From: Jiangella endophytica
GTDB taxonomy: Bacteria; Actinomycetota; Actinomycetes; Jiangellales; Jiangellaceae
Length of the DNA stretch: 64,000 nucleotides
Reading direction: 5' to 3'
NCBI RefSeq assembly: GCF_003427025.1
Contig: NZ_QVAI01000008.1
Location: 1 to 64,000 of the forward strand
Below, one piece after another: positions 1 through 64,000 of this stretch. The notes beneath the pieces are model-generated. The model was not told the origin of the DNA and ran no database searches. It saw only the letters and a list, made by a program, of their open reading frames with translations. Numbering within the stretch: position 1 is the stretch's first letter; every line of letters begins with the position of its first letter. The translations under genes were made by a program, and so were the position numbers.

Positions 1-1
1 T

Positions 2-64
2 GTGCTCCCCGACCGCGCCTTCGACGCCTTCATCCGCCGCGCCACCCGAGTACCGTCATCCTGA
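2..64 (+). CDS. 3' end of a protein cut by the window edge, possibly a short-chain dehydrogenase
   Basis: Only the last 20 codons are visible, ending in TGA at 62-64. The peptide has the form LPDRAFDAFIRRATR, with strong GC3 codon use. It resembles the C-terminal tail of some actinobacterial short-chain dehydrogenases, but a match of this length is weak and the family is an inference. If real, it marks the last chromosomal gene to the left of the accessory block. Confidence 0.35.
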   Translation: MLPDRAFDAFIRRATRVPSS

Positions 65-370
65 CCTCACCCGAGCCCGGCGCAGCGACCGACGCCGCCG
101 CGGCGACGCACGCTGTTCGTCGCGGTCGTCGTGGTGCCGCTCGCCGGGCCGGCCATCCTCGGGGTGTCGTGCTGCTGGCCACGCGCTCGTGACGCGACGT
201 CATCCCATCGAGGGCGCAGACGCTGACGTACTTCTTCTTGCGGCCCTTGCCAGTGCTCTCGTTGGTCGTGGTCTTGGGCTGCTGCTTCACGGTGGACTGC
301 TTCACGACTCCTACTGCTCCGGTCGCTCCGGGCCGACGGCGAGCAGCCGTTCGCCGCCGGCCGAGCGGCC
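65..370. other. gene-poor junction with coding debris
   Basis: I find no complete gene here. On the plus strand, around 110-190, a hydrophobic run (LFVAVVVVPLAGPAILG) continues only after a frame change into VVLLATRS and a stop, as in the broken end of a membrane protein. On the minus strand, around 200-310, there is a lysine-rich stretch (KQQPKTTTNESTGKGRKKK) unlike its surroundings. Both look like remnants, not functional genes. The stretch may contain the left edge of the accessory block. Confidence 0.35.
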
Positions 371-2344
371 TCAGCTCACCGGCACGACGCGTAGATCGAC
401 AGTGAGCGTCCCGGAGAAACTGATCGTGAGGATTCGGTGGGTGCGATTGCCCAAGTACGACCTGTCCATCGGCGCGTACTTCGCTTCGCGATCCGCTCCC
501 CAGTCGATGATGAACCGCATGCCCCCACGGGTGAGGGTGAGCCCGCGGGTGACGGTGATCGTCTCCTGCCCGTAGGGCGCCGGCGTGCCGTTCGCGAAGA
601 CCACCTGGTCTCCGGTCCCGATGATGAGGGGGATGCGTTCCCGGGAGGCGCCCGGGGTGGTCAGCACACGCCTGATGCCGTCCGGACGGTGCGTCACGTC
701 CGTCGTCACCGCACCGTCTGCTGTCACGTACCTGGTGGTGAACACTCCCTTGTGCCCCGTCAGCGCATCCGGGGCGATGACGGCTCCGCGAGGTGTTGAT
801 CCGAAATGATGGGTCGCGGTCACCGGCCCGCGTGACGAGGCGGTTCCGACGGTGTCGGCGACGGTCGTCCAGTCGTCCGGACCCGTGCTGTTGACCGTCA
901 GCGCGAGCATGCCGGCGACAGGGTGCCAGAACGCGTTCGTCCCCATCCGCTGGAGGGAGTTCGGCCGCACACCGTAGACGGCGGCGGTGTAGTACCCGGG
1001 CCGCCGGACGAAGACGTACTGCTGGTCGAGCGTGCCCTTCCGCAGTTCGGTGAACGTGCTCTCCTGCCGATAGCGCAGAGCAGCGGTTCGAGCGTCTCGC
1101 TGCGCACTGGTCACTCCGAGAGGGGACTGCGGGACGTGCATGTACAGCCGCGGAGAGGAGTCCTGCTTTCGCCGCGGGGCGACCGGTGCGATCGACGCCG
1201 CCCACGCGTTTCGTGCGTCGGTCTTCTCCTCCGAGCTCACGAAGAACGCGCCGAGCGCCGGCACGTGAGGCAGCAGGGTCCGCGCGAGCGCGCTGCGGTC
1301 CAGATCGTCCTCAGGGGTCGTGACGAAGGTCGGAACGATGTTGCGGGCGCTGGTCGCGGAGAGGATGAATCCCTCGTTGCGTCCAGGTTCCATGACCACG
1401 ACGTAGCCGAACCACGCGGCGAACCGCTCCGCGAGCTGGATGATGGCCGGGTCGGGCAGTCGCTGGTACAGCGCGCCGAGGTCGGGCAGCATCACCTCGA
1501 AGTTGTACCCGGCGTCGGGGGCGAGCGGCTCGTGGAAGAACCCGGCAGGCGCCTGACCGTCCTGGAGGATGATCTGCAGGCGATTCGGCACCGATGCGCT
1601 GACGGCCGGTTCACCGAGGATGTGCGCGGCTTCGACCACACCGGAGAGTCCCGCGACGACCTGGTTGACGAACTGCACCGGTCGGTTCCAGTGCGGACGC
1701 GAGGTGTCGACGAGCCACGCGGAGCTCTTGCGAATGGCATCGCGGATCTGCAGACGGCGGTCGTGGAGCTCGCCCGCGGCGCGGAGGTCCCGGAGCGTCG
1801 CGGAGAGCGCGACGGTCCCGAAGCCGGTCGGCGACAGGTGGTGCTCGGTGGGTGAGTACTCCGGGTAGGACCCGTCAGCATGCTGCAGCGAGAGGTAGTA
1901 GCCGAGGGCTGCGTCCAGACGCCCCAGCAACGCGGGGTCACGGTAGTACGGATTCCAGGGCCGGTCGTTGGCGTAGAACCACGACAGCGTGGCGACATGC
2001 TCCATGATCCGCGCGTTGTACGGCTGATTCGGAGTGCGCTGCCAGCCGTCCTCCATCCACCCGTAGTTCGGAGCGACGTCTCGCACGCTGTTGGCCAACG
2101 GTGCGACGATCATCAGGTACGCCGCGAGGACCTGCTCGTTGGGGGCGAACCGGCTGCGTACGGGCTGCCCCGCCGGGAGCGGTGCGACCAGTGGCAGCAC
2201 CGTGCCGTCCGAGGTCGCCATCGCCGGCGACGCCTCGGCGTTCGCGATGGCCATCAGCGCTGCCGCGGCGCCCGTCCCCACCAGGAAGTTTCGTCGGCTG
2301 AGCGCTGGCAGCATCGGCGGACGTGCCTCGTCGTCATGCATCAT
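371..2344 (-). CDS. Tat-exported protein, possibly heparinase-like or polysaccharide lyase-like
   Basis: The protein is 657 residues. The N-terminus has a twin-arginine signal (SRRNFLVGTG, residues about 16-25) followed by an Ala-rich hydrophobic stretch, so it should be exported folded. Residues about 70-330 are rich in helices with Trp/Tyr-bearing repeats (for example WFYANDRPW and LQHADGSYPEYS), as in alpha/alpha-toroid lyases. The C-terminal third looks like a beta-sandwich. That two-part layout is typical of heparinase II/III-type and related lyases, but I see no diagnostic catalytic motif and infer only that it acts on an extracellular saccharide. The start follows an AAGGAG ribosome site. 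It lies directly downstream of the ABC importer genes, probably in the same operon. Confidence 0.6.
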   Translation of the reverse strand: MMHDDEARPPMLPALSRRNFLVGTGAAAALMAIANAEASPAMATSDGTVLPLVAPLPAGQPVRSRFAPNEQVLAAYLMIVAPLANSVRDVAPNYGWMEDGWQRTPNQPYNARIMEHVATLSWFYANDRPWNPYYRDPALLGRLDAALGYYLSLQHADGSYPEYSPTEHHLSPTGFGTVALSATLRDLRAAGELHDRRLQIRDAIRKSSAWLVDTSRPHWNRPVQFVNQVVAGLSGVVEAAHILGEPAVSASVPNRLQIILQDGQAPAGFFHEPLAPDAGYNFEVMLPDLGALYQRLPDPAIIQLAERFAAWFGYVVVMEPGRNEGFILSATSARNIVPTFVTTPEDDLDRSALARTLLPHVPALGAFFVSSEEKTDARNAWAASIAPVAPRRKQDSSPRLYMHVPQSPLGVTSAQRDARTAALRYRQESTFTELRKGTLDQQYVFVRRPGYYTAAVYGVRPNSLQRMGTNAFWHPVAGMLALTVNSTGPDDWTTVADTVGTASSRGPVTATHHFGSTPRGAVIAPDALTGHKGVFTTRYVTADGAVTTDVTHRPDGIRRVLTTPGASRERIPLIIGTGDQVVFANGTPAPYGQETITVTRGLTLTRGGMRFIIDWGADREAKYAPMDRSYLGNRTHRILTISFSGTLTVDLRVVPVS

Positions 2345-2425
2345 TCGACTCCTTCGTCTCGTGATTGGACTGGTTCGTTTCAGCGGTGGCGCCCGGCCCG
2401 CGCCGCCACTGAGGGCGTGCTCAGA

Positions 2426-3289
2426 TCACCCCTTGATTCCTGTCTGCGCCAGGCCTTGCACGAACTGCTTCTGCGCGATGAGGAACACCACGAGGATCGG
2501 AACGACGGTCAGTGATGCGGCGCCCAGCTGCGTGTTCCACATCTGCTCTCCGTAGAAGTCCTGGTATCGGGTGATCGCGAGCCCGAGCGTGAAGTTCTCG
2601 GGAGTGCGCAGGAAGATGAGCGCTTCGAAGTACATGTTGAAGCTGCGCAGGAACGCCATGATCCCGACCGCGGCGATCGCCGGCTTCGCGAGCGGCAGGG
2701 CGATGCGGAAGAAGACGCCGGCTCGGCTCACCCCGTCGAGCCTGGCCGCTTCCTCGTACTCCTTCGGAAAGGAGAGGAAGTGCTGCCGGTAGATGAAGAC
2801 GGACACCACCGACGTCGGCCCGAAGATCGGCAGGATGATCAGCGGCCAGTGGGTGTCGTTGAGACCCATGGCGTTGACCGCCGTGAAGATCGGGATGATC
2901 GTCACCTCGGTCGGCACCATCATCGCCGCCAGCATGAGCGTGAACGCCGCGTTGCGCAGCGGGAAGCGGATGCGCGCGAACGCGTAGCCCGCCATCGCGG
3001 ACAGCAGGATCGACGACACCGTGACGATGGCCGCGATGTACATCGAGTTGCCGTACTGCTGGAGGAACGGCTGCGCCGTGAACACCTGCGCGAAACCGTC
3101 GAGCGTCCACTCCCGCGGGAGCAGGGCGGGCGGCTGGACGAAGATCTCGTTCGCGGGCTTGAACGACGAGAAGAACATCCACAACGTGGGGTACAGGAAC
3201 GGCAGGGACAGCACCACGAGCAGCGCGTAGAGCGTGATCGTGGTGACTCTCGAACGATTGCGATCCGCTCGCGCCGCGTCAGACCTCAT
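2426..3289 (-). CDS. sugar ABC transporter permease, MalG/CUT1 type
   Basis: At 287 residues this is the usual length for the second permease of a carbohydrate-uptake ABC importer. About six membrane segments are visible. The cytoplasmic EAA loop is present as EEAARLDGVSRAGVFFRIAL near residue 190, where the ATPase docks. Its start overlaps the end of the first permease by 11 nt, so the two are translationally coupled. No ATPase gene is in this set; CUT1 importers of actinobacteria often share one MsiK-like ATPase encoded elsewhere, which is known for the family and inferred here. Confidence 0.9.
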   Translation of the reverse strand: MRSDAARADRNRSRVTTITLYALLVVLSLPFLYPTLWMFFSSFKPANEIFVQPPALLPREWTLDGFAQVFTAQPFLQQYGNSMYIAAIVTVSSILLSAMAGYAFARIRFPLRNAAFTLMLAAMMVPTEVTIIPIFTAVNAMGLNDTHWPLIILPIFGPTSVVSVFIYRQHFLSFPKEYEEAARLDGVSRAGVFFRIALPLAKPAIAAVGIMAFLRSFNMYFEALIFLRTPENFTLGLAITRYQDFYGEQMWNTQLGAASLTVVPILVVFLIAQKQFVQGLAQTGIKG

Positions 3290-4208
3290 CGTGCACCCAC
3301 CGTCGGCGCGTGGTCCACTGCAGCATCGTCAGGGCCAGGATGATGGCGAAGAGCACCACCCCGATCGCACTGGCGTACCCGAACTGCTGACTGATGAAGG
3401 CCGTGCGGTACAGGAAGAACGGCAGGACATTCGTCGTGTCCCCCGGTCCTCCCCCGGTCAGCAGTTGTACGGGCGCGAACACCTCGAGCGAGCCGATGGT
3501 CGTCAAGATCCCGGTGAGCAGGATCGTCGGCGCGATCATCGGCACCGTGATCGACCGGAACGATCTCCACGGGCCGGCGCCGTCCAGATGTGCGGCCTCC
3601 CGGATCTCTTCGGGAACGCTCTGCAGCGCGGCGAGGAACAGCACCATGTTCATCCCGACTCCCTTGAACACCTGCACCACGACAAGCGAGATCAGCGCGG
3701 TGGAGGGGTCAGCGAGCCAGTTGGGCCCGTCGATGCCGAGGATGGCCAGTGCGCCGTTGATTCCTCCGTCAGGCGCGAGAAGGAAGCCCCATGTCACGGA
3801 CCAGGCGACGACGGACACCACGACGGGCGAGAAGAAGATGGTACGAAACCCCGTGATGCCTTTCATCCGCCTGTTGAGAAGGACGGCGAGGCTGATGGCG
3901 ATCACGAGGTTCAGTACGAGGACACCCGCGCTGAAGAGCAGGCTCGCGATGATCGACGCGGAGAACGTCGGATCGGCGACGAGGCGGTAGTAGTTGTCGA
4001 GTCCGATGAACTCCATCTCGCCGGTGAGCGGGCGCCACTCGTTGAAGCTGTACCAGATGACGAAGATGAAAGGAACGACACCGAGGACGATGACGCCGAG
4101 GACCTGGGGCGCGACGAAGGCCACGCCGAGCCAGCCGTTCCCGCCTGGACGGGGCCGCCGGCTCGACACGGCTCTTCTGCCCTCCGCCCTGAAGGTGCGT
4201 GCGGTCAC
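3279..4208 (-). CDS. sugar ABC transporter permease, MalF/CUT1 type
   Basis: The protein is 309 residues if started at the GTG at 4208, five bases after the stop of the binding-protein gene. Upstream in-frame codons run back through that gene and are not family-like. It has about six membrane segments (first near residue 25, GWLGVAFVAPQVLGVIVLG) and the EAA loop (EEIREAAHLDGAGPWRSF) in the C-terminal third. It should pair with the neighbouring MalG-type permease to form the transmembrane channel of a sugar importer. The specific sugar is not evident, but the adjacent beta-mannosidase suggests a mannoside-type oligosaccharide. Confidence 0.88.
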   Translation of the reverse strand: MTARTFRAEGRRAVSSRRPRPGGNGWLGVAFVAPQVLGVIVLGVVPFIFVIWYSFNEWRPLTGEMEFIGLDNYYRLVADPTFSASIIASLLFSAGVLVLNLVIAISLAVLLNRRMKGITGFRTIFFSPVVVSVVAWSVTWGFLLAPDGGINGALAILGIDGPNWLADPSTALISLVVVQVFKGVGMNMVLFLAALQSVPEEIREAAHLDGAGPWRSFRSITVPMIAPTILLTGILTTIGSLEVFAPVQLLTGGGPGDTTNVLPFFLYRTAFISQQFGYASAIGVVLFAIILALTMLQWTTRRRWVHDEV

Positions 4209-4213
4209 TCGGG

Positions 4214-5506
4214 TCAGCCCTCGAGCGTCGGCGAGATCTGCTCGCAGATGCCGGTGACGGCGGTCTCCACGTCGCCGCCGGCCCACACGGGGTCGAGTCC
4301 GGCGCGAACCTTGTCGGTGAACTGCGAGAGCACCGGGTGCTGCGGCTTCACCTGAGCCTCGGGGACCACGTCGATGATGGCCGTCTGGATCTCCTCGGGC
4401 GTGAGCTTCGGCGCGGCCTGGGAGAGCGTCTCCACGTTGAGCAGCGACGCGCGGGGCGGCGGGAAGAACTGCGAGAGGAGCTCGGCGTTCGCGGGGTTCG
4501 TCAGGTAGGCGAGGAACCCGGCCGCCTGCTCCTGGTGTTCGCTGCGCTCCAGCACGCTCACGCCTGCCTGCCCGACGATGGGGTGGTAGCCGTCCGGTCC
4601 CGCCGGGAGGGGGAGGAACGACCACTCGAAGCTGTCGTCGAGGCTGCCGGACTGGCTGAGCTGGGCGACGCTGAACGCGACGTCACCGCTCGCGAATGCC
4701 GCCGGCGCAGCGTTCCCGGACACGGCCGGGATGGCGCCTCGCGCGATCTGGTCCTGGTACCAGGTGAGGTAGTCGACCATCTCCGGCGACGCGAACTCGC
4801 ACGTCGCGCCGTCCTCGGACCACGGGGCCGCGCCCCAGGCGTTCCCGAGCATGGTGACCGCGCTCCAGTTGGTGGTGGTGAAGGTCGGCACGTTCAGGCC
4901 GGCCGCCCCCGTCGCGCCGTTCGTCGCCGCCGCGACATCGGTGATCGTCGCCCACGTGTACTCCGGCGTGCCGACGAGGGTCGTCACATCGGGCTGGCCG
5001 GCGGCCGCCAGCAGGTCCTGGTTGACGTAGAGGGCGAACGGCGAGTTGGAGAACGGATATGCGTAGACGCCGCCGTCGTCGTCCTGCCAGGGCTCGAGCG
5101 CGGCGGGGAGGATGTCGTCGAGGTCGTACCCGTCGACGCCCTCCAGAGTGTCGCGCACGTCGTGCAGGATTCCGGCGTCGACGAACTCGGGGCCGCTCGC
5201 TTCGGGGATCCAGGCGAGATCGGGCACGTCGCCGCCGGCGATCTGCGTCGTCAGGCCGGCGATGTAGTCCGGGTTGGTGACCGGCTCGAACGTGATCGAT
5301 GCGACTTCGTCGCCGTGCTCCGCCGTGTAGGCGTCGCCGATCTCCTGCAACAGCGCCAGGTGGTCCTCATTCGATGACCAGAGCGCCATCTTCAGATCGA
5401 CCGGGCCCGACGCGCTGGAGTCGCCGCCGCCCCCGCATGCGCTGAGGGACACGGCAAGAACTCCGGTGAGCGCGATGGCGGCCCCTCGGGATCGGGTAGC
5501 TCGCAT
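4214..5506 (-). CDS. extracellular sugar-binding lipoprotein of the ABC importer
   Basis: The protein is 430 residues. It starts at an ATG preceded by AAGGAG at good spacing; a longer in-frame start gives an untypical N-terminus. The signal peptide ends in a lipobox (SLSACGG, lipidated Cys near residue 24), so it should be anchored outside the membrane. The body has the pattern of family 1 solute-binding proteins, with a conserved glycine-rich hinge (AGGDVPDLAWIP) and a C-terminal EEIQTAIIDVVPEAQVKPQHP segment. It is the first gene of the importer operon, with both permeases and the Tat-exported protein downstream on the same strand. Confidence 0.9.
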   Translation of the reverse strand: MRATRSRGAAIALTGVLAVSLSACGGGGDSSASGPVDLKMALWSSNEDHLALLQEIGDAYTAEHGDEVASITFEPVTNPDYIAGLTTQIAGGDVPDLAWIPEASGPEFVDAGILHDVRDTLEGVDGYDLDDILPAALEPWQDDDGGVYAYPFSNSPFALYVNQDLLAAAGQPDVTTLVGTPEYTWATITDVAAATNGATGAAGLNVPTFTTTNWSAVTMLGNAWGAAPWSEDGATCEFASPEMVDYLTWYQDQIARGAIPAVSGNAAPAAFASGDVAFSVAQLSQSGSLDDSFEWSFLPLPAGPDGYHPIVGQAGVSVLERSEHQEQAAGFLAYLTNPANAELLSQFFPPPRASLLNVETLSQAAPKLTPEEIQTAIIDVVPEAQVKPQHPVLSQFTDKVRAGLDPVWAGGDVETAVTGICEQISPTLEG

Positions 5507-5600
5507 GAAGTACTCCTTCGGACTCATGACGCGCCTCATAGCACGCACGCTGAGCGAAAAAGTACCAGAGCTACCGAGAAAATCAAGGAGTATTTTCGAG
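5507..5600 (-). promoter_or_regulatory. probable promoter region of the sugar importer operon
   Basis: This short AT-rich gap separates the LacI gene from the importer operon and overlaps the LacI stop codon. It contains facing AAAAT and ATTTT arms (5579-5583 and 5592-5596) that could form a weak operator. The placement right behind a LacI gene suggests local control, but no strong palindrome is visible. Confidence 0.3.
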
Positions 5601-6617
5601 ATGTTGCGGCGGAGCTGTCGAGTCGCGGACGATGAGCTCGGTGGCGAGGTCGGTATGGAATGCGGGGGGCGCCGCGCCGAGCAGGAGCTTGTGGGCGACC
5701 TCGACCGCGTACGAGCCCATGGCCGCCGACGGCTGCCGGATGGTCGTCAGCTGCGGCGCCGTCATCCGCGCGACGAGCTGGTCATCGAAGCCGATGACGC
5801 TGAGATCCCGCGGGACCGACAACCCGGCGCGCCGAGCCGCCTCCAGCACACCGGCGGCCTGAGCGTCGCTCGCAGCGAAGATCGCCGTGACCCGATCCGA
5901 CCGGCTCAGGAGTTCCTGGGCGGCCCGCAGTCCCGACTCGTAGGTGAAGTCGCCCTCGTCGACGACGTCGGCGCCGGCCTGGATCCCGGCAGAGGCCAGC
6001 GCGGCGAGGTGGCCGTGCTTGCGGGCGATCGACGCCTGCGTGTCCGCCACGCCCCCGAGGAAGCCGATGCGCCTGTGCCCGAGCGCCAGCAGGTGCTGCG
6101 TGGCGGCCATCCCGCCTGCGAAGTTCGTCGCCCCGACCGAGTACGAGTCGCTGTCCGGCAGCTGGTAGGTGTCCACTTCCACGAGCGGGACGCCGTTCTT
6201 CGCGAGCTGCGCCCGCTCCTCCGTCCGCAGCCGGGACTTCAACGCGATGACCGCCGTAGGGCCGTTGCGCTTCGTGCGCTCGACCCACCCCGTGGCAGGC
6301 AGGCCGTCGGGGAGGTCGAGGAGGACGAGCTCGACGCCGGCTTCGTGCGCCGCCTGCATGGTGCCGCGCAGGATCTCCACGGTCAGCGGCGACGACATGC
6401 TGGAGCTTGCGAGCACGACCAGCACCGTGGCCAGGTCGCTGCGGGAGCGCTGCTTGGGTGACAGGTACTGCTTGTCACGCAGGACGGACTCCACCCGCAC
6501 CCGGGTGTCGGCGGCGACGTCCGGCGCCCCGTTCACGACCTTCGACACGGTCGAGATCGAGACACCCGCCGCGCCCGCCACCTCGGCAAGCGACGGTCGA
6601 CGCTCCTTCGCGCCCAT
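5583..6617 (-). CDS. LacI-family transcriptional regulator of the sugar importer
   Basis: The protein is about 344 residues. The N-terminal helix-turn-helix and hinge are canonical (PSLAEVAGAAGVSISTVSKV near residues 9-28), followed by a periplasmic-binding-type sensor domain ending in IGFDDQLVARMTAPQLTTIR. I chose the ATG at 6617, which sits five bases after GAAGGGG. It lies between the importer operon, in the same direction, and the divergent FAD oxidoreductase gene, so it probably represses one or both in response to an imported sugar. The ligand is unknown. Confidence 0.9.
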   Translation of the reverse strand: MGAKERRPSLAEVAGAAGVSISTVSKVVNGAPDVAADTRVRVESVLRDKQYLSPKQRSRSDLATVLVVLASSSMSSPLTVEILRGTMQAAHEAGVELVLLDLPDGLPATGWVERTKRNGPTAVIALKSRLRTEERAQLAKNGVPLVEVDTYQLPDSDSYSVGATNFAGGMAATQHLLALGHRRIGFLGGVADTQASIARKHGHLAALASAGIQAGADVVDEGDFTYESGLRAAQELLSRSDRVTAIFAASDAQAAGVLEAARRAGLSVPRDLSVIGFDDQLVARMTAPQLTTIRQPSAAMGSYAVEVAHKLLLGAAPPAFHTDLATELIVRDSTAPPQHLENTP

Positions 6618-6741
6618 AGGCACCCCTTCGGTTCACTTCGAGTCCATCGATCCTACGGCGACCGCGTCGCCTCTAGGGATTTTACTTGCATCCCATCGGG
6701 AAAAGCTCCTAGAATTCTCGGGAAACGAAAGGTGCTCTCCC
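6618..6741 (+). promoter_or_regulatory. divergent promoter region, LacI gene / FAD oxidoreductase
   Basis: On the plus strand a TTGCAT -35 element (6686-6691) and a TAGAAT -10 element (6710-6715) are separated by 18 bp, giving a start point about 20 nt before the FAD gene's GTG. The region also contains CCCATCGGGAAAAG between the two hexamers, a possible LacI contact site, though it is not a clean palindrome. The elements are read directly; their function is inferred. Confidence 0.5.
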
Positions 6742-8352
6742 GTGACGCAGCAGCAGGCCGACCTTCTCATCATCGGCGGCGGAGTCGGCGGCGTCTCCGC
6801 CGCCCTCGCCGCATTGCGCCGAGGCACATCGGTGATCATGACCGAGCAGACACCTTGGCTGGGGGGACAGCTCACAGCGCAACTGGTGCCCAGCGACGAG
6901 CACCGGCGCATCGAGACGACGGGCCGCAACCGCAGCTACGCGCAGTTCCGCCACCTCATCCGCGAGCACTACCGGACCTACTACCCGCTGACCGCCGCGG
7001 CACGAGCCGACGAGCATCTGAACCCGGGTGCGGCGTGGGTCAGCCCGCTGAGTGTCGAGCCCAAGGTCATCCTCGCGGTGCTCCACAGCCTGCTGCGCCC
7101 GTACGAAGCGTCCGGGCAGCTGACGCTGATGCTCGACACCACGCCCGTCGCGGTGCACACCGACGGCGACCTCGTCAGCGCCGTCGTGGTTCGCGACCGC
7201 GACGGGAATGGTGTCGAGCTCACCGCACCGTTCGTTCTTGACGCGACCGAGCTCGGCGACCTGCTGGAACTGGGCGGCGTCGAGTTCGTCACCGGGCGTG
7301 AGAGTCACGCCGAGACCGGTGAGCCCGGAGCCCCGGAGACGGGTGACCCCCTCGACATGCAGAGCGTCACGTGGTGTTTCGCGGTCGAGCATCGTGACGG
7401 CGAAGACCACACCATCGACCGTCCGGACGACTATGGCGCCTTCCGTGACTGGCGCCCTCCACAGCTCGCGGGCGAGAAGATGCTGGGGTTCCGCCGAGCC
7501 GCCCACGACGGATCGATCGCCCGCGAGTACACGCTGAACGTGAACGCGGACGACGACCCGTTCGCCATCGACGTGGATCATCGCAACATGGGCGCGGCTC
7601 CCGAGCTGTGGAACTATCGCCGCGTCGCCGCGCGGCGTCAGTTCGAGGGCGGCGCGTACGAGAGCGACATCGTGATCGTGAACTGGCCCATGAATGACTA
7701 CGCCGGTGGGCCTCTTTTCGGCATCGAGGACGCAGCAGCGCACTGGGACCGCTCCAAGGCGCTCAGCAGGTCGCTGCTCTACTGGCTGCAGACGGAGGCC
7801 CCGAGGCCGGACGGCGGCGCCGGGTGGCCGGGCCTTCGACTCACGCCGCGAGTGACGGGAACCGCGGACGGATTCGCGATGATGCCGTACTTCCGGGAGT
7901 CGCGTCGCATTCGGGCGCAGCGCACGATTCTCGAGCAGGACTTCGACCGGGACCTTCGCGACGGCCGGGGGGCGGAACGCTATCCGGACACGGTGGGCGT
8001 TGGACACTACTACTGGATCGACCGCCATGCCACGACCGGCGGCAGCGCCGGCGGCGGCGGGCTGCCGGAGCCGTTCGAGATACCGCTCGGCGCACTCCTG
8101 CCGCAGCGTGTGCGGAACCTGCTACCGGCCGCCAAGAACATCGGCACCACCCACATTTCGAACGGCAGCTACCGGCTGCAGCCCGTGGAGTGGTCCATCG
8201 GTGAAGCGGTAGGCGCACTCGCCGCATACTGTCTCGACCGCAAGATCGAGCCGGCCGCGGTGAGCGCCGACTCGCGCGAACTCAGGGACTTCCAGAACGA
8301 CCTCGAACGAGGTGGCGTGCAGCTGCGATGGGACCCCGCCCTTCGGTGGTAG
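6742..8352 (+). CDS. FAD-dependent oxidoreductase (FAD_oxidored family)
   Basis: The protein is 536 residues from the GTG at 6742, which follows GAAAGG; longer in-frame starts run back through the opposite-strand LacI gene. The N-terminus has the dinucleotide-binding fold (LLIIGGGVGGVSAALAALRR, residues about 6-25). The C-terminus ends in the family's conserved segment (THISNGSYRLQPVEW and IGEAVGALAAYC). Members of this family are frequently encoded beside sugar ABC importers and glycoside-degrading enzymes in actinobacteria and planctomycetes, but the substrates are mostly unproven. I infer oxidation of a sugar or its derivative. Confidence 0.8.
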   Translation: MTQQQADLLIIGGGVGGVSAALAALRRGTSVIMTEQTPWLGGQLTAQLVPSDEHRRIETTGRNRSYAQFRHLIREHYRTYYPLTAAARADEHLNPGAAWVSPLSVEPKVILAVLHSLLRPYEASGQLTLMLDTTPVAVHTDGDLVSAVVVRDRDGNGVELTAPFVLDATELGDLLELGGVEFVTGRESHAETGEPGAPETGDPLDMQSVTWCFAVEHRDGEDHTIDRPDDYGAFRDWRPPQLAGEKMLGFRRAAHDGSIAREYTLNVNADDDPFAIDVDHRNMGAAPELWNYRRVAARRQFEGGAYESDIVIVNWPMNDYAGGPLFGIEDAAAHWDRSKALSRSLLYWLQTEAPRPDGGAGWPGLRLTPRVTGTADGFAMMPYFRESRRIRAQRTILEQDFDRDLRDGRGAERYPDTVGVGHYYWIDRHATTGGSAGGGGLPEPFEIPLGALLPQRVRNLLPAAKNIGTTHISNGSYRLQPVEWSIGEAVGALAAYCLDRKIEPAAVSADSRELRDFQNDLERGGVQLRWDPALRW

Positions 8353-8368
8353 CCCAGCCACCCGAAGA

Positions 8369-9403
8369 TCAGGTCTCGACCGGCGCCGGCCCGGTCGAGG
8401 CTCTGACCCGCAGAGTCGGCGTCGCATCCTGAAAGGCAGCCGGCTCGACACCGTCGATGACGTCCAAGAGCCGGCGTGCGGCGTGGGCCCCGAGGGCAAG
8501 GACATCGTGACCGAGGGCAGTCAACGACGGCGTCACCAGTTGGCAGAGCAATGAATCGTCCCAGGCGACGATGGAGACGTCGCCTGGAACAGAGAGCCCG
8601 AGATCGTGCGCGGCGGTGAGCGCTGCCACAGCCATGACGTCGTTGTCGAACAAGAGCCCAGATGGTGGGCGCGAAACAGACAGCACGGTCCGCGCCGCGT
8701 CTGCTCCGGAGTCCAGCGAGAGGTCAGTTCGTACGATGTCGTGTTCGATGCCGACAGCCTGCGAGGCACTCTCGAAGGCGGCATCTCGGATGACCGTATA
8801 GGCGTACCGACCGGGAGCGGCGAAGCGGGTGATCCTGCGATGACCGAGAGACACAAGGTGCTCGACGGCCTGCTGCGTCGCCGCCGCATCGTCGGTCCAC
8901 AGCGACGTCAATCCAGCTGCCTCGCTCGGGTCGCCGACGACCACGGCCGGTGCGCCTATCTCTTTCACCAGTTCGACGCGGGGGTCGTCGGCGATCACGT
9001 CGGTGAGCAGCACGCCGTCGACGCGTCGCGACATGTGCCATCTCCGGATCGCTTCGACTTCCGCGACTGCGGTGGGTGCCACTTCGAGCAGAAGCCCCAT
9101 CGAGCGTGGGGCGAGGGTAGCTTCCACACCGGCGATGAACTGCATGTAGAACGGCTCGACTGCCAGGTCGCGTGGATCTCGCGCGAGCACCAGCCCGATC
9201 GTCCCCGACCCCGCACCTGCCAGAGACCGCGCGGCGCTCGCGGGTGACCAGCCGAGCCGGGCCGCCACGGCGAGCACCCGTGCGCGAGTGTCCAAGGACA
9301 CCCCGGGCCGGCCGTTGAGGGCGTAGGAGACGCTCGCCGTCGACGTCTGCGCCTCACGGGCGACATCGGCGATGGTGACCCGAGGCCGCGAAGTGCTCGT
9401 CAT
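8369..9403 (-). CDS. LacI-family regulator co-transcribed with the beta-mannosidase
   Basis: The protein is 344 residues. The N-terminal DNA-binding part is clear (VTIADVAREAQTSTASVSYA, residues about 9-28), followed by the alanine hinge (SPASAARSLAG) and a sensor domain with the usual SIVAWDDS motif. The gene starts 14 nt after the beta-mannosidase stop, so the two are probably one transcript. The perfect palindrome upstream of that transcript (11929-11942) is the natural operator, which would make this an autoregulated unit induced by a mannoside. Confidence 0.9.
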   Translation of the reverse strand: MTSTSRPRVTIADVAREAQTSTASVSYALNGRPGVSLDTRARVLAVAARLGWSPASAARSLAGAGSGTIGLVLARDPRDLAVEPFYMQFIAGVEATLAPRSMGLLLEVAPTAVAEVEAIRRWHMSRRVDGVLLTDVIADDPRVELVKEIGAPAVVVGDPSEAAGLTSLWTDDAAATQQAVEHLVSLGHRRITRFAAPGRYAYTVIRDAAFESASQAVGIEHDIVRTDLSLDSGADAARTVLSVSRPPSGLLFDNDVMAVAALTAAHDLGLSVPGDVSIVAWDDSLLCQLVTPSLTALGHDVLALGAHAARRLLDVIDGVEPAAFQDATPTLRVRASTGPAPVET

Positions 9404-9417
9404 CGATGCTGGCTCCC

Positions 9418-11886
9418 TTACTCCGAATCGACGATATCCCTCAGCGACGCGACCACGAATGGCGCCCGCGCTGATAGAGCGTCGAGGGGCTCCGCCGCGC
9501 GAACTCGGAAGACCGCCGTCTCACCGGGCAGCACGGTGGTGAAGCCTCTGTCGACGGTCGCGTCTGGGTGGATCCGGTCCGGCTGGACGAGCACATCGCG
9601 CGCGAGATCAGTCGAGGAGACGGCGATGTCCAGCCCGTCTGCGACCGGACTGATCGTGATCCCCAGCGAGGTTTCAGTTCGTCGAACGTCCGCCGGCGAT
9701 GCGAAATGCCAGATCGCTCGCCGATCGTCCGCTGTCGCCACGATGAACTCCGCGCCAGAGTCCGAGGTCTTGGAGACCGCCGGCGGCACCATGATGCGGG
9801 TCACCGACCGCGGAGGCACCGAGAGAGGTATCGATTCTTCCGAGACGGACTCACCGTTCACGCGATGCCGCGCAAAGTGCACCGTCGTGCACCACGAGGC
9901 GTCGTCGTCGTTGATGGCGCAGAAGTCCAGTCGCCCGCCGCAGGGCTCAATGGTCACCACTCGGGGTGCGTACATGTCGCGCAAGGCGAAGTAGAGCGGC
10001 TTGCACCGCCCGCCGCTGTCAATCGCCGACCACGACGTGACCGGCCACAGATCGTTGAGTTGCCACACGATGGTGCCAGCGGTTCGAGGCCAGTTGGCAC
10101 GCCAGTGCAGCACGCCGGTGCGAACTGCTTCAACCTGCATCCACTGAGTCGCCAGATGCCACCGGTCGAAGTCCCGTGTCACTGGGAGGTGTCGAGCGAG
10201 GTTACGCGCGAGCTTGGCATGCCCGTCGATGGCTTTCTGGTGATGGCGCACGTTCTCGGAGTCGACCCGCAGCTCAGGATCGGTGACCGCATCACGGAGC
10301 GTCCGCCATGCGGCAGCACCCTGCCAGCCGAATTCAGACACGAAGCGCGGCGAGCTGTCGCGGTAGACCGCGTAGTCGTCCTCGTTCCACGCATCCCACG
10401 AATGGAAGGTCTGGTGGTCGGTATCGTTCGGATCGTGCGCCCAACTTCCCGACCACGGGCTTCCCTCCGTGTAGGGCCGCGTCGGGTCGAGATCGCGGAG
10501 AACACTCGGAAGCCACTCCAGGTAGTACCGCTCGCCCCATGTGAGCTCACCTCCGGGTTGCCCCGCCCAGTCCTTGTCCAGGCGCATCCAGAGGTTTTCG
10601 TTGTTGCCGTTCCAGATGGCCAAACTGGGGTGTGCGCTCAGCCGCACGATGTTCTCGTGGGCCTCAGCGAGCACCTCCGATCTCAGCGGTTCCTCTTCGG
10701 GGTACGCGGCGCATGCAAAAAGAAAGTCCTGCCACACAAGCAAGCCGAGCTCGTCGCACGCCGCATAGAACTCGTCACTTTCGTACACTCCCCCGCCCCA
10801 CACCCGGACGAGGTTGACCTGAGCGTCGGCAGCCTGAACCAGGCGCGCGCGGACGCGTTCAGCGGGAACAGTGCCGGGAAACACGCTTTCGGGAATCCAG
10901 TTGACGCCCTTGATGAACAGGGAGCGTCCGTTCACTGTGACGACGAAGGGGGTGCCGTTCTCATCGGGCTCGCGGTCGATGGTGACCGTTCGAAAGCCGA
11001 CACGAGTGTGATGGGCATCCAGCTGCTCTTTCTCGGACCAGAGCGAGATGTCGACCGGGTATAGCCGCGGCTCTCCGAGACCTCGCGGAAACCAGCGTTC
11101 CACGTTCGCGACCGCGACGACCACGGTCGCCGACGATGCGCCGGGCTCGACCTCCGCATGTACGGCTTGGCCGGCAATCTCTACCTCGAGGTGGAGCGTA
11201 CGCGTCCTCCCCGAGTCGGCCCGCTCGACGTCGATGTGAGCGGTGAGAATCCCGGTGTCCTCAAAAACATCGACCAACGGGCGGACTGCTGCGATCCGTG
11301 CCGTGTTCCAGGCCTCTACTCGAACGCCTCGCCACAAGCCGCAGGATGGGAGCGTCGGCCCCCAGTCCCACCCGAAACTGCTCGCCATCTTCCGGATGAA
11401 CGCGAACGGCTGCTGGTACGCGCTGGGACGGGCGCCCAGTGTTCGCTCCCAATGTTCTGCCTCGGTGTACGCAGACGTGAAGCGGACATCGACCATGTTC
11501 GCCTCGGTCACGACCGACGTGACGTCGAAACGGTAGGAGCGATGCATGTTCCGGACATTCCCGACCGTTCGCCCGTTCACCGAAACAGACGCGACGGTGT
11601 CCACGCCGTCAACGACGAAGTCGATCCGCTCGGCGTTCGCGACCGGCCCGAACGTGCGGTTGAGCCGCCAGTCGGCCCGTGACACCCATGCGACCGCTTC
11701 TTCATTCCGGTCAGCGAGCGGATCTGGGATGATGCCCGCCACCTGCAGATCCGCATGGACCGCTCCAGGCACCTTCGCATCGATGGTCTGGCCGATGAGT
11801 TGGCGACCTTCGATCGGCACAGGTGTGGGGCCATCCGTGTCGATTGTCCAGGACCAGCGTCCTGTCAGATCGAGAGTCGTGAGCAT
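9418..11886 (-). CDS. glycoside hydrolase family 2 beta-mannosidase
   Basis: The protein is 822 residues, typical for bacterial family 2 beta-mannosidases. It has no signal peptide, so it acts in the cytoplasm on imported oligosaccharides. The acid/base region is visible as AIWNGNNENLW, the nucleophile region as FVSEFGWQG, and the N-terminal jelly-roll begins LTGRWSWTIDTDG. I chose the ATG at 11886 because GGAGG lies seven bases before it. It should release mannose from the non-reducing ends of beta-mannosides. The LacI gene follows in the same operon, and the sugar importer lies 4 kb away. Confidence 0.9.
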   Translation of the reverse strand: MLTTLDLTGRWSWTIDTDGPTPVPIEGRQLIGQTIDAKVPGAVHADLQVAGIIPDPLADRNEEAVAWVSRADWRLNRTFGPVANAERIDFVVDGVDTVASVSVNGRTVGNVRNMHRSYRFDVTSVVTEANMVDVRFTSAYTEAEHWERTLGARPSAYQQPFAFIRKMASSFGWDWGPTLPSCGLWRGVRVEAWNTARIAAVRPLVDVFEDTGILTAHIDVERADSGRTRTLHLEVEIAGQAVHAEVEPGASSATVVVAVANVERWFPRGLGEPRLYPVDISLWSEKEQLDAHHTRVGFRTVTIDREPDENGTPFVVTVNGRSLFIKGVNWIPESVFPGTVPAERVRARLVQAADAQVNLVRVWGGGVYESDEFYAACDELGLLVWQDFLFACAAYPEEEPLRSEVLAEAHENIVRLSAHPSLAIWNGNNENLWMRLDKDWAGQPGGELTWGERYYLEWLPSVLRDLDPTRPYTEGSPWSGSWAHDPNDTDHQTFHSWDAWNEDDYAVYRDSSPRFVSEFGWQGAAAWRTLRDAVTDPELRVDSENVRHHQKAIDGHAKLARNLARHLPVTRDFDRWHLATQWMQVEAVRTGVLHWRANWPRTAGTIVWQLNDLWPVTSWSAIDSGGRCKPLYFALRDMYAPRVVTIEPCGGRLDFCAINDDDASWCTTVHFARHRVNGESVSEESIPLSVPPRSVTRIMVPPAVSKTSDSGAEFIVATADDRRAIWHFASPADVRRTETSLGITISPVADGLDIAVSSTDLARDVLVQPDRIHPDATVDRGFTTVLPGETAVFRVRAAEPLDALSARAPFVVASLRDIVDSE

Positions 11887-11928
11887 GGTGGTTCCTCCGG
11901 CAGGGAGCGTTCGGTGACGAGCCACGAA

Positions 11929-11942
11929 CTTAAGCGCTTAAG
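11929..11942. promoter_or_regulatory. LacI-type operator, perfect 14-bp palindrome
   Basis: CTTAAGCGCTTAAG is a perfect palindrome with the central CG step typical of LacI-family operators. It lies 42 bp before the beta-mannosidase start, so binding would overlap the promoter. The likely ligand protein is the LacI regulator encoded at the end of the same operon. Confidence 0.75.
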
Positions 11943-11952
11943 CTTACGGGAT

Positions 11953-12070
11953 TCTACGCTCGTCAACGAGCTCGTCGATGCCGCAGACGAGAACCATCTC
12001 GCCCGCACCAACGCCCGCTACGGCCGCGTCGACCTCCTCTGCATCGAGATCGGCTACATCCCGATGGACG
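11953..12070 (+). pseudogene. fragment of IS21-family istB (transposition helper ATPase)
   Basis: About 38 codons read LVNELVDAADENHLARTNARYGRVDLLCIE followed by IGYIPMD. This corresponds to the Walker B region of IS21 IstB helper ATPases (ARYGRVDLLCIDELGYM in intact copies), with the D-E pair damaged to E-I by a missing residue. Nothing of the transposase istA or the rest of istB is present. It begins ten bases after the beta-mannosidase operator and probably marks an old insertion or deletion junction. Confidence 0.75.
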
Positions 12071-12185
12071 CACCGTCGCCGACACGTCGTCGAGCCGCCA
12101 GTTGGCCAGGTCGAAATGGTGGGTGGCCTCGTGCACCAGCGGTCCGCCGGACATGTCCCTTCTCGCGATGCCAGCGCCGGAAGTA
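12070..12185 (-). pseudogene. fragment of a Gfo/Idh/MocA-family oxidoreductase
   Basis: The minus strand reads MSGGPLVHEATHHFDLANWRLDD, which matches the conserved substrate-binding segment (GGPLVEKSTHHFDLVNWWL in typical members). The reading frame is lost on both sides and only about 35 codons remain. It abuts the istB fragment, so it is a leftover from a sugar-metabolism gene broken by rearrangement. Confidence 0.7.
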
Positions 12186-12312
12186 GCCCGCTCCGTGCCT
12201 GGTATCGAGCAGCCCTCGAAGTGCTCCGACTCTCGCCTGCATGGTGACGCAGCCCGACCTCCGACGCGATGGAAGGTGTTCGCCCAAGTGGTCGGGACAC
12301 GAGGAAGCAGTT

Positions 12313-12344
12313 GTGGAGCTGGCGGGCATCGAACCCGGGTCCTC
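12313..12344 (-). other. tmRNA (ssrA) 3'-end fragment, likely old attachment site
   Basis: Read on the minus strand the sequence contains GGACCCGGGTTCGATGCCCG followed by CCAGCTCCAC. This matches the T-arm and acceptor strand of bacterial tmRNA (GGACGCGGGTTC, CCCGCCAGCTCCACCA in E. coli). One T-stem pair is mismatched and no other part of tmRNA is present. The ssrA 3' end is a common attachment site for integrases, so this is probably an attL/attR half carried in with foreign DNA. Confidence 0.65.
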
Positions 12345-12817
12345 TGAGTCCGCCCACGGAGGCAGAGAGTTGACGGACGTGCGGAGGGCAGAGCGGGAAG
12401 ATTCCGCCCTGTCCTCGGTGCCTCAGGTCGGATGGACGCCGATGCTGCGTGCTGCGCCGACGCGGCAGTGGCCGCGCGGCGCGGTAGTCCAGCCCGGCCT
12501 CGACGGCCGCTGCCACCAGCGGCCCGAGATCGGTGGATCCGTTGTCGATCGCCCGGTTGGCGGGAACGCCCGCCGTCTCGCTCCGACCTCCTGGTGTCAG
12601 ACACCAGTAGCCAGAGAACCGACCCATCGAACCCGGGACACACCAAGGCCTCCGGACATCCGAGGCGTTCATGACGCCACCGGCACCCACCGAGGACCGA
12701 TTCGCGCCCAGGATCAGACCGTTGAGCACCGGCATCGGCGGCATCGGCGGCCTCGACATCGCCGCACTCGCCGTTCTCGGTGGCCGGCTGGCCTCGGATC
12801 CGAGGTGTGCCGCGGTG
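12345..12817. other. no intact gene; degenerate sequence
   Basis: Reading frames here lack coherent family signals. Open frames on both strands are arginine- and proline-rich and look non-functional. A coding-like fragment around 12690-12800 (STGIGGIGGLDIAALAVLGGR on the plus strand) may be the remains of a gene that I cannot identify. Confidence 0.4.
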
Positions 12818-13243
12818 TTAGTCGTCGGCGTCGTAGTGGTCGCGGCGGGCCTGGACGGCGTCCATGTGGTCTTGTGCCCAGGTTCTGAGCTGGCGGGTGG
12901 TCTGGTGCAGGGAGAGACCGAGGTCGGTGAGCGCGTAGTCGACGGTGACTGGAACGGTCGGAGTGACGGTGCGGGTGATGAGACCATCGCGCTCCAGCGA
13001 GCGGAGCGTCTGGGTGAGCATCTTCGGGCTGACGCCTGCTATGAGGCGCGAAAGCTCGGAGTACCGCATGGATGCCGGCGAGCCCGCGTTGCCCGCGCCG
13101 TCACCGCCGAGCGCGCACAAGACGAGCACGACCCATTTGTCGGAGAGTCGGTCCAGAAGCTGGCGGCTCGGGCACACGGCCAGGAACGCGTTGTAGGCGC
13201 TCTTGGCCTGGTCCCGCCTCTCGGCTGCAGTCGTTGTCGCCAC
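12818..13243 (-). CDS. HxlR-family winged-helix regulator
   Basis: The protein is 141 residues. The family core is clear: CPSRQLLDRLSDKWVVLVL, then MRYSELSRLIAGVSPKMLTQ and LRSLERDGLITRTVTPTVPV. I prefer the GTG at 13243, ten bases after AAAGG; an upstream GTG at 13252 lies almost on that site. It is transcribed divergently from the aldo/keto reductase, and a set of overlapping palindromes lies between them. HxlR regulators commonly sense reactive aldehydes or quinones and control a neighbouring reductase, which fits this pair. Confidence 0.92.
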   Translation of the reverse strand: MATTTAAERRDQAKSAYNAFLAVCPSRQLLDRLSDKWVVLVLCALGGDGAGNAGSPASMRYSELSRLIAGVSPKMLTQTLRSLERDGLITRTVTPTVPVTVDYALTDLGLSLHQTTRQLRTWAQDHMDAVQARRDHYDADD

Positions 13244-13271
13244 GACGGTCACCTTTCAGACGAGGGCGTAA

Positions 13272-13292
13272 CGCACTTCAAAGTGCGCACTT
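13272..13292. promoter_or_regulatory. overlapping palindromes, probable HxlR operator
   Basis: CGCACTT-CA-AAGTGCG (13272-13287) is a perfect 7-bp inverted repeat. Its right arm also forms a second perfect palindrome, AAGTGCGCACTT (13281-13292). Three alternating half-sites therefore lie in 21 bp between the divergent HxlR and reductase genes, as expected for a dimeric regulator acting on both promoters. Confidence 0.7.
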
Positions 13293-13374
13293 CCCAGTAG
13301 AGAGTTGCTCTCCAAGAATGATGCAGGAGGGATCGGAACGCCACCCTCCTGACTGCGCGATGAGAGGCAACGCG

Positions 13375-14295
13375 ATGACCCCAGCACCTACCGCTCTTCC
13401 CGGCGGCACCTGGAACCTCGGCGACCACACCGTCACCCGGTTCGGATACGGTGCCATGCAACTCGCCGGACCCTCGGTCATCGGACCACCCGCCGACCAC
13501 GACGCCGCGATCGCCGTGCTGCGCAACGCCGTCGCACAGGGCATCACGCACATCGACACCAGCGAGGCCTACGGCCCGCGCATCACCAACGAGCTGATCC
13601 GCGAAGCACTGCACCCCTACCCGGCCTCGCTGCTCATCGCCACCAAGGTCGGAGCGACCCGCGACACCGAGGGCGGCTGGCCCACCGCCCGACGACCCGA
13701 CGACCTGCGGCAGCAGGTGCACGAGAACCTCGAGTCCCTCGGCGTCAAGAGCCTCGACCTGGTGAACATGCGCATGGGGGACGCCACCGGGCCATCACCC
13801 GGGTCGATCACCGAAGCGTTCGAGACCCTCGCCGAACTTCAGGAGCAAGGCGTGATCCGCCATCTCGGTGTCAGCAACGTCACCGCCGAACAGGTCGCTG
13901 ACGCACGAGAGGTCGCCCCGGTCGTGTGCGTGCAGAACATGTACAACCTCGCCCATCGCCACGACGACCTGCTGATCGACGACCTCGCCGCAGACGGCAT
14001 CGCCTACGTCCCGTTCTCTCCGCTCGGCGGATTCGCTCCCCTTCAAGCAGCAGCCCTCTCGGCGGTGGCCACCCGACTGAACGCGACGCCGATGGCCGTC
14101 GCACTCGCGTGGCTGCTGCAACGCTCGGCGAACATCCTGCTCATCCCCGGCACGTCCAAAGTCACGCACCTGCGGGAGAACATCACCGGAGCCTCGCTCA
14201 CCCTCTCCGCCCAGGATGTCGCAGAGCTCGACAGAATCAGCGGCGGGATGTCCAGGTCAAGTTCTGCCGTCTTGAGGCGGCGTTCAACCAGCTGA
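13375..14295 (+). CDS. aldo/keto reductase with altered C-terminus
   Basis: The protein is 306 residues. The NADPH-dependent (beta/alpha)8 reductase family is shown by FGYGAMQLAGP, the catalytic Asp-Tyr segment HIDTSEAYGPRITNELIREA, the distal IATKVGA, and IPGTSKVTHLRENI near the cofactor site. GAGAGG lies seven bases before the start. After LDRISGG the last 16 residues (MSRSSSAVLRRRSTS) are unlike the family and are read from DNA that is the antisense of an integrase remnant. The natural last few residues were therefore replaced when the integrase segment came to lie here. The core is intact and probably active. Confidence 0.88.
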   Translation: MTPAPTALPGGTWNLGDHTVTRFGYGAMQLAGPSVIGPPADHDAAIAVLRNAVAQGITHIDTSEAYGPRITNELIREALHPYPASLLIATKVGATRDTEGGWPTARRPDDLRQQVHENLESLGVKSLDLVNMRMGDATGPSPGSITEAFETLAELQEQGVIRHLGVSNVTAEQVADAREVAPVVCVQNMYNLAHRHDDLLIDDLAADGIAYVPFSPLGGFAPLQAAALSAVATRLNATPMAVALAWLLQRSANILLIPGTSKVTHLRENITGASLTLSAQDVAELDRISGGMSRSSSAVLRRRSTS

Positions 14296-14480
14296 TCAGC
14301 GGTCGCGTTCGCCAGCCGCGTCCGGACCCGGTCAGCGTCAGCTTCGGTCCTCGGACCAGGCGGTATGGTCTCGCGGTTGTAGATGCGCCGCTTGGTGATG
14401 AAGTCGATGCCGACGTCGACGGACACACGGGCGGCGCCCGATGGAGCTTCTCGATCTGCCCCTTCGGTCGTCGCCCGGTG
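14245..14480 (-). pseudogene. truncated tyrosine-type integrase, N-terminal part only
   Basis: The minus strand encodes RRPKGQIEKL, then after a frame change VSVDVGIDFITKRRIYNRET, then IPPGPRTEADADRVRTRL. This is the N-terminal arm-binding region of actinobacterial tyrosine recombinases (typical: KGSIEKLPSGALRVSVYAG, DPITKRR, IPPG). The core-binding and catalytic domains are absent: the frame runs into the end of the aldo/keto reductase gene. Its place, 120 bp from the 3' end of a tRNA gene, is where such integrases normally sit. Confidence 0.78.
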
Positions 14481-14600
14481 CGCCCGGTTGCGGCCACGAC
14501 CTCAGGGCACCACGGCACTCGCACCACGCGCAACACCATGGCCCCGCGTCAGATTGCTCTCGGAGCGATGAGCCCGCACAATCGACGCAGGTCAATCGGG

Positions 14601-14672
14601 TGGGCGCAGTAGGGTTCGAACCTACGACCCCTGGTTTGTAAGACCAGTGCTCTACCGCTGAGCTATGCGCCC
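14601..14672 (-). tRNA. tRNA-Val (anticodon UAC)
   Basis: A full cloverleaf can be drawn. The acceptor pairs GGGCGCA with TGCGCCC, the D-arm is GCTC/GAGC, the anticodon stem is CTGGT/ACCAG with loop CTTACAA, and the T-arm is GTAGG-TTCGAAC-CCTAC. Loop bases 34-36 are TAC, which reads valine GUA. CCA is not encoded. Its 3' end faces the accessory block and integrase remnant. Confidence 0.95.
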
Positions 14673-14727
14673 CGTCGACCTGCGAAGGCTCAGGGTATCG
14701 GGAGACCGCGGGACGCCGAAATCGGCG

Positions 14728-15189
14728 TCAGGCGGCGCCTTCGGGTGGCACCTTCCGTTGTTCCTGGGTGTTCGGGCCCTGTGCGGCCAGCGCGTCGGCG
14801 ATGGCCGACTGCGTGGGCCGGGCCGGCGCTCTGCCGAGCACGCGGTCGATGGCGCTGGCGACGTCGGCGGAGAGGTCGCGGCTGTCGGTGCGGCGATGCC
14901 GGCCGGGGCCGGGCATCCGGATGGCGAAACCGCGGTCCATGGTGGTCTCGACGGCGAGGAACTCGGCCGTGGCTGACGCCTCGCAGGAGCGGCACACGGT
15001 GTGGCCGAGCCGGCGCACGAGCGTGGTGGCGCCGCAGACGGTGCAGTGGTCGAGGTCGGTCGACCAGCCCTTGTTCTGCTGGCAGTCGGGGCAGACCAGC
15101 ACCTGCTCGTCGGCCCGGACCCCGCGCACCCACAGGTTCGTCCCCCGGGCAGGGTCAGACTGTCGGGCGCCACAGCGATAGCACGGCAC
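14728..15189 (-). CDS. small zinc-ribbon protein of unknown function
   Basis: The protein is 153 residues. The N-terminal 90 residues contain four CxxC pairs (CYRC at 3-6, CPDC, CTVC, CRSC), enough to bind two zinc ions. The remainder is Ala/Arg/Pro-rich with a helical segment (LSADVASAIDRVLGR). I do not recognise a named family. It lies between tRNA-Val and the peroxiredoxin on the same strand as the latter, but with a 59-nt gap, so co-transcription is possible but not shown. Confidence 0.7.
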   Translation of the reverse strand: MPCYRCGARQSDPARGTNLWVRGVRADEQVLVCPDCQQNKGWSTDLDHCTVCGATTLVRRLGHTVCRSCEASATAEFLAVETTMDRGFAIRMPGPGRHRRTDSRDLSADVASAIDRVLGRAPARPTQSAIADALAAQGPNTQEQRKVPPEGAA

Positions 15190-15248
15190 GGGCGAGCTCC
15201 CTTCCTGCTCTGTACTGGAACCGGCGGACGACGAGGGTGCCCGGACCG

Positions 15249-15710
15249 TCAGGCCGCGCCGAGCGAACTCAGCACGCGCCGGTAGTCGTCGACGTCCCTG
15301 GCATCAGGAAGCGCGTTGACGACGTCCCAGCGGACGGTCCCCCCTGCGTCCACTACGAAGGTACCTCGTACGGCGCAGCCGCGGTCGTGATCGAACACAC
15401 CGTACGCCGTGGCAACCGCCCCATGTGGCCAGAAGTCGGACAACAGCGGGAAATCCAGCCCGGCCGACTCGGCGAAGACCCGCAACGAGAACATCGAGTC
15501 GCACGAGACGGCCAGGACGTGAGCGGCCGCACCGACCGCGGGGACGAGGGAGTCGCGGATCGCGGTCAGCTCGCCCGTGCACACGCCGGTGAACGCGAAC
15601 GGAAAGAACGCCAGGACGACCGGCCGGCCGCGCAGAGAGGAGAGCCGGACTGCCGAACCGTGCTGGTCCGGCAGTTCGAAGTCCGGTGCCGGAGCACCGA
15701 CCAGGCTCAC
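15249..15710 (-). CDS. peroxiredoxin, AhpE/AhpC-TSA type
   Basis: The protein is 153 residues from the GTG at 15708-15710. The peroxidatic cysteine is in the family motif FPFAFTGVCTGEL (Cys44), with a second Cys in AVSCDSMFSLRVFAE (Cys70). It should reduce hydrogen peroxide or organic peroxides in the cytoplasm. The start overlaps the stop of the DUF3052 gene by four bases (GTGA), so the two are translationally coupled. Both lie divergently from aceE, as in Streptomyces. Confidence 0.92.
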   Translation of the reverse strand: MSLVGAPAPDFELPDQHGSAVRLSSLRGRPVVLAFFPFAFTGVCTGELTAIRDSLVPAVGAAAHVLAVSCDSMFSLRVFAESAGLDFPLLSDFWPHGAVATAYGVFDHDRGCAVRGTFVVDAGGTVRWDVVNALPDARDVDDYRRVLSSLGAA

Positions 15711-16141
15711 TTGCGGGCCGACCCCTTGGGGGCGACCAGCTTGGTGCCGGACCAGTCCTCGGCCGCCGACACGGTGGACGTGGTGGACAGGCCGGCGGTC
15801 AGTGCGGCGTCGGCGATGTCGCTGGCCTCGACGGCGCCGTCGCGACCCACCTTCGGTGTCAACAGCCACACGACGCCGCCGGGCGCGAGGTCGGTGGTCG
15901 CGCCGATGAGGGCGTCGGTGAGGTCACCGTCGTCCTCGCGCCACCACTGCAGCACCACGTCGGCGACCTCGCCGGACTCGCCGTCGAGCAGCTCGGTGCC
16001 GGTGACTTCCTCGATGTCGATACGCAGATCGTCATCGCAGTCGTCGTCCCAGCCGAGCTCCAGGACCACCTGGTTGGGACGGAAGCCGAGCTTGGCCGCC
16101 GGCCCGTCGTGCTGGTCCGAGTGGCCCGCGATCTGGCCCAC
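15707..16141 (-). CDS. DUF3052 family protein
   Basis: The protein is 144 residues, starting at a GTG after AGGAGGA; a longer frame adds 16 untypical residues. The sequence is acidic (GWDDDCDDDLRIDIEEV, WWREDDGDLTD) and ends with a lysine tail (LVAPKGSARK). The function is unknown, but members are conserved beside aceE in many actinobacteria. The gene is divergent from aceE and coupled to the peroxiredoxin. Confidence 0.85.
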   Translation of the reverse strand: MGQIAGHSDQHDGPAAKLGFRPNQVVLELGWDDDCDDDLRIDIEEVTGTELLDGESGEVADVVLQWWREDDGDLTDALIGATTDLAPGGVVWLLTPKVGRDGAVEASDIADAALTAGLSTTSTVSAAEDWSGTKLVAPKGSARK

Positions 16142-16414
16142 CGATCGTCCTCCTCGCAGTCGTCGCGGCCCGCCCCCTGCGTACCGCATTGCTGTAGTCC
16201 ACCCAAGGACGCGCGCTAGCGCAAGTGAACCCGCCAGACCAAGCCTGACACGTTCCCCCGAACGCGCCTATGGTGCCCCTGCTCAGCGCGCTTGGAAAGA
16301 CGTCCGCGCATCCGAATGTGACGTACGGCCGCCGAGCGAGCAGGATAGGAACACAGAACCCGAACTCGCCCCGACGCTCACATCGGCGTCCTACGAGACC
16401 ACGAAGGGACAGTC
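16142..16414 (+). promoter_or_regulatory. divergent intergenic region upstream of aceE
   Basis: This 273-bp gap separates the DUF3052 gene from aceE and must hold both promoters. I see no strong palindrome or riboswitch-like structure. The aceE ribosome site is AAGGGA, seven nucleotides before its GTG. Confidence 0.35.
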
Positions 16415-19162
16415 GTGGCTGCCGACCGCTCGCCGATCATCATCAACGGCCTTCCGAGCCAGCTCCCCGACATCGACGCCGACGAGACCAGGGAGTGGCT
16501 GGAGTCGCTCGATGCCGCCATCGACCAGCGCGGACGCCATCGCGCCCGCTACCTGATGCTGGCGTTGCTGCAGCGCGCCCAGGAACGACAGGTCGGCGTC
16601 CCGAGCCTGCGCAACACCGACTACATCAACACCATCCCGCCCGAGGCCGAGCCCTGGTTCCCGGGCGACGAGTACGTCGAACGGCGCATCCGGGCCTACA
16701 TCCGGTGGAACGCGGCGATGATGGTGCAACGCGCCCAGCGGCCGGGCGTGGGCGTCGGCGGGCACATCTCCACCTACGCATCGTCGGCGAGTCTCTACGA
16801 AGTCGGGTTCAACCACTTCTTCCGCGGCAAGGACCACGCCGGCGGCGGCGACCAGATCTACTTCCAGGGGCACGCCTCCCCCGGCATGTACGCCCGTGCC
16901 TTTCTCGAGGGCCGGCTGGCGGAGACCCAGCTCGACGGTTTCCGCCAGGAGCTGTCGCACGCGGGCCCGGGCGGCGGGCTGCCGTCGTACCCGCACCCGC
17001 GGCTGATGCCCGACTTCTGGGAGTTCCCCACGGTGTCCATGGGCCTGGGCCCGCTGAACGCCATCTACCAGGCCCGTTTCAACCGCTACCTGCAGGATCG
17101 CGGCATCAAGGACACCAGCCAGCAGCACGTGTGGGCGTTCCTCGGCGACGGCGAGATGGACGAGCCCGAGACCATCGGCGCCATCGGCGTGGCCGCCCGC
17201 GAAGAGCTCGACAACCTCACGTTCGTCGTCAACTGCAACCTGCAGCGGCTCGACGGCCCGGTACGCGGCAACGGCAAGATCATCCAGGAGATGGAGGCGC
17301 TGTTCCGAGGCGCCGGCTGGAACGTCATCAAGGTCATCTGGGGCCGCGAGTGGGACCCGCTGCTGGCCGCCGACACCGACGGCGCGCTGGTCAACCTCAT
17401 GAACGTCACGCCCGACGGCGACTACCAGACGTACAAGGCCGAGTCCGGCGCGTACGTCCGCGAGCAGTTCTTCGGCCGCGACCCTCGCACCCGCAAGATG
17501 GTCGAGGACATGTCCGACGACGAGATCTGGGGACTCAAGCGCGGCGGGCACGACTACCGCAAGCTCTACGCGGCCTACAAGGCGGCCACCGAGCACACCG
17601 GCCAGCCGACCGTCATCCTGGCCAAGACCATCAAGGGCTGGACGCTGGGCTCGCACTTCGAGGCCCGCAACGCCACCCACCAGATGAAGAAGCTGACCGG
17701 CGACGACCTCAAGCTCTTCCGCGACCGCCTGTTCATGGAGATCCCGGACTCCGCGCTCGAGGACGTGTACCACCCTCCGTACTTCCACCCGGGCAAGGAC
17801 TCCGACGAGCACGCCTACATGATGGAGCGGCGGCAGAAGCTGGGTGGCTTCCTGCCCGACCGCCGCACGAAGGCGCAGCCGCTGGTGCTGCCCGGCGACA
17901 AGGTCTACGAGGTGGCCCGGCGCGGGTCCGGCAAGCAGGCCGTCGCCACCACCATGGCACTGGTACGCCTGGTGAAGGACCTGCTCAAGGATCCCGAGAT
18001 CGGCAAGCGGCTGGTGCCCGTCATCCCCGACGAGGCCCGCACGTTCGGCATGGACTCGCTGTTCCCGACGCTGAAGATCTACTCGCCGCACGGCCAGAAC
18101 TACACGCCCGTCGACCGCGAGCTGTTCCTGTCCTACAAGGAGGCCACGGACGGGCAGATCCTGCACGAGGGCATCAACGAGGCCGGCTCCGTGGCGTCGT
18201 GGACGGCGGCGGCCACGTCGTACTCCACCCACGGCGAGCCGATGATCCCGCTCTACATCTTCTACTCGATGTTCGGCTTCCAGCGCACCGGCGACGGCTT
18301 CTGGGCCGCGGCCGACCAGCTGGCCCGCGGCTTCGTCCTCGGCGCCACCGCCGGGCGCACCACGCTCAACGGCGAGGGCCTGCAGCACGAGGACGGCCAC
18401 TCGGTGCTGCTGGCGTCGACCAACCCGGCGGTCGTGCACTACGACCCCGCGTACGCGTTCGAGATCGGGCACATCATCAAGGACGGCCTGCGCCGCATGT
18501 ACGGCGACGAGTCCGAGAACATCTTCTACTACCTGACGATCTACAACGAGCCGTACGTGCAGCCGGCGGAGCCCGAGAACCTCGACGTCGAGGGCCTGCT
18601 CAAGGGCATGTACCTCTACCACCCGATGCAGACCGCGCCGGGCGACGACGTCCCGCACGCGCAGATCCTCGCGTCGGGCGTCGGCATGAACTGGGCGCTC
18701 GAGGCGCAGCAGCGGCTGGCCGAGGAGTGGCAGGTCGCCGCCGACGTCTGGTCGGTGACGTCCTGGAACGAGCTGCGCCGCGAGGCCCTCGACGCCGACG
18801 AGTGGAACCTCATGAACCCCGGCGAGGAGGCCCGCGTCCCGTACGTCACCGCACGGCTGCGTGAGGCCCGCGGCCCGGTCGTCGGCGTCAGCGACTACCT
18901 GCGTGCCGTGCAGGACCAGATCGCGCCGTACGTGCCCACCGACTACACCTCGCTGGGCACCGACGGCTTCGGCCTGTCCGACACCCGGGCGGCGCTGCGG
19001 CGGCACTTCAAGGTCGACGCCCAGTCCATCGTCATCAGCGTGCTGACGCTGCTGGCGCGGCGCGGTGAGCTCCCGTGGGACACCGTCAAGCAGGCGCACG
19101 ACCGCTACAAGCTCGCCGACGTCAACGCCACCACCGCCGAGGAGGCCGGCGGCGAGTCCTGA
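16415..19162 (+). CDS. aceE: pyruvate dehydrogenase E1 component, homodimeric
   Basis: The protein is 915 residues, the full length of the single-chain alpha2-type E1. It decarboxylates pyruvate with thiamine diphosphate and passes the acetyl group to the E2 lipoyl domain, feeding the citrate cycle and fatty acid synthesis. Visible marks are the N-terminal [20 protein letters not shown], the cofactor-binding region beginning [15 protein letters not shown] and continuing to [20 protein letters not shown], and the C-terminal domain with [19 protein letters not shown] is the start. It is convergent with the rhamnosidase gene, ending 10 bp from it. Confidence 0.98.
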
Positions 19163-19172
19163 CCAGTGCCGC

Positions 19173-22100
19173 CTAGAGCCGTGAGGTGAAGCGCCAGCGG
19201 CCGTGGCCGGCGGTGAAGACGGCCCAGCCGGGCTCGGTCCGCACCAGCCCGGCACCGGCCGCGGGCGCGACGCCGACGTCGCCGGGGTGTGCGGCGGGGA
19301 CGTGCACCTGCGCCGTCGCGCCCACCGGCACCTCGACGTCCAGGTGGAACACCCGGCCGGTCGACGCCCAGGCGACGCCCGCCTCGCCACGCACGGTGCG
19401 CAGTGACGCCCGCGCCCAGCGCAGGCCGGCACGGCCGTCCGGGCGGACGACGAAGTCCTGGTAGCCGTTGTCGCCCGGCCGCAACCCGGCGACGTTCTCG
19501 TAGAACCACTGCGAGACGGTGCCGAGGAAGTAGTGGTCGCGCGAGCGCGAGTTCAGCTCCCACATCTCCCACATCGTGTCCGCGCCGTTGGCCAGCCAGT
19601 AGCCCCAGCTGGGATAGCTCGTCCGGGTCGCGATCGCGTGGGCCAGCCCGGCATGGCCGTACCGGCACAGCGTCGGCAGCAGGACGCTGGTGCCCAGACA
19701 GCCGGTGTTCAGGTGGTTGCCGCGCCGCTCGATGTCGGCGACCAGGCTGGCGACGACGGACGCCTCGGCGTCGGCCGGCACCAGGCCGAACGCCAGCGGG
19801 ATCGCGTTGGACGTCTGCCGGTAGTCCGGATCGCGGGCGGTGCGGTAGTGGCCGGCCGCGGCGTCCAGGAATGTCGCGTTGAGGGCGTCGCGGCACTCGG
19901 CGGCGATCGCCCGGTACCGGTCGGCGTCGCCGTCGCGGCCCAGCAGGTCTGCGAGGTCCGCGGTCGAGTGCAGCGCGCGGTGCAGGTACGACGTCGCCGT
20001 GAGCCGCGGGTCCTCCGGCGGGGTGCCCTGGTAGCCGGGCGCGACCCAGTCGCCCAGCGCGGTCGGCGCGAGGCCGTCCACCCGCCGCGCGACCTCCCAG
20101 TCGACGTAGTCGGTGACGGCGTCCCAGTGCGTCTCCACCAGCCGGACGTCGCCGTACCACCGGTACAGCTCCCGCACCAGGTACGGGAAGACGGTGGTCC
20201 ACTCCGGTGACGGCGCCAGCTCGCGGTAGCCCCACCCGCTGCTGGGCACGATGACCGGGATCTGGCCGCTCTCGGCGCGGCTGGCGGACAGGTCGGCGAT
20301 CCACTTGGTGAAGAAGCGCGCCAGGTCGAACGCGAACGCCATGGTCGGCGCGCCGACGTGGGCGTCGCCGGTCCACCCGTTCTTCTCGAACATGGGAGTG
20401 TCGGTGGGGATGCCGTGCAGGTTGTTCAGCACGGTGCGCCGCATCGCGTCGTCGATCCGCCCGTACATCGGCTCCGAGCAGGCGAACGTGCCGGTGGTGG
20501 CGACGTCGTTGTGCAGCACCCGGCAGCGGAAGTCGTCCGCCGACGGCGCCGACGGCAGGCCCTCGACCTGGACGTAGCGGAAGCCCTTGTAGGTGAACCG
20601 CGGCTCCCAGGTCTCCCGCCCGGCACCGGCCGCGACGTACTCGTCGCGCTGGAACCGCCCGCCGGGGACGTGCCCCGTGACGGCGTCGACGCTGCCGTCG
20701 TCGCGGAGCTTCTCGCCGTGCAGCACGCTGACGGTGGTCCCGGCGGGCGCCGCGACGCGGAGCCGGACCCAGCCGGCGGTGGTGCGGCCGAAGTCGACGA
20801 CGTACCGGCCGGACCCGATGTCGGTCACGGACACGGGCGGGACGGTCTCGGTGATCCGGATCGGCTCGTGCTCCTGCGCGGTCAGCCGCCCCGCCGGCCC
20901 GTCCAGCACCGACGCGGCGGCCCAGCCGGAGTCGTCGAAGCCCGGGTCGGCCCAGCCGGGCACGGCTCGCCGGGCGTCGTAGGTCTCGCCGGTGTACTGG
21001 GAGTTCACCAGCGTCGGGCCCTCGGCGATGCGCCAGTCCTGGTCCGAGCCGACGACGGTGCGCGAGCCGTCGGGGTGGTCGATCTCCAGCTGGAACAGCA
21101 GCCGCGGCTCGTCGTGCCACGGCGGTGCGTGCCAGTTCCAGACGTTCGGCGTGGTCATGGCGTAGAAGCCGCGGCCCAGCTCGACGGCGGCGGCGTTCGG
21201 CCCCTCGGCGAGCAGGCCGGTGACGTCGTGCGTCGCGTAGAGGACCGTGTCGTCGTAGTCGGTGAACCCGGGGTCGAGGACGGCGTCGCCGACGCGCTGC
21301 CCGTTGAGGCGCACCTCGTGGTAAGCCAGCCCGCACACGTAGAGCCGTGCGCGGGCGACCGGCGCGTCGAGGGTGAAGGCGCGGCGCAGCAGCGGCGCGG
21401 GGCGCTCCGGCCGGACCACGCTGACGCCGCTCCCCCACGGCCCGCTGCCGTACGGCGCCAGCACGGCGGCGGCCGGCCAGCCGGAGTCGTCGTGCCCGGG
21501 TTCGGTCCAGCCGGGCCGCTCGGTGTCGGAACTGCGCCACGCCGGGCCCGTGACCAGCTCGGCGACGTCGCCGCCGTCGAGTTCCACGCGCAGCCGGCCG
21601 AGCAGGCCGGCCGGGTTCAGCGTCGCCCCCGGCCGGTTCGTGGCGACGGCGGCCAGCACGACCCGTGCGCCGGCCGCCCGCACCCGCGCGGTGACGTCGG
21701 CGAGGTGCGCGGTCCGCCAGCCGTCGACGTTCTGCGGCTCGTGCAGGACCTGCTCGCCGCCGAGGAACAGGGTGAAGTCGTCGTCGGCGGTCATCACCAG
21801 CTGTGCGCGGCCGACCTGGCGGCCCGCGGGCAGGTCGAGCGCGGCACGGAACCAGCGCGGCCCGACCGGAGCGTCGGAGGTGGTCGACCCGGGCGACCAG
21901 ATCCACGACGTGCCGCCGACGTCCGGCACGTCGTCGTCGGCGGGTGCGTTGCCGATCCAGCGAGCGGTCCACGGCGTCGACAGCAGCGCGGTCTCCCACC
22001 ACGACGGCTCACTCCACGGCGACGGGCGGCCGGCCGCGTCCCAGACCCGGACCCGCCAGTGGTAGCGGGTCCGCGCCCGCAGCGCCGGCCCGCCGTACGC

Positions 22101-22448
22101 GACGCCGACCGACCGCGCCGACTCCACCCGGCCGCTGTCCCAGACGTCCGGGCCGTCGTCCAGACGCTCCGGAGCCGACGCGACGCGCACCTGGTAGGCG
22201 CTCTGCCGCGCGCCGTGCCCCGGCGCCGTCAGCGCCCACGACAGCCGTGGCGCGGTGACGTCGGTGCCCAGCAGCTGCTCGGCGTACTCGACGGTGGTCC
22301 GCTCGACCCGCAGCGGGCCGCTGTCGGGCAGCGGCTCCGCGGCGGCCGGGCCGGCGCCGTGCACCGCGCCGAACGCCGTCGCGCCGGCACCCGCCGCCGC
22401 ACCCGTGATCAACGTCCGCCGGCTGAGCGGATGCCTCTGGTCGTCCAT
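19173..22448 (-). CDS. exported GH78 alpha-L-rhamnosidase
   Basis: The protein is 1091 residues. A twin-arginine signal (SRRTLITGAAAG, residues about 9-20) indicates Tat export. The multidomain layout of bacterial rhamnosidases follows: an N-terminal fibronectin-like domain with APRLSWALTAPGHGARQSAY, two jelly-roll domains, and the (alpha/alpha)6 catalytic barrel carrying GIPTDTPMFEKNGWTGDAHV. That segment holds the acidic residues of the GH78 active site, although most relatives read DERLGWTGD where this has EKNGWTGD. It should cleave terminal alpha-L-rhamnose from plant glycosides or polysaccharides. Confidence 0.93.
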   Translation of the reverse strand: MDDQRHPLSRRTLITGAAAGAGATAFGAVHGAGPAAAEPLPDSGPLRVERTTVEYAEQLLGTDVTAPRLSWALTAPGHGARQSAYQVRVASAPERLDDGPDVWDSGRVESARSVGVAYGGPALRARTRYHWRVRVWDAAGRPSPWSEPSWWETALLSTPWTARWIGNAPADDDVPDVGGTSWIWSPGSTTSDAPVGPRWFRAALDLPAGRQVGRAQLVMTADDDFTLFLGGEQVLHEPQNVDGWRTAHLADVTARVRAAGARVVLAAVATNRPGATLNPAGLLGRLRVELDGGDVAELVTGPAWRSSDTERPGWTEPGHDDSGWPAAAVLAPYGSGPWGSGVSVVRPERPAPLLRRAFTLDAPVARARLYVCGLAYHEVRLNGQRVGDAVLDPGFTDYDDTVLYATHDVTGLLAEGPNAAAVELGRGFYAMTTPNVWNWHAPPWHDEPRLLFQLEIDHPDGSRTVVGSDQDWRIAEGPTLVNSQYTGETYDARRAVPGWADPGFDDSGWAAASVLDGPAGRLTAQEHEPIRITETVPPVSVTDIGSGRYVVDFGRTTAGWVRLRVAAPAGTTVSVLHGEKLRDDGSVDAVTGHVPGGRFQRDEYVAAGAGRETWEPRFTYKGFRYVQVEGLPSAPSADDFRCRVLHNDVATTGTFACSEPMYGRIDDAMRRTVLNNLHGIPTDTPMFEKNGWTGDAHVGAPTMAFAFDLARFFTKWIADLSASRAESGQIPVIVPSSGWGYRELAPSPEWTTVFPYLVRELYRWYGDVRLVETHWDAVTDYVDWEVARRVDGLAPTALGDWVAPGYQGTPPEDPRLTATSYLHRALHSTADLADLLGRDGDADRYRAIAAECRDALNATFLDAAAGHYRTARDPDYRQTSNAIPLAFGLVPADAEASVVASLVADIERRGNHLNTGCLGTSVLLPTLCRYGHAGLAHAIATRTSYPSWGYWLANGADTMWEMWELNSRSRDHYFLGTVSQWFYENVAGLRPGDNGYQDFVVRPDGRAGLRWARASLRTVRGEAGVAWASTGRVFHLDVEVPVGATAQVHVPAAHPGDVGVAPAAGAGLVRTEPGWAVFTAGHGRWRFTSRL

Positions 22449-22463
22449 CGGTGCCTCCCGCGC

Positions 22464-22881
22464 CTAGAAGTCGATGTCGCCGATGCCGCCGATGCCGAAC
22501 CCCCGGCCGGCGGGCCGAGCGTCAGCACGCCACCCGCGCCGATCCTGATGCCCGACGGGTTCGCGGCCGTGGTGTGCGCGGCCAAGTCCGGGTTCGCGTC
22601 GAATGACGCCTCGTCCTCGTCGTCTCCGTGCATGACGGAGACGAACTCGATCCCGGCGTTCCGGCGGGTGGCACCGGCGGTCGCGGACAGGATCGCGACC
22701 GGCCCGGCGCCGTCGGGCGGGGCGTGCGCCTCACCGGCCGACAGGTCGATCCCGGCGTCACGCAGGGCCGACGCCGAACGACGCTCGTGGAGGTCCCGCT
22801 GAGGGCCACAACCGGCCGCGGGGCGGACACGAGGGAACTGACTCCTGCGGACAACGCTGTCCTCCCGGTGAATCGTTTCAC
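22464..22881 (-). pseudogene. frameshifted remnant of a small secreted protein, unidentified
   Basis: The minus strand begins GTG with a signal-like start (VKRFTGRTALSAGVSSLVSA). It then continues in another frame with good codon use (AGIDLSAGEAHAPPDGAGPV, then NAGIEFVSVMHGDDEDEASF, then SGIRIGAGGVLTLGPPAG) and ends after a further shift in GFGIGGIGDIDF and TAG. At least two frame changes are needed to connect these pieces. The acidic, Gly-rich protein is not one I recognise. It follows a 75-bp gap after pirin on the same strand. Confidence 0.4.
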
Positions 22882-22956
22882 CGCCAGATGCCAGAACTTT
22901 AGGCTTGGGTTGACGAAAGGTCAACCCTTCTTTGCGAATGTCGGTGAAGCCCGCTG

Positions 22957-23679
22957 TCAACCCGCGGCGGCGTGCATCTCCCAGACCAGCAGCTCGGCGT
23001 CGCGGCGGGCGGTCACCGTCCGGCCGCCCTCGTCGGTGAACCGGACGGCGTCGCCCTCGTCCAGGAGCCCCGCGGTCTCGACGTCGGCGGCACCTCGCGC
23101 GACATAGACGTGCACGAACGGCGCCGACGGCAGCGTCACGACGTCGCCGCCCCGGAGCCTGCCGGCGTGCATCGCCGCGGCCGGCTGCCCGAGCCCGACG
23201 GGGACGTCGGCGGCGTGCCGTCGCAGCCCGCTGACCACGGGGACCAGCCCGCCACCGGCGAGGCCGGCCGTCACGTCGGCCTGGCCGTAGGACGGCTCGG
23301 CGCCGGACGCGCCCGGCGGCACCCACATCTGGACGAACCGCGCCCCGGCGCCCGTGGCCAGCTCGGAGTGGCGGACACCGCGACCGGCGCTCATCCGCTG
23401 CACGACGCCCGGCGCCAGCTCGCCGCCGTGCCCGGCGGTGTCCTCGTGTGCCAGCACGCCGGACAGCACCCAGGTGACGATCTCGACGTCGCGATGCGGG
23501 TGCACCGGATACCCGCCGTGCGGCTCCGCGACGTCGTCGTTGGCCACCACCAGCAGCCCGAACCCCACGTTGCCCGGGTCGTAGTGCGAGCCGAACGAGA
23601 ACGAGTGCCGCGACACGACACCGTCACCGGGCGTGACGGACCGGCCGCCGGCCCGCCGCACGTCCACGGACGACGCCAT
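22957..23679 (-). CDS. pirin family protein
   Basis: The protein is 240 residues, a bicupin. The metal-binding N-terminal cupin shows HGGYPVHPHRDVEIVTWVL and the second cupin ends with LLVWEMHAAAG. Bacterial pirins act as quercetinase-like dioxygenases or regulate central metabolic enzymes; which applies here is not evident. Its ATG lies directly next to the stop of the downstream membrane-protein frame (23680), so the two reading frames touch without overlap. Confidence 0.9.
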   Translation of the reverse strand: MASSVDVRRAGGRSVTPGDGVVSRHSFSFGSHYDPGNVGFGLLVVANDDVAEPHGGYPVHPHRDVEIVTWVLSGVLAHEDTAGHGGELAPGVVQRMSAGRGVRHSELATGAGARFVQMWVPPGASGAEPSYGQADVTAGLAGGGLVPVVSGLRRHAADVPVGLGQPAAAMHAGRLRGGDVVTLPSAPFVHVYVARGAADVETAGLLDEGDAVRFTDEGGRTVTARRDAELLVWEMHAAAG

Positions 23680-24162
23680 CTAGAGACCGGTGCGCGCGCC
23701 CGCCGACTCGAGCCGGGCCAGCCACTCGCGCAGCCGGTCCGCCGTCGGCGCCGTCAGCAGCAGCCCGGCGACGCTGAACAGCGCACCGATGGCCACCGGC
23801 AGCCACACCCCGCGGGCGAACGAGTTGACCAGGCCGATCAGCGTCGGCAACTCCGCGAACACGAGGCTGAGGAACGCCGCGCTGCGCAGCTGGCCGGACG
23901 CCTTGACCTCGTCGGGCTCGGCCGTCGCCGGCCACGGCCGGACGATGCGGCGAGGGACGAGGAACGCGGCGGCCAGGAAGACCACGCTCACCAGGATCTG
24001 GCCGAACGCGTCGGCACCCGAGCCGGGCTCGTCGCCCACGGTGAACACGGCCACCGCCGCGATGGCCACGACACCGCCGAGCATGGCGAGACTCACCAAC
24101 CGCAGCGCGCGGCCCAGAACGTCGGTGGGTGCGCCCTCGCCGGGCGATGTGGGTGTCGACAT
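23680..24162 (-). CDS. small integral membrane protein, unknown function
   Basis: The protein is 160 residues if started at the ATG at 24162 (MSTPTSPGEG); the longer frame has an arginine-rich lead that looks non-coding. Four hydrophobic segments are visible: LVSLAMLGGVVAIAAVAVFT, GQILVSVVFLAAAFLV, SAAFLSLVFAELPTLIGLV, and WLPVAIGALFSVAGLLL. No named family comes to mind. It is upstream of pirin with no gap and probably co-transcribed. Confidence 0.7.
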   Translation of the reverse strand: MSTPTSPGEGAPTDVLGRALRLVSLAMLGGVVAIAAVAVFTVGDEPGSGADAFGQILVSVVFLAAAFLVPRRIVRPWPATAEPDEVKASGQLRSAAFLSLVFAELPTLIGLVNSFARGVWLPVAIGALFSVAGLLLTAPTADRLREWLARLESAGARTGL

Positions 24163-24297
24163 GGCCCGAAGCCTAGTGCCCGGCCGAATCGGCGCCCGGA
24201 GCCGGACCACCCGCAGACGCCGCCGATTGTCCAGTCACCACAACGACCACGGCCCTGGTCCACCGGTGACGGGCCCCAGCCGCGTACGCTGCCGAAC

Positions 24298-25497
24298 ATG
24301 CGGCCCACCTCCGACGCCGAGCTGCCCGGCACCTACGGCAACAGCCGGCACGAGCGCACCGTGCACCTCCTGGAGCGCGCGACCGGACGGCTCGCCACGG
24401 CGGCGATCGCCCGCATGGAGGACACCCTCAGCTGGTACCGCGCGATGCCCGCGGAGCAGCGGTCGTGGGTGGGCCTGGTGATCCAGGCCGGCATCGCCGC
24501 GTTCGTCGACTGGTACCGCAACGCCGACGAGTCCCGCCCGACGCCGACGGCCGACGTGTTCGGCACCGCGCCGCGCGACCTCATCCGCTCGATCAGCCTG
24601 CAGCAGACGGTCGAAGTGGTCCGCGTCGCGATCGAGGTGGTCGAGGACAACGTCGAGGACGTCGTCGGACCCGACGACGCACGCGACGTCCGCGAGGGCG
24701 TACTGCGGTACTCCCGCGAGGTCGCGTTCTCCGCCGCGCACGTCTACGCCCGCTACGCCGAGGCGCGCGGCTCGTGGGACGCCCGGCTGGAGGCGACCGT
24801 CGTCGACTCCCTCCTGCGCGGCGAGGTCGACGAGGACGTCCGGTCGCGCGCGTCGGCGCTGGGGTGGACCGCCGCCAGCGGCGTCGCCGTCATCATCGGC
24901 CGGCCGCGGCCCGAGGACGGCGCATCGGCCGACGAGATCCGGCGATCGGCCCGGCACGCCGGGTACGACGTGCTCACCGGCGGGCAGGGCGACCGCCTGG
25001 TCGCGGTGCTCGGCCGCGTCGAGGATCCCTTGCAGGCGGCCACGGCCATCGTCACCCACTTCGGTCCCGGGCCGGTGGTCGTCGGCCCGCTGGTCCCGGA
25101 CCTCGTGTCCGCGGCGACGTCGGCCCGGCCCGCCGTGACCGGGCTGCTCGCGGCGGCCGCCTGGCCCGACGCGCCCCGTCCGGTCTCGGCCGGCGCGCTG
25201 CTGCCCGAGCGGGCCCTCGCCGGCGACCAGGAGGCGCTGCACGACCTCGTCGCCGAGCTCTACGTGCCGATTGCCGAGGCCGGTCCGGTCATCCTCGAGA
25301 CGCTGGCCGCCTACCTCGAGACCGGCGCGTCCGTCGAGGCTGCGGCCCGGCTGCTGTTCGTCCATCCGAACACCGTCCGGTACCGGCTGCGGCGCGTCTC
25401 CGACGTCGTCGGGCTGACCCCGACCGACCCGCGCGACTCCTACACCCTGCGCCTCGCGCTGTCGCTCGGCCGCATGAACCCGCCGGCCATCGAGTGA
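24298..25497 (+). CDS. fasR: PucR-family regulator upstream of the fatty acid synthesis operon (FasR-like)
   Basis: The protein is 399 residues from the ATG at 24298. The C-terminal PucR helix-turn-helix is clear (LAAYLETGASVEAAARLLFV, then HPNTVRYRLRRVSDVVGLTP). The middle resembles a degenerate GGDEF-like sensor region. In Streptomyces coelicolor a protein of this type at this position, FasR, activates the fabD-fabH-acpP-fabF operon; the identical order here supports the same role. The symbol is by synteny, not experiment. Confidence 0.85.
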   Translation: MRPTSDAELPGTYGNSRHERTVHLLERATGRLATAAIARMEDTLSWYRAMPAEQRSWVGLVIQAGIAAFVDWYRNADESRPTPTADVFGTAPRDLIRSISLQQTVEVVRVAIEVVEDNVEDVVGPDDARDVREGVLRYSREVAFSAAHVYARYAEARGSWDARLEATVVDSLLRGEVDEDVRSRASALGWTAASGVAVIIGRPRPEDGASADEIRRSARHAGYDVLTGGQGDRLVAVLGRVEDPLQAATAIVTHFGPGPVVVGPLVPDLVSAATSARPAVTGLLAAAAWPDAPRPVSAGALLPERALAGDQEALHDLVAELYVPIAEAGPVILETLAAYLETGASVEAAARLLFVHPNTVRYRLRRVSDVVGLTPTDPRDSYTLRLALSLGRMNPPAIE

Positions 25498-25618
25498 GCG
25501 CTGCGCGCAGCCGGCCCCGAGGCTCCCAGGTCGTTGTGGGAAACCCCCAAAGTTACTGGGACGACCTTGTGACTGCGGCCGACCCCTTCTACGGACGGGT
25601 AGCCGCGAGGCTAAAAGG
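25498..25618 (+). promoter_or_regulatory. promoter region of the fab operon
   Basis: A 121-bp gap lies between the regulator and fabD. It contains the imperfect inverted repeat TTGTGGG-AAACC-CCCAAAG (25535-25553), the best candidate FasR site I can see. The ribosome site AAAAGG precedes fabD closely. Confidence 0.4.
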
Positions 25619-26800
25619 GTGCTTGTGATCGTCGCTCCCGGTCAGGGATCCCAGACGCCCGGCTTCCTCGCCCCGTGGCTCGAGGAGCCGTCGTTCGCGG
25701 CCCGTATCGACTGGCTGTCAGCCGTCGCCGGGCTCGACCTCGCCCACTACGGCACCGAGGCCGACGCCGACACCATCCGCGACACCGCGATCGCCCAGCC
25801 GCTGCTGGTGGCGTCCGGTCTCGTCGCGGCGCTCGCGCTCTTCCCGCACCCCGCCGACGGGTTCACGACGGTGGGCGCGGCGGCCGGTCACAGCGTCGGC
25901 GAGATCACCGCCGCCGCGGGCGCCCGCGTCATCACCGCCGAGCAGGCCATGGTGTTCGTCCGCGAGCGCGGCAAGGGCATGGCCGAGGCGGCCGCGAAAG
26001 AGTCCACCGGCATGACCGCCGTCCTCGGCGGCGACCCCGACGACGTCCTCGCGACGCTCCGGCGACACGGCCTCACCCCCGCCAACGTCAACGGCTCCGG
26101 CCAGGTCGTCGCCGCCGGCACCGTCGCCCAGCTCGAGGCGCTGGCCGGCGACCCGCCGCAGGGCGCCCGGCTGCGCGCGCTGTCCGTCGCCGGGGCGTTC
26201 CACACCACCCACATGGCCTCGGCCGTGAAGCGGCTGCGGCACTACTCGCAGTCGATCAGCACCCACGACCCGCGCACCCTGCTGCTGTCCAACCGCGACG
26301 GCCAGGTCGTGCACGACGGCCGTCAGGTGCTCGGCCGGCTGGTCGACCAGGTGTCCAGCCCGGTCCGCTGGGACCTGTGCATGCAGACGATGGCCGACCT
26401 CGGCGTCACCGGCCTGCTCGAGGTGCCCCCGGCCGGCACGCTGACCGGTCTGGCCAAGCGGGCGCTGCCCGGGGTCGAGACGTTCGCGCTGAAGACGCCG
26501 GACCAGCTCGACGACGCCCGCGCGTTCGTCGAGAAGCACGGCCAGCCCAGCCCGCTGACCACCACCCCGACGTGGCGCCTGGTCATCGCGCCGATCAAGG
26601 GGACGTTCGCGGCCGGCGGCGCCAAGTCCGGCGACCGCCTGGCCGCCGGTGACGCCGTCGGGACCGTCAGCTCGCTGCGCGACAGCGTCGAGGTCACGGC
26701 GGGGCACGGCGGCACCATCATCGAATGGCTGGTCGAGGACGGCGACCCTGTCGCTCCCGGTCAGCCGCTGGTCCGGCTGCACCCCGAGGCGGTGGCGTGA
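25619..26800 (+). CDS. fabD: malonyl-CoA:ACP transacylase with C-terminal biotinyl/lipoyl-like domain
   Basis: The protein is 393 residues against about 310 in most FabD. Residues 1-310 are the acyltransferase: LVIVAPGQGSQTPGF at the start, the nucleophile motif GHSVGE near residue 91, and the catalytic His in AGAFHTTHMASA. It moves malonyl groups from CoA to ACP in type II fatty acid synthesis. The last 75 residues have the hammerhead pattern of biotinyl/lipoyl domains (APIKGTFAAGG, AGDAVGTVSS, GHGGTIIEWLVEDGDPVAPG), but the attachment lysine position reads LRDS, so it cannot be lipoylated or biotinylated there. The GTG at 25619 gives the family's usual N-terminus. Confidence 0.92.
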   Translation: MLVIVAPGQGSQTPGFLAPWLEEPSFAARIDWLSAVAGLDLAHYGTEADADTIRDTAIAQPLLVASGLVAALALFPHPADGFTTVGAAAGHSVGEITAAAGARVITAEQAMVFVRERGKGMAEAAAKESTGMTAVLGGDPDDVLATLRRHGLTPANVNGSGQVVAAGTVAQLEALAGDPPQGARLRALSVAGAFHTTHMASAVKRLRHYSQSISTHDPRTLLLSNRDGQVVHDGRQVLGRLVDQVSSPVRWDLCMQTMADLGVTGLLEVPPAGTLTGLAKRALPGVETFALKTPDQLDDARAFVEKHGQPSPLTTTPTWRLVIAPIKGTFAAGGAKSGDRLAAGDAVGTVSSLRDSVEVTAGHGGTIIEWLVEDGDPVAPGQPLVRLHPEAVA

Positions 26801-27822
26801 ACATGAACGGAGTCACGATCCAGGTCGACCGGGAGCCGCGCGCGTCGCGGGTCCTCGGCATCGGCGGCTACCGGCCCAGCCGTTCGGTCACCAACGCCGA
26901 GATCGTCGATCGGATCGACTCGTCCGACGAGTGGATCCGCACCCGGTCCGGCATCGAGAGCCGCCGCTGGGCGAACGACGAGGAGACCGTCGTCGCCATG
27001 AGCCTGGCCGCCGCGCGGAAGGCGCTGGCCGACGCCGGCGTCCAGCCCGAGCAGGTCGACTGCGTCATCGTCTCGACCGTCACCCATCTGTTCCAGACGC
27101 CGTCGGCCGCGGCGGAGATCGCGCACAAGCTGGGCACCAACCGCGCCGCGGCATTCGACGTCTCCGCCGCCTGCGCCGGGTTCTGCTACGGCCTGTCGCT
27201 GGCGTCCGACATGGTCCGCGCCGGCACCGCCCGCCACGTCGTCGTCATCGGCGTCGAGCGGCTGTCCGACCTCACCGACAAGACCGACCGGTCGACGGCG
27301 TTCCTGTTCGCCGACGGCGCCGGTGCGGCCGTCGTCGGCCCCGCCGCCGACCTCGGCGAGGCGGGCATCGGCCCGGTCGTGTGGGGCTCCGACGGTGAGC
27401 ACCTCGACCTCATCAGGCAGAAGGAAGACTGGCGCGACGCGCTGTTCGGCGAGGCCGGGCCGTCCATGCCGCACCTGGTCATGGAGGGCAACCCGGTGTT
27501 CCGCTGGGCGTCCTACGAGATGGCCAAAGTGGCCCAGGAGGCGCTCACCGCCGCCGGCGTCACCGTCGAGGACCTCGACGTGTTCGTGCCGCACCAGGCC
27601 AACATGCGCATCACCGACGCGATGTCGCGCCAGCTCAAGCTGCCCGAGCGGGTCGCCGTCGCCCGCGACATCGCCACCCAGGGCAACACGTCGGCCGCGT
27701 CGATCCCGCTGGCCATCGAGCGCATGCTCGAGACCGGCGAGGCCCAGAGCGGCGACCTCGCCCTCATCATCGGCTTCGGCGCCGGGCTGGTCTACGCCGG
27801 CCAGGTGATCCGGATCCCCTGA
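26797..27822 (+). CDS. fabH: 3-oxoacyl-ACP synthase III (KAS III)
   Basis: The protein is 341 residues. Active-site residues are in DVSAACAGFCYG (nucleophile Cys), FVPHQANMRI (His) and IATQGNTSAAS (Asn). It starts fatty acid chains by condensing acyl-CoA with malonyl-ACP; in actinobacteria this enzyme usually prefers branched starters. I chose the GTG at 26797, which has GAGG seven bases upstream and overlaps the fabD stop by four bases, over an ATG six bases later. That overlap indicates translational coupling to fabD. Confidence 0.97.
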   Translation: MNMNGVTIQVDREPRASRVLGIGGYRPSRSVTNAEIVDRIDSSDEWIRTRSGIESRRWANDEETVVAMSLAAARKALADAGVQPEQVDCVIVSTVTHLFQTPSAAAEIAHKLGTNRAAAFDVSAACAGFCYGLSLASDMVRAGTARHVVVIGVERLSDLTDKTDRSTAFLFADGAGAAVVGPAADLGEAGIGPVVWGSDGEHLDLIRQKEDWRDALFGEAGPSMPHLVMEGNPVFRWASYEMAKVAQEALTAAGVTVEDLDVFVPHQANMRITDAMSRQLKLPERVAVARDIATQGNTSAASIPLAIERMLETGEAQSGDLALIIGFGAGLVYAGQVIRIP

Positions 27823-27870
27823 CGTCCCGCCACCTGCCCATCCGACGTCGTGTGGGCACCTACGATCGTC

Positions 27871-27886
27871 ACCGACCGTGGTCGGT
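27871..27886 (+). promoter_or_regulatory. hairpin and possible internal promoter before acpP
   Basis: A perfect 7-bp inverted repeat, ACCGACC-GT-GGTCGGT, follows a TACGAT hexamer (27862-27867) that could be a -10 element. Acyl carrier protein is needed in excess over the enzymes, so an extra promoter in the 102-bp gap is plausible. No strong -35 is visible. Confidence 0.35.
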
Positions 27887-27924
27887 CACGAGCATCACCC
27901 AACCCAACGAGGAGAACGACAGAC

Positions 27925-28170
27925 ATGGCCAGCACCGAGGAGATCCGCGAGGGTCTTGCCGAGATCGTCAATGAGATCACCGGCGTTCCCGCCGAGGACG
28001 TGCAGCTCGGCAAGTCCTTCACCGACGACCTCGACATCGACTCGCTGTCGATGGTCGAGGTGGTTGTGGCCGCCGAAGAGAAGTTCGGCGTGAAGATCCC
28101 CGACGAGGAGGTCAAGAACCTGGCCACCGTCGGCGACGCCGTCACGTTCATCGAGAAGGCAGGGTCGTAA
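27925..28170 (+). CDS. acpP: acyl carrier protein
   Basis: The protein is 81 residues and acidic. The phosphopantetheine attachment serine is in DDLDIDSLSMVEV, residue about 41. It carries the growing acyl chain in type II fatty acid synthesis. The start has a good ribosome site (GAGGAGA) and the gene is five bases from fabF. Length and position between fabH and fabF are standard for actinobacteria. Confidence 0.98.
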   Translation: MASTEEIREGLAEIVNEITGVPAEDVQLGKSFTDDLDIDSLSMVEVVVAAEEKFGVKIPDEEVKNLATVGDAVTFIEKAGS

Positions 28171-28175
28171 GCATC

Positions 28176-29435
28176 ATGTCGCGTTCCCAGGCACGGGTCG
28201 TCGTCACCGGGCTCGGCGCCACCACGCCCGTCGGGGGCGACGTAGCGTCGACCTGGGAGTCCCTGCTCGCCGGTCGATCCGGCGTACGCAAGCTGACCCA
28301 GGAGTGGGTCGCGGACCTGCCGGTGCAGATCGGTGCGCCGGCCGCCGTCGACCCCTCCGAGGTCCTCCCCCGCGTCGAGGCCCGGCGGCTGGACCGCTCG
28401 GCCCAGTTCGCCATCATCTGCGCCCGCCAGGCGTGGGCCGATGCCGGGTTCTCCGGCAAGGCGAGCGAGGCGGGGCTGGACCCTGACCGCGTCGGCGTCG
28501 TGTGTGCGTCCGGTATCGGCGGGCTCACCACGCTGCTGTCCAACTACGACCAGCTGCTCGCGTCCGGCCCGCGCCGGGTGTCGCCGCTGGCCATCCCCAT
28601 GCTGATGCCGAACAGCCCGTCCGCGAACGTCAGCATCGAGCTGCAGGCGCAGGCCGGGGCGCACACGCCCGTCAGCGCGTGCTCGTCCGGCGCCGAGGCG
28701 CTCGCCTACGCGCTTGACATGATCCGCGCCGGCCGGGCCGACGTCGTCGTGGCCGGCGGGACGGAGGCGGTCATCTCGCCGCTGCCGATCGCCGCGTTCG
28801 CGAACATGATGGCGCTGTCCAAGCGCGACGACGACCCCACGGTCGTCAGCCGGCCCTTCGACAAGAACCGCGACGGGTTCGTGCTCGGCGAGGGCGGCGC
28901 GCTGATGGTGCTGGAGTCGGCCGAGCACGCCGAGGCCCGGGGCGCTCGGATCTATGCCGAGATCGCCGGCGCCGGCATGAGCGCCGACGCCCACCACATC
29001 GCCCAGCCGGAGCCGTCCGGCCGCGGCGTCGTGACGGCGATCCGCAAGGCGCTGGCCGACGGCGAGCTGTCGCCCGACGACATCGCGCACATCAACTGCC
29101 ACGCCACGTCCACCCCGGCGGGCGACGTCGCCGAGTCGACGGCGCTGAACACCGTCTTCGGCGACCGGACGCCGTCCATCCCGGTCACGGCGCCGAAGTC
29201 GATGATCGGGCACCTGCTCGGTGGCGCCGGCGCGGTCGAGTCGCTGGCCACGGTGCTCACCCTGCACCACGGCCTGGTCCCGCCCACGGCGAACGTCGAT
29301 GACGTCGACGACGACATCAACCTCGACATCGTCCGCACCACCCCGCGGAAGCTCGACGACGGTCCGCTGGCAGCGCTGAACGACTCGTTCGGGTTCGGCG
29401 GGCACAACGTCGTCCTGGCGTTCAGGAGGACCTGA
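28176..29435 (+). CDS. fabF: 3-oxoacyl-ACP synthase II
   Basis: The protein is 419 residues. The active site is Cys in TPVSACSSGAEAL, His in INCHATSTPAGD and His in KSMIGHLLGGAGAVE. It elongates acyl-ACP with malonyl-ACP. The stop overlaps the start of the carboxylase gene by one base (TGATG), which couples the two. Confidence 0.97.
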   Translation: MSRSQARVVVTGLGATTPVGGDVASTWESLLAGRSGVRKLTQEWVADLPVQIGAPAAVDPSEVLPRVEARRLDRSAQFAIICARQAWADAGFSGKASEAGLDPDRVGVVCASGIGGLTTLLSNYDQLLASGPRRVSPLAIPMLMPNSPSANVSIELQAQAGAHTPVSACSSGAEALAYALDMIRAGRADVVVAGGTEAVISPLPIAAFANMMALSKRDDDPTVVSRPFDKNRDGFVLGEGGALMVLESAEHAEARGARIYAEIAGAGMSADAHHIAQPEPSGRGVVTAIRKALADGELSPDDIAHINCHATSTPAGDVAESTALNTVFGDRTPSIPVTAPKSMIGHLLGGAGAVESLATVLTLHHGLVPPTANVDDVDDDINLDIVRTTPRKLDDGPLAALNDSFGFGGHNVVLAFRRT

Positions 29436-30886
29436 TGACGGCACTGGCGGATCGTCCGGCATCGCAGCGATCGGCGGCGGCGGGCACCGCCGGGAAGCCG
29501 CCGCGGGACCAGGACCCGCGGCACCCGAAGCACCGGCTCGAGGCCCTGTTCGACGAGGGCTCGCTCGAGCTGATCAGCACCGACGACCTCAGTGGCATGC
29601 TCGCCGCCGTCGGCACGGTGCACGGGACGCCGGTCGTCGCGTTCTGCTCCGATGCCACCGTCATGGGCGGTGCCATGGGCGCGGACGGCTGCCAGGTCGT
29701 CGTCGAGGCGTACGAGCGGGCGCTGGCCGACGGCGTCCCGATCATCGGTCTGTGGCACTCGGGCGGCGCCCGGCTCCCCGAGGGCGTGCTCTCGCTGCAC
29801 GCCGTCGGGCAGATCTTCGCCGTCATGACCCGCGCGTCGGGCCGGATCCCGCAGCTCTCCGTCGTTCTCGGCCCGGCTGCCGGCGGCGGCGCGTACGGCC
29901 CGGCACTCACCGACATCGTGATCATGGGTCCCGAGGGCCGGGTCTTCGTGACCGGCCCCGAGGTGGTCCGCTCCGTCACCGGCGAGGACGTCGACATGCT
30001 GCGCCTCGGCGGCCCGGAGCCGCACGGCCGCCGCTCCGGCGTCGTCCACGTCGTCGCGAGCACCGAGCGCGAGGCGCTGGACCGGGCCCGGACACTGGGT
30101 GCGCTGCTCGGCACGCAGGGTTCGCTGGACGTCGCCGCGGTGGCCGATCGCGATCTCGGCGTGCACTTCCCGGAGTCGGCGAAGCGCGCCTACGACGTCC
30201 ACCCGATCATCTCGGACCTCCTCGACGAGGGCACGGGCCTGGAACTGCACCCGCGCTGGGCGCCGAACATCACGACCACCCTGGGCCGGTTCGGCGGCCG
30301 CACCGTCGGCGTCGTCGCGAACAACCCGCTGCGCCTCGGCGGCTGCCTCGACTCCACGTCGGCCGAGAAGGCCGCCCGGTTCGTCCGCATGTGCGACGCC
30401 TTCGGCGTGCCCCTGCTGGTCGTCGTCGACGTCCCCGGCTACCTTCCCGGTGTCGGCCAGGAGTGGGACGGCGTCGTCCGGCGCGGCGCGAAGCTGCTGC
30501 ACGCGTTCGCCGAGGCGACCGTGCCGAGGGTGACGCTGGTGACCCGCAAGGTCTACGGCGGCGCCTACATCGCGATGAACTCGCGGGCCCTCGGCGCCAC
30601 CCGCGTCTTCGCGTGGCCGACCGCCGAGGTCGCCGTCATGGGCGCCGTCGCCGCCGTCCGCGTCCTGCACCGGCGCAAGCTGGCCGAGGTGGCCCCCGAG
30701 GTCCGCCCCCAGGTCGAGTCGGAGCTGGCCGAAGAGCACGCCCGCATCGCCGGCGGCCTCGACCGCGCCATCGAACTCGGCGTCGTCGACGAGGTCGTCA
30801 CCCCCGAGCAGACCCGTTCGGCCCTCGCCCGCGCCATCGCCGACGCCCCCGACCGTCGCGGCGCGCACGGCAACATTCCGCTGTAG
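29435..30886 (+). CDS. accD: acyl-CoA carboxylase, carboxyltransferase (beta) subunit
   Basis: The protein is 483 residues with the two crotonase-like halves of carboxyltransferases. The first is marked by LWHSGGARLPEGVLSLHAVG and the second by RLGGCLDSTSAEKAARFVRM and VDVPGYLPGVGQEW. It transfers carboxyl from biotin to acetyl- or propionyl-CoA, supplying malonyl-CoA to the genes just upstream. Short-chain specificity cannot be told by eye, so accD or pccB would both be defensible names. It is the last gene of the fab operon and is followed by a strong hairpin. Confidence 0.9.
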   Translation: MTALADRPASQRSAAAGTAGKPPRDQDPRHPKHRLEALFDEGSLELISTDDLSGMLAAVGTVHGTPVVAFCSDATVMGGAMGADGCQVVVEAYERALADGVPIIGLWHSGGARLPEGVLSLHAVGQIFAVMTRASGRIPQLSVVLGPAAGGGAYGPALTDIVIMGPEGRVFVTGPEVVRSVTGEDVDMLRLGGPEPHGRRSGVVHVVASTEREALDRARTLGALLGTQGSLDVAAVADRDLGVHFPESAKRAYDVHPIISDLLDEGTGLELHPRWAPNITTTLGRFGGRTVGVVANNPLRLGGCLDSTSAEKAARFVRMCDAFGVPLLVVVDVPGYLPGVGQEWDGVVRRGAKLLHAFAEATVPRVTLVTRKVYGGAYIAMNSRALGATRVFAWPTAEVAVMGAVAAVRVLHRRKLAEVAPEVRPQVESELAEEHARIAGGLDRAIELGVVDEVVTPEQTRSALARAIADAPDRRGAHGNIPL

Positions 30887-30899
30887 CGTTCGCAGGACC

Positions 30900-30942
30900 C
30901 GAGCTCCCGCCTCGCCAGGGCCGTCTGGCGGGCGGGAGCTCG
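30900..30942 (+). terminator. terminator of the fab operon
   Basis: Left arm CGAGCTCCCGCCTCGCCAG and right arm CTGGCGGGCGGGAGCTCG pair over 18 bp, with one bulged T and a six-base loop. It begins 13 bp after the accD stop. There is no U-tract, as is common for actinobacterial terminators. Confidence 0.85.
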
Positions 30943-31415
30943 CCTCGTTCCGCTGCCCCGGGCTGCGCCCCGGGCTGCCCCGCTGCTCTCACGGGCCCTC
31001 ACGGGCTGTCCCGGGCTGTCTCCCCGCCACCCCCGAGCCGGCCGGGTCGTGATCGGCTGGGCCTCGGTCGGGCTCGTCGTCGTCCCCATCCAGTCGCTTC
31101 CCGGCGCCGAGGTCATCGGGTTCGGACCGCCGCGTTCAGCACCAGGCTCCGCCGTCTGCGCGCGACCGACGCGGACCGGCCCCGGCCACCGAGTGCCCCC
31201 GTCTCGCGAGCCGCCTCAGGCGGCCGTTGCGGCCTCGTCCGGACAAGGCCGCGCCGTTCTCCGGCCGGGCGAGCGCACGCGCCTGCTGCCCATCGCCCGC
31301 CCGACTCGACGTCCCCGCCGCGGCCGCGCCTTCCGCCCGTCGCCGAGGTCCCTGGCGGGTCGAGCAGCGAGGGTCGTCATGCGCGTGGGCGCGCCCGTCC
31401 GTGCCCGGACGACGG
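30943..31415. other. GC-rich spacer without a recognisable gene
   Basis: The first 85 bases consist of imperfect repeats of CCCGGGCTG and CACGGGC. The remainder has open frames on both strands that are Arg/Pro-rich, with no family signal. I consider it non-coding. Confidence 0.5.
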
Positions 31416-31446
31416 AGCGCCCCGGACCGTGATGGTCCGGGGCGCT
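31416..31446. terminator. perfect 13-bp hairpin, terminator for the DUF3145 side
   Basis: AGCGCCCCGGACC and GGTCCGGGGCGCT pair without mismatch around the loop GTGAT. It lies 530 bp after accD and 167 bp after the DUF3145 stop on the opposite strand. It can therefore stop transcription from either side. Confidence 0.8.
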
Positions 31447-31612
31447 TCTACGTGGTGAGGCCGCTGCATTTCCCGGTCACCGGGCCGGGGACAACCACCG
31501 ATGCCGGAGCGGCCACGTCTTGAAGTGTGTTACTAGACCGTGACCATACCGAGGACTTGGCGTCTTGTGAAGGCCCTGTCGCGGATCAATTTCGACCCGC
31601 CCCTTCGGCTGC

Positions 31613-32107
31613 TCAGACGACCTGGTGGAGCCACCGGACCGGGGCCCCGTCGCCCGCATAGCGGAACGGCTCGAGCTCCTCGTCCCACGGCGCACCGAGC
31701 AGCCGGCGCAGCTCCTCCTCGAGGTCGACCTCCCCCATCGCCGCCTTCACGACGACGGCCTTGATGCGGTCCTCGGGGATCATGATGTCGCCGTGAACGC
31801 CGGTCACCGCGTGGAAGACACCGAGCTCCGGCGTGTACGAGTAGCGCGCACCCTCGCAGCCGGGGCTGGGCTCCTCGGTCACCTCGAAGCGCAGATGCAT
31901 CCAGCCGCGCAACGCCGACGCGATCTTGGCCCCGGTGCCTGAGGCACCCTGCCAGGACAGCTCGGCACGGTACATCCCGGGTGCGGCCGGCTGCGCGCTC
32001 CAGTCCAGCTTTACGCGCACACCAAGGGCGCCAGCCACTGCCCACTCGATGTGCGGGCACAAGGCCGACGTAGCGGCGTGGACGTAGAGAACGCCACGAG
32101 TCGTCAC
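31613..32107 (-). CDS. DUF3145 family protein
   Basis: The protein is 164 residues starting at the GTG at 32107 (TTRGVLYVHAATSALCPHIE). Conserved marks are the C-terminal GAPWDEELEPFRYAGDGAPV and WLHQVV. Its function is unknown, but members are conserved close to the fatty acid synthesis operon in actinobacteria, which supports the assignment. Longer in-frame starts extend into arginine-rich, non-coding-looking sequence. It converges with the fab operon, with two hairpins between. Confidence 0.9.
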   Translation of the reverse strand: MTTRGVLYVHAATSALCPHIEWAVAGALGVRVKLDWSAQPAAPGMYRAELSWQGASGTGAKIASALRGWMHLRFEVTEEPSPGCEGARYSYTPELGVFHAVTGVHGDIMIPEDRIKAVVVKAAMGEVDLEEELRRLLGAPWDEELEPFRYAGDGAPVRWLHQVV

Positions 32108-32333
32108 CGGATCCTCCTGCGGTTCGAGGGACGCCTTCCCCTGCGACCTCGTTCCGTCCAGGTGAACCTGCGACGGCTCCATTGTGCACGACGAACCAGC
32201 CGCCCGCCACGCACCCCGCAACACTTGGCCCCGGCGTGTCCCGCGCAGGCGCTTGCTCCCGGCGGCCCGGCCCCGGCGGCCCAGCGACGATTCGCCGACT
32301 CCAGCGTGCGGCATCGCGCCCGCTGCCGCCGGC

Positions 32334-32528
32334 TCAGCTCCGGCGCCGCCTGCGTCTCGCCCGGACAAGCACCGCCGGCCGCAACGCGACGCCGCCACGC
32401 AGCGCCACCGCGAGCCGCGCCGTGGTGCCCGTCGGGTGGCCCTGGACGCCGGCGAGCAGCACTGATCGCGGCCCGGACAGCCCGCTGACCGCGGCCCGGC
32501 GAGCCAGCACCTGCGCACGCGTGATCAT
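32334..32528 (-). pseudogene. 5' fragment of a winged-helix DNA-binding (HTH_42-type) gene
   Basis: The minus strand starts MITRAQVLARRAAVSGL and continues SVLLAGVQGHPTGTTARLAV. This resembles the N-terminus of actinobacterial winged-helix proteins of the AlkZ-like HTH_42 family (typical: VLAFRLAAQGL, LGVQDTPPGSARLAL). After about 45 residues the frame becomes Arg-rich and stops; no continuation is visible. The remaining 226 bp up to DUF3145 hold no gene I can support. Confidence 0.5.
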
Positions 32529-32572
32529 GAACTCACCCTGCCACCCGGCACCGACAGGCACGGATTGCCATC

Positions 32573-32587
32573 CATAGTCTGTCGACC
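32573..32587 (+). promoter_or_regulatory. CATAGTCTGT box 1
   Basis: CATAGTCTGTCGACC lies 44 nt before the GTG of the first small XRE gene. The same box recurs at 32925, 33209 and 36129 at 44, 45 and 44 nt from start codons. The TAGTCT hexamer fits a -10 element, and the sequence resembles the ATAGTC half-sites of restriction-modification controller proteins. Confidence 0.75.
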
Positions 32588-32616
32588 CATAGTGCCCAGC
32601 CCCCGACCGTGGACGA

Positions 32617-32886
32617 GTGTCCACGACCGAGGAGTACGCCCGCGGCCTGCGTGAGGCGTTCGCCGCCCGGCTGCAGGCGTTGCGCGATGCCGCCGAGCCC
32701 GAGCTGAGCCAGGAGGCGCTCGCCATCGCCGCCGGACTCGACCGCTCGTACGTCGGCATGCTCGAGCGGGCCGAGCGCACGCCGTCGATCTTCGTCGTGC
32801 ACCTGCTGGCGGACGCTCTGGGGCGACCGGCCAGCGATCTGCTGCCCGATCACCCGCCGCCCGTTCTGCCCTCTGTGCCGGATTGA
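32617..32886 (+). CDS. small XRE-family regulator 1
   Basis: The protein is 89 residues and essentially one Cro/C1-type helix-turn-helix: EPELSQEALAIAAGLDRSYV, then GMLERAERTPSIFVVHLLAD and ALGRPASDLL. It has no sensor or enzyme domain. It resembles the controller proteins that time restriction-modification expression, though no restriction or methylase gene is nearby. It is the first of three related genes, each with the same upstream box. Confidence 0.85.
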   Translation: MSTTEEYARGLREAFAARLQALRDAAEPELSQEALAIAAGLDRSYVGMLERAERTPSIFVVHLLADALGRPASDLLPDHPPPVLPSVPD

Positions 32887-32924
32887 TGCCCTCACTCAGA
32901 GTGGGCGAACCAGGGCATGCTACT

Positions 32925-32939
32925 CATAGTCTGTAGATC
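32925..32939 (+). promoter_or_regulatory. CATAGTCTGT box 2
   Basis: CATAGTCTGTAGATC lies 44 nt before the GTG at 32969. Here the box is inside an inverted repeat, CTAC-TCATAGTCT-GTAG (32920-32934), which may be the symmetric operator. Confidence 0.75.
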
Positions 32940-32968
32940 TTGAAGTGGGTGACCCGCAGCGTAGACGG

Positions 32969-33193
32969 GTGCCCCAGCCTCCCGACGACGAGCGCCGCGC
33001 CCTCAGCGCGTTCGGCGCCCGCGTCCGGGAACTCCGCCGCGAACTGGGCCTCAGCCAGGAGGATCTCGCCGATCGCGCCAACCTCCACCGCACCTACGTC
33101 GGCTCGATCGAGCGGGGCGAACGCAACGTGGCGCTGCTGAACATCCACCGGCTGGCCCGCGCGCTGGGCGTCACCGCCCGCGATCTGCTCTGA
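32969..33193 (+). CDS. small XRE-family regulator 2
   Basis: The protein is 74 residues, a single helix-turn-helix: LRRELGLSQEDLADRANLHR, then TYVGSIERGERNVALLNIHR and LARALGVTARDLL. This is very close to the controller-protein pattern (SQEELA, HRTYIS.IERG). I chose the GTG at 32969 because its distance from the box equals that of its neighbours; a GTG at 32945 is also in frame. Confidence 0.85.
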   Translation: MPQPPDDERRALSAFGARVRELRRELGLSQEDLADRANLHRTYVGSIERGERNVALLNIHRLARALGVTARDLL

Positions 33194-33208
33194 CGCCCTG
33201 GTGCTCCC

Positions 33209-33223
33209 CATAGTCTGTCGACG
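33209..33223 (+). promoter_or_regulatory. CATAGTCTGT box 3
   Basis: CATAGTCTGTCGACG lies 45 nt before the GTG at 33254. It matches box 1 in 14 of 15 positions. Confidence 0.75.
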
Positions 33224-33253
33224 AAACGATCATCGTGCCCCGACGGTGTGGGG

Positions 33254-33496
33254 GTGCCCGCACACGACGACGTCAAGGCCCGCAAGGCCGACTTTCTCAT
33301 GGCCTTCGGCGAGTCGGCGCGCGCCCGCCGCGCGACGCTCGGACTGACGCAGCGGCAGCTGGACGCCCGCATGGGCTATCGCGGCAAGTTCTCCGGCGGC
33401 GTCGAGCGTGGCGCTCGCAACCTGACGCTCGACAACCTCTACCTGCTGGCGGCGGCGCTGGACACCGATCCACGCGATCTGCTGGCGGGCTCCTGA
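33254..33496 (+). CDS. small XRE-family regulator 3
   Basis: The protein is 80 residues. The helix-turn-helix is more divergent: LGLTQRQLDARMGYRGKFSG, then GVERGARNLTLDNLYLLAAA and LDTDPRDLL. It ends, like its two neighbours, within one or two residues of the conserved RDLL. The GTG at 33254 is preferred over one at 33236 because of spacing from the box. It lies 54 bp before the dehydrogenase gene. Confidence 0.82.
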   Translation: MPAHDDVKARKADFLMAFGESARARRATLGLTQRQLDARMGYRGKFSGGVERGARNLTLDNLYLLAAALDTDPRDLLAGS

Positions 33497-33550
33497 CCGG
33501 CACCCGGACTCCTTGACTTCGAGCGCACTCCAGCTCGTAGCGTCGATCGC

Positions 33551-34525
33551 ATGACGATGCTTCAGCAACGCCCGCTCGGCACCGGGTTCGGCGCCCGGAC
33601 CACCGCCGCGGAGGTCCTGGCCGGCGTCGGCCTCACAGGCCGGCTCGGGATCGTGACGGGTGGCTACTCCGGCATCGGCCTCGAGACCACCCGCGCCCTC
33701 GCCGCCGCCGGCGCACACGTCGTCGTCCCCGCGCGGCGGCCGGACCGGGCACGCGAGGCCCTGGCCGGCCTGGACGGCGTCGAGGTCGACGAGCTGGACC
33801 TGGGCGAGCTCGACAGCGTCCGCCGATTCGCCGGCCGGTTCCTCGCGTCCGGCCGCGGCGTCGACCTGGTGATCGACAGCGCCGGCATCATGGCCTGCCC
33901 GCAGACGCGCGTCGGCCCGGGCTGGGAGGCACAGTTCGCGACCAACCATCTCGGGCACTTCGCACTGGTCAACCGGCTCTGGCCCGCCCTGGCCGGCGGC
34001 GACGGCGCCCGCGTCGTGTCCGTCTCCTCGCGCGGTCACCACCGCTCCCCCATGCGCTGGGACGACCCGCAGTTCGAGACCGGCTACGACAAGTGGCTCG
34101 CCTACGGCCAGGCGAAGACCGCGAACGTGTTGTTCGCTGTGCGGCTGGACGCGCTCGGGAAGGACGCCGGCGTGCGGGCGTTCGCCCTGCACCCGGGCGG
34201 CATCCTGACGCCGTTGCAGCGGCACCTGCCGAAGGAGGAGATGGTCGGCTACGGCTGGATCGACGAGGACGGCACCCCGCTCAACCAGACCTTCAAGACG
34301 CCCGCGCAGGGCGCCGCGACACAGGTCTTCGCCGCGACGTCGCCGCAGCTGGATGGGCTCGGCGGCCTCTACCTGGAAGACTGCGACGTCGCGGGTCCGG
34401 CGAGCGGCGACGGCCCCGAGGCCACCGGCGTCAAGGACTACGCCGTCGACCCGGAGCAGGCGGCCCGCCTGTGGTCGCTCTCGGCCTCCCTCACCGGCGT
34501 CGACGCCTTCGCCACCACCCGCTGA
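33551..34525 (+). CDS. short-chain dehydrogenase/reductase
   Basis: The protein is 324 residues. The NADP-binding motif is GGYSGIGLETTRALA (near residue 38) and the catalytic Tyr-Lys pair is in WLAYGQAKTANVLF, preceded by the Ser strand VSVSSRGHH. The length and the FKTPAQGAATQ segment place it with the retinol dehydrogenase or protochlorophyllide reductase-like SDRs. The substrate is unknown. It stands alone, convergent with the next gene, and may be an unlinked neighbour of the XRE trio. Confidence 0.9.
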   Translation: MTMLQQRPLGTGFGARTTAAEVLAGVGLTGRLGIVTGGYSGIGLETTRALAAAGAHVVVPARRPDRAREALAGLDGVEVDELDLGELDSVRRFAGRFLASGRGVDLVIDSAGIMACPQTRVGPGWEAQFATNHLGHFALVNRLWPALAGGDGARVVSVSSRGHHRSPMRWDDPQFETGYDKWLAYGQAKTANVLFAVRLDALGKDAGVRAFALHPGGILTPLQRHLPKEEMVGYGWIDEDGTPLNQTFKTPAQGAATQVFAATSPQLDGLGGLYLEDCDVAGPASGDGPEATGVKDYAVDPEQAARLWSLSASLTGVDAFATTR

Positions 34526-34530
34526 CGGCG

Positions 34531-35199
34531 TCAACGCCAGTCCAGGTGCCGCCACGGATCGACCGCACCGCGCCGGGCGTCGGCGAGCTCGGCCGCACGC
34601 AGGTCGGCGACGTGGACGCCGTCCCAGGGCCGGAACCCGAGGCGTTCCAGGACGGCGGTCCGCCGAGCGTGCAGCCGCTCGGCCACCCGCTCGCGGGCGG
34701 CGCGGCCGAGACCGGTGACGCTCGGCGGACCCGAGATGGCCGGCCGCGGCGTCGCCACCCGGAACGCGGCCAGCCGGGCCACCGGCTGGAACGTCGCGAG
34801 CGCCCCGGCCAGCAGCACCGGGCCGAGGCCGTGACCGCGCCACTCGGGCATGAGCTCGTACCGGCGCACGACGACCACCCGCGGCGGGCCGTCGCTCACC
34901 CAGTCCTCCAGGTCGGGGCCGAGAGCGCCGACGTCACCCGATGCCGCGGCGAGGAAGCCGGGCGCCCACTCACCCAGCACGACGGCGTCCAGCGCCACCC
35001 GGCCGCGCCGGAGGTCGGCGATGGTGACCGACAGCTCGGCGACATGGCGGGCATCGGGCGCGCAGAGGTCCAGGGCGGAGACATCGGCGGTGATCTCCCA
35101 GGGCTCGGGCTGCCGCTCGTCGTCGACCTGCCACCAGGCGCGACGGTGCGACACGGTCAGCTCGACGGACATCGGGTTGGCCGGGGGTGCGCTCAGCAC
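34531..35199 (-). CDS. GNAT-like acetyltransferase paralog A
   Basis: The protein is 222 residues from the GTG at 35199, 17 nt after the stop of its paralog. An N-terminal part (PANPMSVELTVSHRRAWWQV) is followed by a GNAT-like acetyl-CoA segment with the motif EWRGHGLGPVLLAGAL near residue 140. The same N-terminus (PANPMSIELRVTHRMLWWQT) occurs in the upstream gene, so the two arose by tandem duplication. The substrate is unknown. A longer ORF from 35304 overlaps the paralog and is unlikely. Confidence 0.7.
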   Translation of the reverse strand: MLSAPPANPMSVELTVSHRRAWWQVDDERQPEPWEITADVSALDLCAPDARHVAELSVTIADLRRGRVALDAVVLGEWAPGFLAAASGDVGALGPDLEDWVSDGPPRVVVVRRYELMPEWRGHGLGPVLLAGALATFQPVARLAAFRVATPRPAISGPPSVTGLGRAARERVAERLHARRTAVLERLGFRPWDGVHVADLRAAELADARRGAVDPWRHLDWR

Positions 35200-35215
35200 G
35201 ATCGTGGACCCGCCT

Positions 35216-35866
35216 TCACAGACCCGGGTCGTTGTACGGACCCCAGCGTTCGAGTGGCTCGAAGCTGGCGTCGGTGAGCGTGGGATCGCACAGGTCGACG
35301 ACATACACCCCGCGCCACAGGTAGAAGCCGATCCGCTCCAGCAGGGCGCCCAGCCGCAGGCAGGTGAGCTCGGCCGACACGCGGTCGGTGCCGGCGTCGA
35401 GGAAGTCGGCCGGCGAGAGCCGGCACACGGCGAGCCGGGCCGTGGTGGAGAACCGGCCCAGCGCGGCGGCGATGAGGGGGGCGGCCAGGCCGAACCCCTG
35501 CCACGCGGCCGCGAGTTCGAATCGGCGCAGGATCACCATGCGCGGCATGCCCTCGCTGATCTGCTCCTCGAGCTCGGGGACCAGGGTGCCCTCGGCGAGG
35601 TCGATGACGGTCTCGGCGATGAACTCCAGCGCCCACTCCCCCAGTTCGACGCTGTCGAGGAGGTTGCGGTCGCCGTTGAGGTCGGCGACCGCGAGGGAGA
35701 AATCGCCGACATGACGCTTCTCCTGGCTGCACACGTCGAGATCCCACACGTCGGCGGAGACGTGCCAGTGTTCGGGAAGATCGTCCTCCTCGATCGTCTG
35801 CCACCACAACATCCGGTGGGTGACTCTCAGCTCGATCGACATCGGGTTCGCAGGCAGGTCGGCCAT
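35216..35866 (-). CDS. GNAT-like acetyltransferase paralog B
   Basis: The protein is 216 residues. GAGGTGA lies seven bases before the ATG. It has the same two-part layout as its downstream neighbour: an N-terminal beta-rich region with RHVGDFSLAVADLNGDRN, then a GNAT-like segment ELAAAWQGFGLAAPLIAAAL. The glycine pattern of the acetyl-CoA loop is degenerate (QGFGLA). Activity is therefore uncertain, and it could instead be a binding partner. The pair is probably one transcript. Confidence 0.7.
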   Translation of the reverse strand: MADLPANPMSIELRVTHRMLWWQTIEEDDLPEHWHVSADVWDLDVCSQEKRHVGDFSLAVADLNGDRNLLDSVELGEWALEFIAETVIDLAEGTLVPELEEQISEGMPRMVILRRFELAAAWQGFGLAAPLIAAALGRFSTTARLAVCRLSPADFLDAGTDRVSAELTCLRLGALLERIGFYLWRGVYVVDLCDPTLTDASFEPLERWGPYNDPGL

Positions 35867-36128
35867 GTCCGGTCACCTCGCTCGCACGGCATGGTTGGCA
35901 GGCGGGTTGTCCGGCTGGCCGGGGTCGCAGCCGACTGGGCGATCAGGAGCGGTGTCGAACACCTCACCACCTCTGTCGAGATGGGCGGGCGGGCTCCGAC
36001 TCTTGATCAACCATTGTCCTACAGCGCCGACTATGCGCAACCCAGGAATGTGACGTTCAGCCTGCCGAACAGGGTGAGGCCGAACTCCGCGGCGGATGCG
36101 TCGTCCGAACTCACCCGGAACTGCTACT

Positions 36129-36143
36129 CATAGTGTGTCTGCC
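36129..36143 (+). promoter_or_regulatory. CATAGTGTGT box 4 (orphan)
   Basis: CATAGTGTGTCTGCC is the fourth copy of the box found before the three XRE genes, here preceded by the same CTACT as box 2. An ATG followed by CCC lies exactly 44 nt downstream, as in the functional copies. Confidence 0.65.
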
Positions 36144-36172
36144 GAAAGACTGCCACAGGCGGAGCCGAATGG

Positions 36173-36199
36173 ATGCCCGACAAGCCGAATTTTGGCTAA
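36173..36199 (+). pseudogene. broken start of a fourth box-linked gene
   Basis: The frame is ATG CCC GAC AAG CCG AAT TTT GGC TAA, nine codons including the stop. Start codon, second codon and spacing to the box copy the pattern of the XRE genes 3 kb upstream. No helix-turn-helix follows in any frame, so the body was probably lost. Confidence 0.5.
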
Positions 36200-36449
36200 G
36201 GATCTTTTTGCGGGCCGCCGGCTGCGGCCCACCGAGCCGTCCGGCCGTCATGACCTGTCCGTCGAGCGCGGCGCGCAACTCGTCCCTCTCGGCACGGAGC
36301 CCGGTCACCGTCGGCCGGGCAGCTCCACCGCGACACCCAGGAGCCCGGGCTTCACGCAACACGACGCGATCGGCACGCACCCCACGCGCCGCCCGCCGGC
36401 GCCCTCCGCGACGATCACCCGGTACGCCGCGTGGTCGAGGCCGAGCGCC

Positions 36450-36481
36450 GCCAGCTGCCAGCTGCCAGCTGCCAGCTGCCA
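36450..36481. repeat. tandem repeat of GCCAGCT
   Basis: The 7-mer GCCAGCT is repeated four times plus four bases. A 7-bp unit shifts any reading frame through it, consistent with this being non-coding or a slippage site. Confidence 0.85.
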
Positions 36482-36698
36482 CGGGATGGTGCTCATCGCC
36501 TGCCCCGACGTCAGCGCGATCGCACCGCCCATCGGCGGCCTCGAGCACCGCCGCCGGACCCACGTCGAGCCATGAGTGCCCGCCGCGCGCCGGCGCACTA
36601 CCGGGCGAGCCGAACGGTGACGCCGAGCCGGGTGTTTTGTTCACCGAAACTGGTGCTCCACTTGACAAATCGAGCTACGATCGACGGAGAGCACGTGT

Positions 36699-36793
36699 CC
36701 AGGGGGCCAGTTGGCAGTACCGCCTGCGACCAGGGGCGAGGCGATGGGCCAGCGAGTAGCCGGCGCGGGTGGTTCCGCGAAACTGGCCCCTGG
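36699..36793. repeat. inverted repeat with 68-bp spacer upstream of iclR
   Basis: CCAGGGGGCCAGTT (36699-36712) faces AACTGGCCCCTGG (36781-36793). The arms are perfect over 13 bp except for one extra G. The right arm ends 69 bp before the IclR start. It may be an operator pair for IclR or another regulator. Confidence 0.55.
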
Positions 36794-36862
36794 CAGATGA
36801 TCTTGATTCCGGTATCCTTCTGAAACTGCAGGTTCGAATCCAGAAACCATGGAGGCGGCGTC

Positions 36863-37744
36863 ATGCCACGCAGCCGGCCCGCAGGCCGCAACCCCGACGA
36901 CCTCGACCCCGACACGGTCGACGAGCGCATCGACATCCACGACGCGCCCGACCCGGCCACCGCGACCCCGGAACAAGCCCGCAAGTACAACAACCGATCC
37001 GTCGAACGGGTCGTCTCGATGCTCAACGTGCTCCAGGAGTCGCCGGAGCCGATGTCGCTCGTCGAGATCCACCGCTCCATCCGCATGGCCAAGGCCACCG
37101 CGTTCCGCTATCTGTGGACGCTGGAGAAACACCGCTACGTCGAGCGCGACGGCGACGGCCGCTACCGCCTCGGTCTCGGGTTCGTCGGCATGCAGTCGCG
37201 CGACCTCGAGGTCCTGCAAGACCGCGCCCGGCCGTGGCTCGAGCGGCTGCGCGACGAGACCAGCGAGACCACCAACCTGGGTGTCCTCGACGGCACCGCC
37301 GTCCGCTATGTCGAGGTGGCCGAGAGCCCGCGCACCGTGCGTATGGTGAGCGTGCGCGGCAGCCGCGACCCGCTCCACTGCACGGCGCTCGGCAAGGCCA
37401 TCGTGGCCCAGCTGCCGCCCGCGCAGGTCACCGAGCTGCTCGAGCAGATCGACCTCAAGCCGCGCACCGGACACACCATCACCACCGCCGACCAGTTCTT
37501 CGCCGAGCTCGACGACGTCCGCCGGCAGGGCTATGCCGTCGACGACGGCGAGAACGAGGAGGACGGCCGCTGCGTCGCCGTCGCGATCCTCGGCACCCGG
37601 CTGCCCGCCGCACTGAGCGTCAGCGCTCCTGCCAGTCGCTTCACGATGGCCGACGTCCCGGCGGTCGCCGCCCGGCTGGGCGAGGTCGCCGCGCACCTGG
37701 CCGGTGAGCCCAGCGGCCACCGGACCCACCGGAGCGGAGGCTGA
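36863..37744 (+). CDS. IclR-family transcriptional regulator
   Basis: The protein is 293 residues. The N-terminal winged helix is NRSVERVVSMLNVLQESPEP, MSLVEIHRSIRMAKATAFRY and LWTLEKHRYVERDGDGRYRL (about 49-108). The effector domain has SVRGSRDPLHCTALGKAIVA and a glycine-rich end. The ATG follows GGAGG at good spacing. The SMP-30 lactonase gene lies 89 bp downstream on the same strand, with a hairpin between. Regulation of sugar-acid metabolism is therefore likely but not shown. Confidence 0.92.
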   Translation: MPRSRPAGRNPDDLDPDTVDERIDIHDAPDPATATPEQARKYNNRSVERVVSMLNVLQESPEPMSLVEIHRSIRMAKATAFRYLWTLEKHRYVERDGDGRYRLGLGFVGMQSRDLEVLQDRARPWLERLRDETSETTNLGVLDGTAVRYVEVAESPRTVRMVSVRGSRDPLHCTALGKAIVAQLPPAQVTELLEQIDLKPRTGHTITTADQFFAELDDVRRQGYAVDDGENEEDGRCVAVAILGTRLPAALSVSAPASRFTMADVPAVAARLGEVAAHLAGEPSGHRTHRSGG

Positions 37745-37752
37745 CGGCTCCG

Positions 37753-37780
37753 CCCGTGCTGCCGGTGCTGGCGGCACGGG
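37753..37780 (+). terminator. hairpin after iclR
   Basis: CCCGTGCTGCC and GGCGGCACGGG pair over 11 bp with one wobble, around a six-base loop. It begins nine bases after the IclR stop and separates it from the lactonase gene. Confidence 0.65.
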
Positions 37781-37833
37781 GCAGGTGACTCGCGGCCCGA
37801 CGACCACCGCGACGAGAGGACGAGCCACGGACG

Positions 37834-38754
37834 ATGGTGAGCACCATTCAGCCACGCCTGCTGGTCCACTGCCGTGCTGACGTCGGAGAGGGACCGGTCT
37901 ACGATCCGGCGTCCGACACCCTCTACTGGGTCGACGCCCCGGCCGGTCACCTGTGGCGCTGGGACCACGCCAGCCGCGACGTCGCGTACCGCGAGATCGG
38001 TGAGACGTTGGGCAGCATGGCGCTCATCGACGGCGGCGGGTTCCTGCTCGCCGCCAGACGCGGCGTCCTGGTGCTACCCGGCTGGAACGGTCTCCCCTCC
38101 CTGTGGCGGCAGGTCGAACCGGACCACGCCACCCGGTTCAACGACGGCAGATGCGACCCCGACGGCCGGTTCGTCGCCGGGACCGCCGCCCACGACCCGC
38201 GTTTCACCGGCACCCTCTACCGCCTCGATCCCGACGGCGGCGTCGCGGCTCTGGTCGACGGCATCGGCATCTCGAACGGCCTCGACTGGAGCCCTGACGG
38301 CCACTGGTTCTACCACGTCGACACCATCGCGCAGACGGTCAACCGGTACCGGTGGGACGCGGCCGCGGGAGTGCCGTCCGAACCCGAGGTGCTCATCGAG
38401 GTCCCGTCCGGCGACGGGCTGCCCGCCGGCCTCACCGTCGACGCCGAGGGCTGTCTCTGGCTGGCCGTCCGGGGCGCCGGCGAGGTCCGCCGCCACACCC
38501 CTGACGGCCGGCTGCTCGGTGCCGTCGCCGTCCCCACCCCGAACGTGTCCGGCTGCGCCTTCGGCGGTCCGCACCGCAATGAGCTCTACATCACGACGGC
38601 GGCCCAGGCGGCGCCGCAGTACGGTCGCGAGGGCCGGCTCGCCGGCGACGTCTTCGTCGTCACCACGCCCGTCCGCGGCCAGCGCCGCGTCCCGTTCCCG
38701 CGGCACGGCATCCCGGCGGAGCTGCTCGAGCCCCGTCCTTACGAGCTGGACTGA
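37834..38754 (+). CDS. SMP-30/gluconolactonase-family hydrolase
   Basis: The protein is 306 residues, a six-bladed beta-propeller. Metal ligands are in ADVGEGPVYD (Glu), RFNDGRCDPDGRFVAGT (Asn) and GISNGLDWSPDG (Asn, Asp), all typical of sugar lactonases of the SMP-30 family. It should open a sugar-acid lactone in the cytoplasm. The ATG at 37834 gives the family start. It follows iclR, which probably controls it. Confidence 0.9.
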   Translation: MVSTIQPRLLVHCRADVGEGPVYDPASDTLYWVDAPAGHLWRWDHASRDVAYREIGETLGSMALIDGGGFLLAARRGVLVLPGWNGLPSLWRQVEPDHATRFNDGRCDPDGRFVAGTAAHDPRFTGTLYRLDPDGGVAALVDGIGISNGLDWSPDGHWFYHVDTIAQTVNRYRWDAAAGVPSEPEVLIEVPSGDGLPAGLTVDAEGCLWLAVRGAGEVRRHTPDGRLLGAVAVPTPNVSGCAFGGPHRNELYITTAAQAAPQYGREGRLAGDVFVVTTPVRGQRRVPFPRHGIPAELLEPRPYELD

Positions 38755-39009
38755 CGCCATCACGCGAGCCGGGCGGGCCGAGGTGGTGCACCGGCACGCC
38801 GTCGACGCGGTCCGCGACGGGTTCGTCGGGCTGCGGGCCGCGAGCACATCGCCGAGTCGCACTCCTCGTCGGCTCCTGTCGCACACTCTCAGTGGCATGA
38901 CCGAGGTCAGCGGGACCGCACCGCCCGGACCACGGCAGGGACGAGTCCCTGACCTCGCACACGTCGCTGACCAGGTGAAATGTCGACGTCATCGAATGAA
39001 CCGATGATC
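38755..39009. other. spacer without an intact gene
   Basis: Plus-strand codons around 38765-38850 look coding (AEVVHRHAVDAVRDGFVGLR) but have neither start nor end. I take them for debris. No hairpin of note is present. Confidence 0.4.
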
Positions 39010-39034
39010 TTCGCAAAGTGGACAGCGTTCGTCG
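39010..39034 (+). promoter_or_regulatory. 25-nt box shared with the XRE gene at 44124
   Basis: The sequence is TTCGCAAA, G, TGGACAG, CG, TTC, G, TCG. The minus strand at 44200-44176 reads TTCGCAAA, C, TGGACAG, GA, TTC, T, TCG, so 21 of 25 positions are the same. Each copy precedes a gene whose product begins with the same kind of XRE domain. Confidence 0.7.
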
Positions 39035-39129
39035 CTTAGTGCACCGGCGGGGTGGCGAGGATCGCCGTAATCTCCGAGCAGAAGCCCAGCAAACCCCCGG
39101 AGCAGGGCTTTCGAGAGGTGTGTGCAGCC

Positions 39130-40590
39130 ATGAACGCGGAGTTTCACGGCGACCCGGATCTGCCGATCGGCCCGATGATCCGCACGGCCCGACAACGCCT
39201 GCGTATGAGTCAGTACACGCTGGCCCACCGTCTCGCGGCGGTCTCCGGCAAGCCCACGATAGGCCGCGACCGCGTCGCCCGGTGGGAGCGCGGCCGGCAG
39301 GTGCCACGACGCGAGTGGCGGCAGTGGCTCGCCGTGGTCCTCGAAGTCCCGGCCGACCGCCTCGACGCAGGCGCGGCGGCGGCCCGGCGGCGCAATCGGC
39401 TGGGACCCGCGGCGGCGGTCACACCACAGCCGCCGAACGGGACGGCCCGCCGGCCGCAGGGCACGCCGGCGCTGCTCCCGGTGTTCCGGTCGCGGGTCCA
39501 GGCCGGCATCCTCGCGGCCACCCTGCTGAACCCGGACCGCGCCTTCAGCCTGACGGAGCTGGCCGAGCACGCCGGCGGCTCGCTCGCGTCGGTGTCGAAG
39601 GAAGCGAAGCTGCTCGAGGACGCGGGCATCCTCGTGCGACGCAACGACGGCGCCATCCGGCTGATGCGGGCGGCCACCGACCGCGCCACCATCGGCCCGC
39701 TCACCGAGCTGATCCGCGGGACGTACGGCGTGCCGCAGATCGTCGGCGAGGAGTTCGGCCGGGTCGCCGGCGTCGCCCGGATCGCCTTGACCGGCACCTG
39801 GGCCGAACGGTTCACCGGCATCGTCGGGCCGGAGCCGGACGTCATCCAGGTGCGCCTCACCCCCGACGTGGATCACACGCCCGGCCGGCCGGAGCTGATC
39901 GCCGCGGCGCGCAGAGCCGAACGGCGCCTGCACCGGCGGGTCGCGTTCGCCCTGATCGGGCGGCCGGACGACGCCAGCCACCGAGCACCGCCCGGCCGCG
40001 GCCCACGCCTGGCCCTGCGGACGGCGCCACGGTCGCGACTGCCGGAACGGGTGCGAGTCCCGCGCCGGCCCGCTCGCCCGCCGGTCGTCCACATCGCGCC
40101 ACCGGCCTCCACCGACGGCGTCCCCGCCACGACGGGTGGCTGGCCGTCCGGCGTCGGGGTGGTCGCCGAGCTCCTGGCCGGCAGCTGCCTGGAGCTGTTC
40201 AGCGGGCCGGCCGCCGATGCCCGGCCCTACTTCGACCTCGCCTCGCACCACCTGACGGCAGCGGAGGACGTCATGGCGGCTTCGGCGGGCTCGGCGTTCG
40301 TCCTGGTGTGCCAGGCGGCGCAGCTGGTGGGATGCGGACTGCTGGCGGCGCAGGGACTCCGCCCGGCGCCGGGCGCCGACGGCGACGTCGTCGGGCGGTG
40401 CGTCATCGCGCAGTTCGGCGACCGGTTCGGGCACCTGGAGCTGCTACGGCAGCGGCAGTTGAGCCTGGGCCGCCCGGTGAGCCGCGACAACCGGGTCACC
40501 GGCTCCGACGTCGGCGCGGCACTGCCCGCCGTCCGGTCACTGGTGGCCGAGGCCCGCACCCTGGCCACGCACCTGGACCTGTTCGGCTGA
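39130..40590 (+). CDS. multidomain regulator: XRE HTH, winged helix, degenerate MNT nucleotidyltransferase, HEPN-like domain
   Basis: The protein is 486 residues from the ATG at 39130 (an in-frame GTG at 39052 would add 26). Residues about 10-75 are an XRE helix-turn-helix (MIRTARQRLRMSQYTLAHRL, RVARWERGRQVPRREWRQWL). Residues 115-190 are a winged helix (AFSLTELAEHAGGSLASVSK). Residues 205-270 follow the MNT pattern, but GSWxxR reads GTWAERF and the metal-binding DxD reads PDVIQV, so catalysis is probably lost. After a Pro/Arg linker, residues 335-486 resemble HEPN domains (ARPYFDLASHHLTAAEDVMA). MNT and HEPN are known as toxin-antitoxin partners. The fusion to two DNA-binding domains is unusual. 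Confidence 0.7.
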   Translation: MNAEFHGDPDLPIGPMIRTARQRLRMSQYTLAHRLAAVSGKPTIGRDRVARWERGRQVPRREWRQWLAVVLEVPADRLDAGAAAARRRNRLGPAAAVTPQPPNGTARRPQGTPALLPVFRSRVQAGILAATLLNPDRAFSLTELAEHAGGSLASVSKEAKLLEDAGILVRRNDGAIRLMRAATDRATIGPLTELIRGTYGVPQIVGEEFGRVAGVARIALTGTWAERFTGIVGPEPDVIQVRLTPDVDHTPGRPELIAAARRAERRLHRRVAFALIGRPDDASHRAPPGRGPRLALRTAPRSRLPERVRVPRRPARPPVVHIAPPASTDGVPATTGGWPSGVGVVAELLAGSCLELFSGPAADARPYFDLASHHLTAAEDVMAASAGSAFVLVCQAAQLVGCGLLAAQGLRPAPGADGDVVGRCVIAQFGDRFGHLELLRQRQLSLGRPVSRDNRVTGSDVGAALPAVRSLVAEARTLATHLDLFG

Positions 40591-40614
40591 CACCGAAGCG
40601 GCCCGCGGGCCGGC

Positions 40615-41250
40615 TCAGCCCAGCGCCGAGGAGTACGTGTTCGGCTGCGCCAGCAGCAGCCCGGTCAGCAGCGTGTCCTCCAGCTGCTGGACGAGCACTG
40701 AATGGGCGACCAGCCCGAACACCTGGTTCAGCCGCTGCGTCAGCGGCCGGATGATGCCGACGTTGAGGTCGCGGCCGGACCCGCTGAGCAGGTCCATCTC
40801 GGGCTCGAACCGCAGCCGTTCGCGCATCGGCCGGGCCAGCAGCCCGGCGAGGTGCTCCTGGTAGTCGGCCGCGCCGACCTTGAAGCACAGCAGCCCGCAG
40901 TCGGCGGACCACCAGGTGCGGACGTCGTCGCCGGGCGACAGGACGACCGCCGAGCCCGGCCGCGCCCCGATCTCGCGGTCGCCCAGCCACACCGTGTACG
41001 AGCCGGAGAGCACCACCTGGAGCAGGTAGAAGTCCAGCTCACCGGGCGTGGTGCGGGCCTCGGCCCCGAACGACAGATAGGCCGCGCCGATGCGGTCGAG
41101 GCGGCGGCCGTTGATGTAGGCGTCGAGGCCGTCGTCGGGCCGCACCAGGTCGATCGGGTGCCGGTGGACGAAGTGGTAGATGACCTCGCGGGTGTGCTCG
41201 ACGTCGGCCGATCGCAGGAGCGGGAACCGGTCCAAGGGCGTGCTGCTCAT
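40615..41250 (-). CDS. AraC-type sensor domain without DNA-binding domain
   Basis: The protein is 211 residues. It aligns end to end with the N-terminal sensor of the regulator just upstream: TPLDRFPLLRSADVEHTREV against VPLDRYPLFESHELDHAREV, and TGLLLAQPNTYSSALG against TGLLMAQPSNYSGLID. It stops precisely where the helix-turn-helix region of the full-length paralog begins, with no frameshifted remains after it. I chose the ATG at 41250; a GTG at 41280 overlapping the upstream stop is also possible. A partner that binds the same effector or dimerises with the full regulator is the simplest reading. Confidence 0.8.
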   Translation of the reverse strand: MSSTPLDRFPLLRSADVEHTREVIYHFVHRHPIDLVRPDDGLDAYINGRRLDRIGAAYLSFGAEARTTPGELDFYLLQVVLSGSYTVWLGDREIGARPGSAVVLSPGDDVRTWWSADCGLLCFKVGAADYQEHLAGLLARPMRERLRFEPEMDLLSGSGRDLNVGIIRPLTQRLNQVFGLVAHSVLVQQLEDTLLTGLLLAQPNTYSSALG

Positions 41251-41276
41251 GTCCGCAGGGTCATGGCGCCGCCCGT

Positions 41277-42257
41277 TCACCGTGCGAGCGTCTCCGACGG
41301 CAGCTCACCGAAGAGCGCCTGATAGGAACGGGCGAAGCGGCCCGGATGGCCCAGGCCCCACTTCGCGACGATGCTGTTGACCGTGGTCATGTCGCGTTGC
41401 GCCGCGAGCAGCTCCTGGTGGGCGCGTTGCATGCGCACGTTCGTGAGGTAGGCCCGCGGCGTGGTGCCGAGATGCTGGCGGAACGCGACCTGCAGTGCGC
41501 GGACGCCGACCCGCGCCTCCTTGGCCAGGCTCGCGACGGAGTGCCGCCATTCGGGGTGGCTCTCGATCAGCTCGCGGACGATGGTGACGGCGCGGTGCGG
41601 GACGGGCGAGCGCGACGTGGTGTCGATCAGCCCCGAGTAGTTGCTGGGCTGGGCCATCAGCAGACCGGTCATCAGCCAGTCCTCGTACTCCGTCGCCATC
41701 AGGGGCCGGTTGATCATGCTGTGGTCCTCGCGGTCCAGCTCGGCGATCAGCAGCCGGAACACCTGCAGCCAGCTGCGGCCGGCGCCGCTGCGGACGTCCA
41801 TGCCCAGTTCGAACCTGATCGGCTCGGCCAGCGGCGCGTCGATCATGGTGCGCAGGTGCGCCTCCAGCGCGGGCCGCTCGACCCGCAGGATGAGCTGGGC
41901 GCAGTCGGCCGACCAGCGCTGCGTCAGCGGTACGGTCGGCGAGACGACCGAGGCGGTGTCGGCGGTGGACAACAGCTCGTCGCCGCCGCACTGGATCAGG
42001 CCACGCCCGGACAGCGGCACCTGGACGACGAAGAACGAGTCCAGCTCGCCGGGCTGGATGAGCACGTCGCCGCCGTAGGTGATGTAGTTGGCGGCGATGC
42101 GGTCGACCCTGCGGGTGTTCATCTGCGCGTTCAGCTCGGTGGACCGGCCGAGCAGGTCGAGGCGGTGCGGCGTGAAGACTCGGCCGACTACCTCGCGCGC
42201 GTGGTCCAGCTCATGGGACTCGAACAACGGGTATCGGTCGAGCGGCACTGTCGTCAT
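41277..42257 (-). CDS. AraC-family transcriptional activator
   Basis: The protein is 326 residues, starting at an ATG after GGGGAG. The sensor domain (residues about 1-210) is of the AraC_binding_2 cupin type. The C-terminus has two helix-turn-helix units (HSVASLAKEARVGVRALQVA, TPRAYLTNVRMQRAHQELLA, GLGHPGRFARSYQALFGELP). It is divergent from the tryptophanase-like gene. Two direct repeats 20 bp apart in the intergenic region fit AraC half-sites, so it probably activates that gene. Confidence 0.92.
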   Translation of the reverse strand: MTTVPLDRYPLFESHELDHAREVVGRVFTPHRLDLLGRSTELNAQMNTRRVDRIAANYITYGGDVLIQPGELDSFFVVQVPLSGRGLIQCGGDELLSTADTASVVSPTVPLTQRWSADCAQLILRVERPALEAHLRTMIDAPLAEPIRFELGMDVRSGAGRSWLQVFRLLIAELDREDHSMINRPLMATEYEDWLMTGLLMAQPSNYSGLIDTTSRSPVPHRAVTIVRELIESHPEWRHSVASLAKEARVGVRALQVAFRQHLGTTPRAYLTNVRMQRAHQELLAAQRDMTTVNSIVAKWGLGHPGRFARSYQALFGELPSETLAR

Positions 42258-42370
42258 GCTGGTTCTCCCCGCGGGCACTCCCCCCGCCACGGCACCGCAC
42301 CGTTGACACACACATCAGACAAGATCAATTCGCAGGTTAGTACTCACCCCACGACCCGTCACCCCTGCGG

Positions 42371-42399
42371 AGTGTCACAATCGCGGTGCAAGTGTCACA
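42371..42399 (+). promoter_or_regulatory. direct repeats AGTGTCACA, probable AraC binding site
   Basis: AGTGTCACA occurs at 42371-42379 and 42391-42399, a centre-to-centre distance of 20 bp or two helical turns. Direct half-sites about two turns apart are typical of AraC activators. The site lies between the AraC gene and the lyase gene, about 95 bp before the latter. Confidence 0.65.
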
Positions 42400-42440
42400 G
42401 TATCGGTCACCGATCCGAACTGGCCCCTTCCAGGCACACT

Positions 42441-42459
42441 CCGAGTCGCCCAGACTCGG
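42441..42459 (+). promoter_or_regulatory. inverted repeat in the lyase leader
   Basis: CCGAGT (42441-42446) and ACTCGG (42454-42459) pair around a seven-base loop, with the flanking ACT/AGT extending the match. It lies 35 nt before the GTG of the lyase gene and could be an operator or a leader hairpin. Confidence 0.45.
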
Positions 42460-42494
42460 AAGTAGCGAGTCAGAACGGTGGAGGGAGTGCGCCC

Positions 42495-43919
42495 GTGCCC
42501 GCGTTCATGGAGCCGTTCCGCATCAAGGCCGTCGAGCCGATCCCGTTTCCCAGCCTGCGGGAACGCCGCCACGCGCTCCACGAGGCCGGTTACAACCTGT
42601 TCCGGGTACCGGCCCGTGTCATCACCATCGACCTGCTGACCGACTCGGGGACGAGCGCGATGTCAGCGGCTCAATGGGCGGCGCTCATGGTGGGTGACGA
42701 GTCGTATGCCGGCGCCCGCTCGTACGAACGGTTCGAGGCGGTGGTACACGAGCTGACCGGCTATCCCGAGGTCATCCCGGCGCACCAGGGCCGGTCGGCC
42801 GAGCGGATCCTGCTCGGTCAGGTGCTGCGCCCGGGCGACCTCTCCGTCGCGAACACCCACTTCGACACGACGCGGGCCAGCGTCGAGGCGGCCGGTGCGG
42901 AGGCCGTCGATCTCCCGGACGCGCACGACGGGCCGGTCCCGTTCGGCGGCGACCTCTCCGTGCCCGCGCTGCGGGAGCTGCTCTCCGGCCCGGACGGCTC
43001 CCGGGTGCGGTGCGTGGTGCAGACGGTGACGAACAACGCCAGGGGCGGACAGCCGGTGTCGCTCGGCAACGTCGCCGCGGTCCGCGAGCTGTGCGACCGG
43101 CACGGCGTGACGCTGCTGCTGGACGCGTCACGGTTCGCGGAGAACGCCTACCTCATCACCGAGCGCGATCCCGTCCACGCCGGCCGGGCTCCCCGCGATG
43201 TCGCCCGAGAGGTGTTCGCGCTGGCCGACGGCTGCTGGGCCAGTCTGAAGAAGGACGGCGTGGCGAACATCGGCGGGCTGATCGCGCTGCGCGACGCCGA
43301 GCTGGCCCGCCGCTGCCGCGAACAGTTGATCGCCGTCGAGGGGTTCTCGACCTACGGCGGGCTGGCCGGCCGCGACCTCGACGCGTTGGCCCAGGGGCTC
43401 CAGGAGGTGACCGACCCGGACTACCTGCGCTACCGCGCGCAGACGGCGCGGTGGTTCGGCGAGCGGCTGACCGAGGCCGGGCTGCCGGTGCTGCAGCCCA
43501 CCGGCTGCCACGCCGTGTACGTCGACGCCGCGGTCCTGCTGCCCCACGTACCGCCGCACCGGCTCCCGGCGACGGCGCTGGCCAACGAGCTGTACCTGGC
43601 CGGGGCCGTGCGCGTCTCCGAACTGGGGACGCTGGTGTTCGGCCGGGCCGCCCCGGGCGGCGGCGACGACCTGCCGGCGCCGCGCGAGCTGGTCCGGTTC
43701 GCGCTGCCCCGGCGGGTCTACACCAAGAGCCACCTCGAGTACGTCGCCGAGACGGCGGCTACCGTGGTGGCGAAGGCGGCGGAGGTGCCTGGCTACCGGA
43801 TCGTCGAGCAGACCGGGCAGCTGCGGCACTTCACGGCAGTACTCGCGCCCGGCGAGCCTGCCGCGCCGCCCGCGCGGCCTGCTCCAGATCCGACGAGCCC
43901 ACGTCCAGGACCTGACTGA
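42495..43919 (+). CDS. tryptophanase / tyrosine phenol-lyase-like PLP enzyme
   Basis: The protein is 474 residues. It follows the beta-eliminating lyase family throughout: MEPFRIKAVEPIPF, IDLLTDSGTSAMSAAQWAAL, HQGRSAERILLGQVL, VTNNARGGQPVSLGN, LDASRFAENAYLI, the PLP lysine in SLKKDG (residue about 253), GFSTYGGLAGRDLDA, and LRHFTAVL. Such enzymes split tryptophan or tyrosine into indole or phenol plus pyruvate and ammonia; the substrate here is not decided. Family members normally end at RHFTA plus a few residues. This one runs on for about 20 Pro-rich residues that overlap the 3' end of the opposite-strand XRE gene by 89 bp. Confidence 0.85.
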   Translation: MPAFMEPFRIKAVEPIPFPSLRERRHALHEAGYNLFRVPARVITIDLLTDSGTSAMSAAQWAALMVGDESYAGARSYERFEAVVHELTGYPEVIPAHQGRSAERILLGQVLRPGDLSVANTHFDTTRASVEAAGAEAVDLPDAHDGPVPFGGDLSVPALRELLSGPDGSRVRCVVQTVTNNARGGQPVSLGNVAAVRELCDRHGVTLLLDASRFAENAYLITERDPVHAGRAPRDVAREVFALADGCWASLKKDGVANIGGLIALRDAELARRCREQLIAVEGFSTYGGLAGRDLDALAQGLQEVTDPDYLRYRAQTARWFGERLTEAGLPVLQPTGCHAVYVDAAVLLPHVPPHRLPATALANELYLAGAVRVSELGTLVFGRAAPGGGDDLPAPRELVRFALPRRVYTKSHLEYVAETAATVVAKAAEVPGYRIVEQTGQLRHFTAVLAPGEPAAPPARPAPDPTSPRPGPD

Positions 43920-44124
43920 TCCACTGCCGCCAGTACGGGCCGGGGATGCGTTTGCCCCGCTCCCAGCGGGCGACCTCGTCGCGAGTGAGCGAGCCGTTGC
44001 CGGAGATGCGGGCGAGCTCGTCGGCGATGCCGTACTGGCTGTAGCCGAGCCGGCTGCGGGCCTGGCGGATCACCGAGCCGACGGGTTCGGCGGGGGGTGT
44101 CACGCCTGCGGCGCGGACGATCAT
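43831..44124 (-). CDS. small XRE-family regulator related to the MNT-HEPN fusion
   Basis: The protein is 97 residues from the ATG at 44124. The helix-turn-helix (VIRQARSRLGYSQYGIADEL, then EVARWERGKRIPGPYWRQWI) matches the N-terminus of the 486-residue fusion at 39130 (MIRTARQRLRMSQYTLAHRL, RVARWERGRQVPRREWRQWL) position by position. It is a free-standing version of that domain. An upstream box is shared by both genes. It is divergent from the radical SAM gene and overlaps the lyase gene's 3' end in antisense. Confidence 0.82.
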   Translation of the reverse strand: MIVRAAGVTPPAEPVGSVIRQARSRLGYSQYGIADELARISGNGSLTRDEVARWERGKRIPGPYWRQWISQVLDVGSSDLEQAARAARQARRARVLP

Positions 44125-44175
44125 CTTCACACACCGAGCGTGATCAATTCTGAGCGATCGCACCAGGACAGAACA

Positions 44176-44200
44176 CGAAGAATCCTGTCCAGTTTGCGAA
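44176..44200 (-). promoter_or_regulatory. 25-nt box shared with the fusion gene at 39130
   Basis: Read on the minus strand it is TTCGCAAA, C, TGGACAG, GA, TTC, T, TCG. It lies in the divergent region between the XRE gene and the radical SAM gene, so a bound regulator could affect both. Confidence 0.7.
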
Positions 44201-44310
44201 AAAGCCCAGGTCAGAGCGGCGTCTCAGGAACGGTTCAAAATCGGCCCCCTCCCCTAGGCCGGACCGAGCTGTCAAGCTGGATGATCGACTCCATCCCCGG
44301 GGAGGCGTAC

Positions 44311-45969
44311 GTGAACCGCCCGCTCGTGGCGCTGGTGAACCCGAACCTGGTGCACCCGCCCATCACTCCATATGCGCTCGACATCCTCACCACGTCGCTG
44401 GAGGCCGCCGGCTTCGAGGTGGACGTGGTCGACCTGACGCTGGTCCGCGACCGCTGGCGGCACACCGTCGCGACCTACTTCGGCGAGCGCCGGCCGGTGC
44501 TGGTCGGCATGACGTTCCGGAACACGGACACGATCTACCCGCAGGAACAGCGGGTGTTCCTCGACTCGCACCGCGACATCGTGCGCGAGGTCCAGCGGTC
44601 GACGACGGCGCCGATCGTGGGGGGCGGGGTGGGGTTCTCGTCGATGCCGTTCGCGCTGGTCGACTGGTTCGGCATCGACTACGGCGTCAAGGGGCCGGGT
44701 GAGGTGACGCTGGTCGAGCTGGCCACGATGCTGGCCAACGGCGACTCACCGGCGAAGGTGCCGGGCCTGATCATCAACCTCGGCCGGGGCGACGTCCGGC
44801 AGATCCCGCACCGCACGCCGCTGCTGGCGGAGGGCCGCGTCGACCTGGTGAACCGGGCCACGCCGTACACCCGCCGCTCCGGCGTGCCCAACAAGGTCGA
44901 CAACCTCGCCTACTACCACCGTGGCGGGCTGGGCAACATCCTGACGAAGAACGGCTGCACGTTCGCCTGCGCGCACTGCGTCGAGCCGGACGCCAAGGGC
45001 AACCGGTTCGCCCGCCGCTCCGAGACCGCCGTCGTCGACGAGATGGAGTTGCTGACGGCGCAGGGCGTGCACGACCTGCACACCACGGACAGCGAGTTCA
45101 ACCTCAACATCGCGCACAGCAAGGCGGTGCTGCGCGAGATCGTCCGGCGCAAGCGGACCGACCGCTCCTCGCCGTTGCACGACCTGCGGCTGTGGGTCTA
45201 CGTGCAGCCGGCCCCGTTCGACGAGGAGTACGCGGCGCTGCTGGCCGAGGCCGGCTGCGCGGGCATCAACGTCGCGCCGGACCACGTCCGCGACGACGTC
45301 CTGGACGGCTGGAAGGTGACCGGCCGCGGCACCCGGTTCTACCGTTACGCCGACGTGCGGCGGCTGTGCGAGCTGGCGACGCAGTACGGCATGCTGACGA
45401 TGGTCGAGGCGCTGCTCGGCATGCCCGGTGAGACGGCCGAGACCATGCACGACTGCGTCGACGGCCTGCTCGCGCTGGACGCGACGGTGGTCGGCTTCAC
45501 GCTCGGCCTGCGCGCGTTCCCGTACTCCCCGCTGGGCCGCGACCTCGCCGCCCGCAGCGGCGGCACCCGCGCCGTCCCCGGCCTGCAGTCCAACACGGCG
45601 ACGGCGCCGATCCTGCTGTCGACACTGGACCAGTGCCACAGCCGGGTGGAGTACGAGAGGCAGTTCATGTTCGACCCGATGGGCGGGTTCCGCCCGGTCT
45701 ACTACTTCTCCCCCGCACTGCCCGAGGGGGCGCGGAGCACGCACCCGGGCGACCGCTGGCTGACCAGCCTCGAGCTGCTGTGGGAGTGGGTGCCGCTGCA
45801 CGACCGCCCACGGGTCATGCTGCCGACCGCGCCGGGACTGACGCCGGAGGACAACAACTACGCGGACAACCCGTTCCTGCTACGGCTCACCGAACTGGGC
45901 TACAAGGGCGCCTTCTGGTCCCACTGGCCGCTGCGCGCCGAGATCATGGGCGGCACCGTCCCGGCCTGA
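44311..45969 (+). CDS. cobalamin-binding-type radical SAM enzyme, TsrM-like candidate
   Basis: The protein is 552 residues from the GTG at 44311, five bases after GGGGAGG. Residues 1-150 have the B12-binding Rossmann pattern (LVNPNLVHPPITPYALDILT, APIVGGGVGFSSMPF) without the DxHxxG histidine motif. The cluster cysteines are in NGCTFACAHCVEPD (Cys216, 220, 223), a CxxxCxxC motif. The layout is class B radical SAM, often methyltransferases. The cobalamin domain together with a neighbouring tryptophanase-like gene suggests the tryptophan 2-C-methyltransferase (TsrM) group, but I cannot confirm this by alignment. The C-terminal part ends LGYKGAFWSHWPLRAEIMGG. Confidence 0.75.
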   Translation: MNRPLVALVNPNLVHPPITPYALDILTTSLEAAGFEVDVVDLTLVRDRWRHTVATYFGERRPVLVGMTFRNTDTIYPQEQRVFLDSHRDIVREVQRSTTAPIVGGGVGFSSMPFALVDWFGIDYGVKGPGEVTLVELATMLANGDSPAKVPGLIINLGRGDVRQIPHRTPLLAEGRVDLVNRATPYTRRSGVPNKVDNLAYYHRGGLGNILTKNGCTFACAHCVEPDAKGNRFARRSETAVVDEMELLTAQGVHDLHTTDSEFNLNIAHSKAVLREIVRRKRTDRSSPLHDLRLWVYVQPAPFDEEYAALLAEAGCAGINVAPDHVRDDVLDGWKVTGRGTRFYRYADVRRLCELATQYGMLTMVEALLGMPGETAETMHDCVDGLLALDATVVGFTLGLRAFPYSPLGRDLAARSGGTRAVPGLQSNTATAPILLSTLDQCHSRVEYERQFMFDPMGGFRPVYYFSPALPEGARSTHPGDRWLTSLELLWEWVPLHDRPRVMLPTAPGLTPEDNNYADNPFLLRLTELGYKGAFWSHWPLRAEIMGGTVPA

Positions 45970-46002
45970 GGTCCAGACCGGGGCGGCACCGCCGCAGGAA
46001 GT

Positions 46003-46206
46003 TCAGATGGTGCGGACGTTCTCCGCCTGCGGGCCCTTCTGGCCCTGGGTGATGTCGAACTCGACCCGGGCGTTGTCCTCGAGCGTGCGGAAGCCGCTGG
46101 AAGCGATCGCGCTGTAGTGCACGAAGACGTCCGCGCCGCCACCGTCCTGCTCGATGAAGCCGAAGCCCTTCTCACCGTTGAACCACTTAACAGTGCCCTG
46201 CGCCAT
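46003..46206 (-). CDS. cspA: cold-shock protein
   Basis: The protein is 67 residues, a single OB-fold. The RNA-binding motifs are [11 protein letters not shown] (RNP1) and DVFVHYSAI (RNP2), and it begins [17 protein letters not shown]. It binds single-stranded RNA as a chaperone. The gene is convergent with the radical SAM gene, with only 33 bp between. The symbol is used for the family in general. Confidence 0.97.
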
Positions 46207-46274
46207 GCTGTGTTGCTCCTCTTCGTGGGTTGGTCTGCAACCGCCGCAGACCCTAGCATGCGGGCTGACCGGCT

Positions 46275-47228
46275 CTATTGCTGCCGCTCCCGGGCGCGTC
46301 GCTTGCCCTCGTGCATCGCGGCCACCCGCGCGACGGGAATGGTGTGCCCTTCGTCGACGAGATCGGCGGGCAACCGCTGCGGCCGCGGCATGGCCGCGGC
46401 CCAGGGATCGCCGTCGCCGAGCAGGTCCGGCGCGGTGCGCACGGTGAAGTCGAGCGGGGTGACGTCGTCGAGGGCATCCCAGGCGACCGGGAACGACACC
46501 GGCAGGCCGGGCCGCAACCGCGGGCTGTATGCGGCGACGACGGTCGCGCCGCCCGCGCGGGTGGAGTCGAGGAACACCTTCCCGCCGCGGTCGTCCTTGA
46601 TGTAGGCGGTGGTGGCCAGCGCGGGGTCGAGCCGCTCGGCGCGGGCGGCCAGCGCCCGGGTGGCGGCGGCGACGTCCTCGTGCGAGTGCGGTTCCAGCGG
46701 CACGAAGATGTGCACGCCCTTCGAACCGCTGGTCTTCACCGCGCCGGCCAGGCCGTCGTTCTCCAGCGCCCGGCGGACGAGGTGGGCGGCGGCCGCGGCG
46801 ACGGCGAACGGCTCGCCCTCGGGCGGGTCGATGTCCATGATGAGGTGCGTCGGGACGTCCCACCGCTCGGCCAGCACCAGCGTCGGGTGGTACTCGACGG
46901 CCCGCTGGTTGGCGAACCACAGCAGCGTGCGGCGGTCGTTGCACAGCGCGTACGACACCTCGCGCTTGGACGCCTGCGCCCAGAGCTGGACGGTCGGGAT
47001 CCAGGACGGCGCGTACTTGGGCACGTTCTTCTGCATGAAGCCGGGCTGGCCGGGCCGGACCCGGACCACCGACAGCGGCCTGCCGGCGAGGCCGGGCAGC
47101 AGCCGCTCGTGCACGGCGTCGAGGTAGTCGACGAGGTCGCGCTTGGTGGCGTCGCCGTCGTCGGACAGCGGCTGGTCGAGGTTGGTCAGCGCGACGCCGT
47201 CGCGTTCCTCGTCGGCCGCAGCGCTCAC
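46275..47228 (-). CDS. LigD-type polymerase/primase domain protein (NHEJ)
   Basis: The protein is 317 residues, starting at a GTG seven bases after GGGAGG. Catalytic acids are in [10 protein letters not shown], and a nucleotide-binding loop is [13 protein letters not shown]. Other family marks are [14 protein letters not shown] and [20 protein letters not shown]. It is the stand-alone polymerase domain of the bacterial non-homologous end-joining ligase LigD, which fills or extends broken ends. No ligase or Ku gene is in the window. Confidence 0.92.
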
Positions 47229-47277
47229 TGTTGCCTCCCTGACGCCATGTGCCGGGCCGCAGTTTGACGCCCCCACC

Positions 47278-48192
47278 CTACGGGCTCGCGGGCGACCCGG
47301 TCAGCAACCGCAGCCCCCATGTCAGCGTCCACGTCTCGTCGGGCAGCAGCCAGCGCAGCGCCTCACCGGTGCGCAGCGCGTTGGGCGGCGCGGTCATCGG
47401 CTCGACGGCGACCGCGTCGGCCGGGCCGTCGGCACCCGGGAAGTAGTCGGTGACCCACAGCTGGACGTAGCCGAACGCGGGCTCCTGCCACAGTTCGACG
47501 GTGCGGCCGTCGGGCGCCCGCAGGGACGTCGTGACGACGCCGCCGCTGACCGCAAGGTCGGTGAAACAGGCGTGCGCGGTGCCCTCGCCGGCCCGGACGC
47601 CGCCCCGCAGGTCGTGACCGGTGCCGGTGACGTCGAACGTGCCGGTGGGGATGTTCCGCTCGTCCAGGTGGAACGCGCGGCCGGCCGGCACGGTGAGCGT
47701 GAGGTCGCGGGCCGGGACGTCGCCGATGCGCAGGTACGGGTGCACGCCGAGCGCGACCGGCGCGGGGCCGGTGCCGGCGTTGCGGACGCGGTGCCGGACG
47801 GTGACGCCGTCGGGCGTGAGCTCGTACTCCACCGACGTGTCCAGCGCGAACGGGTAGCCCGCCTGCGGCGAGACCGGGGCGGCCAGCGTGACGGAGGCGG
47901 ATCCGCCGCCGGCGTGGGCGTAGCGGGTGGTCTGCAGCAGGCCGTGGACGGCGTGCCCCGCGGCCTCGGTGATGTTCAGCTGCTGCTCGACCCCGCCGTA
48001 CGTCCAGCGGCCGCCGTCGACCCGGTTGGGCCAGGGCACGAGGACGGCGCCGGCGGCCAGCGGCGGCGGGCCGAACGCGGTGTGCGGCTCGATCAGCTCG
48101 GTGCCGGCGACGGTCAGTGAGCGCAGCGCGGCGGCGTACTCGGACACGACCGCGCGGGTGTCGCCGAGCTGGATCGCATGGGTGCTTGCCAC
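47278..48192 (-). CDS. aldose 1-epimerase-like protein
   Basis: The protein is 304 residues with a galactose mutarotase fold: LVPWPNRVDGGRWTYGG, the His in GHAVHGLLQTTRYAH, and the second His in ALGVHPYLRI. The acidic residue near the end is in AVAVEPMTAPPNAL. It interconverts alpha and beta sugar anomers in the cytoplasm. It is divergent from the amidohydrolase gene and fits the neighbouring sugar-catabolic group. Confidence 0.92.
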   Translation of the reverse strand: MASTHAIQLGDTRAVVSEYAAALRSLTVAGTELIEPHTAFGPPPLAAGAVLVPWPNRVDGGRWTYGGVEQQLNITEAAGHAVHGLLQTTRYAHAGGGSASVTLAAPVSPQAGYPFALDTSVEYELTPDGVTVRHRVRNAGTGPAPVALGVHPYLRIGDVPARDLTLTVPAGRAFHLDERNIPTGTFDVTGTGHDLRGGVRAGEGTAHACFTDLAVSGGVVTTSLRAPDGRTVELWQEPAFGYVQLWVTDYFPGADGPADAVAVEPMTAPPNALRTGEALRWLLPDETWTLTWGLRLLTGSPASP

Positions 48193-48290
48193 GGGCTCTC
48201 CTCGCGCGGGTGACGGTGCTGGCCGCGGTCACTGTAGCCGGGGCGCCCGGTAGCCTGCCCGCGACGCCATCGCCGCGACGGAGGAGCCGC

Positions 48291-49121
48291 ATGCCGCTGA
48301 TCGACGCGCACCAGCACTTCTGGGACCCGGCCGCGGTCGCCTATCCGTGGATGGACCCGGCCGACACCGTCGTCCACCGGCGCTACGGCCCGGAGCACCT
48401 GACGCCGCACCTGCGGCGGCACGGCATCGACGGGACGGTGCTGGTGCAGTCGGCGGACGGCGACGAGGACACCGACGCGATGTTCGCCGTGGCCGCGGAC
48501 TTCCCGGCGGTCCTCGGCGTCGTCGGGTACGTGCCGCTGGAGGACCCGGCGCGGGCCGCCGACCGGCTGGCGGAACTGACGGCGCGGCCCGGCTTCGTGG
48601 GCATCCGCAACCTCATCCACGACCGGCCCGACCCGGACTGGCTGCTGCGGCCGGCCGTCGTCGACGGGCTGCGGCTGCTGGAGCGGGCGGACGTGCCGTT
48701 CGACCTGGTCGCGGCACTCCCCCGGCATCTGGAGGTGCTGCTGGAGCTGAGCGAGCGGCTGCCGGAGCTGCGCGTCGTCGTCGACCACCTGGGCGCGCCG
48801 CCGTTCGACGGCGACGCCGCGCCGTGGCGCGAGCTGCTGGGCGCGGTCGCCGCGAACCCGCGCGTGCACGCGAAGGTGTCCGGCCTGTACCCCGCGCCGG
48901 GCACCGATCTGCGGCCGTGGGTCGACACCGCGCTCGACGCCTTCGGGCCGGAGCGGCTGATGCTGGGCAGCGACTGGCCGATCGCCGAGCGGGCCGGCGG
49001 GTTCGACCCGGTGTGGTCCGCGCTGGTCGAGGTGGTCGACGGGTACGGGCCGGAGGTCGCGGAGCAGCTGCGGTCGGCGACGGCGCAACGGTTCTACCGG
49101 CTCACCGGGGGTGCACGATGA
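48291..49121 (+). CDS. amidohydrolase-family lactonase (rhamnono/fucono-lactonase-like)
   Basis: The protein is 276 residues of the amidohydrolase_2 type. Metal-site motifs are LIDAHQHFWDP at the start, VDHLGAPP in the middle and MLGSDWPIAE near the end. Close relatives open sugar lactones such as L-fucono- or L-rhamnonolactone. It is the first of three overlapping genes; its stop overlaps the ThuA start (ATGA). Confidence 0.9.
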   Translation: MPLIDAHQHFWDPAAVAYPWMDPADTVVHRRYGPEHLTPHLRRHGIDGTVLVQSADGDEDTDAMFAVAADFPAVLGVVGYVPLEDPARAADRLAELTARPGFVGIRNLIHDRPDPDWLLRPAVVDGLRLLERADVPFDLVAALPRHLEVLLELSERLPELRVVVDHLGAPPFDGDAAPWRELLGAVAANPRVHAKVSGLYPAPGTDLRPWVDTALDAFGPERLMLGSDWPIAERAGGFDPVWSALVEVVDGYGPEVAEQLRSATAQRFYRLTGGAR

Positions 49122-49810
49122 GGAACGCGCTGGTCGTCCGTGGCGGCTGGTCCGGCCACGCGCCGGTCGAGTCGACCGGCCTGTTCCTCCCGTTCCTGCG
49201 CGACGCCGGGTTCGAGGTGCGGGTCTCGGAGTCGCTGGACGTCTACGCCGACGCCGACGCGATGGCCGGCACCGATCTGGTCGTGCAGTGCTGGACCATG
49301 GGCGAGATCGGCGCCGACGAGCTGGCCGGACTGACGGCGGCGGTGCGGGCCGGCACCGGGTTCGCCGGCTGGCACGGCGGCATCGTCGACGCGTTCCGGT
49401 CCGGTTCGGACTACCTGCACCTGGTCGGCGGCCAGTTCGCGACCCACCCGAGCCGGCCGGCGGACGAGTGCGTGGCCGGCGCCCAGGAGAACAACTACCT
49501 GCGGCATCGCATCGAGATCGTGCCGGAGCGGGCCGATCACCCGATCGTCGACGGCCTCGCGGACTTCGAGCTGGAGACCGAGCAGTACTGGGTGCTCACC
49601 GACGGCTACAGCGACGTGCTCGCGACCACCACCCACCCGGCCCGGCCGGACCAGCCTTGGCACCGGCCGGTGACCTGCCCGGCGGTCTGGACCCGCGAGT
49701 GGGGCGCCGGCCGGGTGTTCGTCGCGACGCCCGGCCACCAGCCGGACGTCCTGGCCGACCCGAACGTGCGGACCATCGTCGAGAGGGGCCTGTTGTGGGC
49801 GGCGCGGTGA
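49118..49810 (+). CDS. ThuA-domain protein
   Basis: The protein is 230 residues with a glutamine amidotransferase-like fold. Marks are LVVRGGWSGHAPVESTGLFL, TGFAGWHGGIVDAFR, and the His-rich NNYLRHRIEIVPERADHPIV, DGLADFELETEQYW. ThuA proteins are linked to trehalose or other disaccharide use and often partner a Gfo/Idh/MocA dehydrogenase, as here. The biochemical step is not established for most members. Confidence 0.88.
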   Translation: MRNALVVRGGWSGHAPVESTGLFLPFLRDAGFEVRVSESLDVYADADAMAGTDLVVQCWTMGEIGADELAGLTAAVRAGTGFAGWHGGIVDAFRSGSDYLHLVGGQFATHPSRPADECVAGAQENNYLRHRIEIVPERADHPIVDGLADFELETEQYWVLTDGYSDVLATTTHPARPDQPWHRPVTCPAVWTREWGAGRVFVATPGHQPDVLADPNVRTIVERGLLWAAR

Positions 49811-50916
49811 GCGGGGTCGGGATCGTCGGAACCGGGGCGATCTCCGGGCAGTACCTCGAGACGCTGGGCAAGCTGGGCACGGTGCGGGTGGCCGCGGTGG
49901 CCGACCTGGACGACGACCGCGCGCGGGCCGCGGTGGCCGGCCTCGACGGCGTCGCGGCGCTCTCCGTCGACGCGCTGCTCGAGGACCCCGCCGTCGACGT
50001 CGTCCTCAACCTGACGCCGCCGGCCGGACACGCACCCATCGCGCTGGCCGCCGTCGACGCCGGGAAGTCGGTCTACACCGAGAAGCCGCTGGCCGCGACG
50101 GTCGCCGACGGGCGGCGCGTGCTCGCGGCCGGCGAGGCCACCGGGGTGCGGGTCGGCGGCGCGCCGGACACCGTCCTGGGTACCGGCGTGCAGACGGCGC
50201 GGCACGCGATCGACGCGGGGCTGATCGGCACTCCGACGGCGGCGACCGCGACGTTCCTCTGCCCCGGCCACGAGCGCTGGCACCCCAACCCGGACTTCTA
50301 CTACACCGCCGGCGGCGGGCCGTTGCTGGACATGGGCCCGTACTACGTGACGGCGCTGGTCACGCTGCTCGGCCCGGTGACGTCGGTGCTGGGCGCCGGG
50401 AGCACGGCGCGGCCGTCGCGGACGATCGGCAGCGGACCGCGGGCCGGCGAGGTCATCCCGGTCGAGGTGCTGACACACGTCACGGGCGTGCTCACCCACG
50501 CGTCCGGCGCGCTGTCGACCGTCACCATGAGCTTCGACGCCGTCGCCACGCGGGCCGAGCCGATCGAGGTGCACGGGCCGGAGGGGTCGCTCGTCGTACC
50601 CGACCCGAACCGCTTCGACGGCGACGTGCGGCTGCGGCGCCTGGGCGGCGACGGCTGGGAACCGCTGCCGGTGTCGGCCGGCTACCGCGTCGGCGGCCGC
50701 GGGCTGGGCGTCGCGGAGCTGATGACGGCGCCGTCGGCGGGCGAGGCGCGGGCGTCCGGAACGCTGGCGCTGCACGTGCTCGACGTCATGGAGTCGGTGC
50801 TGCGCTCGGCGGCCGCGGGCGGCGGCAGCGTCGCCGTCGAGGCGCAGGCGGGGCGGCCGTCGGCGGTCCCGCTGGCCGACGAGCCGGGCCGCGATCCGTC
50901 GTCCCTGCTCGGGTAG
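49795..50916 (+). CDS. Gfo/Idh/MocA-family dehydrogenase
   Basis: The protein is 373 residues. The NAD-binding motif is VGIVGTGAISGQYLETL, the catalytic Lys is in SVYTEKPLAAT, and the C-terminal sheet includes GGPLLDMGPYYVTAL. I chose the GTG at 49795 since GAGAGGGG lies six bases before it. It overlaps the ThuA gene by 16 bp; a GTG at 49807 is also possible. It should oxidise a sugar or sugar alcohol, completing a small catabolic operon with the lactonase and ThuA genes. Confidence 0.9.
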   Translation: MGGAVSGVGIVGTGAISGQYLETLGKLGTVRVAAVADLDDDRARAAVAGLDGVAALSVDALLEDPAVDVVLNLTPPAGHAPIALAAVDAGKSVYTEKPLAATVADGRRVLAAGEATGVRVGGAPDTVLGTGVQTARHAIDAGLIGTPTAATATFLCPGHERWHPNPDFYYTAGGGPLLDMGPYYVTALVTLLGPVTSVLGAGSTARPSRTIGSGPRAGEVIPVEVLTHVTGVLTHASGALSTVTMSFDAVATRAEPIEVHGPEGSLVVPDPNRFDGDVRLRRLGGDGWEPLPVSAGYRVGGRGLGVAELMTAPSAGEARASGTLALHVLDVMESVLRSAAAGGGSVAVEAQAGRPSAVPLADEPGRDPSSLLG

Positions 50917-50925
50917 CGTGCGGTC

Positions 50926-52971
50926 ATGCAGAATCTCGGCGCGGAAGCGCAGAATCCGTTCGACACGATCAGCGAGCTGCCTTACCGGCTGCCGCCGTTC
51001 GAGCGCATCGAGAACGCCCACTACCGTCCGGCGTTCGAGCGCGGCATGTCCGAGCAGCTGTCCGAGGTCGAGGCCATCGCCACCGACCCCGAAGCGCCGA
51101 CGTTCGAGAACACCGTCGTGGCCCTCGAACGGTCCGGGCAGCTGCTGCAGCGGGTCGCCGCCGTGTTCTTCAACCAGGCGTCCTCGGACAGCAACGAGGA
51201 CATCCAGGCGATCCAGGGTGAGGTGTCGCCGAAGCTGGCGGCGCACTCCGACGCCATCCACCTGGACGGCCGGCTGTTCGCCCGCATCGAGGCGCTGCTG
51301 CCGTCGGCCGACGACCTCGACCCCGAGTCGCGGCGGCTGCTGGAGCGCTACCACCTCGACTTCGTCCGTGCCGGCGCCGGGCTGAGCGGCGAGCAGCAGA
51401 CCCGGCTGCGGGAGATCAACGAGGAGCTGTCGGGCCTGGAGACGGCGTTCCAGAACCGCCTCCTCGCCGACACCAACGCCTCGGCCGTCGTCGTCGACGA
51501 CGCCGCCCAGCTCGCCGGGCTGTCCGCCGACGCCGTCACCGCAGCCGCCGAAACGGCCCGTGAGCGCGGCCTGGACGGCAAGTACGTCATCACGCTCGGG
51601 CTGCCCAGCGGCCAGCCCGTGCTGACATCGCTGACCGACCGCGGGCTGCGCGAGCGCATCCACCGCGCGTCGGTGAGCCGCGGCGCCAACGGCAACGAGC
51701 ACGACACCCTGCCCACGGCCGCGCGCATCGCGACGCTGCGAGCCGAGCGGGCGGCGCTGTTCGGCCACCCCGACCACGCCACTTACGTGCTCGAGGACCG
51801 CACCGCGAAGACGCCGGCCGCCGTCCACGACATGCTCGGCAAGCTGACCCCGGCCGCCGTCGCCAACGCGCACGCCGAGGCGGCCAAGCTGCAGGCGGCC
51901 ATCGGCGACGAGTTCGAGCTGCGGGCCTGGGACTGGGCGCACTACTCCGACCGCGTCCGTCAGCAGACCTACGACATCGACGCCGCGCAGCTGCGGCCGT
52001 ACTTCGAGCTGGACCGCGTGCTGCGCGACGGCGTGTTCTACGCGGCCGGGAAGCTCTACGGCCTGTCGTTCACCGAGCGCCCCGACCTCGTCGCCTACCA
52101 CCCCGACGCCCGCGTCTTCGAGGTGTTCGACGAGGACGGCAGCGGGCTGGGCCTGTTCGTCGGCGACTTCTTCACCCGCGACTCCAAGCGCGGCGGCGCC
52201 TGGATGAACTCCTTCGTCGACCAGTCCACGCTGATGGGCACCCGGCCGGTGGTCGTCAACAACCTCAACATCGTCAAGCCGCCGGCCGGCGAGCCCGCGC
52301 TGCTGACGTTCGACGAGGTCAACACCATGTTCCACGAGTTCGGGCACGCCCTGCACGGCTTGTTCTCCAACGTCACCTACCCGACGTTCTCCGGCACCAG
52401 CGTGCTGCGCGACTTCGTCGAGTTCCCGTCACAGGTCAACGAGATGTGGGCGGTGTGGCCCGAGGTGCTGGCCAACTACGCCGTCCACCACGAGACCGGC
52501 GAGCCGCTGTCGCAGGCGCTCGTGCAGAAGCTGCTCGACTCGCAGATCTGGGGCGAGGGCTTCGCGACCACGGAGTACCTGGCGGCGACGCTGCTGGACC
52601 TCGCGTGGCACGAGCTCCCCGTGGGGACCGTCGTCGACGACCCGCTGGCGTTCGAGGCGGCCGCGCTCGACCAGGCCGGCGTCGCGCTGGAGTCCGTGCC
52701 GCCGCGCTACCGGACGTCGTACTTCGCGCACATCTTCGCCGGCGGCTACAGCGCGGGCTACTACTCCTACATCTGGAGCGAGGTCCTCGACGCCGACACC
52801 GTCGAGTGGTTCAAGGAGAACGGCGGCCTGGTCCGCGCCAACGGCGACCACTTCCGTCAGGAGCTGCTGTCGCGGGGCGGCAGCATCGACTCGATGCAGG
52901 CGTTCCGCAACTTCCGCGGCCGCGACCCGCAGATCGAGCCGCTCCTCGTCCGCCGCGGCCTCACCCAGTAG
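50926..52971 (+). CDS. M3-family metallopeptidase (oligopeptidase A / dipeptidyl carboxypeptidase)
   Basis: The protein is 681 residues. The zinc motif HEFGHALHG is at about residue 470, and the third ligand is in RDFVEFPSQVNE. The N-terminal half is helical (NAHYRPAFERGMSEQLSEVE) and the C-terminus ends in RNFRGRDPQIEPLLVRRGL, as in this family. It lacks a signal peptide and degrades short peptides in the cytoplasm. It starts ten bases after the previous gene's stop, but the function is unrelated. Confidence 0.95.
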   Translation: MQNLGAEAQNPFDTISELPYRLPPFERIENAHYRPAFERGMSEQLSEVEAIATDPEAPTFENTVVALERSGQLLQRVAAVFFNQASSDSNEDIQAIQGEVSPKLAAHSDAIHLDGRLFARIEALLPSADDLDPESRRLLERYHLDFVRAGAGLSGEQQTRLREINEELSGLETAFQNRLLADTNASAVVVDDAAQLAGLSADAVTAAAETARERGLDGKYVITLGLPSGQPVLTSLTDRGLRERIHRASVSRGANGNEHDTLPTAARIATLRAERAALFGHPDHATYVLEDRTAKTPAAVHDMLGKLTPAAVANAHAEAAKLQAAIGDEFELRAWDWAHYSDRVRQQTYDIDAAQLRPYFELDRVLRDGVFYAAGKLYGLSFTERPDLVAYHPDARVFEVFDEDGSGLGLFVGDFFTRDSKRGGAWMNSFVDQSTLMGTRPVVVNNLNIVKPPAGEPALLTFDEVNTMFHEFGHALHGLFSNVTYPTFSGTSVLRDFVEFPSQVNEMWAVWPEVLANYAVHHETGEPLSQALVQKLLDSQIWGEGFATTEYLAATLLDLAWHELPVGTVVDDPLAFEAAALDQAGVALESVPPRYRTSYFAHIFAGGYSAGYYSYIWSEVLDADTVEWFKENGGLVRANGDHFRQELLSRGGSIDSMQAFRNFRGRDPQIEPLLVRRGLTQ

Positions 52972-53003
52972 CCACACGACGCATCGCCACCCCCGTCCCA
53001 CTC

Positions 53004-53227
53004 GGAATGATCACGTTGAGTAGGGGTGTTCCTGCTCCACCCGGCATGCATGCCTGGTGAAGCAGGAACACGCCTAGCTCGAGCGTCGCCCGGACCGCGG
53101 AAAGCGGTTGCCACCCTGGCCGCGCCGGAGAGCGCTTACCGCTCGCCCTCCGATAGGCGTCCTCACGCTTCACCAGGCATGCATGGGTGGTGGAGCGTGA
53201 TGACCCCCACTCAACGTGATCATTTCC
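53004..53227. mobile_element. 224-bp MITE-like element with two internal palindromes
   Basis: Terminal inverted repeats GGAATGATCACGTTGAG (53004-53020) and CTCAACGTGATCATTTCC (53210-53227) differ by one extra A. The match continues inward through about 24 bp. Inside, 53026-53071 is a long palindrome (GTGTTCCTGCT to AGCAGGAACAC) and 53163-53200 another (TCACGCT to AGCGTGA). Both are centred on GCATGCATG with CACC/GGTG flanks. There is no coding capacity. I see no clear target duplication. Confidence 0.7.
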
Positions 53228-53240
53228 AGGGCTGTGGGCG

Positions 53241-53266
53241 GGTTCTGGACAGGTCAGTTCAGAACC
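53241..53266. promoter_or_regulatory. TetR operator candidate
   Basis: GGTTCTG and CAGAACC form a perfect 7-bp inverted repeat separated by 12 bases, 17 bp before the TetR start. This length and position are typical of an autoregulatory TetR site. Confidence 0.65.
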
Positions 53267-53282
53267 GGCTACGGTGGCGGGC

Positions 53283-53858
53283 ATGGCCCGGCCCAAGGAG
53301 TTCGATCCCGAGCACGCCGTCGACGCGGCGATGGACGTGTTCTGGGTGGGCGGCTACGCGGCCACCTCCACCAACGACCTGTGCGAGGGCACTGGCCTGG
53401 CCCGCAGCAGCCTCTACAACACCTACAAGAGCAAGCGCGACCTCTACGAGCAGGCGCTGCGCCGCTACGGCGAGCGCACCCGCACCGAGCAGGCCGAACT
53501 GCTCGAGCGCCACGGGCCCGTGCGCGAGGTCATCCGCGACTTCCTGCTCCGGGCCGTCGACGCGCAGCTGGCCGATCCGGCGCGGCGGGGCTGCCTCGCG
53601 CTGAACGCCGCCGTCGAGCTGGGCGACGCCGACCCCGCCGTCGCGGAGCTGACCCGCGACGACTTCGACACGATCGTCGCGACCATGCAGGCGCTGATCG
53701 AGCGCGGCCAGGCCACCGGTGAGCTCGGCCCTGGCGACGCCCGGGCGAAGGCCCGGCTGGTGCACGCGGCGCTCACCGGCATCCACGTCGTCGGCAGGGT
53801 CGCCGAGGACCGCACCCGCCTCACTCACATCGTCGACGCGATGGTCGACAGTCTCTGA
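53283..53858 (+). CDS. TetR-family regulator
   Basis: The protein is 191 residues. The N-terminal helix-turn-helix is KEFDPEHAVDAAMDVFWVGG followed by YAATSTNDLCEGTGLARSSL and YNTYKSKRDLYEQALRRY. The C-terminal part is the usual helical ligand domain. The ATG at 53283 gives the family start. The MFS exporter begins 13 bp downstream, so the pair is probably one transcript repressed by this protein until a drug binds. Confidence 0.95.
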   Translation: MARPKEFDPEHAVDAAMDVFWVGGYAATSTNDLCEGTGLARSSLYNTYKSKRDLYEQALRRYGERTRTEQAELLERHGPVREVIRDFLLRAVDAQLADPARRGCLALNAAVELGDADPAVAELTRDDFDTIVATMQALIERGQATGELGPGDARAKARLVHAALTGIHVVGRVAEDRTRLTHIVDAMVDSL

Positions 53859-53871
53859 ACCGGGAGCCCTC

Positions 53872-55080
53872 GTGCGCGTACCGCCGGCCGTCTACGTCCT
53901 CGGCTCGAGCGTCTTCGTCCTCGGCACCACCGAGTTCATGATCGCGGGGCTGCTGCCCGAGATCGCGAGCGACCTCGACGTCACCATCCCGCAGGCCGGG
54001 CTGCTGATCTCGGCGTTCGCCATCGGCATGACGATCGGCGCACCGGTCATGGCGGTCGCGACGCTGCGGCTGCCGCGCAAGGCGACGCTGCTGGCGGCGT
54101 CGGCGGTGTTCCTGGCCGGGCACGTGCTGGGCGCGCTGGCGCCGTCGTACGAGGTGCTGATGGTCGCGCGGGTGGTGTCGGCGGTCGCGACGGGCGCGTT
54201 CTGGGCGGTCGCGGCGGTCGTCGCGGTGCGGCTGTCCCCCGCGGACGCGACGGCGCGCGCCCTGGCCGTGCTGGTCGGCGGGCTGACGCTGGCCAACGTG
54301 CTGGGCGTGCCCGCGGGGACGTGGGTCGGCCAGCAACTGGGCTGGCGGGCGGCGTTCTGGGCGGTGGCGGCCCTGAGCGTGCTGACGGCGGCCGCGGTGG
54401 CCGCGTTGGTCCCGCGCGCGGCGGGGACGAGCGCCGCGCGGCCGCGGGTGCGCGACGAGGTGCGGGTGTTCCGCGGCCGGCGCATCTGGCTGGCACTGGC
54501 GACGACGGCGGCGTTCCAGGCCGCGATGTTCGCCGCGTTCTCCTACTTCGCGCCGCTCCTGACCGACGTCGCCGGTCTCGACGAGGCCGACGTGCCGCTG
54601 GTGCTCGCACTGTTCGGGCTGGGCAGCTTCCTCGGCATCACCATCGGCGGGCGCATCGCCGACCGCGGGCTGTTCCTCAACATCGTCGGAAGCCTGGTCG
54701 CGCTGGCGGTGACGATGACGGTGCTCGCGCTGGTGTCCGGCAGCACCGCCGGTGCGATCGCCGCCGTGTTCGCCGTCGGGGTGGCCGGATTCTCCATCGC
54801 ACCGGGGCTGAACGCGCGGGTCTTCGTCGTCGCCGGTGACGCGCCCACGCTCGCGTCGTCGGTGAACACGTCCGCGTTCAACGTCGGCAACACGCTCGGC
54901 CCGTGGATCGGCGGCGCCGCCATCTCGGCCGGCTGGGGCTACGTCGCGCCGGTCTGGCTGGCGGCGGGGCTGGCGCTGGTCGCGCTCGGCATCGCCGTCG
55001 CGGCCTGGGACCAGGAGCGCCGGCACGAGCGCGCGCTGATCCCCGCGGGCGGCCCCGCGCTGGCCACCTGCGACGCGTAG
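53872..55080 (+). CDS. MFS exporter, DHA1 type
   Basis: The protein is 402 residues with about 12 membrane segments. The first helix region carries the DHA1 mark FVLGTTEFMIAGLLPEIASD, and the conserved loop between helices 2 and 3 follows (GAPVMAVATLRLPRK). Related proteins export chloramphenicol, arabinose or other small molecules by proton antiport. It starts at a GTG after GGGAG, immediately behind its likely TetR repressor. The substrate is unknown. Confidence 0.92.
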   Translation: MRVPPAVYVLGSSVFVLGTTEFMIAGLLPEIASDLDVTIPQAGLLISAFAIGMTIGAPVMAVATLRLPRKATLLAASAVFLAGHVLGALAPSYEVLMVARVVSAVATGAFWAVAAVVAVRLSPADATARALAVLVGGLTLANVLGVPAGTWVGQQLGWRAAFWAVAALSVLTAAAVAALVPRAAGTSAARPRVRDEVRVFRGRRIWLALATTAAFQAAMFAAFSYFAPLLTDVAGLDEADVPLVLALFGLGSFLGITIGGRIADRGLFLNIVGSLVALAVTMTVLALVSGSTAGAIAAVFAVGVAGFSIAPGLNARVFVVAGDAPTLASSVNTSAFNVGNTLGPWIGGAAISAGWGYVAPVWLAAGLALVALGIAVAAWDQERRHERALIPAGGPALATCDA

Positions 55081-55089
55081 GGTCGGCGC

Positions 55090-55905
55090 ATGGACAGCGT
55101 GCGGATCGTGGAGCAGTGGCCGGTCGACAACGCGGCGACGGCCGTGGTGCGGGCCGACGGCACGGTCGTGGGCGCGCACGGCGACCAGCACCGGCCGTTC
55201 CGGCTGGCGTCGGTGACGAAGCCGCTCACCGCCTACGCCGCGCTGATCGCCGTCGAGGAGGGCGCGGTCCACCTCGACGACCCCGCCGGACCCGAGGGCT
55301 CCACCGTCGCGCACCTGCTGGCGCACACGTCCGGGCTGGCCTTCGACGAGCACAAGGCCGCGTGGGCGCCGGGCCGGCGCCGCCTCTACTCCAACGCCGG
55401 GTTCGAGCAGCTGGCCGACCACGTCGCCAAGCGCTCCGGCATTCCGTTCGCCGACTACGTCCGCGACGGCCTGCTCGGCCCGCTCGGCATGACGGAGACC
55501 CTCTACGAGGGGTCGCCGGCGTCGGGTGCCCGGTCGACGGTCGCCGACCTGGCGAGGTTCGCCGCCGAGCTCATGGCGCCGGCGCTGCTCGACCCGTCGA
55601 CGGTCCGCCAGGCCACGGAGGTGGCGTTCCCCGGCCTGGCCGGCGTGCTGCCCGGGTTCGGCATGCAGACCCCGAACGACTGGGGCCTCGGCCTCGAGAT
55701 CCGCGACGGCAAGTCGCCGCACTGGACCGGCGCCACGAACTCGCCGCGCACGTTCGGCCACTTCGGCCAGGCCGGCACCTTCCTGTGGGTCGACCCCGAC
55801 CTCGGCGCCGCGTGCATCGCGCTGGCCGATCGCGACTTCGGCACCTGGGCGGTGCAGGCCTGGCCGCCGTACAGCGACGCGGTCGTCGCCGAGCTGCGCG
55901 CGTAG
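55090..55905 (+). CDS. serine hydrolase, beta-lactamase class C / PBP-like
   Basis: The protein is 271 residues, short for the family (usually 350 or more). The SxxK motif is in RLASVTKPLTAYA (residue about 40), the YxN motif is LYSNAGFEQ, and the third motif is HFGQAGTFLW in place of HTG/KTG. It has no signal peptide, so it is probably a cytoplasmic esterase-like enzyme, not a true beta-lactamase. It starts nine bases after the exporter. Confidence 0.88.
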   Translation: MDSVRIVEQWPVDNAATAVVRADGTVVGAHGDQHRPFRLASVTKPLTAYAALIAVEEGAVHLDDPAGPEGSTVAHLLAHTSGLAFDEHKAAWAPGRRRLYSNAGFEQLADHVAKRSGIPFADYVRDGLLGPLGMTETLYEGSPASGARSTVADLARFAAELMAPALLDPSTVRQATEVAFPGLAGVLPGFGMQTPNDWGLGLEIRDGKSPHWTGATNSPRTFGHFGQAGTFLWVDPDLGAACIALADRDFGTWAVQAWPPYSDAVVAELRA

Positions 55906-55932
55906 CCTGCGACGAAGCGCCGCTGCGGCAGA

Positions 55933-58900
55933 ATGCGTCCGGTGCGCATCGGGATCCTGGGACCGCTGGAGGTCCGCGCCGACGACGACTCGCTGGTCTA
56001 CGTCGCCGGCGCCCGGCTGCGCGCGCTGCTGATCATCCTGGCGCTCGCGCCGGGCCGGCTGGTCCCGATCGGCCAGCTGATCGACGGCATCTGGGGCGAC
56101 GACCCGCCGGCCGGCGCCGCGAACGCGCTGCAGGCGCTGGTGTCGCGGCTGCGCCGAGCGCTGCCGGGGCTGGCGATCGAGTCGCACCCGGCCGGCTACC
56201 GGCTGGCGCTGGAGCCCGGCGTCGTCGACGCGGCCCGGTTCGAGCGCGAGATCACGGCGGCCCGCACCGCGGCGGACGACGCGGCGACGGAGCACGGCCT
56301 GCGGGCGGCGCTGGCACTGTGGCGCGGCCCGGCGCTGCTGGACGTCGCGGGATCGGAGCACTTCGAGGCCGCACGAACGCGGCTGGACGAGCTGCGGCTG
56401 ACGGCGACGGAGGACCGCGCCGACGCGGCGCTGCGACTGGGCCGAGGGGCCGAACTGACCACCGAGCTGACGACGCTGGTCGCCGAGTACCCGCTGCGTG
56501 AACGGCTGGTGGGCCAGCTGCTGCGGGCGCTGGTCGCGGCCGGCCGCCCGGCGGCCGCGCTGGCGGCGTACGAGCGGACCCGTGAGGCGCTGGCCGACGA
56601 ACTGGGCACCGACCCGTCCGCCGAGCTGGCCGCCCTGCACACCGCCATCCTGCGCGGCGAGCTCGAGCCGGCCCCGGCGGCGGCACCGGCGCCAGCGTCC
56701 GTCACGGCTCCGGCGGAGCGGCCCCCGCCCCCGCGGACCAACCTGCGCGCCGGGCTGACCAGCTTCGTCGGCCGCGACACCGACGTCACCCAGGTGCGCG
56801 GCCTGGTCGGCGAGTACCGGCTGACGACGCTGACCGGGCCGGGCGGGTCGGGCAAGACCCGGCTGGCGAACGAGGCGTCACGCGGTCTGGTCGACGCGAT
56901 ACCCGACGGCGTGTGGCTGGTCGAGCTGGCGGCGGTCGCGTCCGGCGCGGACCTGCCCGCCGCGGTGCTCGGCGCCCTCGACCTGCGCGACCAGATGTTC
57001 CTCGCCTCAGCCGACGACGCGACCGGCCGGCTGGTCACGGTGCTGCGGACGCGCGCGGCGCTGCTCGTCCTGGACAACTGCGAGCACGTCATCGACGCCG
57101 CCGCCGCGCTGGCCGAACGGCTGCTCGGCGAGTGCCCCGGACTGCGGATCCTCGCCACCAGCCGCGAGCAGCTGGGCATCACCGGCGAGGCGGTCTGGCC
57201 GGTGGAGCCGCTGGCGCTGCCGCCCGAGTCGGACGGCGACACCGGCGACCTGCTGCGCTTCGACGCCGTCCGGCTGCTGGCCGACCGCGCCCGCGCCGCG
57301 CGCCCGGGCTTCACCGTCTCGGCCGCCGACGCCCCCGCCGTCGCCCGCATCTGCCGCGCCCTCGACGGCATGCCGCTGGCCATCGAGCTCGCCGCGGCCC
57401 GGCTGCGCACGATGACGGCCGAGCAGCTGGCCGCCCGCCTCGACGACCGGTTCCGCCTGCTCACCGGCGGCAGCCGCACCGCACTCCCCCGCCACCAGAC
57501 GCTGCGTGCCGTCGTCGACTGGAGCTGGGGGCTGCTCCCCGAGCCGGAACGCGTCGTGCTGCGCCGGCTCGCGGTCTTCGCCCACGGCGCCACGGCCGAG
57601 GCGGCGGCGCGGGTGTGCGGCGACGGCGCCGACGTGCTGGACCAGCTGGTCTCGCTGAGCGACAAGTCGTTGCTGATGGTCGACGACGCCGGCGACGTGC
57701 CGCGGTACCGCATGCTGGAGACGATCAAGGCGTACGGCCTGGAACGGCTCGACGACGCCGGCGAGCGCGACACCGTCCGCCGGGCACACCTCGGCTACGT
57801 CACCGGCCTGGTCGAGCGGGCCGAGCCGCACCTGCGCCAGGCCGAGCAACTGCAGTGGCTGCGCCGGCTCGGCGCGATCCACGACGACCTCAACGTCGCC
57901 CTGCGCGGCGCCGTCGCCGCCGGTGACGCCCAGGCGGCGGTCGCACTGGCCAGCAAGGCCATGTGGTACTGGTGGCTGTCCGGTCACCGGGCCGAGGGCG
58001 CCGAGCTGACCACCGAGGCGCTCGCCGTGCCGGGCGAAGTCGACCGCACCGTCCGGGCCACCGCCTACGCCGGCCTCGCCATCATCGCCACGGCCGGCCT
58101 CGGCGACGAGCAGGAGGTCAAGGACTGGGTCGAGGAGGCCGAACGGCTCTCCGGCGGCCACCGGAGCAACCCGCTGCTGCGGATGGTCGGCGGGCTGCGC
58201 GACTTCATCAGCTACGGCGACGCCATGTTCACCGACTCGATGGCGACGCTGCTCGATGACGACGACGCCTGGATCCGCGCCCTGGGCCGGCTCAACCACG
58301 TCCGGCTGCTGCCGTTCGCCGAACGGCGCGTGCCGTCGGAGCTGGCGCTGGCCGAGTTCCGCGGCACCGGCGAGCGCTGGGGCATCTCGTTCGCGCTGAC
58401 CACACTGGCCGACCTGCTGGCCCGGCAGGGCGACCTGGCGACGGCGCTGCGCCACTACGAGGAAGCGATCGTCGCCGCAGCCGAGGTCGGCTCCGCCGAG
58501 GACGTCGTCTTCATGCGCGGCAAGGAGGCGCAGCTGCGCTGGCTGCTCGGCGACGCCGAGGGCAGCGCCGCCGCGCTGGACCGGGCCGACCGGGAGGCGG
58601 CCGGTCTGGCCTGGCCGGACTCCGTCGCCGGTCTCGCGCTGTATGCGAGCGACCTGGCCCGCTGGGCCGGCGACCTTGACGACGCGCACGCGTCGCTGGA
58701 CCGCGCGGAAGCGCTGATGGCGACGATCTCCGTCCACCCGCTGTTCTGGGCGATGGTCCACGACTCGCGGGGCCACCTCGCCGCCCTCAGCGGCGATCTG
58801 ACGGCGGCGGCCGCGGAACGGGCCGCGGCGGCGAAGCTGGCGCTGGACATCGGCGACGAGGAGGTGCTCGGCCGGGTGCTCGTCGGCCTCGCCGACCAGG

Positions 58901-59175
58901 CGATCCGGCGCGGCCGGGCCGACGACGCCGCCTGGTTGCTGGCCGTCGTGACGGTGCTGGCCGGCGGCCTGGACCGCTCGCGGGCCGAACCCGCGCTGGT
59001 CGAGGCGGCCGTACGCGCCGCGCTCGGCGACGAGACGGCCGCCGAGCGTTCGGCCGTGGCCGAACGCGAAGTCGCCGGCATCGACGCCGAGGCGGCCATC
59101 TCGCGAGTGCGCGAGATGGCCGCGTCGATCCTGGGCCGGCCGGTCAGCGGACCGGAGGCCGACGGAACAGCTTGA
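55933..59175 (+). CDS. SARP/AfsR-type regulator with NB-ARC ATPase
   Basis: The protein is 1080 residues. Residues about 1-95 are an OmpR-type winged helix (RIGILGPLEVRADDDSLVYV), and 96-245 a bacterial transcriptional activation (BTAD) domain. An NB-ARC ATPase follows with the P-loop TGPGGSGKTRLANE (about 303-310) and Walker B LLVLDNCEHV (about 377). The C-terminal 450 residues are helical TPR-like repeats. Such proteins often switch on secondary metabolite genes, but no biosynthetic cluster is visible nearby. The 3' end overlaps the convergent ABC permease gene by 32 bp. A GTG at 55942 is an alternative start. Confidence 0.93.
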   Translation: MRPVRIGILGPLEVRADDDSLVYVAGARLRALLIILALAPGRLVPIGQLIDGIWGDDPPAGAANALQALVSRLRRALPGLAIESHPAGYRLALEPGVVDAARFEREITAARTAADDAATEHGLRAALALWRGPALLDVAGSEHFEAARTRLDELRLTATEDRADAALRLGRGAELTTELTTLVAEYPLRERLVGQLLRALVAAGRPAAALAAYERTREALADELGTDPSAELAALHTAILRGELEPAPAAAPAPASVTAPAERPPPPRTNLRAGLTSFVGRDTDVTQVRGLVGEYRLTTLTGPGGSGKTRLANEASRGLVDAIPDGVWLVELAAVASGADLPAAVLGALDLRDQMFLASADDATGRLVTVLRTRAALLVLDNCEHVIDAAAALAERLLGECPGLRILATSREQLGITGEAVWPVEPLALPPESDGDTGDLLRFDAVRLLADRARAARPGFTVSAADAPAVARICRALDGMPLAIELAAARLRTMTAEQLAARLDDRFRLLTGGSRTALPRHQTLRAVVDWSWGLLPEPERVVLRRLAVFAHGATAEAAARVCGDGADVLDQLVSLSDKSLLMVDDAGDVPRYRMLETIKAYGLERLDDAGERDTVRRAHLGYVTGLVERAEPHLRQAEQLQWLRRLGAIHDDLNVALRGAVAAGDAQAAVALASKAMWYWWLSGHRAEGAELTTEALAVPGEVDRTVRATAYAGLAIIATAGLGDEQEVKDWVEEAERLSGGHRSNPLLRMVGGLRDFISYGDAMFTDSMATLLDDDDAWIRALGRLNHVRLLPFAERRVPSELALAEFRGTGERWGISFALTTLADLLARQGDLATALRHYEEAIVAAAEVGSAEDVVFMRGKEAQLRWLLGDAEGSAAALDRADREAAGLAWPDSVAGLALYASDLARWAGDLDDAHASLDRAEALMATISVHPLFWAMVHDSRGHLAALSGDLTAAAAERAAAAKLALDIGDEEVLGRVLVGLADQAIRRGRADDAAWLLAVVTVLAGGLDRSRAEPALVEAAVRAALGDETAAERSAVAEREVAGIDAEAAISRVREMAASILGRPVSGPEADGTA

Positions 59176-59935
59176 GCGCCCAGACGTAGCCGGCGAGGCC
59201 GATCACGGCGGTCCAGGCCAGCGCGATGACGGCGTTGTCGCCGATCGCGGTGCCCAGCAGCAGGCCGCGCACGGTCTCGATCACCGGGGTGAACGGCTGG
59301 TACTCGGCGAACCAGCGCAGTCCGGCCGGCATCGAGTCGGTCGGGACGAAACCGCTGCCCAGGAACGGCAGCAGCACGAGCAGCGTGGGCAGGTTGCTGG
59401 CGGTCTCGACGCTCTTCGCCTTCAGCCCCATCGCCACGGCCAGCCAGGTCAGCGCGATGGAGAACAGGCAGATCAGGCCGATCGCGGCGATCCACTCGGC
59501 CACGTTGCCGTTCGTCCGGAACCCGATCAGGAAGGCCACCGCGATGACGATGGCCAGGCCCACGACCGTCTGCAGGAAGCTGCCGATGACGTGCCCGGTG
59601 AGCACCGCGCCACGCGAGATCGCCATGGTGCGGAACCGGGCGATGATGCCCTCGTGCATGTCCATGGCGACCGAGATCGCCGTCCCCTGGACCGAGGCCG
59701 ACACCGTCATCAGGATGATGCCGGGCACCAGGTACGCGATGTAGTCGGCCCGGTCGCCGGCCGGTCCGCCGAGCCCGGCGCCGAGCGTCTCGCCGAACAC
59801 GTAGGCGAACATCAGCAGGAAGATCACCGGGATGCCGATCAGCTGCACGGTCATGGCCGGGTAGCGGGCCCACCGGCGCATGTTGCGGCGCAGCATGGTG
59901 CGCGAGTCGCGGGCGGCATAGGCGAGGGTGCTCAT
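59144..59935 (-). CDS. ABC-2 type exporter permease (DrrB-like)
   Basis: The protein is 263 residues with six membrane segments, starting after a short cytoplasmic lead (YAARDSRTMLRRNMRRWARY). The conserved ABC-2 stretch is YLVPGIILMTVSASVQGTAI. It overlaps the ATPase gene's stop by four bases (ATGA), and the pair should export a lipophilic compound, as DrrAB does for daunorubicin. The substrate is unknown. Confidence 0.92.
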   Translation of the reverse strand: MSTLAYAARDSRTMLRRNMRRWARYPAMTVQLIGIPVIFLLMFAYVFGETLGAGLGGPAGDRADYIAYLVPGIILMTVSASVQGTAISVAMDMHEGIIARFRTMAISRGAVLTGHVIGSFLQTVVGLAIVIAVAFLIGFRTNGNVAEWIAAIGLICLFSIALTWLAVAMGLKAKSVETASNLPTLLVLLPFLGSGFVPTDSMPAGLRWFAEYQPFTPVIETVRGLLLGTAIGDNAVIALAWTAVIGLAGYVWALKLFRRPPVR

Positions 59936-60900
59936 CGGACGGACTCCTTCTCGGCGTCGGCGGTCTCGGCGGGGCGACCCGTGAGCGCGAGGAACACGTC
60001 ATCGAGGTCGGGGGTGTGGACGGTCAGCGACGCGACCTCGATGGAGGCGACGTCGAGGTGGTCGAGGACGGCGCGCAGCGAGTGGACGTCGCCGTCGCTG
60101 GGGATCTGCAGGGCGAGCGCGGCGTCGTCGCGCGTGGAGCCGGCGAACGTGCGCGCCGCCTGGTCGAGCTCGGCCGGGTCGGTGAACTGCAGCCGCAGGT
60201 GCCCGCCCGGGATGAGCCGCTTGAGCTCGTCGGACGTGCCCTCGGCGACGATGCGGCCGTGGTCGAGCAGCGCGATCCGGTCGGCCAGCTCGTCGGCCTC
60301 CTCGAGGTACTGCGTGGTGAGGAAGATGGTGACGCCGCCGGCGATCAGCTCGCGGATGGCCTCCCACATCGTGCGCCGGGTGCGCGGGTCCAGCCCGGTC
60401 GTCGGCTCGTCCAGGAAGATCACCCGCGGATCGCCGACCAGCGTCATCGCCAGGTCGAGCTTGCGGCGCATTCCCCCGGAGTACGTCGACGGGGCCTTCG
60501 TCGCGGCGTCCACCAGGTCGAACCGCTCCAGGAGGTCGGCGGTCCGGCGCCGGCCCTCGCGCCGGTCCAGATGATGCAGGTCGGCCATCAGGAGCAGGTT
60601 CTCCTCGCCGGTGAGGAGGTTGTCGACGGCGGAGAACTGGCCGGTGACGCCGATCGAGCCGCGGACGCCGTCGGCGTCGGTGGCGAGGTCGTGGCCGGCG
60701 ACGCTGATGCTGCCGCCGTCGGCCCGGATCAGCGTCGAGAGGATCTGGACAGCGGTGGTCTTGCCGGCCCCGTTCGGGCCGAGCAGGGAGAAGATCGTGG
60801 CCTCGGGGACGGTGATGTCGATGCCGTCCAGGACGAGCTGCTCGCCGTACGACTTGCGCAGGCCGGTCGCGGCGATGGCCGTCGGTCGGTCGACTGTCAT
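59932..60900 (-). CDS. ABC exporter ATPase (DrrA-like)
   Basis: The protein is 322 residues starting at an ATG after GAGGAG. The Walker A is LLGPNGAGKTTAVQIL, the signature YSGGMRRKLDLAMTLVGDPR, and the Walker B with its D-loop VIFLDEPTTGLDPRTRR. The C-terminal extension ends in DLDDVFLALTGRP, typical of DrrA-type ATPases. It works with the coupled permease gene. Confidence 0.95.
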   Translation of the reverse strand: MTVDRPTAIAATGLRKSYGEQLVLDGIDITVPEATIFSLLGPNGAGKTTAVQILSTLIRADGGSISVAGHDLATDADGVRGSIGVTGQFSAVDNLLTGEENLLLMADLHHLDRREGRRRTADLLERFDLVDAATKAPSTYSGGMRRKLDLAMTLVGDPRVIFLDEPTTGLDPRTRRTMWEAIRELIAGGVTIFLTTQYLEEADELADRIALLDHGRIVAEGTSDELKRLIPGGHLRLQFTDPAELDQAARTFAGSTRDDAALALQIPSDGDVHSLRAVLDHLDVASIEVASLTVHTPDLDDVFLALTGRPAETADAEKESVR

Positions 60901-61037
60901 GGCTCCTCGTTTCGTGGTGTCGCGATGCTGAGGCGACCACACTCCGCCCGGCCCCTGATGCGGCCGTGAGACCGCGCTGACACGGCGCTGACACGGCCGC
61001 TGACAGCTGCGTGTACCGAGGTCAGTAGGCTGTCCCG
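60901..61037. promoter_or_regulatory. divergent promoter region, exporter / membrane-protein operon
   Basis: The 137-bp gap must hold promoters for both directions. It contains the direct repeats GCTGACACGGC (60978-60988) and GCTGACACGGC (60989-60999), directly adjacent, followed by CGCTGACAGCTG. These adjacent 11-bp copies are a candidate regulator-binding site. Confidence 0.55.
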
Positions 61038-62315
61038 GTGCCCATCGCCCCGGCCCTGGCCCTGACCGCGCTGCTGCTGGGGGCGTCGCCGGCCACCGCC
61101 GAGCCGGCCGCTGACACCGTCGACGCGCTGATCGAGCAACTACGCGACGACCCGATCCTGGTGGATCCGTCGATGGGCATGGGCGATTCCGCCCTCGCGC
61201 ACGACGTGCTCACCGAGGCGGCCGCGGACGTCGGCCTGCCGGTCTACGTCGTACTGGCCGACAACCCCTCCGACCTCGCGGGCACCGACAGGGTGGCGGA
61301 ACAGGCGGCCGCGCTGTTCCGCGATCAGCTCGGCGACGGGCTTTACCACGTCGAGTTCCGCGAAGGCATCTCCTACACCCAGTCGTGGGGCGGCGGCGAG
61401 CTGGACGACGCCTACCTGGCGCCGGTCACCCGCGCCCTGGAACGGGCGGAGTCGAACGGCCCTGGCGAGTACCCGCGGGCGTCCGCGCTGTTCGAGGCGG
61501 TGCTGACGGTGCGCTGGGCGGTCGCGCCGAGCGAGGAGATACCCGAGGCCGTCGTGGACGAGTACGCGGAGCAGCCGTGGGCGTTCGTGGCCGAGTCCGA
61601 CTACGAGCGTGCCGACGCGACCGCCGGCCGCTGGGTCGCGCTGCTCGCGACGATCGTCGGCGTGCTCGTCGCCGGCACGATCGTCACGCTGGTCGTCGCC
61701 CGGGCGAAGCCGGCCGGACGGGGCGCCGCGGGACGGCGGCCGGCGTCCACGCGCGCGACGTCGTCGGACCCCGCCCGTAGGGTGGGCCCCACCCGGGCCG
61801 GGAGGGGTGCGGCTACCACCTCGGCCATTCCCGGCAACATCGGCGCGACGGCCGAGAAGGCGCTCGACGAGGCGCGGCGGCGGCTGGCTCGGCTGCCGGC
61901 CGACAAACTGACCTCACCGGCAGGGTCGGCAGCGGCCGACGCCGTCGAAGCGGGCGACCGGGTCCTGACGACCCGCGACTCCCTGGACGCCGTCGGCGCG
62001 ACGGTGCTGGCCGCGATCGCCGTCCGCGAGATCGAACGGGCCGGGTCGCCGGACCGGCGGCCGTACCGCCCGTGCTTCGTCAACCCCTTGCACGGCGAGG
62101 CCCGCGACACCGTCCGCATCGACGGCTCGTCCATCGACGCGCCGGTGTGCCGCGCGTGCGCCCGCACGCAGGGCCGGTTCCTCGCCGTCAAGCGGCGGCT
62201 GCGCGGCTCGGTGCCCTACGCCGAGACGTCCACCGTCTGGGCCCGGACCGGATTCGGCGCGCTGGTCGGCGACCTCGCCGCGCAGGTCCTCGACGATCGG
62301 AGCGCGCGCCGATGA
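61038..62315 (+). CDS. membrane protein with TPM-like extracellular domain and cytoplasmic Cys motif, copy 1
   Basis: The protein is 425 residues. A signal peptide (residues 1-22) leads into an extracellular domain of about 160 residues beginning ALIEQLRDDPILVDPSMGMG. A membrane helix lies near 200-222 (WVALLATIVGVLVAGTIVTL), then a basic, disordered stretch. The C-terminal region has PCFVNPLHGE and, about 25 residues later, CRACARTQG, a possible zinc site. The same layout recurs in the third gene. I know no function. The stop overlaps the next start (ATGA). Confidence 0.75.
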   Translation: MPIAPALALTALLLGASPATAEPAADTVDALIEQLRDDPILVDPSMGMGDSALAHDVLTEAAADVGLPVYVVLADNPSDLAGTDRVAEQAAALFRDQLGDGLYHVEFREGISYTQSWGGGELDDAYLAPVTRALERAESNGPGEYPRASALFEAVLTVRWAVAPSEEIPEAVVDEYAEQPWAFVAESDYERADATAGRWVALLATIVGVLVAGTIVTLVVARAKPAGRGAAGRRPASTRATSSDPARRVGPTRAGRGAATTSAIPGNIGATAEKALDEARRRLARLPADKLTSPAGSAAADAVEAGDRVLTTRDSLDAVGATVLAAIAVREIERAGSPDRRPYRPCFVNPLHGEARDTVRIDGSSIDAPVCRACARTQGRFLAVKRRLRGSVPYAETSTVWARTGFGALVGDLAAQVLDDRSARR

Positions 62316-62959
62316 GCCGGCGGATCGTGGGACTGCTGATCACGCTGGTCCTCGCGGCGGGCGGCGGCGCCCTCGCATGGTGGCTGGCCACGTCCGGCAT
62401 CACGCCGGACCTGCCGGTGACGGAGCGGGCCCGGGCCGCCGCGGCCGGACTCGGCGACGACGGGCACGTCTACGTCGACCCGAGCGCCACCGGAACGTTC
62501 ACCGACGCCGACCTCGCCCGGCTCGACGCCGCGGCCGCCGCGTCGGACCCGCAGGCCTTCCTCGTCGTGTGGCCGGCCAGCCGCGAGGCCGGCTACGGCT
62601 CGCCGTCCGACGTACTGCACCAGATCGGCGACCTGACCGGCCGGCCCGGGCTGTACGTCCAGGTCGTCCCCGGCGCGGACCTGTTCGACACCGACGTCGG
62701 CATCGCGGGCGAGTACCTGTCCATCTACAGTGCCGTCGGCGACGAGGCGGAGACCGAGACACCCGCGTTGCTGCGGCTGATCGACGAGAACGACGGGCGG
62801 GAGTACGAGGTGGGCGAGGACACCAGCAGCAACTACTGGGGCGGCACCGGCGGGATGATCGCCGCCGGTCTGACCATCGGCGGCCTCGGCGGCGTCGGCG
62901 CCGGTCTGCTCGGGCTGGCCGGGTGGGCACTGGTGCGGCGGCGGAGGGCGGCGGCATGA
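62312..62959 (+). CDS. membrane protein with the same extracellular domain, copy 2
   Basis: The protein is 215 residues. An N-terminal hydrophobic segment (IVGLLITLVLAAGGGALAWW) acts as a signal or anchor. The extracellular domain has GHVYVDPSATGTFTDADLAR, parallel to the matching parts of its neighbours. A second membrane helix close to the C-terminus is Gly-rich (GLTIGGLGGVGAGLLGLAGW). It lacks the C-terminal Cys region. It overlaps both neighbours by four bases (ATGA), so all three should be made in equal amounts. Confidence 0.75.
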   Translation: MSRRIVGLLITLVLAAGGGALAWWLATSGITPDLPVTERARAAAAGLGDDGHVYVDPSATGTFTDADLARLDAAAAASDPQAFLVVWPASREAGYGSPSDVLHQIGDLTGRPGLYVQVVPGADLFDTDVGIAGEYLSIYSAVGDEAETETPALLRLIDENDGREYEVGEDTSSNYWGGTGGMIAAGLTIGGLGGVGAGLLGLAGWALVRRRRAAA

Positions 62960-64000
62960 GCGACGACGTGGTCTACCAGCCCGACCCGGCGGCCATCGCG
63001 GCCGACCTCGCCGACGACGGCGTGCACGTCGACTCCTCCCTCGCCGACGAGTTCACCGCGGAGCAGCTCTCCGAATTGGCCACGCTGGTCGGTGACGCCG
63101 AACAGCCGGTGTTCGTGCTGGCCGTACCGCTCGACTACACCTCCGAGGTGTCCGCCAACCAGCTGGTGGCGCAGGTGTACAGGGAGTCCCCCGCGGACGG
63201 CGTCTACTTCGTCTCGCACCGGTCCAGCGACGACTGGCGGGTGCAGTCGACCAGCTACAACATGGCGACGAGCAACGAGGACGCGCTGGCCACGTACGTC
63301 GCCGGCGACCGGTTCCCGAGCAACCTCGCGCTCCAGGTGGCAGAGACCGTGCGGGTCTTCAGCAGCGGCACCGTCGAGCAGCAGTACGCGGAGCTGCACC
63401 CCGACCAGGAGTCCGTCACCAGCACCGGCGACGGCGGCTCGGGGCAGGTGCTGGGGATGGATCCGCCGGTCGCGATCGGGGCCGGCGTCGCGCTGGCCGC
63501 CGTCGTCGCCGTCGTCGTCCTGCTGCGACGCCGCCCGCGCGGCGACGTCGCACTGAAGCGGCGGGCGCTGCGCCGCATCTCGTCGGCGCAGACCCGCGAG
63601 TGGCGGCGCCGGGCCGAGACCGAGACCGCCGCGCTGGGCGACCGGATCCGGGCGCTGGAGATCGAGCACGGCGACGACGGCGCGACGTGGTCGGCGGCAC
63701 TCGACCACTACCAGGCGGCGACGGCGATCCTGGACCGCTCCGACGCGGCGGCCGACTCGATCGGCGTTCTCGTGCTGGCCCGCCGCGGCGACGACGCGCT
63801 GAGCCACGCCGCCGGCGGCGGGTCGTGGACACCCACGGCGGCCTGCTTCTTCAACCCGCTGCACGGGCCGGCGACGACGAAGGCGACGTGGAAGACGGCG
63901 GCGGGCAAGCGCGACGTGCCCTGTTGCGGGGCGTGCCGGCGCGACCTCGGCAAGCGCCGCGAGCCGGAGATCCTCGACCTGCCGACCGGCGACACCGTCG
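62956..64000 (+). CDS. membrane protein with TPM-like domain and Cys motif, copy 3, cut by window end
   Basis: The visible 348 residues lack a signal peptide and start with the shared domain (IAADLADDGVHVDSSLADEF). A membrane helix (VAIGAGVALAAVVAVVVLLR) lies near residue 172. A cytoplasmic coiled region follows (RREWRRRAETETAALGDRI-like), then ACFFNPLHGPATT and PCCGACRRDLGKR. The NPLHG plus CxxC pattern is the same as in copy 1. How it is inserted in the membrane without a signal is unclear. The end is outside the window. Confidence 0.75.
   Translation, partial: MSDDVVYQPDPAAIAADLADDGVHVDSSLADEFTAEQLSELATLVGDAEQPVFVLAVPLDYTSEVSANQLVAQVYRESPADGVYFVSHRSSDDWRVQSTSYNMATSNEDALATYVAGDRFPSNLALQVAETVRVFSSGTVEQQYAELHPDQESVTSTGDGGSGQVLGMDPPVAIGAGVALAAVVAVVVLLRRRPRGDVALKRRALRRISSAQTREWRRRAETETAALGDRIRALEIEHGDDGATWSAALDHYQAATAILDRSDAAADSIGVLVLARRGDDALSHAAGGGSWTPTAACFFNPLHGPATTKATWKTAAGKRDVPCCGACRRDLGKRREPEILDLPTGDTV

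Follow-up and report, generated by a model that had tools for sequence, protein, structure and literature searches.

In a Jiangella soil bacterium, the products of three adjacent genes are membrane proteins that probably belong together in a single, undescribed complex spanning the envelope, instead of being three unconnected proteins. The genes close the window (the whole stretch of DNA analysed, 64,000 nucleotides), which lies on a contig of a 7.85 Mb assembly. Their products represent a membrane family present in many actinobacteria, Streptomyces and Actinomadura included, that is absent from Pfam and NCBIfam and whose members are unannotated or called hypothetical where checked. The placement of its conserved regions as a TPM domain and a zinc finger, its constant three-subunit make-up and the link of single-copy relatives to PspA open direct tests of the disputed function of TPM domains, either as enzymes or as assembly factors for membrane complexes.

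Gene organization and membrane topology

All three genes are read from the forward strand. ORF1 (type A; 61038..62315) starts with GTG and encodes 425 residues, comprising a signal peptide, a TPM-like domain, a transmembrane (TM) helix, a linker and a helical and zinc-finger domain. ORF2 (type B; 62312..62959; 215 residues) encodes a TPM-like domain between two TM helices, followed by a short basic tail, and is without a zinc domain. ORF3 (type C; 62956..64095, of which 62956..64000 is in the window; 379 residues) has a TPM-like domain, a TM helix and a helical and zinc-finger domain; its final 95 bases lie beyond the window, the gene ending at contig position 64095. As originally predicted, each junction is a four-base overlap, with ATGA at 62312..62315 and at 62956..62959 (both forward strand). 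In 16 of 16 orthologous triads checked (12 from Jiangella and 4 from its sister genus) both downstream genes start at -3 from the stop codon before them, and overlap coupling is also common in triads outside Jiangellaceae. A look past the window, which the original prediction had proposed, found a convergent gene for a GntR regulator after ORF3, so the operon ends with ORF3.

Complete triads are present in Jiangella and in its sister genus Phytoactinopolyspora. Protein identity across the two genera is 53-83% (82% between the window ORF3 and its Jiangella muralis ortholog), dN/dS of the triad genes is 0.3-0.75, and the cysteines and histidine of the zinc site are invariant in every ortholog containing that region; together these values argue that the features of the triad are not due to chance. 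The ORF3 of Phytoactinopolyspora endophytica is broken over two frames (L092/L026), through a frameshift or an assembly error. Within the ORF1 linker lies an in-frame copy of the dispersed G+C-rich palindromic repeat CCGCCCGTAGGGTGGGCCCCACCCGGGCCGGG (61771..61802, forward strand), which has many sites in the genome; the linker copy is found in 6 of the 16 orthologs and is absent from the others. The genes upstream of the triad, divergent from it, encode a DrrAB-type ABC exporter together with a BTAD-AAA regulator (window 55933-60942) and keep this position across Jiangella. A functional link to exporter or regulator was considered and rejected, as they neighbour the triad only in Jiangella.

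Hydropathy and flanking charges place one TM helix in ORF1 (residues 202-220; 61641..61697, forward strand), behind a signal-peptide-like N terminus, and one in ORF3 (residues 172-190; 63469..63525, forward strand), where seven basic residues follow the helix and none precede it. In ORF2 the shared domain is flanked by a TM helix on each side. The shared domain is hence predicted to lie outside the membrane in all three proteins and the zinc region of ORF1 and ORF3 to be cytoplasmic, the latter because of the positive-inside charges, which bear out the earlier proposal that the Cys/His motif and the shared domain are on opposite sides of the membrane. Jiangella ORF3 is without a signal peptide though its domain is predicted outside; an N-terminal hydrophobic segment is present in 14/14 Streptomyces equivalents of ORF3 examined. 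Matches of ORF3 to the NCBIfam model GVDTG_CTERM fall on the mid-protein TM helix and an arginine cluster, and were thus discarded as a C-terminal sorting signal.

Predicted domains on the two sides of the membrane

The extracellular domain is very likely a divergent TPM domain and the cytoplasmic region a zinc finger, an assignment made jointly from predicted models and profiles. The TPM-like domain spans approximately 61116..61577 in ORF1 and 62426..62821 in ORF2, by a domain HMM combined with profile and fold evidence from relatives for the former and with profile comparison for the latter, and 62971..63399 in ORF3, where the limits were taken over from the model of the J. muralis protein, which is 82% identical (all forward strand). 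The AlphaFold model of that ortholog has a mean pLDDT of 86.6, rising to about 95 in the TPM domain. Its top structural matches are solved TPM proteins, AtTLP18.3 among them: 3ptj (Z 12.6 over 132 residues), 2kw7 (12.3) and 5anp (12.3), and it also matches Psb32 (8c7i, Z 12.0) and 7tbr (Z 10.9). In these searches the best TPM rows scored 10.9-13.2 against Z of about 6 to 8 for unrelated structures, and the second TPM domain of the fused Streptomyces protein, again a predicted model, reached Z 13.2 to 5anp. With Foldseek by itself, E values for the whole-chain model were all above 0.2; the TPM match came from a second aligner.

Profile comparison with actinobacterial TPM sequences gave a probability of 85 for the pooled domain (0.3 for a zinc-domain control) and of 94 for the A-type proteins of Actinomadura and Streptomyces. 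The subunit types of the window taken singly scored weakly (27-46), so membership of the TPM family rests on the predicted fold and the pooled profile. Matches to the TPM Pfam model PF04536 were found for 0 of 76 proteins of one family set at E 0.01 and for 1 of 44 of another at E 0.009. The original prediction had described an (I/V)xVDPS motif followed by a strand pattern in all three proteins. The shared domain and the later strands (VVLADNP, VVWPAS and VLAVPL in ORF1, ORF2 and ORF3, respectively) hold up, but the motif is not strict: ILVDPS in ORF1 and VYVDPS in ORF2 become VHVDSS in ORF3.

Across the family, the Asp of the VDP motif is kept in 124 of 239 domains and that of the DG motif in 168 of 239. 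An enzymatic TPM domain is doubtful because the VDP Asp is not strictly kept. We therefore regard it as most improbable that the triad is a cell-surface phosphatase or ATPase, an activity reported for some TPM proteins: the predicted TPM fold and the published activities of AtTLP18.3 and BA41/BA42, as cited in PMC11237479 and PMC9478572, would suit such an enzyme, but the VDP Asp and the variable DG motif do not, and later authors doubt the phosphatase role of TPM proteins (PMC12419801).

On the cytoplasmic side, the predicted zinc site is C346-x5-H352...C371-x2-C374 in ORF1 (62073..62159, forward strand) and C297-x5-H303...C324-x2-C327 in ORF3 (63844..63936, forward strand). The spacing between C-x5-H and CxxC is 25 residues in ORF1 and 27 in ORF3, in keeping with the interval of about 25 residues first noted between CFxNPLHG and CxxC in copies 1 and 3. 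Among 165 zinc domains the first two cysteines are invariant and a single domain lacks the histidine; as fourth ligand, 150/150 triad-type domains have Cys and 12/15 single-copy relatives have Asp, which suggests that Asp can stand in for Cys. Conservation of the ligands across the family agrees with the metal site that had been put forward as probable, and the lack of conserved cysteines that had been named as evidence against it was not seen. In the J. muralis model the elements after a long helical hairpin come in treble-clef order, namely C296-x5-H302, a beta-hairpin (strands 307-313 and 316-322) and C323-x2-C326 at the start of a helix (324-331), although the C-x5-H knuckle is unusual for a treble clef. 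The zinc-finger fold is absent from the structural matches of the whole-chain J. muralis model, a match list filled by the TPM domain. The CFxNPLHG...CxxC region is a probable zinc finger.

A membrane protein with conserved domains on both sides has a receptor-like topology, and the triad could be a transmembrane sensor in which a ligand or stress at the outer TPM domains alters the inner zinc domains and, through them, a cytoplasmic regulator or enzyme. The strong conservation of the zinc finger would fit such signalling, and the varied genomic settings of the triad would suit a stand-alone sensor. We consider a sensor unlikely, as kinase, DNA-binding and other output domains are absent from the proteins, no conserved regulator adjoins the triad, and TPM domains are not established as ligand sensors.

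Subunit composition, relatives and genomic neighbours

A scan of named genomes with an ORF3-type profile yielded 80 loci, in which domains were counted in all frames after loci fetched twice had been removed. A count of exactly three TPM domains and two zinc domains was found in 69 distinct loci of Jiangellaceae, Nocardioidaceae, Thermomonosporaceae and Streptomyces, loci within one genus not being independent. The C-type motif served to find the loci, so that C is guaranteed by selection and A and B are not; A-type proteins were likewise sampled through these loci. Three gene orders and one fusion give this composition. Jiangellaceae and Nocardioidaceae have the order A-B-C, some Nocardioides C-A-B, and Actinomadura and its relatives B-A-C, while BA-C, in which B and A are fused, is the form of Streptomyces and of one other lineage. 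Subunits of Actinomadura and Streptomyces were equated with A and B by domain layout; in trees the C-type groups clearly and the other types less so. In three further loci the triad is followed by a single-copy relative, two loci (L130 and L149) have one extra TPM-zinc gene, incomplete sets sit at contig ends, and pairs of other composition occur at L075, L078, L207 and on contig C56 of the Jiangella genome itself (L071). One Nocardioides strain has two complete triads in tandem (L109).

Because the 3:2 set is constant across three gene orders and a fusion, the triad products are likely to be subunits of one envelope-spanning complex. The fixed-ratio transmembrane set that had been predicted is borne out at the level of domain counts, from which a physical complex is inferred. 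Tandem duplicates that share an operon and work independently offer a different account, one in keeping with the existence of single-copy and two-gene relatives, in which one copy can evidently function alone. We judge this quite improbable, since independent proteins would not call for a 3:2 composition held through every order and the B-A fusion, nor for conserved translational overlaps.

The triad forms a single expanded branch within an actinobacterial family that spans the phylum; its single-copy relatives, which have a Gly-rich tail, are found throughout the Actinomycetota. The Jiangella genome itself contains two other family loci: the L071 pair consists of two adjacent TPM-zinc genes (C56, about 13942-16570), and a single-copy member lies near an accA3-type gene (C1:525 kb). 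Curated models cover none of the three window proteins. Pfam and NCBIfam gave nothing at threshold for them, and no recurrent curated family explains the relatives; the PADLOC anti-phage defence models matched nothing relevant, a PDB sequence search with ORF3 gave no match, and a plasmid collection returned only partial matches to unannotated or hypothetical proteins. The Rv1476 family (PF20381) was tried for ORF3 and rejected (Pfam E 0.56, 10.4 bits against 26 needed; profile probability only 45-65). The family search that had been suggested thus left the triad outside Pfam, NCBIfam and PADLOC. The earlier statement that no system of this form has been described stands insofar as no curated family covers the triad, but has to be narrowed: the shared domain is a divergent TPM domain, as judged by fold and profile, and the triad is a branch of a wider family.

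Within the class, 30 of 33 genomes from 8 families have a family member downstream of an accA3-type biotin carboxylase gene, in the same orientation and no more than 6 kb away. The triad itself directly follows this gene in Nocardioidaceae, Phytoactinopolyspora and Actinoallomurus, and at L095-L114, L122, L149 and L161 the order of accA3-type gene and triad, often with short spacing, suggests co-transcription. In Phytoactinopolyspora a single-copy relative and a triad are still found together at the accA3 locus, where the triad may have formed next to the single-copy gene. Such an arrangement would be expected of a membrane anchor or regulator of acyl-CoA carboxylase, whose zinc domains would dock an AccA3-type biotin carboxylase to the membrane, much as mycobacterial AccA3 binds the membrane tether Wag31 (PMC12097788). 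We nevertheless think this a poor candidate. Triad neighbourhoods differ by lineage, those of Jiangella, Actinomadura and Streptomyces being away from the accA3-type gene; outside the class no family member adjoins a biotin carboxylase gene, and the common gene order may be merely inherited.

The neighbours of single-copy relatives outside the class are of another kind. These genes adjoin pspA in 7/7 testable loci from three families (L209, L210, L212, L215, L216, L217 and L220), co-directionally in one family and divergently in two, and Pfam confirmed pspA (PF04012) and pspAA (PF22743) in the loci that were checked. In four other families outside the class no pspA is adjacent to the single-copy relative, and none was seen alongside the window triad. 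The link to PspA is one of the single-copy relatives and is extended to the triad by homology, because the window triad adjoins a DrrAB-type exporter and neighbourhoods differ between lineages.

Proposed role and comparison with known systems

The explanation we prefer, with about even confidence in it as a whole, is a heteromeric envelope complex acting as a non-enzymatic scaffold or assembly-maintenance factor under envelope stress. Each subunit would expose a TPM domain, divergent and probably non-catalytic, on the outer side of the membrane, where these domains would bind partner domains. In A and C a helical hairpin with a treble-clef-like zinc finger at its end would be added on the cytoplasmic side; B would contribute the third TPM domain, anchored through its two TM helices. 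The zinc domains would bind a cytoplasmic partner, which for the ancestral single-copy form would be a PspA-type protein, and translational coupling would maintain the 3:2 stoichiometry. We infer both the interaction with PspA and the duplication history, in which the triad would descend from a single-copy protein of TPM-TM-zinc layout that occurs across Actinomycetota. That the triad itself serves assembly or the envelope-stress response is plausible, if a little short of even. More tentative is the suggestion that it constitutes a transmembrane machine of fixed 3:2 composition which goes back to a PspA-linked TPM protein specific to Actinomycetota and founds a new branch of envelope-stress or membrane-complex-assembly systems.

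Several known proteins resemble the triad in part. The Rv1476 family is likewise an actinobacterial membrane family, with a similar N-terminal pattern and weak profile similarity, but has no zinc domain and exceeds the cut-off only in one sampled family, where the triad family was not found. Many TPM proteins end in a Gly-rich tail. The single-copy relatives share this tail with the TPM family (PF04536; AtTLP18.3, Psb32, BA41/BA42, YgcG and YdjH types), and the triad shares an extracytoplasmic TPM domain with a TM helix and, in predicted models, the fold itself (Z 11-13). The triad differs from PF04536 in falling below the Pfam threshold, in its inconstant VDP Asp, in the added cytoplasmic helical zinc-finger domain and in its fixed set of three subunits.

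TPM domains have been proposed to help assemble membrane complexes (PMC11237479, PMC12419801), and YdjH of Bacillus subtilis (ydjFGHL), a TPM protein named as a PspA partner, has been discussed together with a chaperone-like role for TPM domains (PMC11237479). Like YdjH, the single-copy relatives of three Actinomycetota families are membrane TPM proteins encoded beside pspA; YdjH differs in its low-complexity or coiled-coil tail, with no such zinc finger as described, and the window triad differs in not lying beside pspA. MSMEG_4692 (DUF5130; 6adq chain J) is a small, single-domain protein without a zinc domain or a triad, but it has a TPM-like fold, matching the J. muralis ORF3 model with Z 8.9 over 105 residues, and is a resolved subunit of a membrane complex, the mycobacterial CIII2CIV2 respiratory supercomplex.
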